64,000 nt of DNA, taken from assembly GCA_910574205.1 (NCBI GenBank), contig CAJSYJ010000003.1:1-64000 (forward strand). Reading direction: 5' to 3'. Source of the DNA: Bacteroidales bacterium. Its GTDB lineage: Bacteria > Bacteroidota > Bacteroidia > Bacteroidales > Rikenellaceae. Position 1 is the stretch's first letter; each line of letters opens with the position of its first letter. The notes under the pieces are model-generated. The model ran no database searches and had not been told where the DNA came from. It was given only the letters and a program-made list of their open reading frames with translations. The position numbers and the translations under genes are program-made. Of the stretch, positions 1-64,000 are shown in pieces.

Positions 1-595
<595 letters not shown>

Positions 596-751
596 ATAAA
601 AATAAAATGTATTGTTAGAGTCCTGACTGCTTAATCAATCCTTAAAAAGGAAATGACAGATAAATACTACAATTTTCTCTCAATAAAACCAGTAATTCAA
701 AGAACCGCTTGGTATCACTTTTGCTTCATAATTTCGAAGCGGAAAGTGGTG

Positions 752-783
752 CAAAGGTAAGTCATATTTTTGAAACCTCCAAA
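752..783 (-). promoter_or_regulatory. rRNA promoter P3 (proximal)
   Basis: Read leftward, TTTG (783-780), 20 bases, then TACCTTTG (759-752) is an exact match to the Bacteroidales housekeeping promoter. Transcription should start near 745, giving a leader of about 150 bases before 16S. Confidence 0.85.
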
Positions 784-862
784 TTTTCGGAAGATTTTTT
801 TTTTCAAAAACTTTTTGAAGAACCTTTTGCTGCGCCTCTCGTATTTGAGAGAAACGCGGATG

Positions 863-894
863 CAAAGGTAAGTCATATTTTTGAAACTTCCAAA
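863..894 (-). promoter_or_regulatory. rRNA promoter P2 (middle)
   Basis: TTTG (894-891), a 20-base spacer and TACCTTTG (870-863) on the minus strand, 111 bases upstream of P3 and nearly identical to it over the whole element. Confidence 0.85.
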
Positions 895-967
895 TCTTTC
901 GGAAAGTTTTTCAAATTTTTCTAAGAACCTTCGCGCTGACAGATCGTTTATCTCTGATAAGCGGTTG

Positions 968-998
968 CAAAGGTAGCGCTTATTTTCTAATCTGCAAA
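968..998 (-). promoter_or_regulatory. rRNA promoter P1 (distal)
   Basis: TTTG (998-995), a 19-base spacer and TACCTTTG (975-968) on the minus strand. It keeps both core boxes but its spacer differs in sequence from P2 and P3, so it appears to be the non-duplicated or older member. Confidence 0.82.
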
Positions 999-1143
999 TT
1001 ATATCGACACTTTTTTCGTTGCAATTTTGCGCACCATAATGCAACTAACTGTAAATACGAAGATTATGTATTACAGAATTTTTGTCGTATATTTGCTGCC
1101 GACCGAGTGCAACGAAGCCTTGATCACTATTATAAATATAGGT

Positions 1144-1785
1144 ATGGAAAAACAGCTCTCTATAATCTTTTTTGCCACGGCAGCATTTCTTGCCGGATGC
1201 GGAAATCGAAACCCCGAATTTAACAACGGCGATCTGCTGTTCGAGGTCGGTCAAGGCTCTCGCATGGCCGATGCGATTGTCGATGCGACAGCCCGTCATG
1301 AGGCGTCGGGATTTTCGCATGTCGCGATTTTGGAGCGTATCGGCAACGAAAATTTCGTTATCGAGGCGACATCGAAGGGCGGAGTAAGGCGTATCACGCT
1401 CGACGAATATCTACATGAAGCCGGCCATGACGACAAGGGGCGTCCGCTGGTCGCCGTGTACCGTCTTCGCGACGGCTCGCCCGCGGCAGCTGCCGTCGAA
1501 CGCGCTAAGCTGCATCTCGGTCGTCCCTACGACTTCGCTTTCCTGCCCGACAACGACGCATATTATTGCAGCGAGCTTGTATACGAATCCTATCTCGACG
1601 ATAACGGCGAGCATATCTTTACGGCACGACCCATGACATTCAAGAGGCGCGACGGCAGCTACGCTCCGTTCTGGATCGAGCTGTTCGACTCACTGCGCAT
1701 GGAGATCCCGGAGGGAGTGGCAGGCACGAATCCCGAGGATATGTCGAAAGAGAGCGCGATAGAAGAGATACACCGGTACTTCTGA
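1144..1785 (+). CDS. YiiX/YebB-like permuted papain-fold lipoprotein
   Basis: The 213-residue product starts with a lipoprotein signal ending FLAGC, so Cys19 should be lipidated and the protein anchored in the envelope. The body matches the YiiX/YebB-like branch of the NlpC/P60 (permuted papain) fold: a GFSHVAIL segment supplies the histidine and YYCSELVY supplies the nucleophilic cysteine after it, the permuted order. Such enzymes are probable amidases or peptidases acting on peptidoglycan or lipid-linked substrates; the substrate cannot be told. I chose the ATG at 1144 because the 39 codons before it in frame would bury the signal peptide. A TATATTTG box lies at 1088-1095 with a weak upstream box. 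It diverges from the rRNA operon. Confidence 0.82.
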   Translation: MEKQLSIIFFATAAFLAGCGNRNPEFNNGDLLFEVGQGSRMADAIVDATARHEASGFSHVAILERIGNENFVIEATSKGGVRRITLDEYLHEAGHDDKGRPLVAVYRLRDGSPAAAAVERAKLHLGRPYDFAFLPDNDAYYCSELVYESYLDDNGEHIFTARPMTFKRRDGSYAPFWIELFDSLRMEIPEGVAGTNPEDMSKESAIEEIHRYF

Positions 1786-1831
1786 CCGAGAGCATGCCGA
1801 ACATGGCGGCTGCTACGGCCACGACTCTACC

Positions 1832-2767
1832 CTATCGCAGATGCGGACGTCCGTGCAACGGGCTGCCTGCCGAGTAGGAGCGTATTACGAGCGCCACGCC
1901 GACGAAGATGAACAGTGCCGCCACGACAGTATCGCCGTGCAGGCGGTCAAGCCCCAGCGCCACAGATAGCAAGATCGCGATAATCGGTTGAAGATATGTA
2001 TAAATGCTCGACACGGTGGGCTGAACATATCGCAGCGAGTAGTTCAGCATGAGGTTGGGCAGATATGTAGGTACCGTCAAGACGAACAGCGCGGCGAGTA
2101 CTATATGCGTATCCATAGCTGCATAGTCGGTATGAACGATGTCGTAGCCTCCGAACGGAAACATTATCAATGCTGCAAAGCAATATACCCAGCGCAGCAC
2201 CGTAGTCACGCGATACTTCGAAATGAGCTTCTTGAACCACACCATATAAAACGCCGTTGCGAAGGCGCAGCAGAGGATCATCAGGTTGCCGCTCATGTCG
2301 GAGCGTTCGTGTCCGCCGTCTCCGCTCATCAGGATAACGGCCACGGCACCGGCCATACCGAGGATCAAGCCGGCAAGTTTGAGGCGCGTAAAACGATCGA
2401 TTCCGATGACGACGGATATAGCGAGCACCAGCAGCGGCACCACCGTCTCGATGATCGAGCCGTCGATAGGCGATGTTCGCGACAGACCGTACATCAGCAG
2501 CAGCTTGCGCGCTATACCCATAACCAGCGCCGCGAGGAACATGATCTTGATGTCGCTGCGCTCGATCTTTTCGCTTTTCTGCCACAGCAGCGGTATCAAC
2601 GAGAAGAGAGCAGTCACTATCAGCGAAGCCGACACCATAGCCACGGGCGAGATGTAGCGGCCGAGTACCATATTATAGAAAGGATAATCGCATGCCCATA
2701 TCAAATTGCAGAGGAGCAGCGCAAGGTGCGGACGCAAACCGGCGCCCGAAGTCGTAGATGCTGTCAT
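1832..2767 (-). CDS. EamA/DMT-family transporter
   Basis: A 311-residue hydrophobic protein with about ten membrane segments and the internal two-fold repeat of EamA (drug/metabolite transporter) permeases. The second half carries YVQPTVSSIYTYLQPIIA, the conserved Pro-bearing segment seen near the end of EamA domains. These inner-membrane carriers export or import small metabolites; the substrate is not predictable. The ATG at 2767 is preferred: the longer reading adds eleven residues that look like leader sequence. It converges on the upstream lipoprotein gene with 46 bases between them. Confidence 0.88.
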   Translation of the reverse strand: MTASTTSGAGLRPHLALLLCNLIWACDYPFYNMVLGRYISPVAMVSASLIVTALFSLIPLLWQKSEKIERSDIKIMFLAALVMGIARKLLLMYGLSRTSPIDGSIIETVVPLLVLAISVVIGIDRFTRLKLAGLILGMAGAVAVILMSGDGGHERSDMSGNLMILCCAFATAFYMVWFKKLISKYRVTTVLRWVYCFAALIMFPFGGYDIVHTDYAAMDTHIVLAALFVLTVPTYLPNLMLNYSLRYVQPTVSSIYTYLQPIIAILLSVALGLDRLHGDTVVAALFIFVGVALVIRSYSAGSPLHGRPHLR

Positions 2768-2917
2768 AGTCGGAATTTTTGAACATCCGCCAATAAGCAA
2801 CTATCGAACCACCAGCGCAGGCCGGTAAGCAAAACCGCCAACCCAAACCCCGACCGCCCTTGCTGCGGCACTCACGCACCAATATTATTAAAAAATATTA
2901 TGAATATATTAAAATAA

Positions 2918-2949
2918 TTTGCCAAATAGCGAATTTAGCAATATATTTG
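2918..2949 (+). promoter_or_regulatory. Consensus promoter for the 31-codon gene
   Basis: TTTG (2918-2921), 20 bases, TATATTTG (2942-2949): a full-consensus Bacteroidales promoter inside an AT-rich island. It points at the small gene at 3011, with a predicted leader of about 55 bases. Confidence 0.85.
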
Positions 2950-3010
2950 CAGCGGTTAAAGGGTTAGTTATAAAACTGGACGCAACGAAAGCGCCCGTAA
3001 ATTACAGGTT

Positions 3011-3106
3011 ATGAGAAAGTTTTTTGTAATGGTAGCCAAGCGCTACGTGATTGCTATGACCAAGGCTTTGCCTTATCCCTACATCAACACGCCGCACAAT
3101 ATGTAG
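3011..3106 (+). CDS. Small protein, 31 residues, unknown function
   Basis: An ATG-to-TAG frame of 31 codons beginning MRKFFVMVAKRY and ending in a polar tail (PYPYINTPHNM). The N-terminal 20 residues mix Lys/Arg with Phe, Val, Ile and Met and could form a short basic amphipathic or membrane-seeking helix. Support for its being real: a perfect promoter at 2918-2949, about 55 bases of leader, and a hairpin terminator at 3146-3167, so the locus is a self-contained transcription unit that holds nothing else of any length. I do not recognise the family. It could alternatively be a small RNA with a chance frame. Confidence 0.62.
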   Translation: MRKFFVMVAKRYVIAMTKALPYPYINTPHNM

Positions 3107-3145
3107 GGCGGCAATCGAAAATGTTTTAGAGTTAAATAGCAGAGG

Positions 3146-3175
3146 CCGGGCGCAGCGATGCGTCCGGTCTTTCGG
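3146..3175 (+). terminator. Terminator after the small gene
   Basis: A 9-bp stem (3146-3154 with 3159-3167, one G-U pair, loop GCGA) followed by TCTTTCGG. It separates the small gene from the hydrolase operon. Confidence 0.6.
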
Positions 3176-3243
3176 TATACGGCAACGGAGGGCGTGAAGC
3201 GCAAAAAAAGCATTGCGCCCGAACACAGCCCGAGATTTTTCAC

Positions 3244-3251
3244 TACCTTTG
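3244..3251 (+). promoter_or_regulatory. -7 box of the hydrolase operon
   Basis: TACCTTTG ends only five bases before the ATG at 3257, so the transcript should begin at or next to the start codon (leaderless or nearly so). No good -33 box is present at the usual distance. Confidence 0.55.
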
Positions 3252-3256
3252 CGCCT

Positions 3257-4033
3257 ATGGAAAATAGTTACCGATACGACGGCATAACGCTCCGATACGA
3301 TGTCGAGGGCGAGGGCGAGACGCTGTTGCTGCTCCACGGCTGGGGCTGCGGCCGCGAGATCTGGAAACAGATACGCCCGCTGCTCAGCCGGCACTATCGC
3401 GTCGTCTCGGTCGACTTCGCAGGATTCGGACGAAGCGACGAGCCGACTACGGTATGGGGCGTGGAGGAGTATACGCGCTCGATAGAGCAGCTCGCACGGG
3501 AGTTGGAGATCGACTCGCCGACACTGGTGGGACACTCGTTCGGCGGCCGCGTCGCCATACTCTACTCGTCGCGCAACGCCGCACGCCGCGTCGTGCTGAC
3601 CGACGCCGCAGGCATCAAGCCGCACCGCCCGATCTCCTATTATTATAAGGTATACTCCTACAAACTGCTCAAACGCCTGCTGCCCGTATTGGTCGGCGGC
3701 GGTCGGGCACGGCAGCTTATCGAGCAGCGACGCGCCAAAACCGGTTCGTCGGACTACAACAACGCATCGCCGATGATGCGGGCGATACTGTCGAAGTGCG
3801 TAGGCGAGGATCTGCGCGGCGTAATGCCGGCGATTACCGCTCCCGTACTGTTGTTCTGGGGCGATCGCGATACCGCGACACCTCTGAGCGACGCACGAAC
3901 TATGGAGCGCCTTATCCCCGACGCGCGTCTTGTCGTAGCGCATGGCTGCGGCCACTTCGCGATGATCGAAAACGCGGAGTTGTTCCGACGCACGATCGCA
4001 CAGTTTCTCGACATAGAACAGCAACAGCCATGA
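3257..4033 (+). CDS. Alpha/beta hydrolase
   Basis: A 258-residue single-domain alpha/beta hydrolase. The oxyanion-hole HGWG is at 27-30, the nucleophile elbow GHSFGG at 92-97 (Ser94), the acid in GDRD (Asp205) and the catalytic histidine in CGHFAM (His233), so the triad is complete. No signal peptide, so cytoplasmic. It is the first gene of a three-gene unit with a Mur-type ligase (4-base ATGA overlap) and a Ddl-like ligase, which suggests an esterase, amidase or thioesterase step in making or trimming a peptide-type product rather than general catabolism; that is inference. The start at 3257 sits right behind the promoter box. Confidence 0.85.
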   Translation: MENSYRYDGITLRYDVEGEGETLLLLHGWGCGREIWKQIRPLLSRHYRVVSVDFAGFGRSDEPTTVWGVEEYTRSIEQLARELEIDSPTLVGHSFGGRVAILYSSRNAARRVVLTDAAGIKPHRPISYYYKVYSYKLLKRLLPVLVGGGRARQLIEQRRAKTGSSDYNNASPMMRAILSKCVGEDLRGVMPAITAPVLLFWGDRDTATPLSDARTMERLIPDARLVVAHGCGHFAMIENAELFRRTIAQFLDIEQQQP

Positions 4034-5595
4034 CGATGACACCTTCGCTTATTATTTTCGCTGCGGCATATCTGCTCTACTGGGCCGCCACGACACGTTA
4101 CGATACCCAGATGTTTCAGCAGAACTCCTACCGCCACGAGCGGTGGCGGCGCTGGTGGCTCTCCACCGGCGAATGGACTTCGCGCAGCCAGCTGCTGTCG
4201 CTGTCGTCCGCAGCAATATTCGCCTTTACATGGCACCCCGCATTGCTGTACGCTTACGCAGCATGGGCGGCCGTTTTCGCATGGGCTGAGTTTTCGATGC
4301 GATACAAGATTCGACTTGTCTACACCATGCGCATCAAGCGCCTGCTTGCAACGCGCACGCTGCTCACGGCGGCAGCGATAGCCCTGACGGCATCATACGC
4401 ACCGCGCTGGACCCTCAGCGTGGCCATGCTGCTGACCATGCAGGGCTGGGTCGTCGTATTCGACCTTATAAACCGTCCCGTCGAACGTGCCGTCACGCGC
4501 TGGTACTATAACGACGCACGCCGCATTCTGCGTTCGATGCCCGGGTTGACGATCATCGGTATTACGGGCAGCTTCGGCAAGACCTCGACCAAGCACTTCC
4601 TGCACCGCATACTCTCGGAGAAGTACAACGTCCTGATGACACCTGGCAACTACAACACCACCCTCGGCGTGGTGCGCACCATACGCGAGCAGCTCAAACC
4701 CTACCACAACGTATTCATCGTCGAAATGGGCGCCAAGCAGCGCGGCGACATACGCGAGATATGCGAGCTGGTTCATCCCTCGATCGGCATCGTAACGTCG
4801 GTGGGCGAGATGCACCTCGAAACATTCGGCTCGGTCGAGAACGTCGCACGCACCAAGTTCGAGCTGATAGAGTCGCTGCCAGCGGGCGGGCTCGGCGTAG
4901 TCAACATCGACTCCGAGGCTGCCGCACGATACAGCTGCCGGACTGCGGCCGACATGCTTACATATTCGGTCGACAACCCCGAGGCAGACTACCGAGCCGG
5001 CGATATCGGATACTCGGCCGGCGAGACGACATTCTCCGTCACTACTCCCGATGAGCGCCGCGACGGCTTCATGACGCATATTCTCGGCAGCGGCAACATT
5101 CTCAACATAACGGCCGCACTGGCCGTAGCCGACCGTCTCGGCGTGCCTGTGGCCAAGCAGCGCACCGCCGTGGCGCAGATCAGACAGATCGAACACCGCC
5201 TGAGCATACGCCGCTCGGGTGGCATAACGATCCTCGACGACGCCTATAACTCCAACCCCGCAGGCGCGCGCATGGCGCTCGACGTCCTCTCACGCTTCGC
5301 CGCCGAGGGACGCCGCATCGTCGTCACGCCCGGGTTCGTGGAGATGGGAGCACGTCAGTACGACAACAACCGCGAGCTGGGACGGCATATCGCCATGTCG
5401 GGTTGCGATATGGCATATATTGTCAACGAGGTCAACCGGCAGGCCATAACGGAGGGGCTGCGCGAGTGCAGCTACCCCGAGGAGCGCATACACGTGGTTG
5501 CGTCATTCGCCGAAGCATCGGCGCATCTTGCCGCAACGATGCGCACGGGCGATGTAATATTATACGAAAACGACCTGCCCGACTCGTTCAAATAA
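4030..5595 (+). CDS. Membrane-anchored Mur ligase (MurF-like)
   Basis: A 521-residue protein. Residues 1-150 hold about four hydrophobic segments instead of the MurF substrate-binding domain. The rest is a Mur ligase: the P-loop GITGSFGKTSTK near 177-188, the MTPGNYNTTLG segment, VEMGAKQRGDI, and LDDAYNSNPAGARMAL near 400, the last typical of MurF. Such enzymes join an amino acid or dipeptide to a carboxylate using ATP. With the next gene Ddl-like, the pair recalls D-Ala-D-Ala synthesis plus MurF addition. Membrane anchoring and loss of the N-terminal domain suggest a substrate other than soluble UDP-MurNAc-tripeptide, such as a lipid-linked precursor (inference). The start overlaps the hydrolase stop (ATGA), implying translational coupling. 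Confidence 0.82.
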   Translation: MTMTPSLIIFAAAYLLYWAATTRYDTQMFQQNSYRHERWRRWWLSTGEWTSRSQLLSLSSAAIFAFTWHPALLYAYAAWAAVFAWAEFSMRYKIRLVYTMRIKRLLATRTLLTAAAIALTASYAPRWTLSVAMLLTMQGWVVVFDLINRPVERAVTRWYYNDARRILRSMPGLTIIGITGSFGKTSTKHFLHRILSEKYNVLMTPGNYNTTLGVVRTIREQLKPYHNVFIVEMGAKQRGDIREICELVHPSIGIVTSVGEMHLETFGSVENVARTKFELIESLPAGGLGVVNIDSEAAARYSCRTAADMLTYSVDNPEADYRAGDIGYSAGETTFSVTTPDERRDGFMTHILGSGNILNITAALAVADRLGVPVAKQRTAVAQIRQIEHRLSIRRSGGITILDDAYNSNPAGARMALDVLSRFAAEGRRIVVTPGFVEMGARQYDNNRELGRHIAMSGCDMAYIVNEVNRQAITEGLRECSYPEERIHVVASFAEASAHLAATMRTGDVILYENDLPDSFK

Positions 5596-5623
5596 GAGCA
5601 ATAAACTAAACAACGTTTTCATC

Positions 5624-5694
5624 AAGCCGAGGGCTGAGCCGCTTATGCGGACTATGCCGAGGCGCAGAAAAGGTCTAAAAAATTCAACGATACA
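5624..5694 (+). repeat. AAGCCGA/CTATG element abutting the ddl-like start
   Basis: AAGCCGA (5624-5630), a small hairpin with CCGC/GCGG arms (5639-5650), CTATGCCGAGGCGCAGAAAAGG (5652-5673, key bases CTATG, CCGA, GCAGAAA) and then TTCAACGATA leading into the ATG at 5695. The same layout ends at the mfd start (46368-46437) and forms the core of the 57.7-kb tandem array. Confidence 0.7.
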
Positions 5695-6885
5695 ATGAAG
5701 ATCAACGTCGGAGTAATATTCGGTGGCCGTTCGGTCGAGAACGAAATCTCAGTCATAACGGCCGTACAGACGATGTCGGCTATGGATGCCGACAAGTACA
5801 ATATCATACCTATATATATATCCAAGCAGGGACACTGGTACACGGGCGACAAACTGCGTTCGACGGACAACTACCGCGACATGAAGCGCCTGCTGAGCGA
5901 GGTCGAGGAGGTATACCTGCGCCCGATATACGGAGACAACCGTCTCTACCGCGTCCGAAAGCCGCTGCTGGGAAGCGACGTCGCCGCGACGATAGATGTC
6001 ATCCTGCCCGCACTGCACGGCACGAGCGGCGAGGACGGCGCATTTCAGGGCACGATCGAATTTACGGGCATACCATACGCCTGCCCCAATCCGCTGGCCT
6101 CGGCCAACGGCATGGACAAGATCACGATGAAGATGATACTCAAAGAGTGCGGCATACCGGTGGTCGACTACTGCTGGTTCTCGGACAAGGAGTGGCTCTC
6201 GGAGCGCGACGCGACCGTGCAACGCATCGAGGCCAAGCTGCACTACCCCATGATCGTCAAGCCGGCCAACCTCGGATCGAGCGTCGGCATCAAGGCCGTG
6301 CACGACCGCTCGGAGCTCATCGAGGCGGTCGATAACGCCGTCACATACTCCAAGCGAATCATCGTCGAGACCCTTATCGAGCAGCTCAAAGAGATTAACT
6401 GCTCGGTGCTGGGCGACTACTACGACTGCCGCGCGTCGGTATGCGAAGCGCCAGTGCGCAGCGGCGAAATACTCAGCTACGAGGACAAGTATCTCGGCGG
6501 CGGCAAGAACAAGCAGTCGCAGGGCATGCGCTCGACCGTAAGAGAGATACCCGCCTCGCTGCCGCAGCAGACGACCGACTTCATCCGCCGCACAGCGTGC
6601 GATACGTTCAAGGCCCTCGCCTGCGACGGCGTATCGCGCATCGACTTCATGATCGACCAAGCCGACGGCAGCATATATGTCAACGAGATCAACACCATAC
6701 CCGGCTCGCTGTCGTTCTATCTGTGGGAGGCTACGGGCGTGCCGTTCGGCGAGCTGGTCGACACGTTGATCGACATAGCGTTCCGCCGCAAGCGCGACTC
6801 CGACTTCAAGATAACGAGCTACTCCGAAAACATATTCGCCTATCAGAACGTCCACGGCGCAAAGACCGGCGGCGCCAAGCGATAG
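5695..6885 (+). CDS. D-alanine--D-alanine ligase-like ATP-grasp enzyme
   Basis: A 396-residue ATP-grasp ligase of the Ddl family: VIFGGRSVENEIS at the N terminus, HGTSGEDGAFQG, PANLGSSVGIKAV for nucleotide binding, and EINTIPGSLSFYLWE near 335-350 in place of the usual NTLPG-phi-T segment of biosynthetic Ddl. The family joins two D-amino or hydroxy acids with ATP. The altered active-site tail and its place behind a membrane Mur ligase leave the second substrate open (D-Ala, D-Ser or another). At about 396 residues it is longer than typical DdlB (about 306). A 99-base gap before it is occupied by a repeat element that ends at the start codon. Confidence is high for family, moderate for exact product. 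Confidence 0.85.
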   Translation: MKINVGVIFGGRSVENEISVITAVQTMSAMDADKYNIIPIYISKQGHWYTGDKLRSTDNYRDMKRLLSEVEEVYLRPIYGDNRLYRVRKPLLGSDVAATIDVILPALHGTSGEDGAFQGTIEFTGIPYACPNPLASANGMDKITMKMILKECGIPVVDYCWFSDKEWLSERDATVQRIEAKLHYPMIVKPANLGSSVGIKAVHDRSELIEAVDNAVTYSKRIIVETLIEQLKEINCSVLGDYYDCRASVCEAPVRSGEILSYEDKYLGGGKNKQSQGMRSTVREIPASLPQQTTDFIRRTACDTFKALACDGVSRIDFMIDQADGSIYVNEINTIPGSLSFYLWEATGVPFGELVDTLIDIAFRRKRDSDFKITSYSENIFAYQNVHGAKTGGAKR

Positions 6886-6907
6886 CCGACTGCGTGTTCA
6901 TGCAACG

Positions 6908-6942
6908 CAAGGAGCGCACCATAGAGTGCGCTCCTTGTCGTT
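6908..6942 (+). terminator. Terminator after the ddl-like gene
   Basis: A 12-bp perfect stem, CAAGGAGCGCAC (6908-6919) with GTGCGCTCCTTG (6926-6937), closing the hydrolase-ligase operon. The T tract is weak. Confidence 0.65.
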
Positions 6943-7041
6943 ATAACCAGCCGGCTGCCGCCCGACAGCGGCGCCTTACAGCGTATATGTCGTGCGATCC
7001 GTACGAAATGTCCGATTATACCACAGAATAAAAGACGACAT

Positions 7042-7072
7042 GTTGCAGAAACCGAAAAAACTATTAATTTTG
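7042..7072 (+). promoter_or_regulatory. Promoter of the AraC-family gene
   Basis: GTTG (7042-7045), 19 bases, TAATTTTG (7065-7072), placed 22 bases before the ATG at 7095. Confidence 0.75.
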
Positions 7073-7094
7073 CGTATACAAAAACTTCGGTACA

Positions 7095-7997
7095 ATGGAC
7101 AGCGAGAAACATGCGTCTTCCGACATATCGGCCATAAAGACCTCCGACGGCGACTTCGCCCCCGTCGGCTTCATAGATATAGTGGGGCAACAGCCCACGT
7201 TCATGGACAATGTAGCCACGCCTCTGGTCATGCCCGTAGGCGGTATAGCCATATGCCTGCAAGGCAGCTGCGAGGTGGTGCTCGACGAGAAGCGGTTCCA
7301 TATCGCCAAGAACGACATGTTCATCGTCTTTCCCAACTCGATATTGCAGGCCATAGCCAACCGCAGCGACGACTTCCACACCGAGATCATATCGATCAAC
7401 CAGTCGATGATCTACAACTTCCGCACGATCAACATCACTTCGGCCACATCGCTGTTCCTCTATATCAAGGACAACCCCTGCATCTCGCTGACGAACGAGC
7501 AGGTGGAGGATATATTGCAGTACAGCCGCATACTGAACAAATACGACCGCATGGACGACATGCCGTTTCACAAGCATATAATCGAACACTCGGTTATGTC
7601 GCTCAGCTACATCGTCGCCAGCATCTACGCACGTCATGCACCCATAAAGCAGATGCCCCTGACGCGCCAGAACACCATACTGCATAAGTTTCTGTCGACG
7701 CTGGCCACCGACTTCACGCGCTCGCGCGAAGTGGCATACTACGCCGACAAACTCTGCATCACACCCAAGTACCTCACTATCGTCGTGAGAAACACCTCGG
7801 GCATGAGCGCCACGGAGTGGATATCGCGCATAGTCATAAACAACGCCAAAGCTCTGCTGACGGGCACGCAGATGACCGTGCAGCAGATTTCCAATAAACT
7901 CAATTTCCCGAATCCGTCATTCTTCGGGCAGTACTTCCTGCGCCACGTGGGCAAGACGCCGAAGGAGTATCGGCGCGATTCGATCAACATGCTATAA
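7095..7997 (+). CDS. AraC-family transcriptional regulator
   Basis: A 300-residue regulator. The N-terminal half (about 20-170) is a cupin-like sensor (TPLVMPVGGIAICLQGSCEV) and the C-terminal 100 residues hold the double helix-turn-helix: YYADKLCITPKYLTIVVRNT for the first and VQQISNKLNFPNPSFFGQYF for the second, followed by GKTPKEYRRD. Members bind DNA as activators in response to a small ligand; neither the ligand nor the target is visible. It is followed after 14 bases by a radical SAM gene, which is the likeliest partner or target. It has its own promoter. Confidence 0.92.
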   Translation: MDSEKHASSDISAIKTSDGDFAPVGFIDIVGQQPTFMDNVATPLVMPVGGIAICLQGSCEVVLDEKRFHIAKNDMFIVFPNSILQAIANRSDDFHTEIISINQSMIYNFRTINITSATSLFLYIKDNPCISLTNEQVEDILQYSRILNKYDRMDDMPFHKHIIEHSVMSLSYIVASIYARHAPIKQMPLTRQNTILHKFLSTLATDFTRSREVAYYADKLCITPKYLTIVVRNTSGMSATEWISRIVINNAKALLTGTQMTVQQISNKLNFPNPSFFGQYFLRHVGKTPKEYRRDSINML

Positions 7998-8011
7998 AAC
8001 CGGATAAAGAC

Positions 8012-8782
8012 ATGACATCGCTCTACAACGACATAATCTTCGGCCCCGTCCGCTCACGGCGTCTGGGGCTTTCGCTCGGGGTCAACCTGCTGCCCGTCGA
8101 GTCGAAGCTGTGCAGCTTCGACTGCATCTACTGCGAATGCGGCTGGAACGACGAACATCCCGGCAAGCGCCGCTTCAACTCGCGGGACGACGTGCGCACC
8201 ATGCTGCGGCAGACGCTGAGCCGCATGGTCGGCGACGGCACGCCGCCCGACGTGATAACCTTCGCCGGCAACGGCGAACCGACGCTTCATCCCGACTTCG
8301 AGCTTATAATAGACGACACACTTGCGCTGCGCGACGAACTATGCCCCTCGGCCAAGGTGTCGGTGCTGAGCAATGCGACACAGATAGGCCGCGAGGATGT
8401 CCGTCGGGCACTGCTGCGCGTGGATAACAACATACTCAAACTCGACTCGGCATTCGACGCCACCGTCGAGATTATGGACAAGCCGCAGGGCGGCTACACC
8501 GTAAGGCGCACGGTCGAGCTGCTGAAACTCTTCGAGGGGCGGCTCATCATACAGACGATGTTCCTGCGGGGCGAGTATCTCGGCCAGAAGATCGACAACA
8601 CATCGCCGGAAGAGGTCGAGGCATGGCTGCGTCTTATCGACGAGATACGGCCGCGGCAGGTCATGGTCTATTCGCTCGACCGCGACACGCCGTGCCGTAC
8701 GATCGAACGCATCGATGTCGCACAGCTGCGCTCTATCGCCGCACGCGTCGAGCAGCTCGGCATAGCAGTTTCGGTCGCATAA
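8012..8782 (+). CDS. Radical SAM protein, TYW1-like (COG0731)
   Basis: A 256-residue radical SAM enzyme with the cluster motif C-x3-C-x2-C (Cys34, Cys38, Cys41) preceded by GPVRSRRLGLSLGVNLLP, a signature of the COG0731 group related to the wyosine enzyme TYW1. FAGNGEPTLHPDF is the SAM-binding GGE-type region. Members of this small bacterial group lack the flavodoxin part of TYW1 and have no established substrate. It follows the AraC regulator by 14 bases and probably shares its transcript, although the next promoter (8795) begins a new unit. Confidence 0.82.
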   Translation: MTSLYNDIIFGPVRSRRLGLSLGVNLLPVESKLCSFDCIYCECGWNDEHPGKRRFNSRDDVRTMLRQTLSRMVGDGTPPDVITFAGNGEPTLHPDFELIIDDTLALRDELCPSAKVSVLSNATQIGREDVRRALLRVDNNILKLDSAFDATVEIMDKPQGGYTVRRTVELLKLFEGRLIIQTMFLRGEYLGQKIDNTSPEEVEAWLRLIDEIRPRQVMVYSLDRDTPCRTIERIDVAQLRSIAARVEQLGIAVSVA

Positions 8783-8794
8783 TCGGCGGGAAAG

Positions 8795-8826
8795 TTTGCA
8801 ACGAGGCGAAATAATCGCTACTTTTG
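8795..8826 (+). promoter_or_regulatory. Promoter of the DUF3127 gene
   Basis: TTTG (8795-8798), 20 bases, TACTTTTG (8819-8826), all matching consensus. Confidence 0.82.
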
Positions 8827-8843
8827 CGGAAAACAAACACATT

Positions 8844-9203
8844 ATGGATTTCGAAGGAAAAGTATTGCAGATATTACAGCCGACCAAGGGTACTTCGTCG
8901 CGCGGTGAGTGGCAGCGTCAGGAGGTCATATTCGAGATGACGCAGGAGTTTTCGCGCAAGGTCGCCGTCACGTTCTTCAACAAGCCTGCCGACGTGGAGA
9001 AGCTGCGCGTAGGCGAGTCGTACATCGTTTCGGTCAACATCGAGTCGCGCGAGTACAACGGCCGCTGGTATACCGACGTGCGCGAATGGCGCATACAACC
9101 GCTGCAACAGCAGGCCGCAGCACCCGCTGCCGACCTTCCGCCCATAGGCGAGGAGCCGTCATACACGCGCTCGGACGCCCCCATAGACGACATGCCGTTC
9201 TGA
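8844..9203 (+). CDS. DUF3127 protein (OB-fold-like)
   Basis: A 119-residue protein opening MDFEGKVLQILQPTKGTSS and containing WQRQEVIFEMTQEFSRKVAV, the DUF3127 signature of Bacteroidota. The pattern of strands resembles the OB fold of single-stranded DNA-binding proteins, and the C-terminal tail ends DDMPF, recalling the acidic DDDIPF tip of SSB that recruits partner proteins. A nucleic-acid role is therefore plausible but unproven. The start at 8844 lies 18 bases after the promoter; an in-frame upstream ATG at 8796 overlaps the promoter and is not used. Confidence 0.82.
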   Translation: MDFEGKVLQILQPTKGTSSRGEWQRQEVIFEMTQEFSRKVAVTFFNKPADVEKLRVGESYIVSVNIESREYNGRWYTDVREWRIQPLQQQAAAPAADLPPIGEEPSYTRSDAPIDDMPF

Positions 9204-9225
9204 TCGGGATGCAAAATATCGACGA

Positions 9226-9257
9226 CGCAATCCGCCGCGAGGCGGGTTGCGTTTTTT
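9226..9257 (+). terminator. Terminator after DUF3127
   Basis: An 11-bp stem (9226-9236 with 9241-9251, one G-U pair), loop GCGA and six T: a textbook intrinsic terminator. Confidence 0.88.
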
Positions 9258-9416
9258 ATCGCATATGCCGCCTTTCGGCGGCGAAGCCGTATCGTAAACG
9301 GAGACCGCGGCGCGACCTATCATAACCCGCCGCGCCCGGATTCGGGCATAGATATTGCCCTGAGGAGAGGGAGGAAAGTCAAAAAAATCGCAATACTAAA
9401 TTTTTTTACTTTCTTA

Positions 9417-9448
9417 TTTGCATCGTAAATATAAAATGTATAATTTTG
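9417..9448 (+). promoter_or_regulatory. Promoter of gapA
   Basis: TTTG (9417-9420), 20 bases, TAATTTTG (9441-9448); exact consensus, leader of about 45 bases. The gap 9258-9416 upstream shows only a small GCCGCC/GGCGGC hairpin and no gene. Confidence 0.85.
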
Positions 9449-9480
9449 CGATGCAAAAGAAAAAACGGAATTTTTACTAA

Positions 9481-10515
<1,035 letters not shown>

Positions 10516-10530
10516 TCATCTGCGATGATA

Positions 10531-10566
10531 AAAAAAGGCTGTCCTTGAAAAAGGACGGCCTTTTTT
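10531..10566 (+). terminator. Terminator of gapA
   Basis: An A-rich lead, stem GGCTGTCCTT with AAGGACGGCC, loop GAAA and six T (10561-10566). Confidence 0.92.
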
Positions 10567-10813
10567 GTTGTCCAGGCTGGGCAGAGAGCATACACCGGAT
10601 GCGTCATGCCGCGTAGAATGTTTCGCAACAGCTAAAACTCGCGTTATCGGGCGGCCCCCATTGTTCGGGATTACGCCTTCGAGCATTCGCCGCAACCATA
10701 TCGCTACCGGGGGCTGCGCTGCAAAACCGACCGGCATACGTTTCGCCGCCCGCTCCGCCATATCCGGCAGCACGCCCGCGGAACGGTCGGCTCAGGTTGG
10801 AATGGATAAAGGA
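10567..10813. other. Intergenic gap, no gene seen
   Basis: About 250 bases between two facing terminators. Open frames here have no start context, no promoter and arginine-rich, low-quality translations. I see no repeat or RNA element. Confidence 0.6.
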
Positions 10814-10846
10814 TCAAAAAAATCGGACAGCCTTGTCTGGCTGTCC
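10814..10846 (-). terminator. Terminator of the 106-residue gene
   Basis: Read leftward, GGACAGCC (10846-10839), loop, GGCTGTCC (10832-10825) and then a T-rich run (10822-10815). Confidence 0.85.
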
Positions 10847-10874
10847 CTATATCGAACGGTATACAGTATCTCGG

Positions 10875-11195
10875 TTAGAAATCGTCGCCGCTGCCATCGT
10901 CCTCGGCCGGCGTCTCGTCGGAGAGCTCGTCGGCTCCCTTGATGTCGTCCGAGTCGTAGAAACCGTCGTCGGTCTCCTCCGTTGCATCGTCTATTTTGAC
11001 ATCTATCTTTACGAGATAATATGTGTCCGCGGTCTCGAACGGCACCACATAAAAGAACGTTCCGTCGGGTTTGTCGATACGCATCATCACATCGGCAAAA
11101 CCTTGTGGATAAAGGGTTTTGACCTCGTTCTGCTGTTCGGGCGAGAGGTTATGGAAACTTGTTACCAAACGTTTCTTCTTAGATTCTGTTACCAT
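10875..11195 (-). CDS. Conserved Bacteroidales protein with acidic tail
   Basis: A 106-residue protein of unknown function. Residues 1-70 (KKKRLVTSFHNLSPEQQNEV, then DGTFFYVVPFETADTYYLVK) look like a compact conserved domain that I associate with small Bacteroidales hypothetical proteins; the last 35 residues are almost all Asp, Glu, Ser and Gly, a disordered acidic tail. No signal peptide or membrane segment. A TATATTTG box sits at 11223-11216 on this strand about 20 bases before the start, with no clear -33 box. It is monocistronic, with its own terminator. Confidence 0.72.
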   Translation of the reverse strand: MVTESKKKRLVTSFHNLSPEQQNEVKTLYPQGFADVMMRIDKPDGTFFYVVPFETADTYYLVKIDVKIDDATEETDDGFYDSDDIKGADELSDETPAEDDGSGDDF

Positions 11196-11342
11196 ATAGT
11201 TTTAGAAATTTTCCGCAAATATAAACACTTTTGAAATAAGTGGTAGAACTCGTGTAAAAAAATTTCATTTTTTTGGTTTTTCTATGACATTACAAACAAT
11301 TTACGTACCTTTACCGATATATTCCGACACTCGAAAACCAGT

Positions 11343-13427
11343 ATGAATACAGTCAACGACAAGCAGCGGATAGACGAGTTGCGAGCCAAACTCGATTACT
11401 ACAATCACAAGTATTATGTCGAAAATTCGCCGGAGATCGAAGACTACCGCTTCGACATGCTGCTGCGCGAATTGCAGGATCTCGAAGCGCTCCACCCCGA
11501 GTTGTTCGACCCCAACTCGCCCACCCAGCGCGTGGGCAGCGACATCACATCTGAGTTCCGCAGCGTCGAACACAGTTTCCCGATGCTCTCGCTCGCCAAC
11601 ACCTACTCGCTCGACGAGCTGCACGAATGGGCCGACCGCATCGAGCGCGAGATCGGAGAGGTCGAGTATGTCTGCGAATTGAAGTTCGACGGTACGGCCA
11701 TATCGCTCGCCTACCGCGACGGAGCGCTGCTGCGCGCAGTCACGCGCGGCGACGGCGAGAAGGGCGACGATGTGACGGCCAACGTCCGCACGATACGCTC
11801 AGTGCCGCTGCATCTGCGGGGCGACGACTACCCGTCGTATTTCGAGATACGGGGCGAGATATTCATGCCCTACGCCTCGTTCGACAGACTCAACGCCGAG
11901 CGCGAGGCCGCCGGCGAACCGCTTCTGGCCAACCCGCGCAACGCCGCAGCCGGCACGCTCAAACAGCTATCGTCGCAGGTGGTCGCACGACGCGGGCTCG
12001 ACTGCACGCTCTACCAGCTCGCGGGCGACGCACTGCCCTCGGCCTCGCACTGGGGCAACATGGCAAAGGCTCGCGAGTGGGGATTCAAGATATCGGACAA
12101 TATGCGCGTCTGCCGCAACATAGCCCAGATCGACGAGTACATAGCCCATTGGGATACCGAGCGCAAGCGGCTGCCTTTCCCCACCGACGGCGTGGTGGTC
12201 AAGGTCAACCGCTACGACGACCGCCGCAAGTTGGGCTCGACAGCCAAAGCCCCGCGCTGGGCGGTAGCCTATAAGTTCAAGGCCGAGCGTGCCGCCACCC
12301 GGCTGCTCAGCATCGACTTTCAGGTCGGCCGCACGGGTGCCGTGACCCCCGTAGCCAACCTTGCGCCAGTGCTGCTGGCCGGCACGACCGTCAAGCGTGC
12401 CACGCTCCACAACGCCGAGCAGATAGCGCAGCTGGACATCCGCATAGGCGACACGGTTTATGTTGAGAAGGGCGGCGAGATAATACCCAAGATCACGGAG
12501 GTCGACCTTGCGGAGCGTCCCGCCGACAGCCGGCCTTTCGAGTATATAGACCGATGCCCCGAGTGCGGTACGCCGCTGGTCAGATTCGAGGGCGAGGCAA
12601 AACACTACTGCCCCAACCAGAGCGGCTGCCGTCCTCAGATACTCGGGCGCATAGAGCACTTCGTCTCGCGCAAGGCGATGAACATCGAGGGCTTGGGCGA
12701 CGAGACGGTCGAGCTGCTGTGGCAGAACGACATGCTGCACGACATAGCCGACATATACACGCTGCACGCCGAGCGTCTGGCCGCACTGCCGCGCCTGGGC
12801 GAAAAGTCGGCCGCCAACATCCTGCGCAACATATCCTCGTCGCGCGAGGTGCCCTTCGCACGCGTGCTGTTCGCTCTGGGCATACGCTTCGTCGGAGAGA
12901 CTACGGCCAAGTATCTCGCAGCCCATTTCCGCTCGCTCGACGCCATTATGGCGGCCGACCGCGACACTCTGGCCGAAGCCGACGAGGTGGGCGAACGCAT
13001 CGCCGAGGCTATCGTCGAGTACTTCGCCGATACGGCCAACCGCGACATCGTCGAGCGTCTGCGCCGCGCAGGCTTGCAGTTCGAATCCGAAGCCGCCGAG
13101 CTCGCCTCGGATGTACTCGCGGGCAGGAGCTTCGTCATCTCGGGCAAGTTCGCGTCGCACTCGCGCGAGGAGATGAAGGCTCTGGTCGAGTCGCACGGCG
13201 GACGCAACCTGGCTGCCGTATCGGCCAATGTCGACTACCTCGTGGCAGGCGAGAAGATGGGACCGGCCAAGCTGCAAAAGGCACAGAAGTTAGGCGTAGC
13301 CATAATCTCAGAGGAGGAGTTCATGGAGATGATCGGCGGCGCCGGCTGCTCTGCGCCGCACCTCTCGCACGAGCTGGTGCCGCAGCAAGACGAGGCGGAG
13401 ACGCCGCAGCAGGGCACACTCTTTTAA
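11343..13427 (+). CDS. ligA: NAD-dependent DNA ligase
   Basis: A 694-residue LigA. The adenylation domain carries the KxDG nucleophile (Lys114 in CELKFDG) and TRGDGEKGDDVTANVRTI; then come the OB fold, a four-cysteine zinc finger (CPECG ... CPNQSGC, about 408-432), helix-hairpin-helix repeats, and a BRCT domain (about 595-670, SFVISGKFASHSREEM). It seals nicks in replication and repair using NAD. Length is normal for the family. It is followed by dapA after 27 bases on the same strand, so the two are probably co-transcribed. An imperfect TACCTTTA box lies at 11306-11313. Confidence 0.97.
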   Translation: MNTVNDKQRIDELRAKLDYYNHKYYVENSPEIEDYRFDMLLRELQDLEALHPELFDPNSPTQRVGSDITSEFRSVEHSFPMLSLANTYSLDELHEWADRIEREIGEVEYVCELKFDGTAISLAYRDGALLRAVTRGDGEKGDDVTANVRTIRSVPLHLRGDDYPSYFEIRGEIFMPYASFDRLNAEREAAGEPLLANPRNAAAGTLKQLSSQVVARRGLDCTLYQLAGDALPSASHWGNMAKAREWGFKISDNMRVCRNIAQIDEYIAHWDTERKRLPFPTDGVVVKVNRYDDRRKLGSTAKAPRWAVAYKFKAERAATRLLSIDFQVGRTGAVTPVANLAPVLLAGTTVKRATLHNAEQIAQLDIRIGDTVYVEKGGEIIPKITEVDLAERPADSRPFEYIDRCPECGTPLVRFEGEAKHYCPNQSGCRPQILGRIEHFVSRKAMNIEGLGDETVELLWQNDMLHDIADIYTLHAERLAALPRLGEKSAANILRNISSSREVPFARVLFALGIRFVGETTAKYLAAHFRSLDAIMAADRDTLAEADEVGERIAEAIVEYFADTANRDIVERLRRAGLQFESEAAELASDVLAGRSFVISGKFASHSREEMKALVESHGGRNLAAVSANVDYLVAGEKMGPAKLQKAQKLGVAIISEEEFMEMIGGAGCSAPHLSHELVPQQDEAETPQQGTLF

Positions 13428-13454
13428 TGACCGACTAAAATAATACGTTACGAT

Positions 13455-14345
13455 ATGAAAGATTTGAGATTTACAGGCGTCGGCGTCGCACTCGTCACGC
13501 CGTTCACACCTACCGCCGAGGTCGATTACAAGGCATTGGAGCGGATGATCGAGCGCGTCATCGCCGGCGGCGTCGACTATATAGTCGCACTGGGCTCGAC
13601 GGCCGAGACGGCGACGCTCAACGAGGGCGAACGCGACCGTGTGCTGCGCTTCGTCGTCGGGCGCACGGGCGGCAGGGTGCCTGTCGTCGCAGGCATAGGC
13701 GGCAACTGCACGCAGGCTGTGGTCGAGCGTCTGCGCTCACTCGATACCGAGGGCCTCGACGGCATACTGAGCGTGGTGCCGTTCTACAACAAGCCCTCGC
13801 AGGAGGGTATCTACCGCCACTTCAAGGCCATAGCCGACTCCTCGCCGCTGCCCGTGATACTCTACAACGTGCCGGGGCGCACGGGAGTCAACATGACCGC
13901 CGATACCATACTGCGCATAGCACGCGCCTCGGACAACGTCGTCGGCATCAAGGAGGCCTCGGGAGACATCGAACAGATGCAGCGCATACTGGACGGACGC
14001 CCCGGGGGATTCGCCGTCATCTCGGGCGACGACGCGCTGACCGTCGAGCTGATACGCCGCGGCGGCCACGGCGTGATCTCGGTCGCGGCCAACGCATTTC
14101 CCGAGCGCTTCAACGCCTGCATCGGAGCCGCTTCGCAGGGGCGCTTCGACGAGGCCGAACGGCTATTCGCGTCGCTCGACCAGGCCGTCGCGGCACTATT
14201 CGCCGAGGGCAACCCCACCGGCGTGAAGTGCGCGTTGTCGGTCATGGGCATCATTGGCGATACGGTGCGACTGCCTCTTACAGAGGGCAGCGCCGCACTG
14301 CGCGAGCGCTTCGAAAAGCTCGTCGCCGAATACGATTTGCGATGA
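13455..14345 (+). CDS. dapA: 4-hydroxy-tetrahydrodipicolinate synthase
   Basis: A 296-residue TIM-barrel aldolase: GSTAET at the substrate site, Tyr137 in LYNVPGRTG and the Schiff-base Lys166 in GIKEASGD. It condenses pyruvate with aspartate semialdehyde, the first step to diaminopimelate and lysine, and so supplies peptidoglycan. It lies between ligA and a DUF4919 gene on the same strand. Confidence 0.96.
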   Translation: MKDLRFTGVGVALVTPFTPTAEVDYKALERMIERVIAGGVDYIVALGSTAETATLNEGERDRVLRFVVGRTGGRVPVVAGIGGNCTQAVVERLRSLDTEGLDGILSVVPFYNKPSQEGIYRHFKAIADSSPLPVILYNVPGRTGVNMTADTILRIARASDNVVGIKEASGDIEQMQRILDGRPGGFAVISGDDALTVELIRRGGHGVISVAANAFPERFNACIGAASQGRFDEAERLFASLDQAVAALFAEGNPTGVKCALSVMGIIGDTVRLPLTEGSAALRERFEKLVAEYDLR

Positions 14346-14377
14346 TATTTGCGTTATTCGAGAAAAAAGTTAGGAAA

Positions 14378-15130
14378 ATGAAACGACTGCTCCTGCTCCT
14401 CGCACTTCTGCTGCCGGCGGCGCTCTTCGCACAGGACGAACAGAGCGCGCTGCGCATACCCGACGAAGACGACATAGCCCTCAGAACTATGGACGCCTCG
14501 TCGCCGTATTACTATACCAACCTGATGCTCAAATACCGCCACGGCACCGCACCGCTCACGCCCGAGGAGTATTACTACCTCTACTACGGCTACGCCTACC
14601 AGCAGGACTATCGACCGTTCGCCTCCAATACGGCACTCGAACGGATGCTGTCGATAATGTCGGGCATCGACCCCGACCGGCCGCAGGTGGGGCAGTTGGA
14701 GGCTCTGATCGAATACGGCACCGAAGCTATGGAGCACGATCCGTTCAGCCCCAAGACGCTCAACATGATGGCATACGCCTACGGCGCCTTGGGCGACAAG
14801 GAGCGCGAGCAGCTCTACTTCAACCACCTCAACGGCATACTCGGTGCCATAGAGTCGACCGGCACGGGGCTTACCGAGAAGTCGCCGTGGCACGTGCTGC
14901 TATTCTCGCACGCATACGATCTGCTGGCATCCAAGAGCAGGCTCTATAACGAGGGACGCATCATAAGCCGCAACGTACAGTACGTACCGCTCAAACAGAA
15001 GACGCACGACGGCATCAAAGGCTACTACTTCGATTACAGCCGCGTCTACCGCAACAAGCCCGACGACGTAGAGATACGCCGCGACCGCACATGGCAGTTC
15101 AACAACCTCAAACCCAGAACATATAAATAA
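14378..15130 (+). CDS. DUF4919 secreted protein
   Basis: A 250-residue exported protein with a Sec signal (MKRLLLLLALLLPAALFAQ, cleavage after about residue 19) and the tyrosine-rich TPEEYYYLYYGYAYQQ motif of DUF4919, a Bacteroidota family with no known function. Helical, TPR-like spacing in the middle (FSPKTLNMMAYAYGALGD) suggests a protein-binding solenoid. The ATG at 14378 puts the signal peptide at the N terminus; an in-frame ATG at 14342 overlapping the dapA stop is the alternative. Probably the third gene of the ligA-dapA unit. Confidence 0.75.
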   Translation: MKRLLLLLALLLPAALFAQDEQSALRIPDEDDIALRTMDASSPYYYTNLMLKYRHGTAPLTPEEYYYLYYGYAYQQDYRPFASNTALERMLSIMSGIDPDRPQVGQLEALIEYGTEAMEHDPFSPKTLNMMAYAYGALGDKEREQLYFNHLNGILGAIESTGTGLTEKSPWHVLLFSHAYDLLASKSRLYNEGRIISRNVQYVPLKQKTHDGIKGYYFDYSRVYRNKPDDVEIRRDRTWQFNNLKPRTYK

Positions 15131-15170
15131 AACGCCGGCATAGACGCCCGACGGCAACCACCACAAACGC

Positions 15171-16649
15171 ATGAAACACCTCTATAAGATTCCGTTAGCA
15201 GTCCTCGCAGCCCTGCTCGCATCGGCCTGCGGCAATGATACCGAAACAGACAAAACCGAAATCGCGGTCGAGAGCCTGCGCACGACCGTCACGAGCGACA
15301 GCCACCAGGCCGAGATAAGATACGAGATCCGCAACGCAGCCCCCGATCTGAGAGTCGCGGCCACGTCCGACGACGGGTGGCTGCATTCGATCGACTGCTC
15401 GCAGCAGGGGATCGTGCGTTTCGCCGTCGAGCGCAACGAGCAACGGACCATGCGCTCGACCGCGCTGCATCTCGCCTGCCCCGGCGCGACACCCGTCGAC
15501 ATTACCGTCGACCAGCTGCCCGAGCCGGTCGAGACAGCCGAGCAGACGCTGATATACTACTTCGTCGGCACCAGCCTCGGGCGTTATTTCGACTACAATA
15601 TCGAGGATACGATGACTGCTATCTCTGAGGACATACTCGGTACCAGCCGCGTGATATATCTGAGGCAGCGTTCGGCCACCGAAGCCGACATCTGCGAGCT
15701 GCGCTACGACCCCGCGGGCAAGAGCTGCATCCGGCAGCACTTGGAGAGCATCGTACTGCCCGAGGAGCAGATCACGGCCGATGATATGGCGCGCAACCTG
15801 CAACGCATAGCGGCTATGGCTCCGGCGAAACGATACGGCCTTATCATGGCCGGCCACTCGACGGGCTGGGTCACGCGCGAAGCCGAGCAGAGCCAGACCT
15901 CCATGTTGTCGGTCGGCGGCGGCGACATCTGGCAGCCGGCAGAGGGCGCCGAGACCGTCAGAACATTCGGCGAGCGAAAGGTCAAGGTCGACATCGAAGA
16001 GATAGCACGCGCGCTGACCATAGCGCAGCTGCATCCCGACTACATCCTCTTCGACGCATGCTTCATGTCCAACATCGAGGCCCTGTACGACCTGCGCGAC
16101 GTCACGGACCATATCATCGCCTCGCCGTGCGAGATCATGGGACGCGGATTCCCCTACCACCGCACGCTGCCCTACCTTATGGCCGACGGAGGCAGTCGCA
16201 GCGACCTGGCGGCAGCGGCCGAGAGCTACTATCTCTACTATCGCGACGAATACAAGGGGGCAGCCCGATGCGGCTCGATAGCGGTCATAGACTGCCGCGA
16301 GATAGAGGCGCTGGCAGAGAGGACACGCACGCTGCTGGCAACGGCCAAGAGCGATTACGACGCATCCCAGTTACAGACATACGAGGGACAGAGAGTGCAC
16401 ACCTACTACGACTTCGGGCAGTTCATAAATACGGTGGCCACCGATGCCGAGGCACTGGCAGAGTTCGAGCGGCAGCTGAGCCGCACCGTTACGGCCAAAT
16501 ATACGCTGCCGACGGCATATTCGGCTCTGGGTTCATACGGCACGTTCGAGATAGACACCGAGATATATTCGGGCGTGACGACATCCGAGCCGAGCGCCAA
16601 CCACCGCACGGCATTGGAGAAGACCGCATGGCGGCAGTTTATCCGTTAG
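15171..16649 (+). CDS. Clostripain-family (C11) cysteine peptidase lipoprotein
   Basis: A 492-residue surface protein. The signal ends LASAC, so Cys20 should be lipidated. Residues about 28-120 form a BACON-like domain (SDDGWLHSIDCSQQGIVRF), a Bacteroidales adhesion or carbohydrate-linked module. The rest is a clostripain-like peptidase: catalytic histidine in GLIMAGHSTGW and cysteine in FDACFMSNIEALYDL, followed by SPCEIMGRGFPY. C11 enzymes cleave after Arg or Lys and often mature themselves. The gene's last 11 bases overlap the end of the convergent MATE gene. Confidence 0.88.
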   Translation: MKHLYKIPLAVLAALLASACGNDTETDKTEIAVESLRTTVTSDSHQAEIRYEIRNAAPDLRVAATSDDGWLHSIDCSQQGIVRFAVERNEQRTMRSTALHLACPGATPVDITVDQLPEPVETAEQTLIYYFVGTSLGRYFDYNIEDTMTAISEDILGTSRVIYLRQRSATEADICELRYDPAGKSCIRQHLESIVLPEEQITADDMARNLQRIAAMAPAKRYGLIMAGHSTGWVTREAEQSQTSMLSVGGGDIWQPAEGAETVRTFGERKVKVDIEEIARALTIAQLHPDYILFDACFMSNIEALYDLRDVTDHIIASPCEIMGRGFPYHRTLPYLMADGGSRSDLAAAAESYYLYYRDEYKGAARCGSIAVIDCREIEALAERTRTLLATAKSDYDASQLQTYEGQRVHTYYDFGQFINTVATDAEALAEFERQLSRTVTAKYTLPTAYSALGSYGTFEIDTEIYSGVTTSEPSANHRTALEKTAWRQFIR

Positions 16650-17973
16650 CGGCCGAATAGATCTCGCGCAGGCGGTGCGACATGATCCACTGCAACACGC
16701 CGCGCAGAAGCATATACATCGTAAAGGCGCACCACAGGGCGTTGTTGCCTATGAGCGAGTGCAGCCCGAAGTATATGGCGAAGTAGCCCAGCGTCGAGAG
16801 CAGCATCGAATCGCGCATTATGCGGCTGCGCGTGGCTCCCACCATGATGCCGTCCATGACGAAAGGCATCGAGGCCGCGATCGGGATGGCTATGATCCAG
16901 CCTATATAGCTCTCGGCCAGAGTCAGGATCTGCTCTATGTCGCCGCTCTCGGGGTTGACGATCATGGAGAGTATGTCGCGCCACCAGCCTATGTATACAC
17001 CGACGAAGACGATCGACACCACGGCGCACCACACGATGCAGAGACGTATGCAGCGTCGCAGCGACAAGCCGTCGCGCGCACCTATGAAGCGCCCCGTGAG
17101 CGCTTCGGCCGCATAGGCGAATCCGTCGTTCATATAGGAGAACAGCGTAAAGAGCTGCAACAGCAGAGTATTTACCGCCAGCAGAGTATTGTCGCCCGTG
17201 CGAGCCGAAGCGGCCGTAAAGAATGTGTATACGGCCACGATGCACAACGTGCGGATCATGATGTCGACATTGATGCGGAAAAAACGCGTCATCTGCGCCA
17301 TATCCATGACCTCCGACAGCGGCACGCGCACCAGACGGCTGCGGAACCGCCATACTATTATAACGACCATGACCGCCACGCCCGTCCACTGCGCCACCAC
17401 CGATGCCAGCGCGATGCCCGTGAGCCCCATGGATCCGACGATCGAAAAGATGTAGCTGCCCGCGATATGTATCGTATTGACGGTTATGGCGACCGCCATA
17501 GGCACCACGGCATTCTGCATACCCGTCAGCCAGCCGTTCATAGCGAAGAGCATGATGCCTGCCGGTACTGCCCAGATGCGCATGTAGAAGTATTCGCGTA
17601 TCATGTTCTGCTGCTGTGCCGAGCTGCCGCCCATTGCCGCCACCGACATCTCCCCTATGGGGTATTGGAGCAACAGAGCGAGCAGTCCCACTCCCGCGGC
17701 CACGACCACCGCCCGCCACAGCATCAGCGAGCAGAGACGGTTGTCGCCCGCACCGTATGCCTGCGCCGTCAGTCCGCTGGTGCCCATGCGTATGAACGAG
17801 CAGTTCCAATATATGAAGTTGAATATGGTAACTCCGATCTGCAACGCGCCTATCGTGAGTGCCGAATCGCTCCCGACGCGGCCGGCCACGGCCGTCGATA
17901 CGAGCCCCATTAACGGAACCGTGATGTTGGATACGATGTTCGGCAGGGCTATGCGAAGTATCTGTCTGTTCAT
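16639..17973 (-). CDS. MATE-family efflux transporter
   Basis: A 444-residue inner-membrane protein with twelve predicted helices and the MATE pattern: IALPNIVSNITVPLMGLVST at the N terminus, GTSGLTAQAYGAGD in the first half and the pseudo-repeat in the second. It belongs to the DinF-like branch and should export cations or drugs in exchange for H+ or Na+. A TAACTTTG box lies at 18000-17993 on this strand, 20 bases before the start. The 3' end overlaps the clostripain gene tail to tail by 11 bases. Confidence 0.93.
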   Translation of the reverse strand: MNRQILRIALPNIVSNITVPLMGLVSTAVAGRVGSDSALTIGALQIGVTIFNFIYWNCSFIRMGTSGLTAQAYGAGDNRLCSLMLWRAVVVAAGVGLLALLLQYPIGEMSVAAMGGSSAQQQNMIREYFYMRIWAVPAGIMLFAMNGWLTGMQNAVVPMAVAITVNTIHIAGSYIFSIVGSMGLTGIALASVVAQWTGVAVMVVIIVWRFRSRLVRVPLSEVMDMAQMTRFFRINVDIMIRTLCIVAVYTFFTAASARTGDNTLLAVNTLLLQLFTLFSYMNDGFAYAAEALTGRFIGARDGLSLRRCIRLCIVWCAVVSIVFVGVYIGWWRDILSMIVNPESGDIEQILTLAESYIGWIIAIPIAASMPFVMDGIMVGATRSRIMRDSMLLSTLGYFAIYFGLHSLIGNNALWCAFTMYMLLRGVLQWIMSHRLREIYSAANG

Positions 17974-18098
17974 CTCCGTAAATTTGTCGGGGCAAAGTTA
18001 ATCATTATCGTCACAGTACATAATTTCCGACCGTAGAATTATCGGCCGCCGGCTCTGCCCGAACCCTTCTCTTATGGCATACATATTGAGGAAAAGTG

Positions 18099-18128
18099 TT
18101 GCATATCAAAAAATTTAGTTTACCTTTG
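18099..18128 (+). promoter_or_regulatory. Promoter of the pseudouridine synthase gene
   Basis: TTG (18099-18101), 19 bases, TACCTTTG (18121-18128), followed by a 26-base leader. Confidence 0.78.
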
Positions 18129-18154
18129 TCGCACTTTATAACTTAAATCGCAAG

Positions 18155-19603
18155 ATGAAAAATTACAACACGGACTCAACGGCCAACGTTTCGCGCTTCG
18201 CGCGCGACAAACGTCAGCGCATAAGCTCTTCGGAGCGTGTTGAGCGCAGTCCTCGTCCTCAGCGCGACGCCGACGACGCGGGCTATCGACAGAATTTCGA
18301 ACGCAAGGGCGCACCCAAGCGCGCCTCGTTCAACCCCAACTTCACGGGCGACAACCGCCTGCGCGGCGAGGGCAAGCCCTATCGCAGCGACAGAGCCGAA
18401 GGCGAACGCTACAACCGCAGCGACGACCGCGGCCGCCGATTCGACGAGCGCCGCGAATACGGCTCTTACGGCGAGCGCAACGTCCGCCGCGAGCGTGATA
18501 ACAGAGGTGACCGGGACAACAGAGGCGACCGGGACAACAGAGGCGACCGGGACAACAGAGGCGACCGCCGCGCGTCATACGGACGCTACGACGAGAATCG
18601 TCAGAACGACCGTCGCCGCGACTTCCGCCCGACATCGAAGCCCTACGCACCTCGCACCGAGAACAACGACGGCGAGACGGAGAACGGCCGTCCGCAGCGC
18701 GACGGATTCGACCGCCGTCAGGGATACGGATCGCAGCACAAGAGCCACGGCAAACCATACAGACAAGGTGGCGCGGGACGCGGTTTCTCGTCTCAGAAGC
18801 TCGGATTCAAGGGCGGCAAACGCAACGCTCCGCGTCGCGACGACGACAAGCCCCGTACATATCCCAAGTACAATCCCAATGCCCAGACGGGCGAGATGCG
18901 TCTCAACCGCTTCATCGCACAGTCGGGCGTATGCTCGCGCCGCGAGGCCGACGACTTCATCGCCGCAGGCGTGGTATCGGTCAACGGCGTGGTCGTGACC
19001 GAGCTGGGCACGAAGATCATGCCTACCGACGAGGTGCGCTTCAACGACGAGCGTCTGCAAGGCGAGAAGAACGTCTATCTCGTCCTCAACAAGCCCAAGG
19101 GATATGTCACTTCGCTCGAAGACCCCCATGCCGACAAGACGGTAATGGATCTGGTCAAGGAGGCCTGCACCGAGCGCATATACCCTGTCGGACGTCTCGA
19201 CAAGAACTCGCTCGGCCTGCTGCTGTTTACCAACGACGGCGACCTGACGCGTCAGCTGACGCACCCTTCGTACAAGAAGAAGAAGGTGTATCAGGTATCG
19301 CTCGACAAGCCTCTGACGCGTGCCGACATGGATACGCTTACCACCGGCATCGCCCTCGAAGACGGCGAGATATATGCCGACGAGGTGGCCTACGTCAAGG
19401 AGAACAAGAAGGAGATCGGCGTGGAGATACACTCGGGGCGCAACCGTATCGTACGACGCATGTTCGAGCATCTGGGTTACACCGTACAGAAACTCGACCG
19501 CGTATACTATGCCGGTCTTACCAAAAAGAATCTTAAACGCGGCGCATGGCGCTTCCTTACCCGCGAAGAGGTTATGCGACTCAAAACGGGACAGTACGAG
19601 TAA
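18155..19603 (+). CDS. RsuA/RluB-type rRNA pseudouridine synthase with long charged N-terminal extension
   Basis: A 482-residue protein. Residues about 248-482 are a complete S4-RsuA enzyme: the S4 RNA-binding domain (MRLNRFIAQSGVCSRREAD), LNKPKGYVTS, and the catalytic aspartate in GRLDKNSLGLLL (about Asp348). It isomerises a uridine in 16S or 23S rRNA; which one cannot be decided, with RluB-like 23S modification the likelier. Residues 1-247 are disordered, dominated by Arg, Gly, Asp and Asn, with four near-perfect GDRDNR units (118-140). Similar tails occur in Bacteroidota RluB homologues and probably add RNA affinity. It is a single-gene unit with a promoter and terminator of its own. Confidence 0.9.
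   Translation: MKNYNTDSTANVSRFARDKRQRISSSERVERSPRPQRDADDAGYRQNFERKGAPKRASFNPNFTGDNRLRGEGKPYRSDRAEGERYNRSDDRGRRFDERREYGSYGERNVRRERDNRGDRDNRGDRDNRGDRDNRGDRRASYGRYDENRQNDRRRDFRPTSKPYAPRTENNDGETENGRPQRDGFDRRQGYGSQHKSHGKPYRQGGAGRGFSSQKLGFKGGKRNAPRRDDDKPRTYPKYNPNAQTGEMRLNRFIAQSGVCSRREADDFIAAGVVSVNGVVVTELGTKIMPTDEVRFNDERLQGEKNVYLVLNKPKGYVTSLEDPHADKTVMDLVKEACTERIYPVGRLDKNSLGLLLFTNDGDLTRQLTHPSYKKKKVYQVSLDKPLTRADMDTLTTGIALEDGEIYADEVAYVKENKKEIGVEIHSGRNRIVRRMFEHLGYTVQKLDRVYYAGLTKKNLKRGAWRFLTREEVMRLKTGQYE
18506..18565 (+). repeat. 18-bp coding repeat (GDRDNR units)
   Basis: Three near-identical 18-base units, with a diverged unit before and a partial unit after, encode GDRDNR repeated in the disordered tail. 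The DNA identity is higher than the protein alone needs, so recent slippage is likely and the copy number may vary between strains. Confidence 0.85.
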
Positions 19604-19624
19604 TCGTCCGTCCGATGTAACAGT

Positions 19625-19662
19625 GCGTGCTCCGAAATACGTATTTCGGAGCACGCCTTTTA
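19625..19662 (+). terminator. Terminator, perfect 32-base palindrome
   Basis: Two 16-base arms (19625-19640 and 19641-19656) are exact reverse complements, followed by CTTTTA. It ends the pseudouridine synthase transcript and, being symmetric, might stop leftward transcription too. Confidence 0.8.
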
Positions 19663-19939
19663 ATGTATGCAACGAGTAAGCGGCTAATCCGGAATCCGGA
19701 TAATTGCGCAGCCGCAGGCAATGTCGAGATCTGAATCCTACTCGGCAGCCGAATAGGCTCCGATGAATCGATCGGCAATGCTCTGTGCCGACACTCCTCC
19801 CGCCAGCGGCAACAATACCGCTGCGAGCAATAGTCTGTCGAACAGCTTAATAATATCGATGTATCGAGTTTCCGATACAAAACCTCTTCCTCCGCGAAAA
19901 GACCGAATCTCCCGGCCGGAAAACCTCTCTTGCCCCGTT
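19663..19939. other. Intergenic gap with possible gene remnant
   Basis: No intact gene. On the minus strand between about 19880 and 19738 there is an open frame that reads like a secretion signal (RLLLAAVLLPLAGGVSAQ) and then stops 14 residues later, without an ATG nearby. This could be the decayed 5' end of a secreted-protein gene. No promoter match was seen. Confidence 0.35.
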
Positions 19940-21154
19940 TTAATCCTCGTAGAGCAGATACGGCGCGCGCTGTCGTTCGAACCGCTCCGCATCGCTGCGC
20001 CAGCGCGCCTCGATCTCATCGGCCGAGGCTCCGTCGACGATCATGCGGCGCACCCAGTCGACGCCGACGAGCTTCTCGAACATCGGAGTGAAAAACCGCT
20101 CGCCCATGTCTAAATCGCGATAGGCATCGATCACGTATCTCAGTGTCAGCCCCTCGGACAGTATCTCCTCGTCGGGCACTTCGCGCAGATCGACTCCATA
20201 ACACAGCCTGCCCTTGTGCGGCGGAGCCGACGAGCCGGCATTGGGCTGCGGCGTGAAGCTGAAATCGCGTCCCTTCATCTCGGGATGACCGTATATCTCG
20301 AACGGCGCGTCGGTACCGCGGCCGAGACTTACGACCGTGCCCTCGAACAGGCACATCGACGGATAGAGATATATCGAATGCTGCGTAGGCAGATTGGGCG
20401 AGGGCGCGAGCGGCAGCACGTAGCGCGTCGAGCGCGTATAGTTGCGGCACGGCACTACGCTAAGATCGACCCGTTTGCTCCACCCCTCGCCCACGGCCAT
20501 GCGCGCCAGCTCGCCCATGGTCATGCCGTGCACGATCGGTATGGGCAGCCAGCCCACGCCAGAGCGGTAGCGCATGTCGAGTATAGGTCCGTCGACATAA
20601 CTGCCGTTGGGATTGGGACGGTCGAGCACCACGACGCTGCGGCCGAAGTCGGCGCAGGCGTCCATCATGCGTATCATGGATATGTAATAGGTGTAGAATC
20701 TGAGCCCTACGTCCTGCATGTCGACCACAAGCACGTCGAACGAGCGCATGACCGCATCGGAGGGGCGCTGCGTGCGCCCGTCGTAGAGCGAGAGTATCGG
20801 CACGCCCGTGCGCTCGTCCACGGAGTTGCCCACAGAGGCACCGGCCTCGACGCTGCCGCGGAAGCCGTGCTCGGGAGAGAATATGCCAACGAGGTCTATC
20901 TCCTCGCGGCACAGCATGTCGACCAGATGCTCCTCGGCCGAGAACATCGCCGTATGGTTGGCCAGCACAGCCACGCGCCGCCCCCTCAACAGCGGCATGT
21001 ACGAGGCCGTGTCGGCAGCACCGACGAGTACCTCTGCTGTGCCCGCATCACGGAATGTCCCTTCGACGTTGCCGGGGCAGCTGCCCGCACAGATTGTCGG
21101 GCAGCACAGGCCGGCGGTCAGCAGCAGCAGAAATGTAATAGCACGCCGTCCCAT
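19940..21154 (-). CDS. namZ: DUF1343 / NamZ-type exo-beta-N-acetylmuramidase
   Basis: A 404-residue exported enzyme with a signal peptide (ITFLLLLTAGLCCPTICA). The DUF1343 hallmarks are present: VAVLANHTAMF, GIFSPEHGFRG, DMQDVGLRFYTYY and VLDRPNPNGSYVDGP. The founding member, B. subtilis NamZ, removes N-acetylmuramic acid from the non-reducing end of peptidoglycan fragments; this protein is expected to do so in the periplasm as part of wall recycling. It starts three bases after the prfB stop on the same strand, so it is almost certainly co-transcribed. The symbol is by family and not proven for this gene. Confidence 0.85.
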   Translation of the reverse strand: MGRRAITFLLLLTAGLCCPTICAGSCPGNVEGTFRDAGTAEVLVGAADTASYMPLLRGRRVAVLANHTAMFSAEEHLVDMLCREEIDLVGIFSPEHGFRGSVEAGASVGNSVDERTGVPILSLYDGRTQRPSDAVMRSFDVLVVDMQDVGLRFYTYYISMIRMMDACADFGRSVVVLDRPNPNGSYVDGPILDMRYRSGVGWLPIPIVHGMTMGELARMAVGEGWSKRVDLSVVPCRNYTRSTRYVLPLAPSPNLPTQHSIYLYPSMCLFEGTVVSLGRGTDAPFEIYGHPEMKGRDFSFTPQPNAGSSAPPHKGRLCYGVDLREVPDEEILSEGLTLRYVIDAYRDLDMGERFFTPMFEKLVGVDWVRRMIVDGASADEIEARWRSDAERFERQRAPYLLYED

Positions 21155-21157
21155 ACC

Positions 21158-22282
21158 CTACTGCGCATCGTCCTGCAAACCGCCGTTCTGCAACAGATAC
21201 TCCTTGATGAATCCGTCCAGCTCGCCGTCCATGACGGCATCGACGTTCGATGTCTGGAATCCCGTCCGATGATCCTTCACGCGACGGTCGTCGAAGACGT
21301 AGCTGCGTATCTGCGAGCCCCACTCTATGCGTTTTTTGGTGGCCTCCAACGCCTGCTGCGTGGCCATGCGCTTGTCCAGTTCGCGCTGGTAGAGCTTCGA
21401 GCGAAGTATGCGCATGGCATTCTCGCGGTTCATCAGCTGCGAGCGGGTCTCCATGTTCTCGATCAGAAACTCCACCGGCTCGCCCGTATCGGGGTCCTTG
21501 CCGTGATAGCGCAGACGCACGGCCGTCTCTACCTTGTTGACGTTCTGACCGCCGGCACCGCTCGAACGGAACGTGTCCCACTCATAGTCCGACGGCGATA
21601 TGTTGATCTCGATCGTGTCGTCGACCGCCGGCGAGACGAATACCGACGCGAATGTCGTCTGGCGTTTGTTGTTGGCATTGAACGGCGACAGACGCACCAT
21701 GCGGTGCACGCCGTTTTCGCTTTTTAGATATCCGTAGGCGAAGTCGCCCTCGAACTCCAACGTGCACGACTTTACGCCAACCTCGTCGCCGGCCTGATAG
21801 TCCATGACCTTCACGCGGTAGCCGTGCGCCTCGCCCCAGCGCGTGTACATGCGCATGAGCATCGACGCCCAGTCGAGCGCCTCCGTGCCTCCGGCACCGG
21901 CGTTGATATCCATTATGGCGCCGAGCTTGTCTTCGTCAGAGCCGAGCATCTGCCTCAGTTCGAGCTTCTCGATGCGCTCTACGGTCGCCGCATACTCCGC
22001 ATCGATCTCCTCCTCGGACATGACACCCGCCGCCACGAAATCGGGCAGCAGCTGCAAGTCCTCGACGCCCTTTCTGACGGCCTCGAAGTCGTCGATCCAG
22101 CTTTTGATGTCGGCCACCTTTTTTAGCTGACGCCGCGCTGCCTCGGCATCATTCCAAAAATCGGGCTCCTCGGTGCGCTCCTGCTCGTTCTGTAAGTCGA
22201 TGCGACGCTGCTCGATACCCAAGCAACGCTCCAACTTCGCGCAACGCTCCGTCGCATCCTTTATCTGATCTTGCAATATCAT
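21158..22282 (-). CDS. prfB: Peptide chain release factor 2
   Basis: A 374-residue class I release factor. GGQ (SSGAGGQNVNKVE) triggers peptidyl-tRNA hydrolysis and the SPF tripeptide (VRLSPFNANNK) marks RF2, which reads UGA and UAA. The frame is open from the start: no in-frame UGA occurs near codon 25, so the programmed +1 frameshift that controls RF2 in many bacteria is absent here. namZ follows three bases later; upstream lies a 125-bp tandem repeat that separates it from cysS. Confidence 0.96.
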   Translation of the reverse strand: MILQDQIKDATERCAKLERCLGIEQRRIDLQNEQERTEEPDFWNDAEAARRQLKKVADIKSWIDDFEAVRKGVEDLQLLPDFVAAGVMSEEEIDAEYAATVERIEKLELRQMLGSDEDKLGAIMDINAGAGGTEALDWASMLMRMYTRWGEAHGYRVKVMDYQAGDEVGVKSCTLEFEGDFAYGYLKSENGVHRMVRLSPFNANNKRQTTFASVFVSPAVDDTIEINISPSDYEWDTFRSSGAGGQNVNKVETAVRLRYHGKDPDTGEPVEFLIENMETRSQLMNRENAMRILRSKLYQRELDKRMATQQALEATKKRIEWGSQIRSYVFDDRRVKDHRTGFQTSNVDAVMDGELDGFIKEYLLQNGGLQDDAQ

Positions 22283-22333
22283 GTCGTTTACTTTATATCT
22301 TTATATTGCCGCACCGGTACTTTATTCCTGCCC

Positions 22334-22618
22334 GCGCAAAGCGGGGATCGTGCGGCAGGTGTCGGCTATCGCCTTATAATGTTCGGCGTCAGAGTCGTGC
22401 AGATGCCGTCGATCGCTGCGGAGCGTCGGACGGGCTGTACCGGCGTACTGCCCGTTCGGCGCAAAGCGGGGATCGTGCGGCAGGTGTCGGCTGTCGCCTT
22501 ATAATGTTCGGCGTCAGAGTCGTGCAGATGCCGTCGATCGATGCGGAGCGTCGGACGGGCTGTACCGGCGTACTGCCCGTTCGGCGCAAAGCGGGGATCG
22601 TGCGGCAGGTGTGCGGCT
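22334..22618. repeat. 125-bp tandem repeat, 2.3 copies
   Basis: Units start at 22334, 22459 and 22584 (the last truncated at about 35 bases), each opening GCGCAAAGCGGGGATCGTGC. The first two differ at only a few positions. The period is not a multiple of three, so it is not a coding repeat. It fills most of the 350-base gap between cysS and prfB, where no promoter or terminator is clear. Confidence 0.9.
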
Positions 22619-22632
22619 ATCACGCCGAACGG

Positions 22633-24105
22633 TTATTCTATCTCCCAATCATACCCATCCTTACGATCCTTGACGCGAATGCCTATCTCGGTCAGACGGT
22701 CGCGTATGGCGTCGGAGGTAGCCCAGTCCTTTGCAGCCTTGGCCTGCATGCGCATGTCGAGCAGCATCCCGACCAGAGGCGACACGAGATCGCGTCCCGA
22801 TTCGGCTGTCGCCGACTTCTCGTCGCGCAGACCCAGAATGTCGAACACGTATTTCGAGAATGTAGCGCGCAACGCCATGAGGTCGGCCTCGGTAAGGCTC
22901 TGCTGCCACTCGGCTGCCTGATTGACGATACGCACCCAGTCGAACAGCGTCGATATGACCATGGGCGAGTTCATGTCGTCGGCCATGGCATCGGCGCAAC
23001 GGCGCTCGGCCTCGGCGACATCGACCGTCGACGTTGCGGCCGGCTTCAACTTCGAGAGCGTCTCGACGCCCTTCATCAGTCGGTCGAGCCCCTTTTCCGC
23101 CGCCTGCAACGCCTCGTTGGAGAAGTCGAGCGTCGAACGATAGTGCGCCTGCAAGACGAAGAAACGGATCGTCATGGGCGAATATGCCTGTGCCAGCAGA
23201 GGATGCGAGCCGGTAAAGAGCTGCTCCAACGTTATGAAGTTGCCCAGCGACTTGCCCATTTTCTGGCCGTTGATCGTAATCATGTTATTGTGAACCCAGT
23301 ACTTGGCCGAGTCGTGCCCCAGAGCGGCCGTCGACTGAGCGATCTCGCACTCGTGGTGGGGGAACATGAGATCCATTCCGCCTCCGTGGATGTCGAAGCG
23401 CTCGCCGAGATACTTGGTGCTCATGGCCGAACACTCCATGTGCCAGCCGGGGAAGCCGTCGCTCCACGGCGAGGGCCAGCGCATGATATGCTCGGGCGAG
23501 GCCTTTTTCCACAGCGCGAAGTCGTACGAGTGGTGCTTGTCGCTCTGACCGTCAAGTTCGCGGGTGTTGGTAACGATGTCTTCGAGATTGCGTCCCGACA
23601 GCCGGCCGTAACGGTGGTCGCGGTCGTACTTCTCGACATCGAAGTAGATCGAGCCGTTAGACTCATAGGCGTAACCCGCCTTCAATATACGCTCGACGAA
23701 TGCTATCTGCTCGATGATATGCCCCGAGGCATGCGGCTCGATCGAGGGCGTCAGCACGCCCAACTGGCGCATAGCGTCGTGGTAGCGCTCGGTGTAGTGG
23801 TGTGCGACCTCCATAGGTTCGAGCTGCTCCAAACGCGCCTTCTTGGCTATCTTGTCCTCGCCCTGATCGGCATCGTGTTCGAGGTGGCCTACGTCGGTGA
23901 TATTCCTCACGTAGCGCACCTTATAGCCCAGCGAGCGCAGATAGCGGAACATCATGTCGAATGTCACGGCAGGGCGCGCATGTCCCAGATGCGGGTCGCC
24001 GTAGACCGTAGGGCCGCAGACATACATGCCTACATTGGGCGCAGCGATAGGCTCGAAGGACTCCTTGCGCCGTGTCAGCGTATTGTATAAAACGAATTTT
24101 TCCAT
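22633..24105 (-). CDS. cysS: Cysteinyl-tRNA synthetase
   Basis: A 490-residue class I synthetase with the HIGH motif as HLGH ([10 protein letters not shown]), KMSKS as KMGKSLGNF, and the zinc ligands that select cysteine (CGPTVYG near residue 30, [19 protein letters not shown]). It charges tRNA-Cys in the cytoplasm. It begins 20 bases after the DUF2723 gene's stop on the same strand, so the two form one unit. Confidence 0.97.
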
Positions 24106-24125
24106 ATCTGTAATATCTTTTCCGT

Positions 24126-27100
24126 TTACTCTTCATTCATCAGCTCGATCATACGCCGCACCTCGTCGCGCGCAAGATATTCGTCGCACATGCCTACGAT
24201 GCGGCCGTAGCGCTCGATATCCTTTGCGGTCATGCCCTCGGCATCCGACGGAGCCTGCATCGACATAAGGTAGAAATAGTCGGCCAGCTTGCGTATATTC
24301 TCCGTATGTCGTATCACGGTCAGCACCTTGGGGTCGTGCACCGAATCGGGCGTCATGGCGGCTATGCGCTCGACATACTCGGCAAGAGTGTCGCGATAGG
24401 GCGCCAGATGACGTTCGAGGCTGCCGCCTATATTCTGCGCATAGTAGAACATATCGCAGATATCGGCCACCTTATTATATAGCAGGTCGCTGACCTTGGG
24501 CGTAAAGCGCTCGCCCGTCATGAACTGCATGTAGTAACGCGCATACTGCGCCGCATTGCGTATGAAGCCCTCCATTACTGCATCGCCCTTGCCGAACATC
24601 TCCTCGGCCTCGATATACTCCTCGGCACTGCGCTCGGCAATCTGCCGTATGGCGTCGAGCTCCCCGGCCGGTGCCGTCTGCTGCGCCTGCGCCATAAGCC
24701 GCGTATATAGGTCGGCCATGTCGTAGCGGTACGAGAAGAGGTCCAGATCGTCGAACTCCACCTCGGTCTTATCGCCCGTCAGACTCTGCAAACGCTCCAC
24801 GGCCTCTTCGATAAGGGTTATCGAGCGGTCGAGGCTCAGCGTTCCCATTTGGTAGTAGGCCTCGATATATCCGAACGTATTGGTCATCGTATACTGTATC
24901 TGCGACGGCGGCAGCACCTCCATGCCCCTGAGCAGCAGCTTCTCGGCACGCTCCCTGTCGCCCTCGCCGTCGCGACGCGCCAGAGCCTTGGCAACGCGCG
25001 CGAACGACTCGCGGGCACGCGATGCGGCGATGTTGTACTGGTAGAAGTAGTCGACGTATACATCCTCGTCGGCCAGATTGCCGTAGCGGAACGGTGGGTT
25101 GACCGCGCCGCGCCGCGCCTGCTCCCCGGCATCGTCATAGCCGCCGGCCAGCAGCGGGTATACATAGTCGAGATCGATGCGGCCAATGTCGCGCGCCGAA
25201 TATACCGGCGTGCGGATCGGCACAAGACGATAGGTGTAGCCGTCGAATTGCAGATACTCCACAAGGCCGTAGTCCTGCAACAGATACGACTGCGTGAACG
25301 ACAGCGGCCGGCGCCACTCGAAGTGCGCCAGCAGATCGAGCATCATCAGCGCATCCTTCTGCAAGGCACGTTTGGCAAGACGTATCGGCACGCGGTCGAC
25401 CACAAGCGCGGAGTCGCGCTCGGCTACCGTGCCCGAAGCTATCGCATTGTCGCGGTCGACCTCGATAAACAGGTCGGGCGAGGGGATATAGTCGTTCATG
25501 CGGCCGTCGATCGGCGATTTGAGCTTGGCCGGCATGGTGCCCAGCACGGCATAGTCGTCGGCTCGTTCGGCCGGGTCTATGGTCTCGCCCTCGGCCAGAA
25601 GCCGCATGATGCCGCCGTTGCGCACCGCCGTCATGCCGGCCGAATCGGCCGCCACGAGCCGTATGGCATCCTCCACGTTTATCGGCAGACGCATGCGGTT
25701 GATGCTGTCGGCCTTCATGAAGATGCCTTCATAGCGGTCGACCAGCGTATTGTACTGCTGTGCCAGACGGTCGGCCTCGGCATCCGACGACGCCGACTGG
25801 TAGCGCATATAGACGTCCGACATCTTGTCCAGAAGCGCCTCGCCCTGAGCCGAGGTCAGCACGTCGCCCGGCTGCTCGACCATTACATAGTCGTTTACAT
25901 AGCTGTACTTGCTGCCGGGCAGCGAGAAGGGCACGCCGGGAGCGTCGTTGGCCGCCAGCTTCATCTCGTCGATATACCACTCTCCGGCCAGATACGACGA
26001 GTTCATTATGCGTATGTCGGGACGCACGCCGTCGACCTCCTGATTGAACCAGAGCGGGAAGGTGTCGTTATCGCCGTAGTTGACTACGATCGCACCCTCG
26101 GGTGCCGAGTTGAGATAGTTCCAGCCTATGTCGCGCGCCATGGTTCGTCCCGAACGGTCGTGGTCGTCCCAGTTCTCGACAGCCAGCACCGCAGGCACCG
26201 ACATGCAGATCGCCACCGCAGCCACCGTCACGGCCATTGCCGAACGCTCCGCGGCACGACGGCGGCAGAAGAGGCGGCCGAGCGTATCCCTCACGGCCAG
26301 CACGCCCAGACCGATCCATATCGCGAAGGCATAGAACGCACCGCCGTAGACGTAGTCGCGCTCGCGCACCTCGTCGGGCGAAGTGTTGAAGTATACCACC
26401 AGAGCTATACCCATCATAATGAAGAGCCACATCACGACGATGAAGTTGCGCGGGTCGCGGTTGAGATGATATATAAGTCCTATCAGACCCAATAAAAATG
26501 GCAGGAAGAAATAGGTGTTGCGCGCACGGTTCGAGGCCATTTCGTCTGGCAGGTCGCTCTGCGGTCCGCATATAAGCTCGTCGACGGGCTTGATTCCCGA
26601 CAGCCAGCCGCCGTGCAGGTAGACTCCGTTTTCATCCTTTTCGAGCTGCATGTCGTCCTGACGTCCCACGAAGTTCCACATGAAATACCGCCAGAACATA
26701 TCGCCCATTTGGTAGCCCAGAAAGAAGCGTATGTCTTCAAGGCGCGTCGGCTCGTAGCCCAGCGTCTTGCCCCCGGAGTCCTTGACCTCGGACGTAGGCA
26801 CGACCAGCGAAGAGGTCGTGCGGCCTGTCTCGTCCTTCTCGACTATATCCTGCAACTCTACCCAGCCTCGCTCGTAGCCCTCCTTGCGGTTGGGGTTCCA
26901 CATGCGCGGGAACCAGTGCACGAACTCGGACGGATAGCGGTAGCCGAGGAATACCTCGCGCGGCTCGTACCTGCCCGTCTCGGGATTGAGATACTGCGTC
27001 GTCTTGCTGTCGTAGTCGCCCGTGGGTTCGCCCGCACGGTCGACCATATCCACCGGCGGTGCCGAGTAATAGGCGCCGCGCAGCAGCGGCCGATTGCCGT

Positions 27101-28133
27101 ACTGGTCGCGGTTGAGCATGCTCAAAAGACTGTAAGGCGTATCGGGATTGTTGCTGTTCATCGGCGGGTTGGCCAGCGCGCGTATCGTTACCGAGGCATA
27201 CGACGAAAAGCCGATCAGGACCATCGTCGCAGCCAGCAGAACCGTATTCAGCGTGCGCATGCCGCGGCGGTGGGTAGCCCATACCGCCCAGCCCAAAGCG
27301 GCGAAGACGGCCATGATGAAGAAGACTATGCCGCTGTTTACCGGCAAGCCGAACGTGTTGACGAAGAGCTTGTCGACGGCTGCGCCGACATATACCGTAT
27401 AGGGGATTATCACGCCGTTTACGGCACCGAGTATGGCGAACGAGATGAGCGTCGCCAGAGCCGATTTTATCAGAAACTCACCAGCGGTCGATATGCGGTA
27501 ACGGCGGAAGAAGTAGATGAACACCAGCGCCGGCACGGTCAGCAGGTTGAGCAGGTGCACGCCGATCGAAAGACCCATGAGATAGGCTATCAGGATTATC
27601 CAGCGCGTGGCATGCGGCTCGTCGGCCTGCTCCTCCCATTTGAGCATGAGCCATACGACCAGCGCCGTGAACATCGACGAAAGCGCATATACCTCGCCCT
27701 CGACGGCCGAGAACCAGAACGTATCGGTAAAGGCGAATGCCAGAGCGCCTACCGCTCCGGCGCCGAGGACCGCTACGGCCGTGCGGGACGACATCTCTTC
27801 GCCGCCGCGCGTAACGATACGTCGTGCCAGATGCGTTATCGTCCAGAACAGAAACAGTATGCAGAATCCGCTGGCCACGGCGTTCATGGCGTTGACCATG
27901 ATCGGAACATAATGCTGCGAGGGGGCGAGCATGGTAGCCAGACGCGCCAGCATCATGAACAGCGGTGCTCCGGGCGGGTGTCCCACCTCCAACTTGTAAG
28001 ACGTCGCTATGAACTCGCCGCAATCCCACAGACTCGACGAAGGCTCCATAGTCAGCAGATACACGAGCGTAGATACGGCGAACACCGCCCAGCCCGTGAT
28101 ATTGTTCCAACGTTTGAAATTGAAATCGACCAT
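24126..28133 (-). CDS. DUF2723 large membrane protein (GT-C/PMT-like)
   Basis: A 1335-residue protein of the Bacteroidota DUF2723 family. The first ~230 residues contain [22 protein letters not shown], the acidic loop typical of GT-C glycosyltransferases of the PMT type that use polyprenyl-phosphate sugars; about ten membrane helices occupy residues 10-270 and 520-640. The remainder (about 660-1335) is soluble, probably periplasmic, with helical repeat character. A role in protein O-glycosylation or envelope glycan synthesis is inferred from the fold. The ATG at 28133 is chosen because a TTG 57 bases upstream lies within the promoter (TATATTTG at 28165-28158). First gene of a unit with cysS. 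Confidence 0.82.
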
Positions 28134-28157
28134 TTCGGTAATTAAGAATTTATTTTG

Positions 28158-28165
28158 CAAATATA
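28158..28165 (-). promoter_or_regulatory. -7 box of the DUF2723-cysS unit
   Basis: TATATTTG read leftward, 24 bases before the ATG. A TTTG lies 22 bases further upstream (28191-28188), slightly outside the usual spacing. Confidence 0.6.
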
Positions 28166-28233
28166 GTAATATTTGCCCACAAACCGGCAAATAGGATGCA
28201 ACATTTCCTCCGGGCCGGACGACGCGCCCGCTT

Positions 28234-29136
28234 TCAGCCGATATTCGACACTATGCGCCTGCGGCCGCTGCGCATCAGCGGGGTGCGGCCGAACCGCCCG
28301 ACGAACTCCTCCTCGGATAGGGCGCGCCACTGCCCGGCCGTCATGCTCCGAGGATCGAAGCGCATGTCGAAGCGCGGGTTGGCATGCAGCGGTGCGCGAC
28401 GATTGTACGGACAGCAGCTCTGGCATGCGTCGCAGCCGAATATCCAGCCGTCGAGATCGATGCCGCACTCAGCCTCGCGCTCTACCGTATGGCACGATAT
28501 GCAGCGCGATGTGTCGATCGTCCGGTTGTCGAGTATGGCGCGGCCGGGGCAGGACTCGACGCATGCGCGGCAGCCGCCGCACCCCTCGCCGCCAAACGGC
28601 GCGTCATAGCTGTCCGCCTCGTCCGTGACCACAAGCTCGCCCAGCAGAACGAACGAGCCGAATCCAGGCGTCACGAGCAGCGACTGCCGCCCCACCCAGC
28701 CCAGACCGGCCTCGACAGCGTAAGACTTCTCGCTCAGCGGCGCCGTATCGACGAAGGCTCTGCCCGACAGATCGGGATAGCGCCGCCTCAGCCGCCCGGA
28801 CAGATCGCGCAACATATCCTTGATAACGACATGATAGTCGTCGCAGGCGGCATACGATGCGATCTTCGTTCTGCACTCTGCCGGATATCCCTCGGACAGA
28901 GCGGATTTGTAACTCACGCCGCAGACTATGACCGTGCGCGCCCCCTCGACCAGAAGCGATGCGTCGAAGCGCTTTTCGGCATTGCGCTCCATGTACGACA
29001 GCGTCGAGTGCCGTCCCGCCCCCAGCCAGCGGCGGAACGTCCGCTCGCGCTCGTCGAGATGTCGGGCACGAGCTATGCCGCATAGGTCGAAGCCCGCTTC
29101 GGCGGCCGCAGCCTTGATATGTTCGGCAGAGAGCAT
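28234..29136 (-). CDS. queG: Epoxyqueuosine reductase
   Basis: A 300-residue iron-sulfur enzyme with two 4Fe-4S sets (CGGCRACVESCP and CISCHTVEREAECG, then CDACQSCCPYNRR), the arrangement of QueG, which reduces epoxyqueuosine to queuosine in tRNA using cobalamin. Length is slightly short of the E. coli protein because the C-terminal HEAT-like extension is absent, as in many Bacteroidota. A TACATTTG box is at 29160-29153 on this strand, 17 bases before the start. It diverges from the acyl-CoA synthetase gene. Confidence 0.94.
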   Translation of the reverse strand: MLSAEHIKAAAAEAGFDLCGIARARHLDERERTFRRWLGAGRHSTLSYMERNAEKRFDASLLVEGARTVIVCGVSYKSALSEGYPAECRTKIASYAACDDYHVVIKDMLRDLSGRLRRRYPDLSGRAFVDTAPLSEKSYAVEAGLGWVGRQSLLVTPGFGSFVLLGELVVTDEADSYDAPFGGEGCGGCRACVESCPGRAILDNRTIDTSRCISCHTVEREAECGIDLDGWIFGCDACQSCCPYNRRAPLHANPRFDMRFDPRSMTAGQWRALSEEEFVGRFGRTPLMRSGRRRIVSNIG

Positions 29137-29152
29137 GAGTCGGATTTTTGCT

Positions 29153-29160
29153 CAAATGTA
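29153..29160 (-). promoter_or_regulatory. -7 box of queG
   Basis: TACATTTG on the minus strand; no TTTG at the expected upstream distance, so only half of the consensus is present. Confidence 0.5.
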
Positions 29161-29234
29161 GCGATTTATCACGGATTATTGTTAACTTGCACCGATTTTT
29201 AACCGTTAATTGAACTAACTCTCGACTTTCGAAA

Positions 29235-30890
29235 ATGACTTTCACTACACTATACGAGATAGTTAAGCACAGCGTCGAAAAATTCTCGGCGCAGATAGCC
29301 TACACCATGCTCGGCGCAGAGGATGTTACCTACGAAGAGGTCGGCCGACGCATCGGACACGTGCAGCAGCTGCTCGTCGAGGCCGGCGTAGGTGCCGGCG
29401 ACAAGGTCGCCATTCTCAGCAGCAGCATGCCCAACTGGGGCGTATCCTATTTCGCCGTAACCACGGCCGGCATGATAGCCGTACCCATACTGCCCGACTT
29501 CACGGGCGAGGAGCTGGACATGATAATAGCCCACTCCGAAGCCAAAGCCATACTCGTCTCGGACAAGCTCTTCGCCAAACTGTCGAAGACCACAGTAGAG
29601 CGCATGAACATCGTCATACGCACCAAGGGACTCAACGTAATATCGCAAACCGTCTTCGAAAAGGGCGAGACGCGCATTCCGACGCCCGACGATCTGGCCG
29701 TAATAATATATACGTCGGGCACCACGTCGCGCCCCAAGGGCGTCATGCTGTCGCACTATAACATCTGCATGCAGCTTACGGTCATTCCGCCGCTGTTCGA
29801 CTTCAACCAGCAGGATGTCCTGCTCTCCATACTGCCGCTGTCGCACACCTACGAGTGCACGCTGGGCATGATATTCCCTTTCGCGCGCGGATCGAGAGTC
29901 GTATACCTCGACCGTCCGCCTACGGCCTCGGCGCTGATGCCGGCACTGGCCGAGGTGCGTCCCACGGTCATGGCCTCGGTGCCGTTGATAATGGAGAAGA
30001 TATACCGGTCGAAGGTAAAACCCAAGTTCGAGAGCACGCGTCTGCTGCGCACGCTCTACGGCTGGGGCTGGTCGCGCCGCCTGCTGCACCGCATGGCCGG
30101 ACGGCAGCTCATGCGCCTGTTCGGCGGCCGCATGCGCCTGTTCGCGATCGGCGGCGCCAAGTTCGACTCGGAGGCCGAGCAATTCCTGCTCGACGCGCGG
30201 TTCCCATACGCCATAGGATACGGACTGACGGAGACCGCCCCGCTGCTGGCCGGCGCCGTGGGCGACATGGTACGCGTAGGCTCGACGGGCCCCGCATTGA
30301 AGGGCATCGGCATACGCCTCGACAACGTGAACGCAGAGACCGGCCAGGGCGAAATAGTGGTCGACACCCCCTGCGTCATGCGCGGATACTACAAGAACGA
30401 GGAGGCTACGCGCGAGGTATTTACCGACGACGGCTGGTTCCGCACGGGCGATCTGGGAGCCATTACGCCCGACGGCTGGATATATATAAAGGGACGTCTT
30501 AAAAACATGATCGTCGGCCCCAGCGGCGAGAACATCTACCCCGAGGACATCGAGTCGGTCATCAACACCAACCGCTTCGTGCAGGAGTCGATCGTAACCG
30601 AGCAGGACGGACATCTCATCGCGCTGATACACTTCGACACCTACGCCATAGTCAAGCACTACGAGGAGCTCAAACTGCGACTGGCGCGCAACGCCGAGCT
30701 GCTGGGGCAGAAAAAGGAGGAGATCAAAAAGGAGATCAAGGAGTATGTCAACTCCAAGGTCAACCGCTTCTCACGCATCAGCGACGTGATCGAAAACGAA
30801 GAGGAGTTCGAGAAGACCCCCACCAGAAAGATCCGCCGCTTCCTCTACGAAAAGCGCGGCAAGAAGACCAAGACTCCGGAAAAGAAGTAG
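29235..30890 (+). CDS. Long-chain acyl-CoA synthetase (AMP-binding)
   Basis: A 551-residue ANL-superfamily enzyme: the phosphate loop YTSGTTSRPKGVM, the GYGLTETAPL adenine motif, DDGWFRTGDLG for ribose contacts, and the C-terminal lysine region (EKTPTRKIRRFLY). It activates fatty acids through acyl-AMP to acyl-CoA and probably serves salvage of exogenous or recycled fatty acids. It stands alone, divergent from queG and convergent with hemW; no promoter of full consensus was found. Confidence 0.9.
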   Translation: MTFTTLYEIVKHSVEKFSAQIAYTMLGAEDVTYEEVGRRIGHVQQLLVEAGVGAGDKVAILSSSMPNWGVSYFAVTTAGMIAVPILPDFTGEELDMIIAHSEAKAILVSDKLFAKLSKTTVERMNIVIRTKGLNVISQTVFEKGETRIPTPDDLAVIIYTSGTTSRPKGVMLSHYNICMQLTVIPPLFDFNQQDVLLSILPLSHTYECTLGMIFPFARGSRVVYLDRPPTASALMPALAEVRPTVMASVPLIMEKIYRSKVKPKFESTRLLRTLYGWGWSRRLLHRMAGRQLMRLFGGRMRLFAIGGAKFDSEAEQFLLDARFPYAIGYGLTETAPLLAGAVGDMVRVGSTGPALKGIGIRLDNVNAETGQGEIVVDTPCVMRGYYKNEEATREVFTDDGWFRTGDLGAITPDGWIYIKGRLKNMIVGPSGENIYPEDIESVINTNRFVQESIVTEQDGHLIALIHFDTYAIVKHYEELKLRLARNAELLGQKKEEIKKEIKEYVNSKVNRFSRISDVIENEEEFEKTPTRKIRRFLYEKRGKKTKTPEKK

Positions 30891-30907
30891 CCAATCGGCC
30901 GTCGCCG

Positions 30908-32023
30908 CTACTCGAACAGCGATTCGATAACGGCATCGGATATCAAGAACCTTTCGGGCGGGATGCGCATGCGTCCCCGCCCGATTATCATATCGCCCGA
31001 GGCCTGCCAGCGCGCCGCCGCCGCGATCATCGCCTCAGCGCGCCCGCGCCCGAAACGCTCCGCGACATACTCCGTGTCGATACCCTCGATACGGCGCAGA
31101 GACGTCATGACATACTCGTCGTACATCTCCCTATCCGACAGCAGCTCGCTCTGGTAGCGGAAATCGCACTCCGCATACTGTTCCACCGTCGATGTGCACC
31201 AGCGGCGCTCGGCACCGTCGAACGAGTGCGCTCCGGCACCAATGCCCAAATACCGCTCGCCGGTCCAGTAGGCCGAATTGTGGCGTGCCCGGCACCCCGG
31301 CAGCGCGAAGTTCGACACTTCGTAATGCTCGTACCCGGCCGCCGTGAGCATATCGTGCACCAGCGCGAACTCTCTCTCCGATACCGCCTCGTCCACTTCG
31401 TGCATCAGCCCCCGCGCTACACGTCGCCCGAATGCCGTACCCAGCTCTATCGTAAGATGATAGGCCGATATATGACATACGCCCAGAGCGATCATCCTGC
31501 GCAGCGACTCTTCGAGGACGCTGCCGCCGAAGCCCTCGATGCCGAATATAAGGTCGCCCGACAGATTGTCGTAGCCCGCACGGCGCAGCCGCTCGACGGC
31601 GGCCACGGCCTGCGCCGCCGTATGTCGGCGGTTCATCGCACGCAGCAGCCCGTCGTCGAAGGACTGTATGCCGAGACTTATGCGGTCGACGGCCGTGTCG
31701 CGCAGCGCGGCGACATAGTCGTCGGTCACGTCGTCGGGGTTGACCTCGACGGTAATCTCCTCCGGCGACGAACAGTCCCACAGCCCCGACGCAGTATCGA
31801 TCAGCCGCTGCAACCGCTGCGGCGCGCAGAGCGACGGGGTACCGCCGCCGAAATATATAGTGCGGATTCGCGGGTCGCCGCCGAGATAGTCGCGCCGCCG
31901 CTCCATTTCGCTCCGCATGGCATCGAGCGCGGCGGGCAGCGTCGCGAGCGAGGCAGAGCGGAAAAAGTCGCAATAGGCGCAAATGCGTTTGCAGTAGGGA
32001 ATATGCAGGTATAACAACGACAT
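30908..32023 (-). CDS. hemW: HemW, radical SAM heme chaperone
   Basis: A 371-residue radical SAM protein with CKRICAYCDFF, giving Cys11, Cys15 and Cys18, followed by IYFGGGTPSL and GIQSFDDGLLRAMNRRHT. These are shared by coproporphyrinogen dehydrogenase HemN and HemW; the short length and absence of the HemN N-terminal extension favour HemW, a heme-insertion chaperone. The C-terminal HemN_C domain is present. A TATATTTG box lies at 32049-32042, 19 bases before the start. Confidence 0.92.
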   Translation of the reverse strand: MSLLYLHIPYCKRICAYCDFFRSASLATLPAALDAMRSEMERRRDYLGGDPRIRTIYFGGGTPSLCAPQRLQRLIDTASGLWDCSSPEEITVEVNPDDVTDDYVAALRDTAVDRISLGIQSFDDGLLRAMNRRHTAAQAVAAVERLRRAGYDNLSGDLIFGIEGFGGSVLEESLRRMIALGVCHISAYHLTIELGTAFGRRVARGLMHEVDEAVSEREFALVHDMLTAAGYEHYEVSNFALPGCRARHNSAYWTGERYLGIGAGAHSFDGAERRWCTSTVEQYAECDFRYQSELLSDREMYDEYVMTSLRRIEGIDTEYVAERFGRGRAEAMIAAAARWQASGDMIIGRGRMRIPPERFLISDAVIESLFE

Positions 32024-32041
32024 GGTTCGCTATTTTTCGGT

Positions 32042-32049
32042 CAAATATA
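32042..32049 (-). promoter_or_regulatory. -7 box of hemW
   Basis: TATATTTG read leftward. It lies back to back with the rightward box at 32072; no matching -33 box was found. Confidence 0.5.
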
Positions 32050-32071
32050 CGAAGATTAATCCGGAATGCAC

Positions 32072-32079
32072 TATCTTTG
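32072..32079 (+). promoter_or_regulatory. -7 box of the serine dehydratase gene
   Basis: TATCTTTG, 24 bases before the ATG at 32104; the -33 position has no TTTG. Confidence 0.55.
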
Positions 32080-32103
32080 CCGCGGTTAGTTAAGTAGACA
32101 ACA

Positions 32104-33312
32104 ATGAAATCGATCAAAGAGTTATACCGTATCGGCACAGGACCGTCGAGCAGTCACACCATGGCGCCGCGACGTGCCGCCGAGACATTTCTGTCGCGCC
32201 ATGCCGACGCGGCGTCGTTCCGCGTAACCCTCTACGGCAGTCTTGCAGCCACGGGACGCGGCCACATGACCGACCAAGCCATATTCGACGTGCTGCTGCC
32301 GCACGCGTCGGTCGATCTGATATGGCAGCCGACGGTGTTCCTGCCGTTCCACCCCAACGGCATGCGCTTCGAGTCGCTCGATGCGGCGGGAGTCGCGACC
32401 GACGCATGGACCGTATACAGCATCGGCGGCGGCGCACTGGCCGAGGAGGGTGCCGAACAGGCCGAGTCGGAGGATATATACCCTCTGTCGAAGCTTACCG
32501 ACATACTGGCATGGTGCGACCGCAAGGGACGCTCGCTGTGGGAGTATGTCGACCGTTACGAGGAGGACGACATCTGGGTCTACCTGTCGGAGGTGTGGCA
32601 GGCCATGCGCGAGAGCGTCGAACGCGGTCTGGCGCACGAGGGCGTGCTGCCGGGTCCGCTGAATCTGCCGCGACACGCACCGACATATTACGTCCGCGCC
32701 TCGGGCTACAAGCAGAATCTGCAATCGCGCGGGCTGGTCTTCGCATATGCGCTCGCCGTGAGCGAGGAGAACGCCTCGGGCGGCCGCATCGTGACAGCTC
32801 CGACATGCGGATCGTCGGGCGTGGTTCCGGCCGTGCTCTACCACCTGTGGAAAAGCCGCGATTTTTCCGAAGCACGCATCTGTCGCGCGCTGGCGACGGC
32901 CGGTCTGATAGGCAACATCGTCAAGCACAACGCCTCGATCTCGGGCGCCGAAGTCGGATGTCAGGGCGAAGTCGGAGTCGCATGCGCCATGGCCTCGGCG
33001 GCGGCCAACCAACTCTTCGGCGGCTCGCCCGCACAGATCGAGTATGCCGCAGAGATGGGCTTGGAGCACCACCTCGGCATGACCTGCGACCCGGTATGCG
33101 GACTGGTGCAGATACCCTGCATCGAGCGCAACGCCTACGCTGCGGCGCGCGCACTGGACGCCAACCTGTACTCGGCCTTTACCGACGGACGCCACCGCGT
33201 GTCGTTCGACCGTGTGGTGGAGGTAATGAAGCAGACCGGACACGATCTGCCGTCGATCTACAAGGAGACCAGTCAGGGAGGTCTTGCAAAAGACTTCGAC
33301 GACGAGAATTAA
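32104..33312 (+). CDS. sdaA: L-serine ammonia-lyase (single chain)
   Basis: A 402-residue iron-sulfur serine dehydratase with the beta domain first ([20 protein letters not shown]) and the alpha domain after it ([17 protein letters not shown] and the cluster cysteines in [14 protein letters not shown]). It deaminates L-serine to pyruvate and ammonia. Fusion of both domains is as in E. coli SdaA. Monocistronic, followed by a hairpin terminator; divergent from hemW. Confidence 0.94.
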
Positions 33313-33366
33313 CCCACGCGAGATACGCGGCCTGCCTGCACGGCCTGCGGCCCGACTGCCCGATAC

Positions 33367-33399
33367 CCCCGACGACACGATGTCGCCGGGGATTTTTCG
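33367..33399 (+). terminator. Terminator of the serine dehydratase gene
   Basis: CCCCGACGACA (33367-33377) pairs with TGTCGCCGGGG (33381-33391) with one mismatch, followed by ATTTTTCG. Confidence 0.75.
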
Positions 33400-33485
33400 T
33401 ATCCGGCGGCATGCACGGCATCGCCCCCGCCCCACCGCCGCATGCGGCCGAGCGGAGGCAGGATGCACAATATTTGCTCCGATAT

Positions 33486-33516
33486 TTTGATTTCACGATA
33501 TATTGTCGTATCTTTG
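33486..33516 (+). promoter_or_regulatory. Promoter of the cdd operon
   Basis: TTTG (33486-33489), 19 bases, TATCTTTG (33509-33516), about 28 bases before the ATG. Confidence 0.8.
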
Positions 33517-33544
33517 TTTACTTTACCTTAAAAATAAAAGGCCT

Positions 33545-34003
33545 ATGAAACGGACAATGGATTTTACTTACGAGCACTACGACTCGATCGAGGAGATGTC
33601 GGCCGAGGATCGCGAACTCGTATACAGCTCGCAGAGAGCCACCGAGACGGCCAACGCCCACTATTCGCATTTCAACGTAGGTGCGGCGGCCCGGCTGAAA
33701 AGCGGACGCATAATGTGCGGATCGAATTTCGAGAGCGAGGTATTTCCCGCCGGTCTGTGCGCCGAGCGTTCGCTGCTGTTCTATCTGCAAGCCAACCACG
33801 CCGACGACCCTATCGAGACACTGGCCATCGCTTCACAGCCCTCCGAGAAGGAGTGTTATCCATGCGGACAGTGCCGTCAGGTAATGCTCGACGTCGAGCG
33901 TCGTCAGGGTTCTCCGATACGCATCATAATGAGCGGTGCCGGCACCGCGTCGGTCGTCGACACGGCCGCCAAGCTGCTGCCCTTTACCTTCAAACTCGAT
34001 TAA
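33545..34003 (+). CDS. cdd: Cytidine deaminase
   Basis: A 152-residue homotetrameric-type cytidine deaminase: FNVGAAARLKSG at the substrate site, zinc ligands and catalytic glutamate in GLCAERSLLFY, and the second ligand pair in YPCGQCRQVM. It converts cytidine and deoxycytidine to uridine forms for pyrimidine salvage. The ATG at 33545 follows the promoter; an in-frame ATG at 33503 lies inside it. First of four closely packed genes. Confidence 0.95.
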   Translation: MKRTMDFTYEHYDSIEEMSAEDRELVYSSQRATETANAHYSHFNVGAAARLKSGRIMCGSNFESEVFPAGLCAERSLLFYLQANHADDPIETLAIASQPSEKECYPCGQCRQVMLDVERRQGSPIRIIMSGAGTASVVDTAAKLLPFTFKLD

Positions 34004-34019
34004 GCAAGCCACACCGACG

Positions 34020-34709
34020 ATGTTCTCTCCCGACGATATTCTATACGAAGACAACCACCTGCTGATCGTTAACAAACATGCCGGCGATCTGGTGCAGCCC
34101 TCGCCCGAGTGCGACGACGCGCTCGAAACGCAGATCAAGGCGATGATAAAGATACGCGACCACAAGCCCTCGGAGGTGTTTCTCGGCGTCGTGCACCGCA
34201 TAGACCGCCCTGTAAGCGGCGCGGTAGTATTCGCCAAAACGTCCAAGGCGCTGGTACGCCTCAACGAGATGATACGCAACGGAGCCATACGGAAGACCTA
34301 TTGGGCTGTTACGGAGCATGCGCCACAGAGCGACGAGGGAGAGTTGCGCCACTGGATTCTGCGCAACGGCAAGACCAACCGCTCGCAGGCCTTCGATACG
34401 CCGCGCGCCGAAGCCAAGCAGGCGCTGCTGCGCTACCGCGTGGCGGCCGCATCGACCAACTACTCGCTCGTGGAGGTCGACCTGCTGACGGGACGCCACC
34501 ACCAGATACGCGCCCAGCTCTCGAAGATAGGATGTCCTATCAAGGGAGACCTTAAATACGGAGCACGCCGCTCGAATCCCGACGGCGGCATATCGCTGCA
34601 CTCGCGACGCGTGGAGTTGATACACCCCGTGCGCAAGGAGCCGATATGCGTTACGGCACCCGTACCGCAGGACAATCTGTGGCAGTTCTTCGAACAGAGT
34701 CAACGATAG
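34020..34709 (+). CDS. RluA-family RNA pseudouridine synthase
   Basis: A 229-residue catalytic domain of the RluA/RluC/RluD family without an S4 domain: LYEDNHLLIVNKHAGDLVQP at the N terminus, the catalytic aspartate in HRIDRPVSGAVVFAKT, and LLTGRHHQIRAQLSKIGCPI. It isomerises uridine in rRNA or tRNA; target not predictable. It starts 16 bases after cdd and ends 5 bases before dtd. Confidence 0.92.
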   Translation: MFSPDDILYEDNHLLIVNKHAGDLVQPSPECDDALETQIKAMIKIRDHKPSEVFLGVVHRIDRPVSGAVVFAKTSKALVRLNEMIRNGAIRKTYWAVTEHAPQSDEGELRHWILRNGKTNRSQAFDTPRAEAKQALLRYRVAAASTNYSLVEVDLLTGRHHQIRAQLSKIGCPIKGDLKYGARRSNPDGGISLHSRRVELIHPVRKEPICVTAPVPQDNLWQFFEQSQR

Positions 34710-34714
34710 CGCCC

Positions 34715-35167
34715 ATGCGAATACTCATTCAACGCGTAACCGAGGCGCAGTGCGACATCGGCGGCAAGACCTTTTCGCAAATCGGAAGCGGAGCGGTCGT
34801 GCTTGTCGGCATAGGCCGCGACGATGCCGACGAAGACATCGAATATCTGGCACGCAAGCTCGTCGCCCTGCGCATATTCGACGACAGCGACGGGGTAATG
34901 AACCGTTCTCTCGCCCAGACGGGCGGCGAAGTGATGATCGTGAGCCAGTTCACATTGCAGGCATCGACGCGCAGAGGCAACCGCCCCTCGTGGATCAAGG
35001 CCGCTCCCGAGGAGATATCGCGTCCTCTGTACGATAGATTCGTTCGACGTGTCGAGGAGCTCCTGGGCAAGAGAACGGCTACGGGAGTATTCGGCGCCGA
35101 CATGCGGATAACGCTTACCAACGACGGGCCGGTTACGATATGGATCGACTCGCACGACAGAGACTAA
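34715..35167 (+). CDS. dtd: D-aminoacyl-tRNA deacylase
   Basis: A 150-residue DTD, the usual length. It has the active-site SQFTL motif (MIVSQFTLQAST) and the C-terminal NDGPVTIWID (cross-subunit GP motif). It hydrolyses D-amino acids from mischarged tRNA. It begins 5 bases after the pseudouridine synthase stop, and its own TAA is immediately followed by the ATG of the next gene. Confidence 0.95.
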   Translation: MRILIQRVTEAQCDIGGKTFSQIGSGAVVLVGIGRDDADEDIEYLARKLVALRIFDDSDGVMNRSLAQTGGEVMIVSQFTLQASTRRGNRPSWIKAAPEEISRPLYDRFVRRVEELLGKRTATGVFGADMRITLTNDGPVTIWIDSHDRD

Positions 35168-36499
35168 ATGAAATCAGCTATATTCATGAGACCTATTAAA
35201 TTACTATCTTTACTCGCGGCATGCACGATGCTTGCCGCATGCAACGACGAGGAGGAGTTTACCTGCCGTCTGCAATCATTCGAGATCAGTGCCGTAACGA
35301 CGACTACGGCGACGCTTACGGCCGTTATCGACGCAAGCGATATGGAGGCCGTCGACCAAATGGGCTTCTGCGTACGCAGAACATCCGACGTCGATTTCGA
35401 ATGGATAGCGATACCCAAGTCGCGCACTATAATCTGCCGTCTCGACGATCTGGCAGAGGGGGCCACTTACGAATGCCGCGCCTTCGTGCGTGCCGTAGGC
35501 GAATCGTGGACATTCCCCGTCGAGCGCTTTACGACACAAAAGGGAGGGGGAAGCGATCCCGATCCCGATCCTAATCCGGATCCCGACCCCGATCCTACCC
35601 CAGACCCGGATCCCGATCCAAACCCTGATCCCGACCCCGATCCTACGCCCGACCCCGACGGACCGGTATATCGCACCGGCTGGTTCGAGCTGCCGGTCGA
35701 GAACGATGCCGACGGCAACGGCCGCGACGACAAGAACCCGACCTACTACTATGCGCATCATTTGTGCGCAGGCAACGAGTCGAATGCACAGGACAACGGC
35801 TCGGCACGCAATTTCAGCGTATGTTACAGCAGCGAGCACCACTGTCCGGTATGGGTCGCAGCACCGCGTCACAAATGCTATTCGGGCTCGGCAAACCGCA
35901 CCAACGCATACGGCCAAGACCCGCAGATACCGTCCAACATACAGTATTACAGCAAGTCTACGGGCGGAGGATGCAACAAGGGACACATGGTGGGTTCGGC
36001 CGAACGCACTTCGTCGTCGGCGACCAACCGTCAGGTGTTCTACTACACGAACATAGCACCGCAGAACATGTCGACGTTCAATACGGGCGGCGGCGCATGG
36101 AACAACCTCGAAGATCATATCGACGGACTGGTCTGCGCCGATACGCTCTACGAGGTGGTCGGCTGCTACTTCGACAGCTACACCGACGCCTACGGCTCGA
36201 CATCGTCGCCGCGCCGCATAGAGTTCGGCGGCCGCAGCGACGTGAGCAAGCCCACGATGTTCTACTATGCGCTGCTGCGCACCAAGCGCGGCAACACCAA
36301 AAAGTCGGTCAGCGAATGTTCGGCCGACGAGTTGCAGTGCGTGGCATTCGTCATCAGCCACACCATGGAGAAGGGACACAAGCCGCAGGCCAAGGATATG
36401 ATCTCGGTCGAGGCATTGGAGAGACTTACGGGTTTTACCTACTTCCCCAACGTGCCCAACGCCCCGAAGAAGACTTTCACACCGTCGGATTGGCTGTAA
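35168..36499 (+). CDS. Secreted DNA/RNA non-specific endonuclease with FN3-like domain
   Basis: A 443-residue lipoprotein (signal ending MLAAC). Residues about 30-125 form a fibronectin-III-like domain; 130-164 are an Asp-Pro repeat linker; about 170-443 are a NUC1-type beta-beta-alpha-metal nuclease. The usual DRGH is NKGH here (CNKGHMVGSAER), keeping the general-base histidine, and the metal-binding region reads YTNIAPQNM and WNNLED. It should degrade nucleic acids outside the cytoplasm, perhaps for nucleotide scavenging, in line with the upstream cytidine deaminase. The start directly abuts the dtd stop (TAAATG); ATG at 35186 is an alternative. Confidence 0.88.
   Translation: MKSAIFMRPIKLLSLLAACTMLAACNDEEEFTCRLQSFEISAVTTTTATLTAVIDASDMEAVDQMGFCVRRTSDVDFEWIAIPKSRTIICRLDDLAEGATYECRAFVRAVGESWTFPVERFTTQKGGGSDPDPDPNPDPDPDPTPDPDPDPNPDPDPDPTPDPDGPVYRTGWFELPVENDADGNGRDDKNPTYYYAHHLCAGNESNAQDNGSARNFSVCYSSEHHCPVWVAAPRHKCYSGSANRTNAYGQDPQIPSNIQYYSKSTGGGCNKGHMVGSAERTSSSATNRQVFYYTNIAPQNMSTFNTGGGAWNNLEDHIDGLVCADTLYEVVGCYFDSYTDAYGSTSSPRRIEFGGRSDVSKPTMFYYALLRTKRGNTKKSVSECSADELQCVAFVISHTMEKGHKPQAKDMISVEALERLTGFTYFPNVPNAPKKTFTPSDWL
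35555..35659 (+). repeat. Asp-Pro coding microrepeat
   Basis: About 35 codons alternating GAT/GAC with CCC/CCG (plus Asn and Thr variants) encode a rigid, negatively charged linker between the FN3-like and nuclease domains. The near-repeat DNA is prone to length change. Confidence 0.9.
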
Positions 36500-36519
36500 T
36501 CGAGCCACGACGTACCGTT

Positions 36520-36560
36520 GCGACGGTCGCATAGCCGCACGGCATGCGACCGTCGCGTTT
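36520..36560 (+). terminator. Terminator of the cdd operon
   Basis: A perfect 13-bp stem (36520-36532 with 36544-36556) followed by GTTTA. Confidence 0.8.
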
Positions 36561-36585
36561 ATCGATAACCAACAAAACATCCGTC

Positions 36586-37137
36586 ATGCTGATAGCACAA
36601 CAGAAACGCAAGCAGAATATAGCCGAGTATATACTCTACCTTTGGCAGCTGGAAGACCTGCTCAGAGCCTTGCAGTTCAGCCCCGAGGCCATATACTCGC
36701 AGCTCGTGGCACCGACCGGCGCCGACGAGGAGCAGAAGCAGACCATATTTCTATGGTATATGGATATAGTCGGTCTGCTGCGCAAGGAGGGCAAGGAGCA
36801 GTCGGGACATCTCGACCACACGCTGCATCTGATAGCCGATATGCACAACCTCAATCTTCAACTGCTCTCGCTGCCCGTCGGCGAGCGTTACCGCACACTG
36901 GCGGCGCAACTGGCGCCCGAGCTGCCCAGACTCAGGACCATAATCGGCAAGGAGGAGATGAGCGACACGGAGCTCTGCTTTCGGGCACTATATGCCGCCA
37001 TGCTATACCGCATACGCGGCAAGGGCGGCGAACATGCCATAGAGGATACCATTGCCGTCGTCTCGCCCGTGATAGCCGAGCTGGCCTCGATGTACGGCAA
37101 GGTCGAACGCGGCGAAATCGATCTGTTCAAGGATTGA
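36586..37137 (+). CDS. DUF4924 protein
   Basis: A 183-residue, all-helical cytoplasmic protein of the Bacteroidota DUF4924 family (QQKRKQNIAEYILYLWQLED at the N terminus, then WYMDIVGLLRKEGK). No catalytic motif is visible and the function is unknown. The ATG at 36586 gives the conserved MLIAQ opening; a longer reading adds 14 residues without similarity to the family pattern. Confidence 0.82.
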   Translation: MLIAQQKRKQNIAEYILYLWQLEDLLRALQFSPEAIYSQLVAPTGADEEQKQTIFLWYMDIVGLLRKEGKEQSGHLDHTLHLIADMHNLNLQLLSLPVGERYRTLAAQLAPELPRLRTIIGKEEMSDTELCFRALYAAMLYRIRGKGGEHAIEDTIAVVSPVIAELASMYGKVERGEIDLFKD

Positions 37138-37251
37138 TCGAAACCACTCGCCCGGCGCCGGACGCGCTGCCCGGAAGCCACGCAAAGCCGACGCCTTTAT
37201 ACGGCCTAAACCGAGCAAAACCGAAATAACCTCGACTTATAACCCACTGTC

Positions 37252-37985
37252 ATGGACAACAGCCTGTATTTCCGAGAGAGAGCATACGCTCTCAAACCGT
37301 TATTCGCAGAACTTATGCAATCGGTCGCCGGATACACGGATTACGACCTCAGACCGTTTTGCATTCAGTGGGGAAGGTCATACCCTACCGATGAAAATAC
37401 CGGAATAATGTTTTACGGCCGGGCCACGAACGGGTGGATAACTACCGAAACGGATGTCGACAAATTATTTGATCCGGCATTCGACGACCGCATATTCGCA
37501 CGAGACGACCAGATGCAATGGGTATACGATTGCGCAGGGACAGACAACAAATACAACTCCAACAGGTCGGCATTCTGGCGGATAATTCGTCAAGTAGCCA
37601 GAGGCTTCTACCCCTCGGGCGAGGAGCTGCTGCATGTGTGTTGGAGCAACGTTTGCAAGATAGCTCCCGACGGAGCAAATCCCGACAACCACCTATATTA
37701 CGACCAGCTGCCCGCATGCCAAAGGATAATGCAGAAATAGATCGAAATATTCAGCCCCAAGCATGTGGTTCTGCTGACAGGAAAAGGTTGGGCGCATGAT
37801 TTTCTCTTTTTCCTCAACGACAGCAAAGAGTACCTGCCAATCGCCTCTTATACAGGGGAAGCCGATATTGTGTGAAGGTCTACAAGATAGGAGAGGTATT
37901 TTTTTACCTCACAGAACACCCGCAGGGCAAGGACGAATCGACGCATGCCGCCGCTCTGATAAGGGCGATATCGGACAATATGTAA
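37252..37985 (+). pseudogene. Broken gene: in-frame TAG plus frameshift
   Basis: Reads MDNSLYFRERAYALKPLFAE onward for 162 codons and meets TAG at 37738. The same frame continues sensibly for 44 codons after it (IEIFSPKHVVLLTGKGWAHD) to a TGA at 37873, and a second frame beginning near 37872 carries on (KVYKIGEVFFYLTEHPQGKD) to TAA at 37983. The whole would be about 244 residues. The order WSNVCKIAPDG, SPKHVVLLTGKGWA and HPQGK is reminiscent of the uracil-DNA glycosylase superfamily, but this assignment is weak. Two independent lesions argue for gene decay. A truncated 162-residue product, stop readthrough or sequence error are the alternatives. Base composition is more AT-rich than its neighbours. 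Confidence 0.75.
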
Positions 37986-38032
37986 CGAACGCGAAGCCAT
38001 AGCCCGTAATGCCCGATACTCGGGGAACGCCG

Positions 38033-38061
38033 AAAAAGGCCGCCCGACGGATCGGGCGGCC
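38033..38061 (-). terminator. Terminator of plsX
   Basis: Read leftward, a perfect 10-bp GGCCGCCCGA-type stem (38061-38052 with 38047-38038) and five T (38037-38033). Confidence 0.88.
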
Positions 38062-38101
38062 TTATGCTTTTGCTCTGCCTTGCGTGCTTCGGCGGCGGAT
38101 G

Positions 38102-39064
38102 CTACTTCGCCTCGGCGAACGCCTCGCGGATCATGCCGACGGCATTGGTCTGTATAGTGCGCTCGGTCGAGAGGATCATGTTCATTATGGCCTTGGGAGT
38201 CGACTTGCCGTGACCTATCGTCACGGGAGCATTGACTCCGAGAACGGGCGTACCGCCGAAGTTCTCGTAATTCATCTGACCCCAGAAGTCGTTGGTATGA
38301 CCCATGCGGCAGTTGATCTGGTAGAGGCCTTCGGCCATCTTCAAGATCGTGTTGCCGACGAAGCCGTCGCAGATAATCACATCGGCGATCTTGCCCGTAA
38401 AGATATACGACGACTCGACGTTACCGACGAAGTTGTACTTGCCGGCTGCACCGTCGGCCTCCATGAGCTGGTAGGCCGCCTGAGCCTGCGCATTGCCCTT
38501 CGACGGCTCCTCGCCGATGTTCAGAAGCGCGACACGCGGCGATTCGATGCCCATGACCGACTTGGCGAATGCCGAGCCGATCAACGCATACTGCGCCAGA
38601 ACCTCGGGCTTGCAGTCGACATTCAGACCGACATCCATAAGCACCGCAGGACGCGATGCCAGCGTGGGTATGAACGACGAAATGGTAGGTCGCATCACGC
38701 CCTCGATAGGCTTGACGGCGAACATCGAACCGACCATCATGGCTCCCGTCGAACCGGCGCTCGCGAAGCCGTTGATAAGTCCCTTGGCCAGATAGCCGAA
38801 ACCGACCGTTATGCTCGAATCGCTCTTGGCCTGAAAAGCCTTTGCCGGATGGTCGCCCATCTCGATGACCTCCGTGGTATGGACGATATCGAATCTGTCG
38901 GCATCGCAGCCCTCGGCCGCCAGCACCTCGCCGATGCGCGCGCTGTCGCCGAAGAGCACGATACGGCTCCCCTCCTTCAATCTGTCGAGCGCCATGACGG
39001 CACCCTTGACCGCTGCCTCGGGGGCGAAGTCGCCGCCCATGGCATCAAGACCTATCTTTATCAT
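38102..39064 (-). CDS. plsX: Phosphate acyltransferase PlsX
   Basis: A 320-residue PlsX: GLDAMGGDFAPEAAVKGA at the N terminus, STGAMMVGSMFAVK and NIGEEPSKGNA in the core. It makes acyl-phosphate from acyl-ACP, the first step of phospholipid synthesis with PlsY. It sits behind rpmF and yceD on the same strand, the classic conserved order, with a hairpin in the rpmF-plsX gap that may attenuate its expression relative to L32. Confidence 0.96.
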   Translation of the reverse strand: MIKIGLDAMGGDFAPEAAVKGAVMALDRLKEGSRIVLFGDSARIGEVLAAEGCDADRFDIVHTTEVIEMGDHPAKAFQAKSDSSITVGFGYLAKGLINGFASAGSTGAMMVGSMFAVKPIEGVMRPTISSFIPTLASRPAVLMDVGLNVDCKPEVLAQYALIGSAFAKSVMGIESPRVALLNIGEEPSKGNAQAQAAYQLMEADGAAGKYNFVGNVESSYIFTGKIADVIICDGFVGNTILKMAEGLYQINCRMGHTNDFWGQMNYENFGGTPVLGVNAPVTIGHGKSTPKAIMNMILSTERTIQTNAVGMIREAFAEAK

Positions 39065-39110
39065 AAGCCGGGTGTTTATTTTTAGTGTTACTCGTTTACC
39101 TCGTCAAAGA

Positions 39111-39144
39111 AAAAAAGAGCACACCTCAGCCGGAGTTGTGCTCT
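39111..39144 (-). terminator. Hairpin/attenuator between rpmF and plsX
   Basis: Read leftward, AGAGCAC (39144-39138) pairs with GTGCTCT about 20 bases on, followed by a run of T at 39116-39111. It probably lets most transcripts stop after rpmF. Confidence 0.75.
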
Positions 39145-39161
39145 GTTCGACGAAGCTCGTT

Positions 39162-39347
39162 TTACTCTGCGGCCTTCTTCTCGATAGCCAGCTTGCCGCG
39201 GTAGAAACCGCACTCGGGGCATACGCGGTGGTAGAGTACTGCCGAACCGCAGTTAGAGCAGGTCACGACCGTCGGAACGACAGCCTTGTAGTGAGTTCTT
39301 CGCTTGTCTCGGCGAGTAGACGAGACTTTGTGTTTAGGATGTGCCAT
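39162..39347 (-). CDS. rpmF: 50S ribosomal protein L32
   Basis: A 61-residue bL32: MAHPKHKVSSTRRDKRRTHY with a zinc ribbon (CSNCGSAVLYHRVCPECG). It is the zinc-binding form. Lies between yceD and plsX. Confidence 0.98.
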   Translation of the reverse strand: MAHPKHKVSSTRRDKRRTHYKAVVPTVVTCSNCGSAVLYHRVCPECGFYRGKLAIEKKAAE

Positions 39348-39434
39348 TTTACAATGTTATTTTAAGTTTTATCAATATCGTTTGCGGTTATGCCCGGACA
39401 CCTGACGGATAAGCGCCCATGCAAGCCTGCTGTT

Positions 39435-40010
39435 TCAACTCTCGGACTGCTCGTCCGCTCCGCTCTGCGACTCCATGCGGCTCTTCAACTCGGCCAGCCG
39501 TGCGGCGGCCTCCTCGCCTATGCCGCAGTTGTCGGCATTCTCGGCTTCGGCGGCACGGCGGTCGAACTCCTCGGCCGACATCACTCCGAAACGCGCCAGC
39601 ATATCGGGGTCGCACTCCCCCTCGGGGTGTACGCGCCGATACGGCAGCGACAGAACGATGCTCTCGTAGATATATTGCGTCAGATCGACACTGTCCTCGG
39701 CCGGCGAAATCCACATTACCTCGCCGTCGTAGTCGTCGGTCCGGTCCGAGAAGCGGACCAGCAGGTCTCCCTCGAACGACACCGGCACGTCGCAGTCTTC
39801 CAGACAGCGGTCGCACTGGCAGACTACGCTGCCCGCGATCGAGGCGTGTATCTCCAACATCGTCTCCGAGCGGTGCATGTCTATATGCGCCGTACAGTCG
39901 CCGCCGAGGATCTCCGCCCTCGAATAGCTCTCGAACAGAGAATCGCCGACCTTGAAGTCGAATTCGTAATCTCCCTCTTTCAACCCCTTAAAGGGTATAA
40001 CGTATGGCAT
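39435..40010 (-). CDS. DUF177/YceD-family protein
   Basis: A 191-residue YceD homologue with the conserved CQCDRCLEDCDVPV segment (paired cysteines) and an acidic C terminus. YceD is encoded beside rpmF in most bacteria and is linked to 23S rRNA accumulation and ribosome assembly. I prefer the ATG at 40010 (MPYVIPFKGLKEG); ATG at 40022 is possible, while the longest reading begins inside the promoter at 40041-40048. Confidence 0.88.
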   Translation of the reverse strand: MPYVIPFKGLKEGDYEFDFKVGDSLFESYSRAEILGGDCTAHIDMHRSETMLEIHASIAGSVVCQCDRCLEDCDVPVSFEGDLLVRFSDRTDDYDGEVMWISPAEDSVDLTQYIYESIVLSLPYRRVHPEGECDPDMLARFGVMSAEEFDRRAAEAENADNCGIGEEAAARLAELKSRMESQSGADEQSES

Positions 40011-40040
40011 CGTACGACACATTTCCACGCATTTAGTGTG

Positions 40041-40072
40041 CAAATTTATAACATTTTCCCAAAATGTGCAAA
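40041..40072 (-). promoter_or_regulatory. Promoter of yceD-rpmF-plsX
   Basis: Read leftward: TTTG (40072-40069), 20 bases, TAAATTTG (40048-40041). Exact consensus and spacing. Confidence 0.85.
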
Positions 40073-40079
40073 TAATTGC

Positions 40080-40087
40080 TACATTTG
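40080..40087 (+). promoter_or_regulatory. -7 box of the 130-residue gene
   Basis: TACATTTG reading right, back to back with the yceD promoter; no good -33 match. Confidence 0.5.
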
Positions 40088-40122
40088 TGGCAAAGTTTTA
40101 CCGATCGAAAACATCCGTCGAT

Positions 40123-40515
40123 ATGTCCGAAAGATTCCATATAGAGGTCGCCTCGCGCTACGAGGAGCTGTGGCGCTACAACATCGAACTCACGGGGCAG
40201 ACAGCCGACAGCGGTGGCAGCCGCCTCGAATACATCTCGGCATCGAGCTTCGTCGCACCCGTCGGCTCGAAACTCGCAGCCGTCCCAGAGGGCTATTCGC
40301 CCGCCGGGCGCGACATCGGCATCGACACCGAGCCGGCCGAGTCGCTTACACTATATATATATGTAATCCCCAACACGCTGCCCACAGAGCGCACGGTCGA
40401 TCTGGTCAAGCCCTTCACGCTCGACGTGAAGATCAGCCGCGGCGAAGAGATGCTCTACGACCGCCACCTTTCGATCAACCAGTTCTCGGGCGACAATATC
40501 GAGATCAAGCTCTGA
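40123..40515 (+). CDS. Conserved hypothetical protein, beta-rich
   Basis: A 130-residue protein without a signal peptide or membrane segment (MSERFHIEVASRYEELWRYN ... LYIYVIPNTLPTERTVDLV). Alternating hydrophobic strands suggest a small beta-sandwich. I do not recognise the family. It is divergent from the yceD-rpmF-plsX unit and upstream of fabD, which has its own promoter. The ATG at 40123 is chosen because longer readings pass through the promoter region. Confidence 0.7.
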   Translation: MSERFHIEVASRYEELWRYNIELTGQTADSGGSRLEYISASSFVAPVGSKLAAVPEGYSPAGRDIGIDTEPAESLTLYIYVIPNTLPTERTVDLVKPFTLDVKISRGEEMLYDRHLSINQFSGDNIEIKL

Positions 40516-40611
40516 CCGGCGCCTGCGGCGCTGCATCCCCCGTCGCAATCGCGGCCGCAAACGGCGCGAAGTTGCGGCCGGCGCAGCCCGTCAGGCCTCG
40601 AAAACGAAAAA

Positions 40612-40642
40612 TTTGTTTTTACGCGAAATAGTCGTAACTTTG
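40612..40642 (+). promoter_or_regulatory. Promoter of fabD
   Basis: TTTG (40612-40615), 19 bases, TAACTTTG (40635-40642); leader of about 20 bases. Confidence 0.83.
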
Positions 40643-40669
40643 CGCCGGTTTAACCTTAAAGTCATGATT

Positions 40670-41551
40670 ATGAAACATGCTTACGTTTTCCCCGGCCAGG
40701 GAGCACAGGCTCCGGGCATGGGCAAGGATCTTTACGATAACGTACCTCTGGCCAAAGAGATGTTCGAAAAGGCCAACGAGATACTCGGCTTCCGCATCAC
40801 GGACATCATGTTCGAGGGCACGGCCGAGGAGTTGAAGCAGACGAAAGTCACGCAGCCCGCGGTATTCCTCCACTCGGTCATTCTGGCCAAGTCGCTCGGC
40901 GTAAATCCCGACGCCGTAGCAGGACACTCGCTCGGCGAGTTCTCGGCTCTGGTAGTGGCCGGTGCGCTGTCGTTCGAGGACGGCTTGCGTCTGGTCTCGA
41001 AGCGTGCGCTGGCGATGCAGAAGTGCTGCGAGATGCAGCCCGGAGGCATGGCCGCCGTACTGGGTCTGGCGGACGACGTAGTGGAGAAGGAGTGCGCCGC
41101 AGTCGACGGCGTTGTCGTAGGAGCCAACTACAACTGCCCCGGACAGCTCGTCATATCGGGTGCCAATGCAGCCGTCGACGAGGCCTGCGAGCGTTTGAAG
41201 GCCGCCGGAGCACGTCGCGCACTGCGCCTGCCCGTGGGCGGAGCTTTCCACTCGCCGCTTATGGAGCCGGCACGTCAGGAGCTCGAAGCGGCTATCGCCG
41301 AGGCTTCGTTCGCCGCACCGGCATGCCCCGTATACCAGAATGTCGACGCGAAACCCTATACCGATCCCGCAGCCATAAAGGCCAACCTCATCGCACAGCT
41401 TACCGCTCCGGTGCGCTGGACGCAGATCGTCGAGAACATGATCGCCGACGGCATCGACGAGTTTACCGAGCTGGGCCCCGGCACAGTATTGCAGGGACTC
41501 ATTACCAAGGTCAGCCGCGAGGCTAAGGCCGAGTCGAAGTCGACGCTGTAA
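40670..41551 (+). CDS. fabD: Malonyl-CoA:ACP transacylase
   Basis: A 293-residue FabD: VFPGQGAQAPGMGKD at the N terminus, the nucleophile in GHSLGEFSALV (Ser about 92), and GGAFHSPLM with the catalytic histidine. It loads malonate onto ACP for fatty acid synthesis. An in-frame ATG six bases upstream (40664) is an equally possible start. Its location near plsX, on the other strand, suggests a rearranged yceD-rpmF-plsX-fabH-fabD cluster. Confidence 0.96.
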   Translation: MKHAYVFPGQGAQAPGMGKDLYDNVPLAKEMFEKANEILGFRITDIMFEGTAEELKQTKVTQPAVFLHSVILAKSLGVNPDAVAGHSLGEFSALVVAGALSFEDGLRLVSKRALAMQKCCEMQPGGMAAVLGLADDVVEKECAAVDGVVVGANYNCPGQLVISGANAAVDEACERLKAAGARRALRLPVGGAFHSPLMEPARQELEAAIAEASFAAPACPVYQNVDAKPYTDPAAIKANLIAQLTAPVRWTQIVENMIADGIDEFTELGPGTVLQGLITKVSREAKAESKSTL

Positions 41552-41614
41552 CAGCGGCTGCGGCAGGCTTGCCGAAAGTTCCGCCTCGGAATATATACAG
41601 CATAAAAATACCGG

Positions 41615-41651
41615 ATTAAGGCAATTTCATGAAAATTGCCTTAATTTTTTA
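41615..41651 (+). terminator. Terminator of fabD
   Basis: A 13-bp stem (41615-41627 with 41633-41645) around AAGGCAATTT and its complement, followed by six T. Confidence 0.85.
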
Positions 41652-41695
41652 ATAATATTCGCCAATAAATTTAATAATATAAAATATTTTTTTAG

Positions 41696-41703
41696 TATAT
41701 TTG
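41696..41703 (+). promoter_or_regulatory. -7 box of the ROK gene
   Basis: TATATTTG in a very AT-rich stretch, 33 bases before the ATG; the -33 region has no clear TTTG. Confidence 0.6.
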
Positions 41704-41736
41704 TCGTCGGAATATTAATATTTAATTAATACGACG

Positions 41737-42966
41737 ATGACCTCGCTCACGAAATTCTTCAACATCGACTCCGATGCCTCGCTCAAAGGCATCACGCACA
41801 AGAACAACATCATCAAACGCAACATCATTGCGTACATGGCCGTAAACGGCGAATGCACGCTGTCGGAGTTGACGCGCGAGCTGCATATTTCGGTGCCGAC
41901 GATGACCAAGCTCGTACAGGAGCTCGTAGACGAGAAGATCGTGAACGATCTGGGAAAGGTCGAGACCCCGGGCGGACGCCGCCCCAACGTATTCGGACTG
42001 GCCAACTCGGCGATCTACTTCGCCGGCGTGAACGTCGGACGCGACCACATGACATACGTCATAACCGACTTGCAGAACAACATCATCAAGGAGGTTACCG
42101 ACACTACCTTCGAGCTTGTCGACCGCTCGCAGTGCCTCGAACGCATATGCTCCAACATCGCCGAGTTCATCGACACGTGCGGCATCGAGCGCGGCAAGAT
42201 TCTGGGCGTGGGCGTATCGATCGTCGGCCGCGTGAATCCCGATGCGGGACGTTCGTACAAGTACTTCACATCGAGCGAGGAGTCGCTGTGCGACATCATC
42301 TCGCAGCGCATAGGCATTCGCGTGCTGCTCGAAAACGACACCCGCGCGCGCTGCTATGCCGAGTACACCAACGGAAAGTCCAAAGACGAGAGCAACGTGC
42401 TCTATCTGCACATGGGACGCGGCGTGGCGATAGGCATAGTCATCGACGGCAAGCTATACTACGGCAAGAACGGCTTCGCGGGAGAGTTCGGCCATATCCC
42501 CTTCTTCGACAACGAGATCATCTGCGCCTGCGGAAAGAAGGGCTGCCTCGAAACCGAGGTGTCGGGCATAGCCATCGAGGAGAGGATCATAAAGCTCATC
42601 AAGAGCGGCGTGAATACGATCCTGCGCCAGATGTACGACCGCGGCGAAGCGATACACATCAACGACATCATAGCTGCGGCACGCAACGACGACAACCTAT
42701 CCATAGAACTCATCGAGGAGGCGGGAGAGAAAGTCGGCAAGGCCGTGGCATTCCTCATCAATACGTTCAACCCCGAGACGGTCATCGTAGGCGGCAACCT
42801 CGCCGCAGCAGGCGAATATCTCATGTTGCCGCTGAAATCGTCGACCAACAAATACTCGCTCAACCTCGTATACAAGGATACCAAGTTCCGCGTGTCGAAG
42901 ATGAACGAGAGCGCCAACGCATGGGGCGTGGCGATGCTGATCCGCAACAAGGTTATCGGGCTGTAA
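41737..42966 (+). CDS. ROK-family transcriptional repressor
   Basis: A 409-residue NagC/Mlc-type protein. Residues about 20-80 are a winged helix-turn-helix (CTLSELTRELHISVPTMTKL), and the rest is a ROK sugar-kinase-like domain with GVGVSIVGRVNPDAG, LENDTRARCYAEY and the zinc motif CACGKKGCLE. Such proteins repress amino-sugar or glucose genes and release DNA on binding a sugar or its phosphate. An alternative is a bifunctional sugar kinase, as the kinase loops look intact. The GNAT gene follows after four bases. Confidence 0.9.
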   Translation: MTSLTKFFNIDSDASLKGITHKNNIIKRNIIAYMAVNGECTLSELTRELHISVPTMTKLVQELVDEKIVNDLGKVETPGGRRPNVFGLANSAIYFAGVNVGRDHMTYVITDLQNNIIKEVTDTTFELVDRSQCLERICSNIAEFIDTCGIERGKILGVGVSIVGRVNPDAGRSYKYFTSSEESLCDIISQRIGIRVLLENDTRARCYAEYTNGKSKDESNVLYLHMGRGVAIGIVIDGKLYYGKNGFAGEFGHIPFFDNEIICACGKKGCLETEVSGIAIEERIIKLIKSGVNTILRQMYDRGEAIHINDIIAAARNDDNLSIELIEEAGEKVGKAVAFLINTFNPETVIVGGNLAAAGEYLMLPLKSSTNKYSLNLVYKDTKFRVSKMNESANAWGVAMLIRNKVIGL

Positions 42967-42970
42967 AGAG

Positions 42971-43492
42971 ATGATGCTCCAAGCCGACAAATGCCGCCTC
43001 AGGGCCGTCGAGCCGGCCGACGTCGATTCGATGTATATCTGGGAGAACGATCCGGATGTGTGGCGCGTGAGCGGCACGACGGAGCCCTTCTCGCGCGAGA
43101 GGCTGCAACGCTTCGTCGAGGAGCAGCGCTTCGACATCTATGCCACCCGGCAGCTGCGACTGATAATAGAGGCTCCGGACGGTCGGAGCGTAGGTGCGCT
43201 CGACATTTTCGACTTCGACCCGCAGATGCGTCGTTTCGGCATAGGCATACTCATATACGACCGCTCCGACCGCCGGCAGGGTTACGCGGCATCGGCCGTC
43301 GAGGCCGTCAAGAGATACGGCCGCGACACGCTCGGCGTACACCAGATATGGTGCTCGGCGAGCGAGGACAACCGGGCGAGCCTTGCGCTGTTCGGCAAGG
43401 CGGGGTTCGAAATCTGCGGCCGCCGCCGCGACTGGATCCTTACGCCAGAGGGCTATCGCGACGATATCATGATGCAGTGGATCGCACGCTGA
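42971..43492 (+). CDS. GNAT-family N-acetyltransferase
   Basis: A 173-residue acetyltransferase of the RimJ/RimL type: LRAVEPADVDSMYIWENDP at the N terminus, the acetyl-CoA loop region SDRRQGYAASAVEAV and ASEDNRASLALFGKAGFE at the end. The acceptor is unknown. Four bases after the ROK gene, so co-transcribed. Start could also be 42974 (second Met). Confidence 0.88.
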   Translation: MMLQADKCRLRAVEPADVDSMYIWENDPDVWRVSGTTEPFSRERLQRFVEEQRFDIYATRQLRLIIEAPDGRSVGALDIFDFDPQMRRFGIGILIYDRSDRRQGYAASAVEAVKRYGRDTLGVHQIWCSASEDNRASLALFGKAGFEICGRRRDWILTPEGYRDDIMMQWIAR

Positions 43493-43544
43493 GCCGTCGG
43501 CCGTTACGAAATTTTAGCTATATTCGCACACTAATTTAACGATA

Positions 43545-43952
43545 ATGGAAAAATACGAATCGCAACAGAGACAGATACGCCATTCGGCAAGACAGATATT
43601 TCCGCTGCTTTCGCGCCTCGACATGCTCACGCCGGCCTTGCAGGACAAGGTGGAGGGCTGGCAGGCCGACGCCGACAGTTGTTCGTTCCGCGTCAAGGGA
43701 TTCGACGTCCGACTGCGCATAGAGGAGAGGGTCGAGCCCAAACACGTGAAGATCATAGGCGATCAGGGAGGCGTGCCGATAGACTTCGCCTTCTGGATCC
43801 AGCTGCACGAAGTCGACGCCGACGACACCCGAATACGTCTGGTGCTGCATGCCGACCTTAACATGATGATGCGCATGATGATAGGCGGAAAAATCAAGAA
43901 AGGGCTCGACCAGGCGGTCGACGGTTTGGCCGAAGCGTTGAACAGATTTTAA
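43545..43952 (+). CDS. SRPBCC-like small conserved protein
   Basis: A 135-residue protein (SARQIFPLLSRLDMLTPALQ ... FAFWIQLHEVDADDTRIRLV ... GLDQAVDGLAEALNRF) whose strand pattern and long C-terminal helix resemble the SRPBCC/START-like ligand-binding fold. I take it as a Bacteroidota conserved protein of unknown role. No signal peptide. It lies alone between the GNAT and HU genes; TATATTCG at 43521-43528 is an imperfect promoter box. Confidence 0.7.
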   Translation: MEKYESQQRQIRHSARQIFPLLSRLDMLTPALQDKVEGWQADADSCSFRVKGFDVRLRIEERVEPKHVKIIGDQGGVPIDFAFWIQLHEVDADDTRIRLVLHADLNMMMRMMIGGKIKKGLDQAVDGLAEALNRF

Positions 43953-44030
43953 GCGAGCTTTCGTTTTTTGCATTATATTTGCATCACAGTATTTTGCGAC
44001 TGACGAATTAACATGAAAAATTATCTTTTT

Positions 44031-44062
44031 GTTGCAAATTATACTAAATAGGCGTATATTTG
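44031..44062 (+). promoter_or_regulatory. Promoter of the HU gene
   Basis: GTTG (44031-44034), 20 bases, TATATTTG (44055-44062). A second TATATTTG at 43974-43981 may be an upstream promoter. Confidence 0.75.
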
Positions 44063-44068
44063 CAAACC

Positions 44069-44214
44069 GATATAACGAACACCCGGCGCATCCGGCCTCA
44101 CGACAGGCCGCAGAATCGCACGACGAGCGGAGAGACCGATGAACGAGTTACAATCGAGATATCGATAAAGGACAGAAAAACAATTAATTACTATTATTAA
44201 ACCAAGTTATAGCT
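44069..44214 (+). promoter_or_regulatory. Long 5' leader of the HU gene with short upstream frame
   Basis: About 145 bases from the predicted start of transcription to the HU ATG, unusual in this window. It holds a CGGCCT/AGGCCG hairpin (about 44093-44110) and a nine-codon frame (44139-44168, MNELQSRYR). A regulatory role is inferred only from length and structure. Confidence 0.45.
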
Positions 44215-44487
44215 ATGACAAAGGCAGACATCGTAAATGAGATTGCAAAATCTACCGGCGTAGAGAAGGTACAGGTACAGGCCATCGTGGAGGCTTTCAT
44301 GGAGAACGTCAAGAACTCTATGATCGGCGGCGAGAACGTATATCTCCGCGGTTTCGGCAGCTTCATCATCAAGAAGCGTGCTACCAAAGTCGCCCGCAAC
44401 ATCTCAAAGAATACAACTATTACCATACCCGAGCATAATATCCCGGCATTCAAGCCCTCTAAGAGTTTTGCAGGCAAGGTAAAGTAG
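44215..44487 (+). CDS. HU-family DNA-binding protein
   Basis: A 90-residue nucleoid protein: MTKADIVNEIAKSTGVEKVQ dimerisation helices, GGENVYLRGFGSFIIKKRA, and the DNA-intercalating arm with ISKNTTITIPEHNIPAFKPS. It bends and compacts DNA. A 29-codon gene follows after 34 bases, and both probably end at the terminator at 44631. Confidence 0.96.
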   Translation: MTKADIVNEIAKSTGVEKVQVQAIVEAFMENVKNSMIGGENVYLRGFGSFIIKKRATKVARNISKNTTITIPEHNIPAFKPSKSFAGKVK

Positions 44488-44521
44488 TATTTGCAAACCC
44501 AATATTAAAAAATTAATAACT

Positions 44522-44611
44522 ATGCCAAACGGAAAGAAGCACAAGCGTCATAAGATGGCTACTCACAAGCGCAAGAAGCGTCTTCGTAAGAATCGTCATA
44601 AGAAGAAGTAG
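44522..44611 (+). CDS. 29-residue lysine/arginine-rich protein, probable small ribosomal-type protein
   Basis: MPNGKKHKRHKMATHKRKKR and nine more residues of mainly Arg, Lys, Asn and His, ending in KKK. Nearly two-thirds of the residues are basic, and the composition and HKMATHKRKKRLRKNR pattern match the very short AURKAIP1/COX24-domain (mS38-like) proteins annotated in Bacteroidota. Such proteins bind rRNA. Codon choice is strongly biased and like that of HU, as expected for high expression. It is placed between HU and a strong terminator. Confidence 0.82.
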   Translation: MPNGKKHKRHKMATHKRKKRLRKNRHKKK

Positions 44612-44630
44612 TGGCAATCTTGCTGATCAT

Positions 44631-44674
44631 AGGTAAAAGCTAAGGCGAGTATGTCCTTAGCTTTACCTGTTTTT
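44631..44674 (+). terminator. Terminator of the HU unit
   Basis: AGGTAAAAGCTAAGG (44631-44645) pairs with CCTTAGCTTTACCT (44655-44668) with one bulged A, then GTTTTT. Confidence 0.88.
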
Positions 44675-44703
44675 GATCGAGGCATCGAATTAACAATCGA
44701 TCG

Positions 44704-46251
44704 ATGAACAGAGAATTAATTATCAATGTAAATCCAACCGAGATCTCTATCGCCCTGTGCGAAGACAAGGTGCTGGTCGAGCTCAACAAGGAGCAGTGCC
44801 AGACGGGCTTCGCCGTCGGGGACATCTATCTGGGCAAGGTGCGCAAGATAATGCCCGGGCTCAACGCCGCGTTCGTCAATGTGGGGCATGAAAAGGACGC
44901 ATTCATCCACTATCTCGATCTGGGAAACCAGTTCCTCTCGCTGAAACGCGTCGTCGGCAGCTACCAGCCGGGCAAGCGCTCGGTCAAGGTCGAGTCGATG
45001 AAGCTCGAAGAGTCTATCGACAAGACCGGCAAGATCGGCTCCTACCTCGAAGTGGGACAGATCGTCATGGTTCAGATCGCCAAGGAGGCTATCTCGACCA
45101 AGGGACCGCGCCTTACGGCAGACATTTCGCTGGCCGGACGCAACGTAGTACTCGTACCATTCTCGAACAAGATCTTCATATCGCAGAAGATACGTTCGAC
45201 AGAAGCGAAGAAACGACTTAAAAAGACTGCGGCGGCCGTGCTGCCGAAGAACTTCGGTGTGATAATACGCACGGCTGCGGCCGATGCCAAGGACGCCGAT
45301 ATCGAACAGGACATACTCTCGCTGGTCGAGAGGTGGAACAAGACGTTGGCCGCAATACGCAAGAATCAGGCTCCCGCACTTTTGATGAGCGAGATGAGCC
45401 GTGCCAACACTATCATACGCGACTCGCTCAACGACACCTTCTCGCAGATTACCGTCGACGACGAGGCGATGTACAACGAGATACGCAACTACGTCAAGGT
45501 CATAGAGCCTAAAATGGAGAAACTCGTCAAGCTCTACAAGGGGCAGGTTCCCATTTTCGACAACTTCGACGTATCGAAACAGATAAAGTCCTTATTCGCG
45601 AAATACGTCTCGCTGCGCCGCGGCGCCTATCTCATCATAGAGCATACCGAAGCGATGCACGTGATAGACGTCAACTCGGGCAACCGCACCAAGGCCGAAG
45701 ACAATCAGGAGCAGACGGCATTGGAGGTCAACCTTGCAGCCGCCAAGGAGATAGCGCGCCAGCTGCGTCTGCGCGACATGGGCGGCATCGTCATCATAGA
45801 CTTCATCGACATGCACAAGGCCCAGAGCCGCCAGATGCTGCACGAGGAGATGACCAAGATGATGTCCACCGACAAGGCCAAGCACACCATACTGCCGCTC
45901 ACGAAGTTCGGACTGATGCAGATCACGCGCCAGAGGGTGCGTCCGGTAGCCGTCGAAGAGACTACCGACGTATGTCCCACATGCCACGGCACAGGACGCG
46001 TCGAGCCTACCATACTGCTCGAAAAGAAGATCGAGAACCAGATACAGCTGCTCGCCTGCGAACGTCACAAGAAATACGTCAATCTGCGCGTAAGCCCATA
46101 TGTGGCCTCGTATATATGCCACGGGCTGTGGTCGCTGCGCCGCCGCTGGATGTACCGATACAAGATCCGGATCAAGGTCACGTCCGACCAGAGCGTCGGC
46201 ATGATCGATGTGAACTACCTCGACGAGAAGGGCTCGCCGCTTATATCCTGA
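44704..46251 (+). CDS. rng: Ribonuclease E/G family endoribonuclease
   Basis: A 515-residue RNase G-type enzyme: an S1 domain in the first ~120 residues (VGDIYLGKVRKIMPGLNAAF), the DNase-I-like catalytic core with DVNSGNRTKAEDNQEQTALE and MGGIVIIDFIDMH, and the zinc-link CPTCHGTGRVEP that joins subunits. It lacks the long RNase E degradosome tail. It processes rRNA precursors and mRNA. No consensus promoter is visible in the 29 bases after the HU terminator. Confidence 0.95.
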   Translation: MNRELIINVNPTEISIALCEDKVLVELNKEQCQTGFAVGDIYLGKVRKIMPGLNAAFVNVGHEKDAFIHYLDLGNQFLSLKRVVGSYQPGKRSVKVESMKLEESIDKTGKIGSYLEVGQIVMVQIAKEAISTKGPRLTADISLAGRNVVLVPFSNKIFISQKIRSTEAKKRLKKTAAAVLPKNFGVIIRTAAADAKDADIEQDILSLVERWNKTLAAIRKNQAPALLMSEMSRANTIIRDSLNDTFSQITVDDEAMYNEIRNYVKVIEPKMEKLVKLYKGQVPIFDNFDVSKQIKSLFAKYVSLRRGAYLIIEHTEAMHVIDVNSGNRTKAEDNQEQTALEVNLAAAKEIARQLRLRDMGGIVIIDFIDMHKAQSRQMLHEEMTKMMSTDKAKHTILPLTKFGLMQITRQRVRPVAVEETTDVCPTCHGTGRVEPTILLEKKIENQIQLLACERHKKYVNLRVSPYVASYICHGLWSLRRRWMYRYKIRIKVTSDQSVGMIDVNYLDEKGSPLIS

Positions 46252-46288
46252 GCCTTGCGCCGGGGATAAGCCGCAGGCGAGATCGGCC

Positions 46289-46330
46289 TCCGACAAGTCC
46301 CGGCAGAGAGGATTCTGCCCGCCTTGTCGG
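46289..46330 (+). promoter_or_regulatory. Two-tier hairpin between rng and mfd
   Basis: CCGACAAG (46290-46297) pairs with CTTGTCGG (46323-46330), enclosing GGCAGA/TCTGCC (46302-46307 with 46314-46319). No T tract follows, so it may be an mRNA processing or stability structure rather than a terminator. Confidence 0.5.
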
Positions 46331-46437
46331 GGCGCAGAAAAGGTATCCGGCAGGGAACGGCTTCATGAAGCCGAGCGTAGGGCCGAGCTTGCTCGGACTA
46401 TGCCGTGCCGTAGAAAAAGTCGAAAAATTTCAACGAT
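46331..46437 (+). repeat. AAGCCGA/CTATG element abutting the mfd start
   Basis: AAGCCGAG (46368-46375), a CCGAG/CTCGG hairpin (46383-46396), ACTATGCCG (46397-46405), GTAGAAAAAGTCG and TTCAACGAT reach the ATG at 46438. It matches the element before the ddl-like gene along its length. A partial extra copy (GGCGCAGAAAAGGT) lies at 46331-46344. Confidence 0.7.
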
Positions 46438-49400
46438 ATGCTGCAACTTGTCGAGGGGTCTGCAAACCTCTCGTCGACAGTCGAATCACTCAACCGAAAA
46501 GGCGCTACCGTCCATCTCAAACAGATGGTCGGCGGGGCCTTTTCGCTATATGCCGCAGCGGCGGCAGTGCGCGCGGGCGGCATCCACATCTTCGTAGCCG
46601 ACGACCGCGATGCGGCCGCCTATCTGGCCAACGACTTCTACCAGCTGCTCGACGAGAGTGACGTATATTTCTTCCCGTCGGCCTACAAGCGTTCGATAGC
46701 CTACTCGCAGCAGGATGCGCAGGGCGTGGTGCAGCGCACGGCGGCGCTGACGGCCATAAGGGGCGCAGCAAGGCCCTACATAGCCATCTGCACCTACCCC
46801 GAAGCTCTGGCCGAGACGGTCGCCGACCGACAGCGGCTCGCACGGCGCACGCTTACCCTCAGCGTAGGCGACAGCATGGCGCAGACGCGAATCGTCGAGA
46901 GGCTCGAAGAGATGTCGTTCGAGAAGGTCGAGTTCGTCTACCAGCCCGGACAGTACTCCGTGCGCGGCGGCATAGTCGACATATTCTCATACGCCGAGTC
47001 GAAGCCCTACCGCATAGACCTGTTCGGCGACGAGATCGACTCTATCCGACGCTTCGACATATCGAGCCAGCTGTCGTCAGAGCGTCCCGACACGGTGGAG
47101 ATCATACCCAACATGGACGATGCAGACGAGGAGCGCATCTCGCTGGCGGCATTCGTCTCGGAGGGTACGGTATGGTTTACCGATGCCGATCATGCGCTGG
47201 GCAAGGTCAACGAAATACGCAAGAAGCTGCTCTCGCAGCTCGACGAACCGTCGACCATAGACCGCCACCTCAGCTCGCGCAATGCGCTTCTGAGGGACAT
47301 GGAGGGGATGTGCATAGTCTCGCTGAAAGACAATCTCAAAGAGCGCCGCGCCGACACGACAATCGAATTTCGCCAGTCGCCGCAGCCGGCATTCAACAAG
47401 AACTTCGAGATGCTGGCCGACGACATAATCGCCTCGTCGCAGCGCGGTTATACGACGTGGATACTGTCGCAGAACAAGATACAGATCGAACGACTGACCA
47501 ACATTTTCCACCAGATAGGACGTCGCAACGTCGCGTTCCGCACGCTGCCCGCCGTCCTGCACGAGGGCTTCGTCGACAACGATCTGAAAATATGCGTATA
47601 CACCGATCATCAGATCTTCGACCGCTACCAGCGCTACCGCATCCGCGGCGAGATCAAGCGCGACGAGCAGATGACCGTGGCCGAGCTCAACGCCTTGAAG
47701 GTCGGCGACTATGTAGTACACATAGATCACGGCGTCGGACGCTTCGGCGGCCTTGTCAAGCTCAACGACAACGGACGTATCAAGGAGGCCATAAAGCTGA
47801 TCTACAAGGATAACGACATACTCTTCGTCAACGTGCACGCCCTGCACCGCATATCGCGCTACAAGAGCGGCGAGGGCGAACCGCCCAAGATTTACAAGCT
47901 CGGCGGCGGCGCATGGCAGAAGTTGAAGACGGCGACCAAGAAGGCCGTAAAGGACATCTCGCGCGAGCTTATAGCGCTATATGCCAAGCGCAAGGCATCG
48001 AAGGGCTTCGCCTTCTCGGCCGACGGCTACCTGCAACAGGAGTTGGAGGCGTCGTTCGTATGGGAGGATACACCCGACCAGCAGAGCGCCTCGCAGGCCG
48101 TAAAGCGCGACATGGAGTCGGAGCAGCCTATGGATCGTCTCGTATGCGGCGACGTGGGCTTCGGCAAGACCGAAGTTGCCATACGCGCCGCGTTCAAGGC
48201 GGCTGTCGACGGCAAACAGACGGCGGTGCTCGTGCCCACGACCATACTCGCGCTGCAACACTACCGCTCCTTCTCGGAGCGCCTGCGCGACCTGCCCGTC
48301 AAGGTCGAGTATCTCAACCGCACCAAGTCGGCCAAGCAGACGCGGCAGATACTCGAAGATCTCGCCGCGGGCAAGATAGATATTATAATAGGTACGCACA
48401 AGATACTCGGCAAGCAGGTCAAATTCCACGATCTGGGGCTGCTGATTATCGACGAGGAGCAGAAATTCGGCGTCGCGGCCAAGGAGAAGCTGACGCAGAT
48501 GTCGGTGTCGATCGACACGCTGACGCTGACCGCCACGCCCATACCGCGCACGTTGCAGTTCTCGCTCATGGGTTCGCGCGACCTGTCGATCATCTCCACG
48601 CCGCCGCCCAACCGCCAGCCGATAGTAACCGAGTCGCACGTCTTTTCCGAGGAGGTCGTACGCGACGCTATCGAGGAGGAGCTGTCGCGCGGCGGACAGG
48701 TATACTTCGTGCACAACCGCGTCGACGACCTGATGTCGGTCGAGGGGATGCTGCAACGGCTCTGCCCCAAGGCGCGTATCGGCGTGGGACACGGACGGAT
48801 GCCGGCCGAGCAGCTCGAACGCCTCGTCATGGACTTCATCTACGGCGAGTACGACGTGCTGCTGACCACGACGATCGTCGAGAACGGAATCGACGTACCG
48901 AACGCCAATACGATCATCATCGACAACGCGCAGAATTTCGGTCTGAGCGACCTGCACCAGCTCCGCGGCCGTGTCGGACGCTCCGACCGCAAGGCGTACT
49001 GCTATCTCATCACCCCGCCCAACGAGCTGTTAGGCGGAGACTCGCGCCGCCGTCTGAGGGCCATAGAGGAGTTCTCCGATCTGGGCTCGGGCTTCAACAT
49101 AGCCATGCAGGACCTCGACATACGCGGTGCGGGCAATCTGCTGGGTGCCGAGCAGAGCGGCTTCATAGCCGACATAGGCGTCGAGACATACCAGAAGATC
49201 ATGCAGCAGGCGATATCGGAGCTGCGCTCCGAGGGGCTCGACGTATCGGGTCTGACGCAGGCCGAGAACGATGCCATGCAGAGCATCGGCTTCATCGACG
49301 ACGCCACGATCGATATCGACGTCGAGGCCTCGCTGCCCGACAGCTACGTCCATTCGCAGTCCGAGAAACTGCGCCTGTACCGCGAGCTGGACTCGCTGCA

Positions 49401-49740
49401 ATCGGAGGAGCAGCTGACCTCGTTCGCCGCGCGTCTCGAAGACCGCTTCGGTGCGCTGCCCGAGGCCACGGTCGAGCTGATGAACGTGGTGCGTCTGCGC
49501 CGCGAGGCGGTGCGTCTGGGCATGGAGCGCGTCAAGGTCAAGAACGGGCTGATGATAGTGTGGTTCGTCGGCGACGACTCGTCGCCCTATTACAAGAGCG
49601 ACACCTTCATGGGGCTTCTGCGCAAGGTCACGGCCGACGCCGAACGATTCGTGCTCAAACAACACAATAACCGGCTTGCGATGACCGTTAGGAAGGTACG
49701 CAACATAGCGCAGGGGGTCGAAGTGCTGAGGGCGCTTTGA
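46438..49740 (+). CDS. mfd: Transcription-repair coupling factor Mfd
   Basis: A 1100-residue Mfd. N-terminal UvrB-like domains (about 1-350), the RNA-polymerase-interacting domain (VGDYVVHIDHGVGRFGGL, about 420-480), the translocase with Walker A GDVGFGKTEVAIRAA and DEEQ (IIDEEQKFGV), the TRG-like motif region DLHQLRGRVGRSDRKAY, and the C-terminal inhibitory domain. It removes stalled RNA polymerase and recruits UvrA to lesions. The start codon directly follows the repeat element; coaX follows after 21 bases. Confidence 0.97.
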   Translation: MLQLVEGSANLSSTVESLNRKGATVHLKQMVGGAFSLYAAAAAVRAGGIHIFVADDRDAAAYLANDFYQLLDESDVYFFPSAYKRSIAYSQQDAQGVVQRTAALTAIRGAARPYIAICTYPEALAETVADRQRLARRTLTLSVGDSMAQTRIVERLEEMSFEKVEFVYQPGQYSVRGGIVDIFSYAESKPYRIDLFGDEIDSIRRFDISSQLSSERPDTVEIIPNMDDADEERISLAAFVSEGTVWFTDADHALGKVNEIRKKLLSQLDEPSTIDRHLSSRNALLRDMEGMCIVSLKDNLKERRADTTIEFRQSPQPAFNKNFEMLADDIIASSQRGYTTWILSQNKIQIERLTNIFHQIGRRNVAFRTLPAVLHEGFVDNDLKICVYTDHQIFDRYQRYRIRGEIKRDEQMTVAELNALKVGDYVVHIDHGVGRFGGLVKLNDNGRIKEAIKLIYKDNDILFVNVHALHRISRYKSGEGEPPKIYKLGGGAWQKLKTATKKAVKDISRELIALYAKRKASKGFAFSADGYLQQELEASFVWEDTPDQQSASQAVKRDMESEQPMDRLVCGDVGFGKTEVAIRAAFKAAVDGKQTAVLVPTTILALQHYRSFSERLRDLPVKVEYLNRTKSAKQTRQILEDLAAGKIDIIIGTHKILGKQVKFHDLGLLIIDEEQKFGVAAKEKLTQMSVSIDTLTLTATPIPRTLQFSLMGSRDLSIISTPPPNRQPIVTESHVFSEEVVRDAIEEELSRGGQVYFVHNRVDDLMSVEGMLQRLCPKARIGVGHGRMPAEQLERLVMDFIYGEYDVLLTTTIVENGIDVPNANTIIIDNAQNFGLSDLHQLRGRVGRSDRKAYCYLITPPNELLGGDSRRRLRAIEEFSDLGSGFNIAMQDLDIRGAGNLLGAEQSGFIADIGVETYQKIMQQAISELRSEGLDVSGLTQAENDAMQSIGFIDDATIDIDVEASLPDSYVHSQSEKLRLYRELDSLQSEEQLTSFAARLEDRFGALPEATVELMNVVRLRREAVRLGMERVKVKNGLMIVWFVGDDSSPYYKSDTFMGLLRKVTADAERFVLKQHNNRLAMTVRKVRNIAQGVEVLRAL

Positions 49741-49761
49741 GATGATATACGGACAAGATAG

Positions 49762-50496
49762 ATGAACCTGATAATAGATAGGGGCAATACCCTGACCAAA
49801 GCGGCTGTCGTCGACCGGGGACGCATAGTATCGATGCAGAGCTTCGAGCGGCTCGACATGCGCCGTCTCGACCAGTTCGTCGGACGCTGCGGCGCTATCG
49901 ACAAGGCCATAATATGCTCGACGGCAGGCGATACGGAGGCGCTGGCGCAGCACCTCGAAGGATCGGTCGGCCTCGTGCTGCGATTCGTCCCCTCGCGCGT
50001 TGCCGTACCGATCGGCAACGACTACCTGACGCCTGAGACGCTCGGCGCCGACCGCCTCGCCGCAGCCGTCGGGGCGACCACGCTCTACCCCGGACGCGAT
50101 CTGCTGATAGTGGACATGGGCACAGCCATAACGATCGATCTGGTCGAGGGCGGAGTATACCGCGGCGGCAACATATCGCCGGGCATGAATATGCGCTTCC
50201 GGGCACTGCACGACTACACGGCGCGTCTGCCTCTGGAATCGGCCACGGACGAGATAATGACGCTGGGCAACACCACCTCGACTGCTGTCGGGCAGGGTGT
50301 CATGCAAGGCATCGTCAACGAAATAGAGGGATATATCGAATCGTTTTCGAAAAAAAATCGCGAAATATCCACTATTTTTACAGGCGGCGACGCAAAACAC
50401 TTTGTAAAGAGAATTAAAAATGCGATATTTGCAGACTGTGAATTGGTGGTTTGCGGATTGAACAGAATTTTGGACTACAATGCAAATAAAGAGTAA
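49762..50496 (+). CDS. coaX: Type III pantothenate kinase
   Basis: A 244-residue CoaX: the phosphate loop at the N terminus (DRGNTLTKAAV, Asp6), GADRLAAAVGA, the catalytic aspartate region VDMGTAITIDLV and GGNISPGMNMR. It phosphorylates pantothenate in the first step of CoA synthesis and is not feedback-inhibited by CoA. It overlaps the next gene by 17 bases, so the two are coupled. Confidence 0.95.
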   Translation: MNLIIDRGNTLTKAAVVDRGRIVSMQSFERLDMRRLDQFVGRCGAIDKAIICSTAGDTEALAQHLEGSVGLVLRFVPSRVAVPIGNDYLTPETLGADRLAAAVGATTLYPGRDLLIVDMGTAITIDLVEGGVYRGGNISPGMNMRFRALHDYTARLPLESATDEIMTLGNTTSTAVGQGVMQGIVNEIEGYIESFSKKNREISTIFTGGDAKHFVKRIKNAIFADCELVVCGLNRILDYNANKE

Positions 50497-51874
50497 ACTG
50501 ATACTTTGCCTGACTGCGGCCCTCGCGGCTATGGGATTCGAAGCCTCGGCGCAGACGAGCAGCATAAACGCCTATTCGCCCTACTCGATGTACGGGCCGG
50601 GCGAGCTGTCGACGCCGGGCAACGTCGCCATGCGGTCTATGGGCGGCGTGGGTCTGGGTCTTCGCAACACCGGTCAGATCAATACGTTGAATCCGGCAGC
50701 ACTGAGCGTGGCTCCGTCGAAGAGCTTCCTCATGGACTTCGGCGTCGACGGCACGCACTTCCGCAACAACCAGCAGAAATATACCGCCGACGGGGCGGCA
50801 GCGTATAAGGCTAAAACGGCATACAACACAGTCAACTTCCACAACCTGTCGATAGCATTCCCGATAGCCCGCGGACTGGGCGGCGCCGTCAGCGTCGCGC
50901 CTTACAGCAGCGTCGGCTACAAGGTCAAGAATACGGAGGATAATCAGGACATATGGGCCGACGTGGGACGCGTCATGTACGGATACGACGGCGACGGCGA
51001 CATAACCGAAGTCAAGCTCAGCATAGGCTGGGAGGTGGCGCGCAACTTCTCGATAGGCGTAGCGGCCAAATACTACTGGGGCAACATCGAGCGCAACTAC
51101 TCGGCCACGGCGGTCAACATCATTACCGGCAGCGGCGAGGTGGCCTCGACCGTGGGCGTAGACAAGTATCAGGTGTCGAACTTCAAGTTTCAGGCCGGCG
51201 TGCAGTGGAACGCCATTCTCGACAACAAGCGCATCCTTACCTTCGGTGCGACATACGATCTGGGCGGCAAGCTCAATCCCGACAAGACGAGCTACGTGTA
51301 TACCAACAACATATTCAACCAGCTGCATCCGTTCCCCGTACGCGACCGCATCGACGCCGTCGAGCTTCGGCTGCCGCATCAGGCCGGTATCGGCGTATAC
51401 TATCAGGACAGAACCATAGCATGGGGCGTCGACTACGTATATGCCAATTGGGGCGGCGACAACGGCTCTTTCGCCGAGAACGCCACGAAGGGCATCCGCG
51501 TAGCTTACAGCGACACGCACACGATCAAGGCCGGCTTCGCCATAACGCCGCGAATGCTGGATGCGCGCAACTACCTCAACCGCATGACCTACCGCATAGG
51601 CGCCCGCGTGGGCAACTATTACCAGACATTCGCCGGACAGCGCATCGACTGCTTCGCCGTAACGGCCGGTCTGGGATTCCCCGTCAGGCTGTGGGGCTCG
51701 TCGTCGATCAATCTCGGATTCGAATTCGGGTGCATGAGAGCTCCCGACTCGGTCGCAATCGACGCCCGACGCATCGGACTGGTCAACCAGAAATACTACA
51801 AGCTGTCGCTCGGATTCAACCTGTTCAGCGCCGATACGTCGGACTACTGGTTCGTCCGCCAGAAATACGATTAG
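50480..51874 (+). CDS. Outer-membrane beta-barrel protein, FadL/OmpP1-like
   Basis: A 464-residue protein with a Sec signal (LILCLTAALAAMGFEASAQ) and a long alternating-strand pattern with aromatic girdle residues, ending in FVRQKYD. Features such as SPYSMYGPGELSTPGNVAMR and NTLNPAALSVAPSKSF resemble the N-terminal region of FadL/OmpP1-type channels found in Bacteroidota. A lipid or hydrophobic-compound channel is possible; the function is unknown. Overlaps coaX by 17 bases and precedes a TPR protein, a linkage I recall as recurrent in Bacteroidales. Confidence 0.75.
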   Translation: MQIKSKLILCLTAALAAMGFEASAQTSSINAYSPYSMYGPGELSTPGNVAMRSMGGVGLGLRNTGQINTLNPAALSVAPSKSFLMDFGVDGTHFRNNQQKYTADGAAAYKAKTAYNTVNFHNLSIAFPIARGLGGAVSVAPYSSVGYKVKNTEDNQDIWADVGRVMYGYDGDGDITEVKLSIGWEVARNFSIGVAAKYYWGNIERNYSATAVNIITGSGEVASTVGVDKYQVSNFKFQAGVQWNAILDNKRILTFGATYDLGGKLNPDKTSYVYTNNIFNQLHPFPVRDRIDAVELRLPHQAGIGVYYQDRTIAWGVDYVYANWGGDNGSFAENATKGIRVAYSDTHTIKAGFAITPRMLDARNYLNRMTYRIGARVGNYYQTFAGQRIDCFAVTAGLGFPVRLWGSSSINLGFEFGCMRAPDSVAIDARRIGLVNQKYYKLSLGFNLFSADTSDYWFVRQKYD

Positions 51875-51930
51875 CGGCATCGCATCAGACGGAACCTAAC
51901 AAAAACAGTAAAAGCAAAAAATAAAACGAC

Positions 51931-53274
51931 ATGAAAAAGATCTCAACAATTCTTATCGCCGCTGCGGCCATGTTCGGCTCCGAAGCCATGGCGCAGTTGG
52001 ATCTGAACGATCCCAAGTTCGCCGTCTGGGGCGAGACGGTCGAGGAGCGTCAGTCTAACCTCGGCGCGAGCAACTACCTCAAAGAGGCGCTCGACAGCAA
52101 GGACTACGTCTCGGCTACGGGCTATCTGCAACAGCTCCTCAACAACTGCCCCTCGGCACAGCAGCAGACATTCGCCCGCGGCGTGACGCTCTACAAGAAC
52201 AAGGCGGCTCGCGCCAAGAGCCTGGCAGAGAAGAACATGTACATCGACTCGATCATGCTTCTGCACGACCTGCGCATCAAGTACTTCGGCGACCACCCGA
52301 AGAACGGCCGCGACTACATCCTCGACATGAAGGCGCGCGACATGCTCCGCTACCGCGAGTCGGATCGTCCGGCGCTTCTCGCATCGCTCAAAGAGGCTAT
52401 CGACGCCGGCATCGAGACGGGCAAGACCAATATCGACATCGTTGCGATCTACTACAAGAACCTCTGCGAGGACTTCAGCTATGACGACAACATCACGGCC
52501 GATATCATCCTCGACGAGTACGAGCGTCTCTCGCCGCTGTTCGCAGGCGTTACGGGCGAGGACGAGCAGTATAAGGATACGTTCGAGACGAGCTTCGGCA
52601 TGAGCGGCGCAGCCAGCTGCGAGAACCTCGAAGCGCTCTTCTCGAAGAAGCTCGCCGAGACGCCCGACGACGAAAAGCTGCTCGGCCAGGCCGTGGCTCT
52701 GATGTCGCGCGCCAACTGTTCGAGCGACTTCTTCTTCGACATTACCGAGCGTTACTACACGATCAAGCCCTCGTCTGAGACGGCATTGTTCCTCGCTCAG
52801 GGATTCCAGAACAAGGGCGAGTCGGAGAAGGCTTTGAAGTATCTGCGCGAGGCTCTGGCCGTCGAGACCGACCCGGCCGAGAAGGAGCTGCTCTACGTGC
52901 GCATAGGTCTTATCGAGATCGGCGACAAGCACTACTCTGCGGCAGCCGAGGCTGCACGTCAGGTACGCGGCATCAACCCCGACAACGGTTACGCATACTT
53001 CATCCTCGGACAGTGCTATGCCGCTTCGTCGTGCGAGGACAAGTTAGGCGGAGCATCGGTCTACTGGGCTGCATACGACGCCATGAGTCAGGCCGCCTCG
53101 CTGCTCAAAGACGAGCCCGAGACGCAGAAGGCCGCTCAGCAGATGATGAACGCCTACCGCGCCGCATTCCCGCAGCAGGAGACCTGCTTCTTCGCCGACC
53201 TTACGGCCGGTTCGCGCTACACCGTACAGTGCGGTCTGGCGGCAGGTCAGGTTACCACGGTACGCTACCGCTAA
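51931..53274 (+). CDS. Exported TPR protein
   Basis: A 447-residue periplasmic protein with a signal peptide (TILIAAAAMFGSEAMAQ) and helical repeats. TPR-type repeats are clearest in residues 275-400 (SETALFLAQGFQNKGESEKA, EKELLYVRIGLIEIGDKHYS, NGYAYFILGQCYAASSCEDK). TPR solenoids scaffold protein complexes, so it may support assembly of the neighbouring barrel protein. Codon use resembles highly expressed genes. 56 bases after the barrel gene. Confidence 0.78.
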   Translation: MKKISTILIAAAAMFGSEAMAQLDLNDPKFAVWGETVEERQSNLGASNYLKEALDSKDYVSATGYLQQLLNNCPSAQQQTFARGVTLYKNKAARAKSLAEKNMYIDSIMLLHDLRIKYFGDHPKNGRDYILDMKARDMLRYRESDRPALLASLKEAIDAGIETGKTNIDIVAIYYKNLCEDFSYDDNITADIILDEYERLSPLFAGVTGEDEQYKDTFETSFGMSGAASCENLEALFSKKLAETPDDEKLLGQAVALMSRANCSSDFFFDITERYYTIKPSSETALFLAQGFQNKGESEKALKYLREALAVETDPAEKELLYVRIGLIEIGDKHYSAAAEAARQVRGINPDNGYAYFILGQCYAASSCEDKLGGASVYWAAYDAMSQAASLLKDEPETQKAAQQMMNAYRAAFPQQETCFFADLTAGSRYTVQCGLAAGQVTTVRYR

Positions 53275-53302
53275 CGGCTCGCAAAGCGATACGACTCGAA
53301 GT

Positions 53303-54217
53303 ATGTCGCAGCGACCGGTAACACGATATCTCGCAGTAGCACTCTCCTTGGCGGGGAGTGCTACATTGCTATTCTCGTGCGGGCACAAGATGTCCGACAC
53401 ACAATACGACCCCGAGACCCTTATGACCGAGTCGAGCGAAAACCGCACTGTCATAATGTCCGAGAACGGGTGCGTCTCCTACGAGTTCACAACGCCGCTG
53501 GTCGAGGGCTACGGCATGGCGACCAACCCCTACCGCGAGTTTCGCCGCGGGGTCGACATCAAGACCTTTACGTCCGATACGCTGCCGCTGACCGACGCCA
53601 CGCTGCGCGCCAACTATGCAATATACTACGAGAACCAGAAACTCTGGGAGGCCAAGGGCAACGTCGTCATATACAAGTTCAACCGCAAGGAGGGCGACAC
53701 GACCGTCGTCAGCCGCACCGAGGTCTACACGCAGCAGCTGTTCTGGAACGCCAAGACCAAACAGATATACTCTAACGTCGACACCAAGGTATTGCAGAGC
53801 GACGGCTGGCACTTCGGCGTAGGCTTCGATGCCGACGAGTCGTTGAAGAACATCCATTTCCGCAAGTATATGAGCGAAATGGAGTTCGAAATGGAGGGCG
53901 ATGCCGCCGGCAGCGGCACACGGCGCGAAGCGCACGGCAGCGACGACGACAAGAAGAGCGACGCGACGAAGCGGCCTGCTTCGAAGCCGGTCGCCAAACC
54001 GGCCGCCAAACCGGCCGCGAAGCCGGCCAAGGAGCCGGCGGAATCGATGTCGTCCCCCGGCACACCGGGCGATATCGGCACACCGGCAAATACCGACACG
54101 CGCACGAGGCTCGATATAGGCCAGCGCTCCGAGGCGGCGGTTTCGACTGCGGCGCGTCCCGAGCGGGTCAGAATGACGCAGCCGACACGGCAGGAGTCGC
54201 AACCCGCACGACAATAG
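53303..54217 (+). CDS. lptC: LptC-like LPS transport protein with disordered tail
   Basis: A 304-residue protein with a lipoprotein-type signal ending LLFSC (Cys26). Residues about 45-205 fit the LptC/LptA beta-jellyroll (ENGCVSYEFTTPLVEGYGMA, YYENQKLWEAKGNVVIYK, TEVYTQQLFWNAKTKQIYSN, DGWHFGVGFDADESL), which passes LPS from LptB2FG to LptA across the periplasm. The last ~95 residues are low complexity, rich in Lys, Pro, Ala (KPAAKPAAKPAKEP), Thr and Arg, a tail not typical of LptC. It begins 28 bases after the TPR gene. Confidence 0.82.
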   Translation: MSQRPVTRYLAVALSLAGSATLLFSCGHKMSDTQYDPETLMTESSENRTVIMSENGCVSYEFTTPLVEGYGMATNPYREFRRGVDIKTFTSDTLPLTDATLRANYAIYYENQKLWEAKGNVVIYKFNRKEGDTTVVSRTEVYTQQLFWNAKTKQIYSNVDTKVLQSDGWHFGVGFDADESLKNIHFRKYMSEMEFEMEGDAAGSGTRREAHGSDDDKKSDATKRPASKPVAKPAAKPAAKPAKEPAESMSSPGTPGDIGTPANTDTRTRLDIGQRSEAAVSTAARPERVRMTQPTRQESQPARQ

Positions 54218-54239
54218 AACGGCAAACACACCTGAAACG

Positions 54240-55478
54240 ATGATAACATACATAGTGTTGGTGATAACGATGCTGATCCTTTCGGCATTTTTCTCGGGCA
54301 TGGAGATCGCCTTTCTGAGCAAGAACCGCCTGCGCGAAGAGATCGACCGCAAGCAGAGCTCGATGTTCAGATACATAAGCGATGTCTTCTCGCGCAACCC
54401 GGGCAACTACATAACGACGATACTGGTAGGCAACAACATCTCGCTGGTGGTCTACTCGCTCTGCATGGAGATGCTGCTGGCCGCGTCGCTGGGGCTGAGG
54501 AACGTAGTGCTTGTCAGCGTCGTCTCGACGGTCATCGTGCTGTTCGCGGCCGAGTATCTGCCCAAGTCGGTATTCAAGCGCAACCCCAATTTCTACTACT
54601 CGCTGCTCGCGCCGGTCATATTCGCATTCTACATACTGCTCTACCCCATTGCTCGCCTTACCACGCTGCTCTCCTACGGGCTGCTGCGTCTGGGAGGCCG
54701 CCGGGTCGAGGCACGCAGCATGCAGACGGCATTCAACCGCGACGACCTGGCGGGTCTGGTCGAGGCCGAAAACGTAGAAGTACAGCAGGACGACGAGGAC
54801 GACATACGTCTGTTCCAGAATGCGCTCGACTTCGCCGACCTGCGCGTGAGGGACTGCATGGTGCCGCGCGTCGACGTCGAGGCGGTCGACATCGAATCGA
54901 CCGATATCGAGCAGCTGACCCAGCTTTTCGTCGACAGCCACTTCTCCCGCATATTCGTCTGGCGCGAAAGCATCGACAACATCGTGGGCTACGTCAACTC
55001 CAAGAGTCTGTTCCTCAAACCCCGATCGATCGACGACATGTTGATGAAGGTCATATACGTGGCCGAGACCCTGCCGTTGCAGACCATGTTGGAGACCTTC
55101 ATGAAGCGCAAGGCCTCGATCGCCGTAGTCATCGACGAGTTCGGCGGTACGGCCGGCATCATATCGCTCGAAGATGTTCTGGAACAGATATTCGGCGAGA
55201 TCGAGGACGAGCACGACGTGCACGAAATGGTAGAAAAGCGGATATCGGAGCACGAATGGGTGTTCTCGTGCCGTCTCGAAGTGGACTACCTGAACGAGCA
55301 TTACGGTCTGGGCATCGACGAAAGCGACGAGTACGACACTCTGGCAGGATATATAATCTACAATCACGACGGCATACCGGCTCAGGGCGAGGCGTTTACC
55401 GTGGGAGGATACCGTTGCAGGGTGCTGCGCCGCACAGGGTCGCGCATCGATCTGGTGCGCATGAAGCGGCTGAATTGA
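54240..55478 (+). CDS. CNNM/CorC-HlyC family membrane protein (hemolysin-like)
   Basis: A 412-residue protein with an N-terminal DUF21/CNNM membrane domain of four helices (FFSGMEIAFLSKNRLREEID), a CBS pair (about 200-330; DCMVPRVDVEAVDIE and FGGTAGIISLEDVLEQIFGE) and a CorC_HlyC domain at the C terminus. CNNM proteins transport or control Mg2+ and other divalent cations; 'hemolysin' is a legacy name. It starts 22 bases after lptC. Confidence 0.92.
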   Translation: MITYIVLVITMLILSAFFSGMEIAFLSKNRLREEIDRKQSSMFRYISDVFSRNPGNYITTILVGNNISLVVYSLCMEMLLAASLGLRNVVLVSVVSTVIVLFAAEYLPKSVFKRNPNFYYSLLAPVIFAFYILLYPIARLTTLLSYGLLRLGGRRVEARSMQTAFNRDDLAGLVEAENVEVQQDDEDDIRLFQNALDFADLRVRDCMVPRVDVEAVDIESTDIEQLTQLFVDSHFSRIFVWRESIDNIVGYVNSKSLFLKPRSIDDMLMKVIYVAETLPLQTMLETFMKRKASIAVVIDEFGGTAGIISLEDVLEQIFGEIEDEHDVHEMVEKRISEHEWVFSCRLEVDYLNEHYGLGIDESDEYDTLAGYIIYNHDGIPAQGEAFTVGGYRCRVLRRTGSRIDLVRMKRLN

Positions 55479-55494
55479 AATTATATGGTATCAG

Positions 55495-55528
55495 GTTGAC
55501 CCTCTTTTAGAAAAATTTACTATCTTTG
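55495..55528 (+). promoter_or_regulatory. Promoter of ppiD
   Basis: GTTG (55495-55498), 22 bases, TATCTTTG (55521-55528). The spacer is a base or so long; the leader is about 35 bases. ppiD may thus be expressed partly apart from the cluster. Confidence 0.6.
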
Positions 55529-55569
55529 AAGGCTAATTCGAACAATACGATAAACAAATAAAGTTTTTT

Positions 55570-57540
55570 ATGGCAACATTAAACACACTACGAACCAAAT
55601 ACGGCATCGTGCTTTCGATCGTCATCGCTGTCGTACTTTTGGCGTTCATACTCGGCGACCAGCTCAACAACCGCCAGGGTCCGCAGCAGTACGAGGACTT
55701 CGCCGTTGCTCAGATAGCCGGCAAGACCATATACTCTGCCGAGTACGCCAAGGCTAAACAACCCGCCGACGAGCGCAAGAATCTCTCGGCCGATCAGGCA
55801 GCCGACTTGGCATGGCGCACCATCGTCTTCGACAACTACATATCTCCGGCATGCGCACAGGCCGGCATCGTCGTCACGCAGGCCGAGATGGATCGCGTGG
55901 CCAACATGTACGGCGTACAGTGGGGACAGCAGTTCGAGGCCGCAGGCTTCCCGCAGGAGCAGATCGCCTCTCTGATCGACAACACGTGGTACGTAGAGCA
56001 GCAGACCATAGCGCAGCAGATGCTCGGCGAGAAGTTCGGTGCACTGTATGCTCTGGGCGCATATACCAACAAACTCGAAGTGGCCGACAACATCCGTAAC
56101 ATGGGCGCTGCGTTCAGCGGCAAATACGTCGAGGTTCCCTACTCGGTAATCGCCGACGCCGATGTCGAGGTAAGCGAGCAGGATCTGGCGGCATGCTACG
56201 AGGCCGGCAAGCAGAAGAACCCCTCACTGGGCAACCGCACGATCCGCTATATGCTCTTCGAGATCGCCCCCACCGAGGATGATCTGGCCTCTGTCGAGGC
56301 CGAGGTCAAGCAGGCGGCCGAGCAGTTGTCGTCAGCCGACATGGCTCAGGCAAAGAGCGTAGCCCGCTCGTTCGCCGGCGAGGTCAGCCCCTACATAACC
56401 TTCGACCGCATACCCGCGGCGCAGGCCGAGACGTTGAAGAGCGGAGCCATGTACGGCCCAGAGAAGCTCGACAACGCATGGGTCATGAGCCGTATCGTGG
56501 CTAAGGCCGACGTTCCCTCGACGTTCCGTCTGGAATATGCCGTATTCGACGACAAGCAGCAGGCCGACAAGATCGCAGCCGAGCTGGCGACGGTAGACGG
56601 CGACTTCACGAAGCTCTCGACGGCCGTAGACACTTTCGACGAACAGGTCGACTTCAACGGCATGGACGAGTACCGCGCCAAGTCGTTCATCGACGCTAAG
56701 GCCGGCGACATAATCACATTCAACGAATCGGGCAAGGTGCTCGTGGCCAAGGTCGTCGAAGCAGGCGACAAAGCGCAGTTCGTGCAGGTGGCTCAGATCG
56801 TCAAGCAGATCAAGCCCAGCGACGCCACCGTCGACGCCGTATCGCGTCGCGCCTCGACTTTCGACAACAAGTCGCGCGGCTCGGCCGAGGCGTTCCAGAA
56901 CGCTGCCGACGAAATGGCGCTTATCCCCCGCATGGCCGTCATAAGCCGTTCTGACCGCAACTACCAGACCGGCGAGCGCGGCATACGCGGCGTGGATAAC
57001 TCGCGCAACGTAGCCGTATGGGCTTACGGAGCCAACGTAGGCGAATCCAAGCTGTTCAACACCGGCAGCAACATCATCGTCGCTATGGTTACGGCCGTCG
57101 ACAACGACGAGTATACTCCCCGCAACGACATGCAGTGCCGCCGCGACGTACTGCGCGACAAGAAGTTCGCACAGATAGCAGCCAACCTCTCGTCGTTCGA
57201 GGCCGCCGAGGCCGCATACGATGTCGAGGTCAAATCGTTCGACGGCGTGAAGTTCAGCGACATGCTGTTGGAGGGCGGCGACGGCGAGGCGCGTCTTATC
57301 GGCGCTATCGCAGCGACCCGCACCGCAGGCGCGCTGTCGCAGCCTGTCAAGGGCAACAACGCGGCCTACATATTCGTCGTCGACTCGATCGAGGGCGACG
57401 AGGCTGCCGATGCCGAGACTCTCGACAAGGAGCGCATTCCTCTCAACACGCAGCGCGAGGCCATGATGCGTCAGGCATCGGCATACGCTCTGACGGAGAA
57501 GGCCGAGATCAAAGACCTGCGCGACAACCGCGTAATGTAA
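55570..57540 (+). CDS. ppiD: PpiD/SurA-like periplasmic folding factor
   Basis: A 656-residue protein anchored by one N-terminal helix (KYGIVLSIVIAVVLLAFILG) with the rest periplasmic. The SurA_N-type helical region (about 35-220) is followed by a parvulin-type region (about 325-440: RLEYAVFDDKQQADKIAAEL) and a second helical part. In PpiD the parvulin domain is often inactive; here it is diverged, so a chaperone role is more likely than prolyl isomerase activity. It assists outer-membrane protein folding, matching its neighbours. Followed by a strong terminator. Confidence 0.87.
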   Translation: MATLNTLRTKYGIVLSIVIAVVLLAFILGDQLNNRQGPQQYEDFAVAQIAGKTIYSAEYAKAKQPADERKNLSADQAADLAWRTIVFDNYISPACAQAGIVVTQAEMDRVANMYGVQWGQQFEAAGFPQEQIASLIDNTWYVEQQTIAQQMLGEKFGALYALGAYTNKLEVADNIRNMGAAFSGKYVEVPYSVIADADVEVSEQDLAACYEAGKQKNPSLGNRTIRYMLFEIAPTEDDLASVEAEVKQAAEQLSSADMAQAKSVARSFAGEVSPYITFDRIPAAQAETLKSGAMYGPEKLDNAWVMSRIVAKADVPSTFRLEYAVFDDKQQADKIAAELATVDGDFTKLSTAVDTFDEQVDFNGMDEYRAKSFIDAKAGDIITFNESGKVLVAKVVEAGDKAQFVQVAQIVKQIKPSDATVDAVSRRASTFDNKSRGSAEAFQNAADEMALIPRMAVISRSDRNYQTGERGIRGVDNSRNVAVWAYGANVGESKLFNTGSNIIVAMVTAVDNDEYTPRNDMQCRRDVLRDKKFAQIAANLSSFEAAEAAYDVEVKSFDGVKFSDMLLEGGDGEARLIGAIAATRTAGALSQPVKGNNAAYIFVVDSIEGDEAADAETLDKERIPLNTQREAMMRQASAYALTEKAEIKDLRDNRVM

Positions 57541-57637
57541 TTCCCGGCAGGGGGGGGGAGGCGTAAGGCTGAAACCCTACCGACCGACATAACATAACGG
57601 AAGAGTACGGGAAGCGTCTCATCCGAAAGACTAAGAA
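57541..57637 (+). other. ppiD 3' flank
   Basis: About 100 bases of GC-rich trailer with an eight-base G run near 57550 and no gene. Confidence 0.5.
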
Positions 57638-57677
57638 GAATCGCCCCTGCCGTGTCGCGGCAGGGGCGAATCTTTTC
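57638..57677 (+). terminator. Terminator of ppiD
   Basis: A 14-base stem with one mismatch built on AATCGCCCCTGCC and GGCAGGGGCGAATC, then TTTTCT. Its core is the same as that of the hairpin at 61861. Confidence 0.85.
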
Positions 57678-57706
57678 TATCAACCAGGCGCAAAGCCTCA
57701 ATCATT

Positions 57707-57880
57707 CAGGCTATGACGAAGTGCAGAAACGGCATCCGGATGCGGAACATTTTCCTTAAACCGAACGCAAGCCGACCTGTTCAGGCTATGACGAGATGCA
57801 GAAACGGCACCTGGATGCGGAACATTTTCCTTAAACCGAACGCAAGCCGACCTGTTCAGGCTATGACGAGTGGCAGAAAG
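57707..57880 (+). repeat. 75-bp tandem repeat, about 2.3 copies
   Basis: Units begin near 57707, 57782 and 57857. Each opens CAGGCTATGACGA, continues NGCAGAAACGGCA and includes GCGGAACATTTTCCTTAA and CGCAAGCCGACCTGTT. The third copy diverges after about 25 bases. The period is three-divisible and a frame does run through, but without promoter, start context or stop conservation. The CTATGACGA-GCAGAAA core and the AAGCCGA just before it match the elements in front of the ddl-like gene and mfd. Confidence 0.85.
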
Positions 57881-58189
57881 GGTGCGCGGCGGCGAAAGTT
57901 CACGTTATGCCGAAAGCAGAACCGAAATCGTTCGAGATATACAGAAGTATAGATCAACAGATATTCGACGGCTTTTGCCGAACGCAAGTGTGTTTAGCGA
58001 AGCAGATGATATTTACAACAATTTATCGCGCTGCCCTATCGCGGCCCGGCCTCGCACTACCCCATCTTTCGTCATGACCGTATTACGCGAGATACGCACG
58101 GCCGCGGCATTCGCCCCACGAAAAGGTCGGTTCGCGCCCGCATTATGTCGTTCTGCGGCATCTGCCGTCCCGAATCATCTAAATGGCTC
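57881..58189. other. Intergenic gap, no gene seen
   Basis: About 310 bases after the tandem repeat. Short frames only, no promoter match until 58190, no RNA-like structure that I can recognise. Composition is patchy (AT-rich near 57990-58040), suggesting decayed sequence. Confidence 0.5.
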
Positions 58190-58197
58190 TACCTTTG
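58190..58197 (+). promoter_or_regulatory. -7 box of the DUF4890 gene
   Basis: TACCTTTG, with a leader of about 50 bases; no TTTG at the -33 position. Confidence 0.6.
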
Positions 58198-58253
58198 TAT
58201 AAAGCGACAAGGAATAATGACCGACAGGAAACATTAATTAATATTGTAAGATT

Positions 58254-58754
58254 ATGAAAAGAGGATTATTGATCGCAGCAAGCGTTATTGCAATGATGTC
58301 GCAAAGTGCGACGGCGCAGCAGCAAACCGCAGAGAATCGCCACGAGCGACGCACCCAGAGCGTCGAGCAGCGAGCACAGCGCATGACCGACCGTCAGGCG
58401 GGCGACCTCTCGCTCAGCGCCGAGCAGCGCGAGAGGCTCTACGAGGCCAATCTCAAACTGGCCGAATCGCAGCGAAAGATCTACGAAAGGAGACGCGAAG
58501 AGGAGCGCGACCGCATGGCCGACATGCAGAAGCATGCCGACAAATACGATCACAAACTGCGCGAGATTCTTACGTCGGAGCAGTATGCCAAGTGGCAGGC
58601 GGCCGAGCAGCAGCGCAAAGAGCAGATGCACCGTAAAAGGCACGACGCGGCACCCTGCAAGGGCAGACCTATGGGATGCAAGCAGGCAAAAGGCAAGTGC
58701 GCAAACAATAACGGCGGCGATAGCCGTGCATGCCAGCGCAGCGCCGGCAACTGA
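58254..58754 (+). CDS. DUF4890 periplasmic protein (Spy/CpxP-like in form)
   Basis: A 166-residue exported protein: signal peptide (LLIAASVIAMMSQSATAQ), then a charged helical body (SLSAEQRERLYEANLKLAES, RREEERDRMADMQKHADKYD, REILTSEQYAKWQAAEQQRK). The LT-x-EQ-x-x-K-W repeat pattern resembles the Spy/CpxP LTxxQ periplasmic chaperones and Bacteroidota DUF4890. The tail is rich in Cys, Gly, Asn and Lys, which might bind metal. Single-gene unit with promoter box and terminator. Confidence 0.75.
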   Translation: MKRGLLIAASVIAMMSQSATAQQQTAENRHERRTQSVEQRAQRMTDRQAGDLSLSAEQRERLYEANLKLAESQRKIYERRREEERDRMADMQKHADKYDHKLREILTSEQYAKWQAAEQQRKEQMHRKRHDAAPCKGRPMGCKQAKGKCANNNGGDSRACQRSAGN

Positions 58755-58808
58755 CCGAAGCATATGACCGATCGTCGAACGGGTTCGACGGCGGCAGGCA
58801 GCATCGAA

Positions 58809-58841
58809 ACGGGTGAAAGCGGTGGCTGACACCCGTTTTTT
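58809..58841 (+). terminator. Terminator of the DUF4890 gene
   Basis: ACGGGTG (58809-58815) pairs with CACCCGT (58830-58836), followed by a run of six T. Confidence 0.8.
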
Positions 58842-58922
58842 GTCGTTTCGCCGACCGCACCGGGCATCTCTCGATTATTTGCATTATCTTCGCAGCCGAA
58901 AACGGAAAAATACCTTTTTACT

Positions 58923-61814
58923 ATGAAAAAAATATTTACGGCATTATTGGCGTTATGCGCCGTCGCGTCGTCATGGGCGCAGAGCGGCAAGGTAACGGCG
59001 ACCATACTCGATGCCGAAACCAAACAGGGAGTCGTCGGCGCGATAGTCGAGCTGGTGTCGACCACCGACGAAGCACGACGCAAGCACTCTACATCGGGCT
59101 ACGGAGGCAAGACCGAAATCTCAGGCGTCGCCTACGGCACCTACCGCGCCACCGTATCGTTCATCGGATACCAGAACTACGCCACGGAGGTCAAGGTGGG
59201 CAAGGGTACGACCGATATGGGACAGATCATGCTCGCCGTCGAGGCCACGCGCATCGATGCCGTCGTGAAGGAGGTACAGGCGCTGCGCACATCGCAGAAC
59301 GGCGACACGGTAAGCTACAACGCCGCCGCATTCAAGGTATCGGCCGACGCCGACGTCGAGGGTCTGTTGAAGAAGATGCCCGGCATTACCATAACCAACG
59401 GCACGGTCGAGGCGCAGGGCGAGGAGGTCAAGAAGATATTCGTCGACGGCAAGGAGTTCTTCGGCGAGGATGTCTCGACGGCGATCAACTCGCTGCCGGC
59501 ACAGTCGGTCGACAAGATCGAGGTATTCAACAAGCTCTCGGACAACGCCGAATTTTCGGGCATGGACGACGGCGAGGGATACAAGGCCATAAACATCATC
59601 ACGCACAGCGATATGCGCAAGGGACAGTTCGGTAAGGTATATGCCGGATACGGCTACCAGCCCTCGACCGACGAGGTTGCCTCGCACCATAAATATATAG
59701 CCGGCGGAAACGTCAACATATTCAACAATTCGAGCCGTCTGTCGGTCATCGGTCTGTTGAACAACGTCAACCAGCAGAACTTCTCGTTCGAGGATATCCT
59801 CGGCGTCTCGGGTGCGACGGGCGGTCGCGGCGGCGGCATGGGACGTGGCGTGGGACAGTACATGGTGCGCCCGCAGAGCGGCGTGGCCAATGTCGGCTCG
59901 CTCGGCGTCAACTACTCCGACGCATGGGGCGAGAAGGACAAGGTAAAGCTGACAGGCAGCTACTTCTTCAACCGCACCAACACCAAGAACATCAACCGTA
60001 TCGAGAAGTGGTACGAGGAGCCGTCGCCCATAGATACGTTGGAGCAGGAGGGCTATTCGCGCACGCTCAACAATAACCACCGCCTCAACCTGCGTCTCGA
60101 CTGGCGCATATCGGAGAACCAGTCTCTCATGTCGCGCACGGGATTCAGCTACCAGAGCAACGACCCCACGAGCAGCACCGAAGGCGTGCAGTGGGGCGAG
60201 AGCGGCTACAACATCATCCGCAGCGGCAGCATAGCCGAGTCGGCGGCGATGAACCTCCGCGAGTTCCTCTCGTACCGCGCCAAGCTGGGCAAGGCGGGAC
60301 GCACGATTACCGTCGACGGCTTCGTCAACTGGCGCAATACCTCGCGCAGCCACACTGACAGCTACTCGACGCTCGACACGGCTATCGACCCCTCGACGGG
60401 CGACTACTACCCCGTACTGCGTTACGTATCGCAGTCGGCGCCCACATCGTCGCTCAGACTCGAAGGTTCGTTCACATATACCGAACCTATCTCCAAGTCG
60501 TCGCAGCTGAGCCTGCAATACCGCGCCTCGATGAGCGACCAGAACATCGAGAAGACGGCCTACATAACCGGCGACGACTACTCGACCGAGGGTCTTCTGC
60601 CCGACGCATCGCTGTCGCGCACCACCGACAGCCGCTACATCACGCACCGCGTAGGCCCCGGCTTCCGCTACGCCAAGAACCGCAATACGGTCGTGGCCAA
60701 TGTCTACTACCAGTATTCGACGCTCGACGGCGGCGTGAGGGGCTTCGACATCAAGCGCAACTACAACGACTTTACCTATTTCCTCATGGGCAACATCGCC
60801 ATAAACAAGGAGAACACGATACGTCTGTTCGTAATGTCGAGCACCGAGAACCCCTCGGTCGGCAACTTGCAGGACATATACGACGTCTCGAACGCACAGT
60901 ACATATCTAAGGGGAACCCCGATCTGAACCCAGCTTATACGCACCGCATCAACTTCCACTATGTACGCTCCAACGTCGAGAAGGGACGCACGTTCATGTG
61001 GATGTTCTCGTCGCAGTTCACGCAGGACTACATAGGATCGTCGATATACTACAACAAGGATATCGAGGTCGACAACGGCGACGGCACCACCACCCAGTAC
61101 CGCCCGTTGCAGTACGTGACCTATGCCAATCTCGACGGCTACCGCTCGCTGCGCACGCACCTGAGCTACGGATTCCCCATAAACCCGATCAAGTGCAATC
61201 TCAACCTTATGGCCGGTCTGAGCTATACGCGCACGCCGTCGCTTATCGACGACCAGATCAACAACGCCAGCAACATGGGCTACGACGCCATGGTATCGCT
61301 GGGCAGCAACATCTCGGAGAACCTCGACTTCACGCTGCAATGGAGCGGCACCTACAACGACACGCGCAACTCGCTGGCAGCATCGTCGGGCAAGAACCGC
61401 TATTTCAGCCACACGGCTTCGGGTAATCTGAAATGGGTATTCTGGAAGGGATTGACGCTGACGCTCGCGGCTACGTACAACCAGTTCGTAGGATTTACGA
61501 ACGACTACAACGAGAGCTATCTGCTCTGCAACGCCTACCTCGGAAAGAAGATTTTCAAGAACCAGCGCGGCGAGGTGATGATAGGCGTCAACGACCTGCT
61601 CGACCAGAACACGGCATTCTCGCGCACGTCGGGCAGCGGCTTTACGCAGAACGCATGGAACAGCGTCATAGGACGATACTTTACCGTGCAGTTCACATAC
61701 AATCTGCGCCACTTCAACAAGAACGCCTCGAAAGACATCAGCGACTACAACGGCATGGATATCAAGGCACCGCGTCCGTTCGGAGGACGTCCGCCCATGG
61801 GTCCCCACCGCTAA
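58923..61814 (+). CDS. TonB-dependent-receptor-like outer-membrane barrel (OMP_b-brl_3)
   Basis: A 963-residue outer-membrane protein. Signal peptide 1-19 (cleavage near WAQ-S), a CarboxypepD_reg-like beta-sandwich (about 22-105; AETKQGVVGAIVELVSTTDE), a reduced plug (about 110-215; KMPGITITNGTVEAQGEEVK and VDGKEFFGEDVSTAINSLPA), and a long barrel of the OMP_b-brl_3 type. These differ from SusC: no SusD partner follows and no TonB box is obvious. The substrate is unknown. Single-gene unit; TATCTTCG near 58884 is an imperfect promoter box. Ends with a hairpin shared with the S9 gene. Confidence 0.88.
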   Translation: MKKIFTALLALCAVASSWAQSGKVTATILDAETKQGVVGAIVELVSTTDEARRKHSTSGYGGKTEISGVAYGTYRATVSFIGYQNYATEVKVGKGTTDMGQIMLAVEATRIDAVVKEVQALRTSQNGDTVSYNAAAFKVSADADVEGLLKKMPGITITNGTVEAQGEEVKKIFVDGKEFFGEDVSTAINSLPAQSVDKIEVFNKLSDNAEFSGMDDGEGYKAINIITHSDMRKGQFGKVYAGYGYQPSTDEVASHHKYIAGGNVNIFNNSSRLSVIGLLNNVNQQNFSFEDILGVSGATGGRGGGMGRGVGQYMVRPQSGVANVGSLGVNYSDAWGEKDKVKLTGSYFFNRTNTKNINRIEKWYEEPSPIDTLEQEGYSRTLNNNHRLNLRLDWRISENQSLMSRTGFSYQSNDPTSSTEGVQWGESGYNIIRSGSIAESAAMNLREFLSYRAKLGKAGRTITVDGFVNWRNTSRSHTDSYSTLDTAIDPSTGDYYPVLRYVSQSAPTSSLRLEGSFTYTEPISKSSQLSLQYRASMSDQNIEKTAYITGDDYSTEGLLPDASLSRTTDSRYITHRVGPGFRYAKNRNTVVANVYYQYSTLDGGVRGFDIKRNYNDFTYFLMGNIAINKENTIRLFVMSSTENPSVGNLQDIYDVSNAQYISKGNPDLNPAYTHRINFHYVRSNVEKGRTFMWMFSSQFTQDYIGSSIYYNKDIEVDNGDGTTTQYRPLQYVTYANLDGYRSLRTHLSYGFPINPIKCNLNLMAGLSYTRTPSLIDDQINNASNMGYDAMVSLGSNISENLDFTLQWSGTYNDTRNSLAASSGKNRYFSHTASGNLKWVFWKGLTLTLAATYNQFVGFTNDYNESYLLCNAYLGKKIFKNQRGEVMIGVNDLLDQNTAFSRTSGSGFTQNAWNSVIGRYFTVQFTYNLRHFNKNASKDISDYNGMDIKAPRPFGGRPPMGPHR

Positions 61815-61860
61815 CGGACGACGGCCGGCGCACGATACCCACCGGCCTCACGAAACAGAA

Positions 61861-61894
61861 AATCGCCCCTGCGGAACAATCCGCAGGGGCGATT
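61861..61894. terminator. Shared bidirectional terminator hairpin
   Basis: A perfect 14-bp stem, AATCGCCCCTGCGG (61861-61874) with its complement (61881-61894). On the minus strand it is followed by TTTTCTGTTT, suiting the S9 gene; on the plus strand it may stop the barrel gene. Confidence 0.75.
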
Positions 61895-61946
61895 CGCTTG
61901 ACAGCCCGAAGGGCGGCCGTTCGCCGCAGCCTGAGCCGCAGCCTCG

Positions 61947-64000
61947 CTATTTAAGATACTTGTCGAGCCACCCGAAGAACTCCCGGTTCCATACCAGCGA
62001 ATTTTGCGGCTGGAACACCTGATGCGCCTCGTTCTCGAAGACCACAAGCCGCGAGTCGATTCCATGCAGGCGCGCCGCCGTGAATGCTTCGAGCGACTGG
62101 GTATAGGGAATGCGGAAATCCTTCTCGCCCGTAATAATCATTATCGGAGTGTCCCAACGCTCGACCAGACGGTGCGGCGAGTGGGCATAGGAGCGCTGCG
62201 CCGTCGCATTCTGCTTGTCCCAGTATGCGCCGCCGTAGTCGTTGTTGACGAAGAACAGCTCCTCGGTATGACCGTACATCGAGTCGAAGTCGAAGATGCC
62301 GCAATGCGAGATGAAGGCCTTGAAGCGCTTGTCGTGCACGCCGGCAAGATAATATACCGAGTATCCGCCGTAAGATGCTCCGACGCAGCCCAGACGGTCG
62401 GCATCGACCCACGGCTCGCGCGCAACTTCGTCGATCGCCGCCAGATAGTCGCGGATGTTCTGACCCGAGTAGTCGCCCGAAATCTGGTCGGTCCACTCCT
62501 GGCCGAACGAGGGGCAGCCGCGGCGGTTGGGCGCCACCACGACATAGCCGCGGGCGGCCATGAGCTGGAAATTCCAGCGGTAGCTCCAAAACTGCGATAC
62601 GACGCTCTGCGGTCCGCCCTGACAGTAGAGCAGCGCGGGATATCGCTTCGCAGGGTCGAAGTCGGGCGGCAGAATGACCCACGTAAGCATGCGCTTGCCG
62701 TCGGTGGTAGCCACCCAGCGCTTCTCGACGCGTCCCATGCGGATGTTGTCGTAGATCTCGGCATTGACGTCGGTAAGCTGCTCCATAGCACCCGTCGAGA
62801 GGTCGAGACCATACAGCTCGGTAGCCTTCGATATGGTATTCATCGCAACGACAGCCCTATCGCCCGCAACCGTCAGAGCCGTTATGTCGTGGTCGCCCGA
62901 AGTCAGCAGCTCGACACTGCCGTCCATACCGATGCGGCACACCTGATGAGTTCCCTGATACGGCACGATGAAACGCAGCGCGTCGTTGCCGTCCCATATC
63001 ACGTCGGTGGCATCGTAATCGAAGCCGGCCGTAAGATCGACCGTCTCGCGCGAAGCGATGTCATAGACGATAAGACGCTGCTTGTCGGCCTCGTTGCCCG
63101 CACGACGCTGCGAACGGAAAGCTATGCGCCTGCTGTCGGGCGAGAAGACGGGGTACTTGTCGTATCCGACGAACGGCTCGGCACCGCTCTCGGCCGCGAC
63201 CGAAGACTTGTTGATGTTGACCGTCGCACCCGATTCGATATCGTAGAGGAATACGTCGGAGTCGGTCGAGACGGCATAGTCGGCACCCGCGAGCGGCTTG
63301 CACGTGTAGGCCAGCATGCGAGAGTCGGGCGAGAATGCTATCTCCGCCATGTCGAAATAGGGCGCCAGCGGCGAGTCCCACGCCGAATCCGCGCCTATCA
63401 GATCGCGTCCCCGGCCGATCTCGCCGTCGACGATATCGGCAAGGTAGACATGCAGATAGCTGCCGTCGTCCCAATAATCCCAGTGACGGCACATCAGATC
63501 GTCGTATATGCGCGCCTTGGACTTGCCCAGATCGTCATATACATCTTTCGACAGACGGTCGGCCACATGCGTGCGCACGACATACCACGCACGGGTGCCG
63601 TCGGGCGAGATGCCGAAGCCCTCGATATCTTCGCCGACCTGCGACATGCGGCGAGCCTCGGCGCCGTCGATGCCGATAGTCCACACCGCCGAGCTGCCGT
63701 CGCGGTTCGAAAGGAAAGCTATGCGGTCGTTGCCGAGCCAGACGGCCGAATGGTTGTTCGACGAGGTGTCGGTAAGCGTCTTCGTCTCTCCGCTCGAAAG
63801 GTTCATCACGCAGAGCTGCGTCACGCCCCGGTTTTCGGACATGTTGTAGGATGTGATCTGGTAGAGCAGATTCTCCGCGTCGGGCGACAGAGCCGGCGCG
63901 CCGATGCGCGACATCTTCCACATGACCTCGGGCGTGAGGATCCCGGCCTGCTTCTCGGCTTCGGTCAGCGCGTTGTCGATCGCGAGCGGCTCGGGACGCT
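61947..64000 (-). CDS. S9 prolyl-oligopeptidase-family peptidase (5' end outside window)
   Basis: At least 684 residues; the reading frame runs off the right edge, so the N terminus, including any signal peptide, is missing. An N-terminal seven-bladed propeller (DPP_IV/TolB-like WD repeats, for example SPDAENLLYQITSYN and SPDSRRIAFRSQR) is followed by the catalytic alpha/beta hydrolase domain: nucleophile in GASYGGYSVYYLAG, acid in ITGEKDFRIPY and histidine in ENEAHQVFQP. This is the layout of acylaminoacyl peptidase and DPP-type enzymes, probably periplasmic peptide degradation. An internal Met at 63923 is not the start, since in-frame coding (LTEAEKQAGILTPEV) continues upstream. Confidence 0.9.
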   Translation of the reverse strand, partial: RPEPLAIDNALTEAEKQAGILTPEVMWKMSRIGAPALSPDAENLLYQITSYNMSENRGVTQLCVMNLSSGETKTLTDTSSNNHSAVWLGNDRIAFLSNRDGSSAVWTIGIDGAEARRMSQVGEDIEGFGISPDGTRAWYVVRTHVADRLSKDVYDDLGKSKARIYDDLMCRHWDYWDDGSYLHVYLADIVDGEIGRGRDLIGADSAWDSPLAPYFDMAEIAFSPDSRMLAYTCKPLAGADYAVSTDSDVFLYDIESGATVNINKSSVAAESGAEPFVGYDKYPVFSPDSRRIAFRSQRRAGNEADKQRLIVYDIASRETVDLTAGFDYDATDVIWDGNDALRFIVPYQGTHQVCRIGMDGSVELLTSGDHDITALTVAGDRAVVAMNTISKATELYGLDLSTGAMEQLTDVNAEIYDNIRMGRVEKRWVATTDGKRMLTWVILPPDFDPAKRYPALLYCQGGPQSVVSQFWSYRWNFQLMAARGYVVVAPNRRGCPSFGQEWTDQISGDYSGQNIRDYLAAIDEVAREPWVDADRLGCVGASYGGYSVYYLAGVHDKRFKAFISHCGIFDFDSMYGHTEELFFVNNDYGGAYWDKQNATAQRSYAHSPHRLVERWDTPIMIITGEKDFRIPYTQSLEAFTAARLHGIDSRLVVFENEAHQVFQPQNSLVWNREFFGWLDKYLK

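Follow-up and report, generated by a model that had tools for sequence, protein, structure and literature searches.

An Alistipes genome carries, between its genes, many copies of a short non-coding DNA element of about 75 bp that is most probably mobile and resembles the REP and ERIC repeats, with an enzyme acting in trans that would move its folded single strand. Specifically, a covariance model (R1, from alignment A1) built on 13 copies recovered about 50 copies at E ≤ 0.01 and 77 matches at E ≤ 1 in this 2.33-Mb genome, far more than chance would give, and the copy number ranges from 0 to 63 across 71 genomes of the genus; a covariance search of this kind had been proposed for this and related genomes. 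The window (the whole stretch of 64,000 nucleotides analysed here) contains three groups of copies. Two of them, before the ddl-like gene and before mfd, had been described as related repeats and were both found as described, and the third, a tandem array, comes in addition. The features of the window are as follows.

5612 to 5690, plus strand: copy before ddl (model R1, 82.8 bits, E 1.6e-16; empty site in the relative G097)
5626 to 5664, plus strand: ddl copy, inner stretch of its large hairpin (GCC...CCGC-TTAT-GCGG...GGC; one bulged A; folding energy -26.1 kcal/mol, z -2.8)
5695 to 6885, plus strand: ddl, D-alanine--D-alanine ligase, adjoining the copy and outside the element (NCBIfam NF002528, above cut-off)
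46283 to 46358, plus strand: divergent unit 76 nt upstream of the mfd copy (GCAGAAAA at 46334, GTAGAAAA at 46410; fold)
46356 to 46436, plus strand: copy before mfd (model R1, 83.4 bits, E 1.2e-16; absent before mfd in 29 relatives)
46438 to 49740, plus strand: mfd, transcription-repair coupling factor, adjoining the copy and outside the element (NCBIfam TIGR00580, above cut-off)
About 57705 to 57970, plus strand: tandem array of divergent copies with a period of 75 (repeat finder, Tandem Repeats Finder, and model matches at 57746, 57821 and 57895)

The window has two occurrences of the 3' block of the element (GCAGAAAA..TTCAACGATA), where shuffled sequences give an expectation of 0.00, and five of a second block (CTATGCCG..AGAAAA), against 0.22. 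The limits first given to the two copies, 5624-5694 and 46368-46437, begin about 12 nt too far downstream, as judged from the conserved AACGTTTTC. The inserted stretch at ddl extends from about 5615 to 5688, preceded by an AAC at 5612-5614 and closed by the terminal AAC at 5686-5688; at mfd it extends from about 46359 to 46434, with the corresponding AAC trinucleotides at 46356-46358 and 46432-46434 and the ATG of mfd at 46438. The partial extra copy noted at 46331 is real and corresponds to the 3' half of the divergent unit, lying exactly 76 nt (GCAGAAAA at 46334 to GTAGAAAA at 46410) from its counterpart; the 5' half of this unit, behind the ribonuclease G gene, now folds into a strong hairpin (46290-46330). 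Two details of the original description needed correction. TTCAACGATA does not lead straight into the ATG at ddl, where the sequence is TTCAACGATACAATG, and at mfd the ATG comes after TTCAACGAT. The bases beyond the terminal AAC(G) belong to the native leader and not to the repeat.

Head-to-tail tandem copies with a spacing of 75-76 nt occur elsewhere in the genome, for instance as three units at C4:103287-103519. Other tandem repeats of the window are a 125-bp repeat at 22334-22621 (2.3 copies, 97% matches), whose period is not divisible by three, and GATCCC-type repeats at 35554-35659 (period 6/18/24/48), which probably code for an Asp-Pro-rich stretch. Two copies of the element, at C4:217409 (L094) and C2:209209 (L087), are near-identical including 15 flanking bases, which suggests that a larger segment was duplicated or that the element is composite there; the divergence of most copies in this genome is too high to prove current activity. 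Copies tend to lie toward contig ends, likely reflecting assembly breaks. A 16S rRNA gene on the minus strand (1-595) marks the end of contig C3, which thus breaks at an rRNA operon.

Evidence for insertion comes from relatives in which the same sites are empty. The element is absent upstream of ddl in all 23 other species of the genus that were examined, and upstream of mfd in 29 of 29. G097, the nearest relative, has a ddl leader in which AATAAACCAAATTACG is joined directly to ATAACAGCAATG, against AATAAACTAAACAACG...TTCAACG joined to ATACAATG in the Alistipes genome, and the site corresponding to C3:110082 reads ATATAAAC joined to TAAAAACT, against the filled ACATAAAC...TTAAAC joined to TAAAAATT. 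Further sites empty in G097 are those at C2:218410, C4:23252 (before fabF), C1:21217 (before udk), the array at 103 kb of C4 and groES, the names fabF and udk being based on the start of the encoded protein only; several empty sites are clear on one side only because their flanks have diverged. In the G097 comparison, the native sequence picks up directly past the terminal AAC of the element, which identifies the latter as an insertion and bears out what had been offered as the alternative reading, a dispersed selfish repeat. The point of entry lies right after a native ..AAC, often A-rich. One copy (C1:951614) is common to G097 and the Alistipes genome, and its stems differ in sequence and are paired in both; this one could have a local function.

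The element folds, in single copies as in the consensus, into one long imperfect hairpin followed by a short 3' hairpin and the terminal AAC. The outer helix of the long hairpin (ACGTTTTC/GAAAAGGT) is followed by a GCC/GGC helix, inside which lie a tandem GA internal loop (GA/GA) and a C/G-rich helix (GCAGAGCCGAA/TTCGG(A)CTATGC) that contains a bulged base and is capped by a YTTR loop. The small 3' hairpin in Alistipes is built from GTCGAA/TTCAAC or GTGCGC/GCGAAC. As had been noticed, the hairpin arms at ddl and mfd differ (CCGC/GCGG against CCGAG/CTCGG) and pair in both folds, and this proved to be a general property. Among 41 copies from the genome itself, aligned with only five of 24 pairs supplied in fitting, 77.8% of the cells in the structure are paired, the covariation score is 0.155 against at most 0.086 when the structure is slid, and the search for compensatory changes that had been suggested yielded 44 double-change cells against 22.1 +/- 3.8 in shuffled data. 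In 65 distinct sequences from the wider search with the core of the element described below, the outer arms, which lie beyond the search pattern, form more stable pairings with the partner from the same copy than with arms taken from others (-10.9 against -8.6 kcal/mol; 0 of 20,000 permutations). A small hairpin that has a GNA loop and then AA is found in 20 of the 65, against 0.2 in shuffles, with stems as varied as GGC/GCC, GAC/GTC, AGC/GCT and CAAAC/GTTTG. The minimum free energy fold is as predicted for two of three representatives and differs for the third. The stems of the element thus change by compensation, and covariation, own-partner pairing and the excess of the small hairpin together uphold the structural constraint first proposed for the hairpin. 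An intrinsic terminator was considered and rejected: in the sense orientation the hairpin precedes A-runs, not T-runs.

The kind of mismatch tolerated in the stems is informative as to when the structure is needed. If an RNA fold were upheld after insertion, G.U should outnumber A.C among mismatches; the counts are 52 for G.T and 57 for A.C, and hence give no sign of upkeep of the stems at the RNA level. This equality favours a structure required before or during movement, with symmetric decay afterwards.

The position of copies relative to genes, for which a check against start codons had been suggested, is far from random. In a set of 52 loci comprising 59 copies, some of them weak, the 3' end lies in sense orientation within 60 nt before a start codon at 20 loci, and the 5' end faces the start codon at only two; distances are approximate, gene starts having been taken from a codon-usage caller. 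Random intergenic points reach such positions in 7.8% of cases (P about 8e-10 for proximity, and about 6e-5 for the orientation bias of 20 against 2). The Bacteroidota are a phylum generally devoid of Shine-Dalgarno leaders, and the last 30 nt before the ATG contain, in sense, 29.6 AAC against 10.3 GTT per kb and 17.1 AAAC against 3.2 GTTT per kb, AAAC standing at 4.9 per kb elsewhere. When the random points are weighted by AAAC, the expected share rises to about 20%, with residual P values of about 0.001 (proximity) and 0.02 (orientation), so that targeting of AAC-rich leaders explains much of the excess beside start codons, although perhaps not all of it; some may come from copies being tolerated in leaders or from a mild benefit.

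Several copies (groES, C3:110082 and the array at 103 kb of C4) lie between promoter-like sequence and the ATG. At groES, TTGGCATATCTATTGC, which is kept in both the Alistipes genome and G097 (L080, about 2600-2640; L176), looks like a putative sigma-54 promoter of the -24/-12 type, and lies upstream of the insertion. Single copies may have a role of their own, and those at groES and in the C4 array would be transcribed. Together with the excess in sense orientation before start codons and the conserved structure, such arrangements would fit a cis-acting RNA leader that controls or stabilizes the mRNA that follows, with copies kept for a function at the RNA level. We consider this improbable, given the variety of unrelated neighbouring genes, the many copies distant from genes or in convergent regions, and the even mismatches described above. 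A regulatory leader specific to ddl or mfd was rejected because the orthologues examined have no element in their leaders, and the role in the mRNA structure or translation of individual genes that had been thought plausible is not supported by these observations. Under the mobile element model, the commonest target would be the AAC-rich sense strand of gene leaders, which would leave sense copies beside start codons; copies in 5' untranslated regions or between the genes of an operon would be transcribed passively and might change the folding, stability or translation of the mRNA. A conserved gene-specific role of the element is not indicated.

We infer that a structure-recognizing enzyme acting in trans moves the element, which would be recognized and transferred as a folded single strand in the manner of REP or IS200-type elements. 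The Y1 transposase (Y1_Tnp, PF01797; IS200/REP-type) has no representative in the Alistipes genome and is absent from 70 of 71 genomes of the genus, with the control found in 5 genomes; the sole Y1 gene of the genus (G062) sits beside a TnpB-like gene with no copies of the element nearby. Elsewhere in the order, 29 of 42 genomes contain Y1 genes, and in these other Bacteroidales none of 30 Y1 loci has the element within 1.5 kb. One genome (G186) has a copy near two Y1 genes, which may be due to chance, and Y1 genes are completely absent from copy-rich genomes such as G128 and G207. Y2 transposases (IS91) were detected in 0 of 71 genomes of the genus, where the control was silent as well. ORF clustering at 80 loci revealed no recurrent partner gene beside the copies, only one shared conjugative element containing a copy.

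These observations bear on whether the element is a true REP, mobilized by a REP-associated tyrosine transposase of the Bacteroidota that has been lost in Alistipes. One such candidate is subclass 2.6 of TnpA-Y1, which occurs mostly in Bacteroidetes and has at its flanks atypical structures that recur at other places in the genome (PMC6006769). Like REPs and REPINs (RAYT, TnpA-REP), the element is a small intergenic bulged palindrome in many copies, and its folded single strand is probably what is moved in trans. Even with the G186 copy counted in its favour, this explanation appears unlikely: the foot of the hairpin has no GT[AG]G, the consensus on its 5' side being GTTAA followed by GCC, none of the 30 Y1 loci from other Bacteroidales carries a copy, and copy-rich genomes can lack Y1 genes altogether. 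The element further differs from REPs in its two hairpins and its tandem units of 72-80 nt. A REP/RAYT system of the Alistipes genome itself was rejected for lack of a Y1 gene. As the foot tetranucleotide, the cognate transposase and the flanking arrangement all failed to match, the element is REP-like in its working and not a member of the family.

Two other mobile types could account for the AAC found at both junctions. A MITE, left by an internal deletion within an insertion sequence of the DDE type, would be short, non-coding and dispersed as the element is, with AAC as a 3-bp target duplication; the trinucleotide may equally reflect target choice. Such an origin appears very unlikely: the ends show nothing more than GTT..AAC in the way of terminal inverted repeats, the bulged palindrome lies internally, tandem units are joined without extra duplication and stems vary among copies with pairing kept. 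An attC-like site, recombined by an integron-type tyrosine recombinase with a crossover at AAC/GTT, would likewise combine a conserved structure with variable sequence and an extrahelical base, and would explain why both junctions have AAC, read as GTT on the opposite strand. It is the least likely of the readings weighed here: no integron integrase was found in 71 genomes (no control genome matched either), no cassettes lie between units, and the end of the element in other genera is AA plus any base.

Among known repeats, ERIC sequences or intergenic repeat units of enterobacteria are imperfect palindromes in transcribed intergenic regions, non-autonomous and, to our knowledge, with no known mobilizer; they work alike and are set apart by description, through another length and host group. 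IS200/IS605-type ends have subterminal hairpins, a target motif on the left, a similar motif at the right end and no clear target duplication, and also work alike, whereas the element carries no tnpA or tnpB. Within the Bacteroidales, PINSR of Prevotella intermedia and Prevotella nigrescens, detected by PCR in one Prevotella clade only, is likewise an intergenic non-coding repeat of high copy number without terminal inverted repeats, and is set apart by description at 188 bp against about 75 bp (PMC4755523). BrickBuilt/MITEPgRS of Porphyromonas gingivalis is similar in placing tandem units in intergenic DNA, but its units are of 23 or 41 nt inside inverted repeats matching known insertion sequences, and their consensus, AGAYCATARTATCCTCTCRTRTG, is unlike the element (PMC4596501). 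Rfam families did not match, whether judged by the gathering score or by a threshold of E ≤ 1, and for the ddl stretch none did at E ≤ 10; the open-access literature, searched by description and by sequence, gave no account of the element, although large catalogues of unnamed candidate structured RNAs could contain it (PMC8040213). The earlier impression that no named element has this pattern agrees with both.

The element extends well beyond Alistipes. A full-structure model (R2), used on 198 genomes of the order at a threshold of E ≤ 0.001, gave matches in 23 of them and in 19 of 147 genera sampled. In a collection covering 84,980 species of bacteria and archaea, a 28-nt core (AGAGCCRAAYTTRTTYGRRCTATGCCGA) matches at least 118 stretches; the 80 matches listed are all from Bacteroidota, mostly Bacteroidales, with Alistipes, Bacteroides, Phocaeicola, Prevotella, Dysgonomonas, Paludibacter and Proteiniphilum among the genera and single records from Prolixibacteraceae and Vicingaceae. 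The terminus in other genera is AA plus any base, as opposed to AAC in Alistipes, and a stricter Alistipes-type pattern had no match in the genome contig collection. One copy lies within a conjugative-transfer-like region common to five Bacteroidales genomes (L211, L218, L220, L237 and L240), indicating that copies can travel on conjugative elements. Carriage by phages or plasmids was rejected as the main vehicle, being rare (two viral contigs, one plasmid and one phage). Another repeat, CATGCTGAGCGAAGTCGGACC, adjoins the element in several genomes, always at the same register (L219, L226, L233, L239, L273 and L279), and the two repeat families possibly form a composite. Our broadest interpretation, which we put forward tentatively, is that of a Bacteroidota-wide class of mobile DNA defined by its two-hairpin fold and not by its ends or a transposase, moved by a kind of enzyme new to small repeats and seeding structured 5' untranslated regions in AAC-rich leaders.

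The element thus represents a mobile repeat defined by structure and conserved across a dominant gut phylum, outside Rfam and the literature searched. As at least three copy-rich genomes lack a Y1 transposase, the search for the enzyme of the element is a well-posed problem. Copies can mislead searches for promoters or riboswitches, and those directly before start codons represent natural experiments in leader structure.
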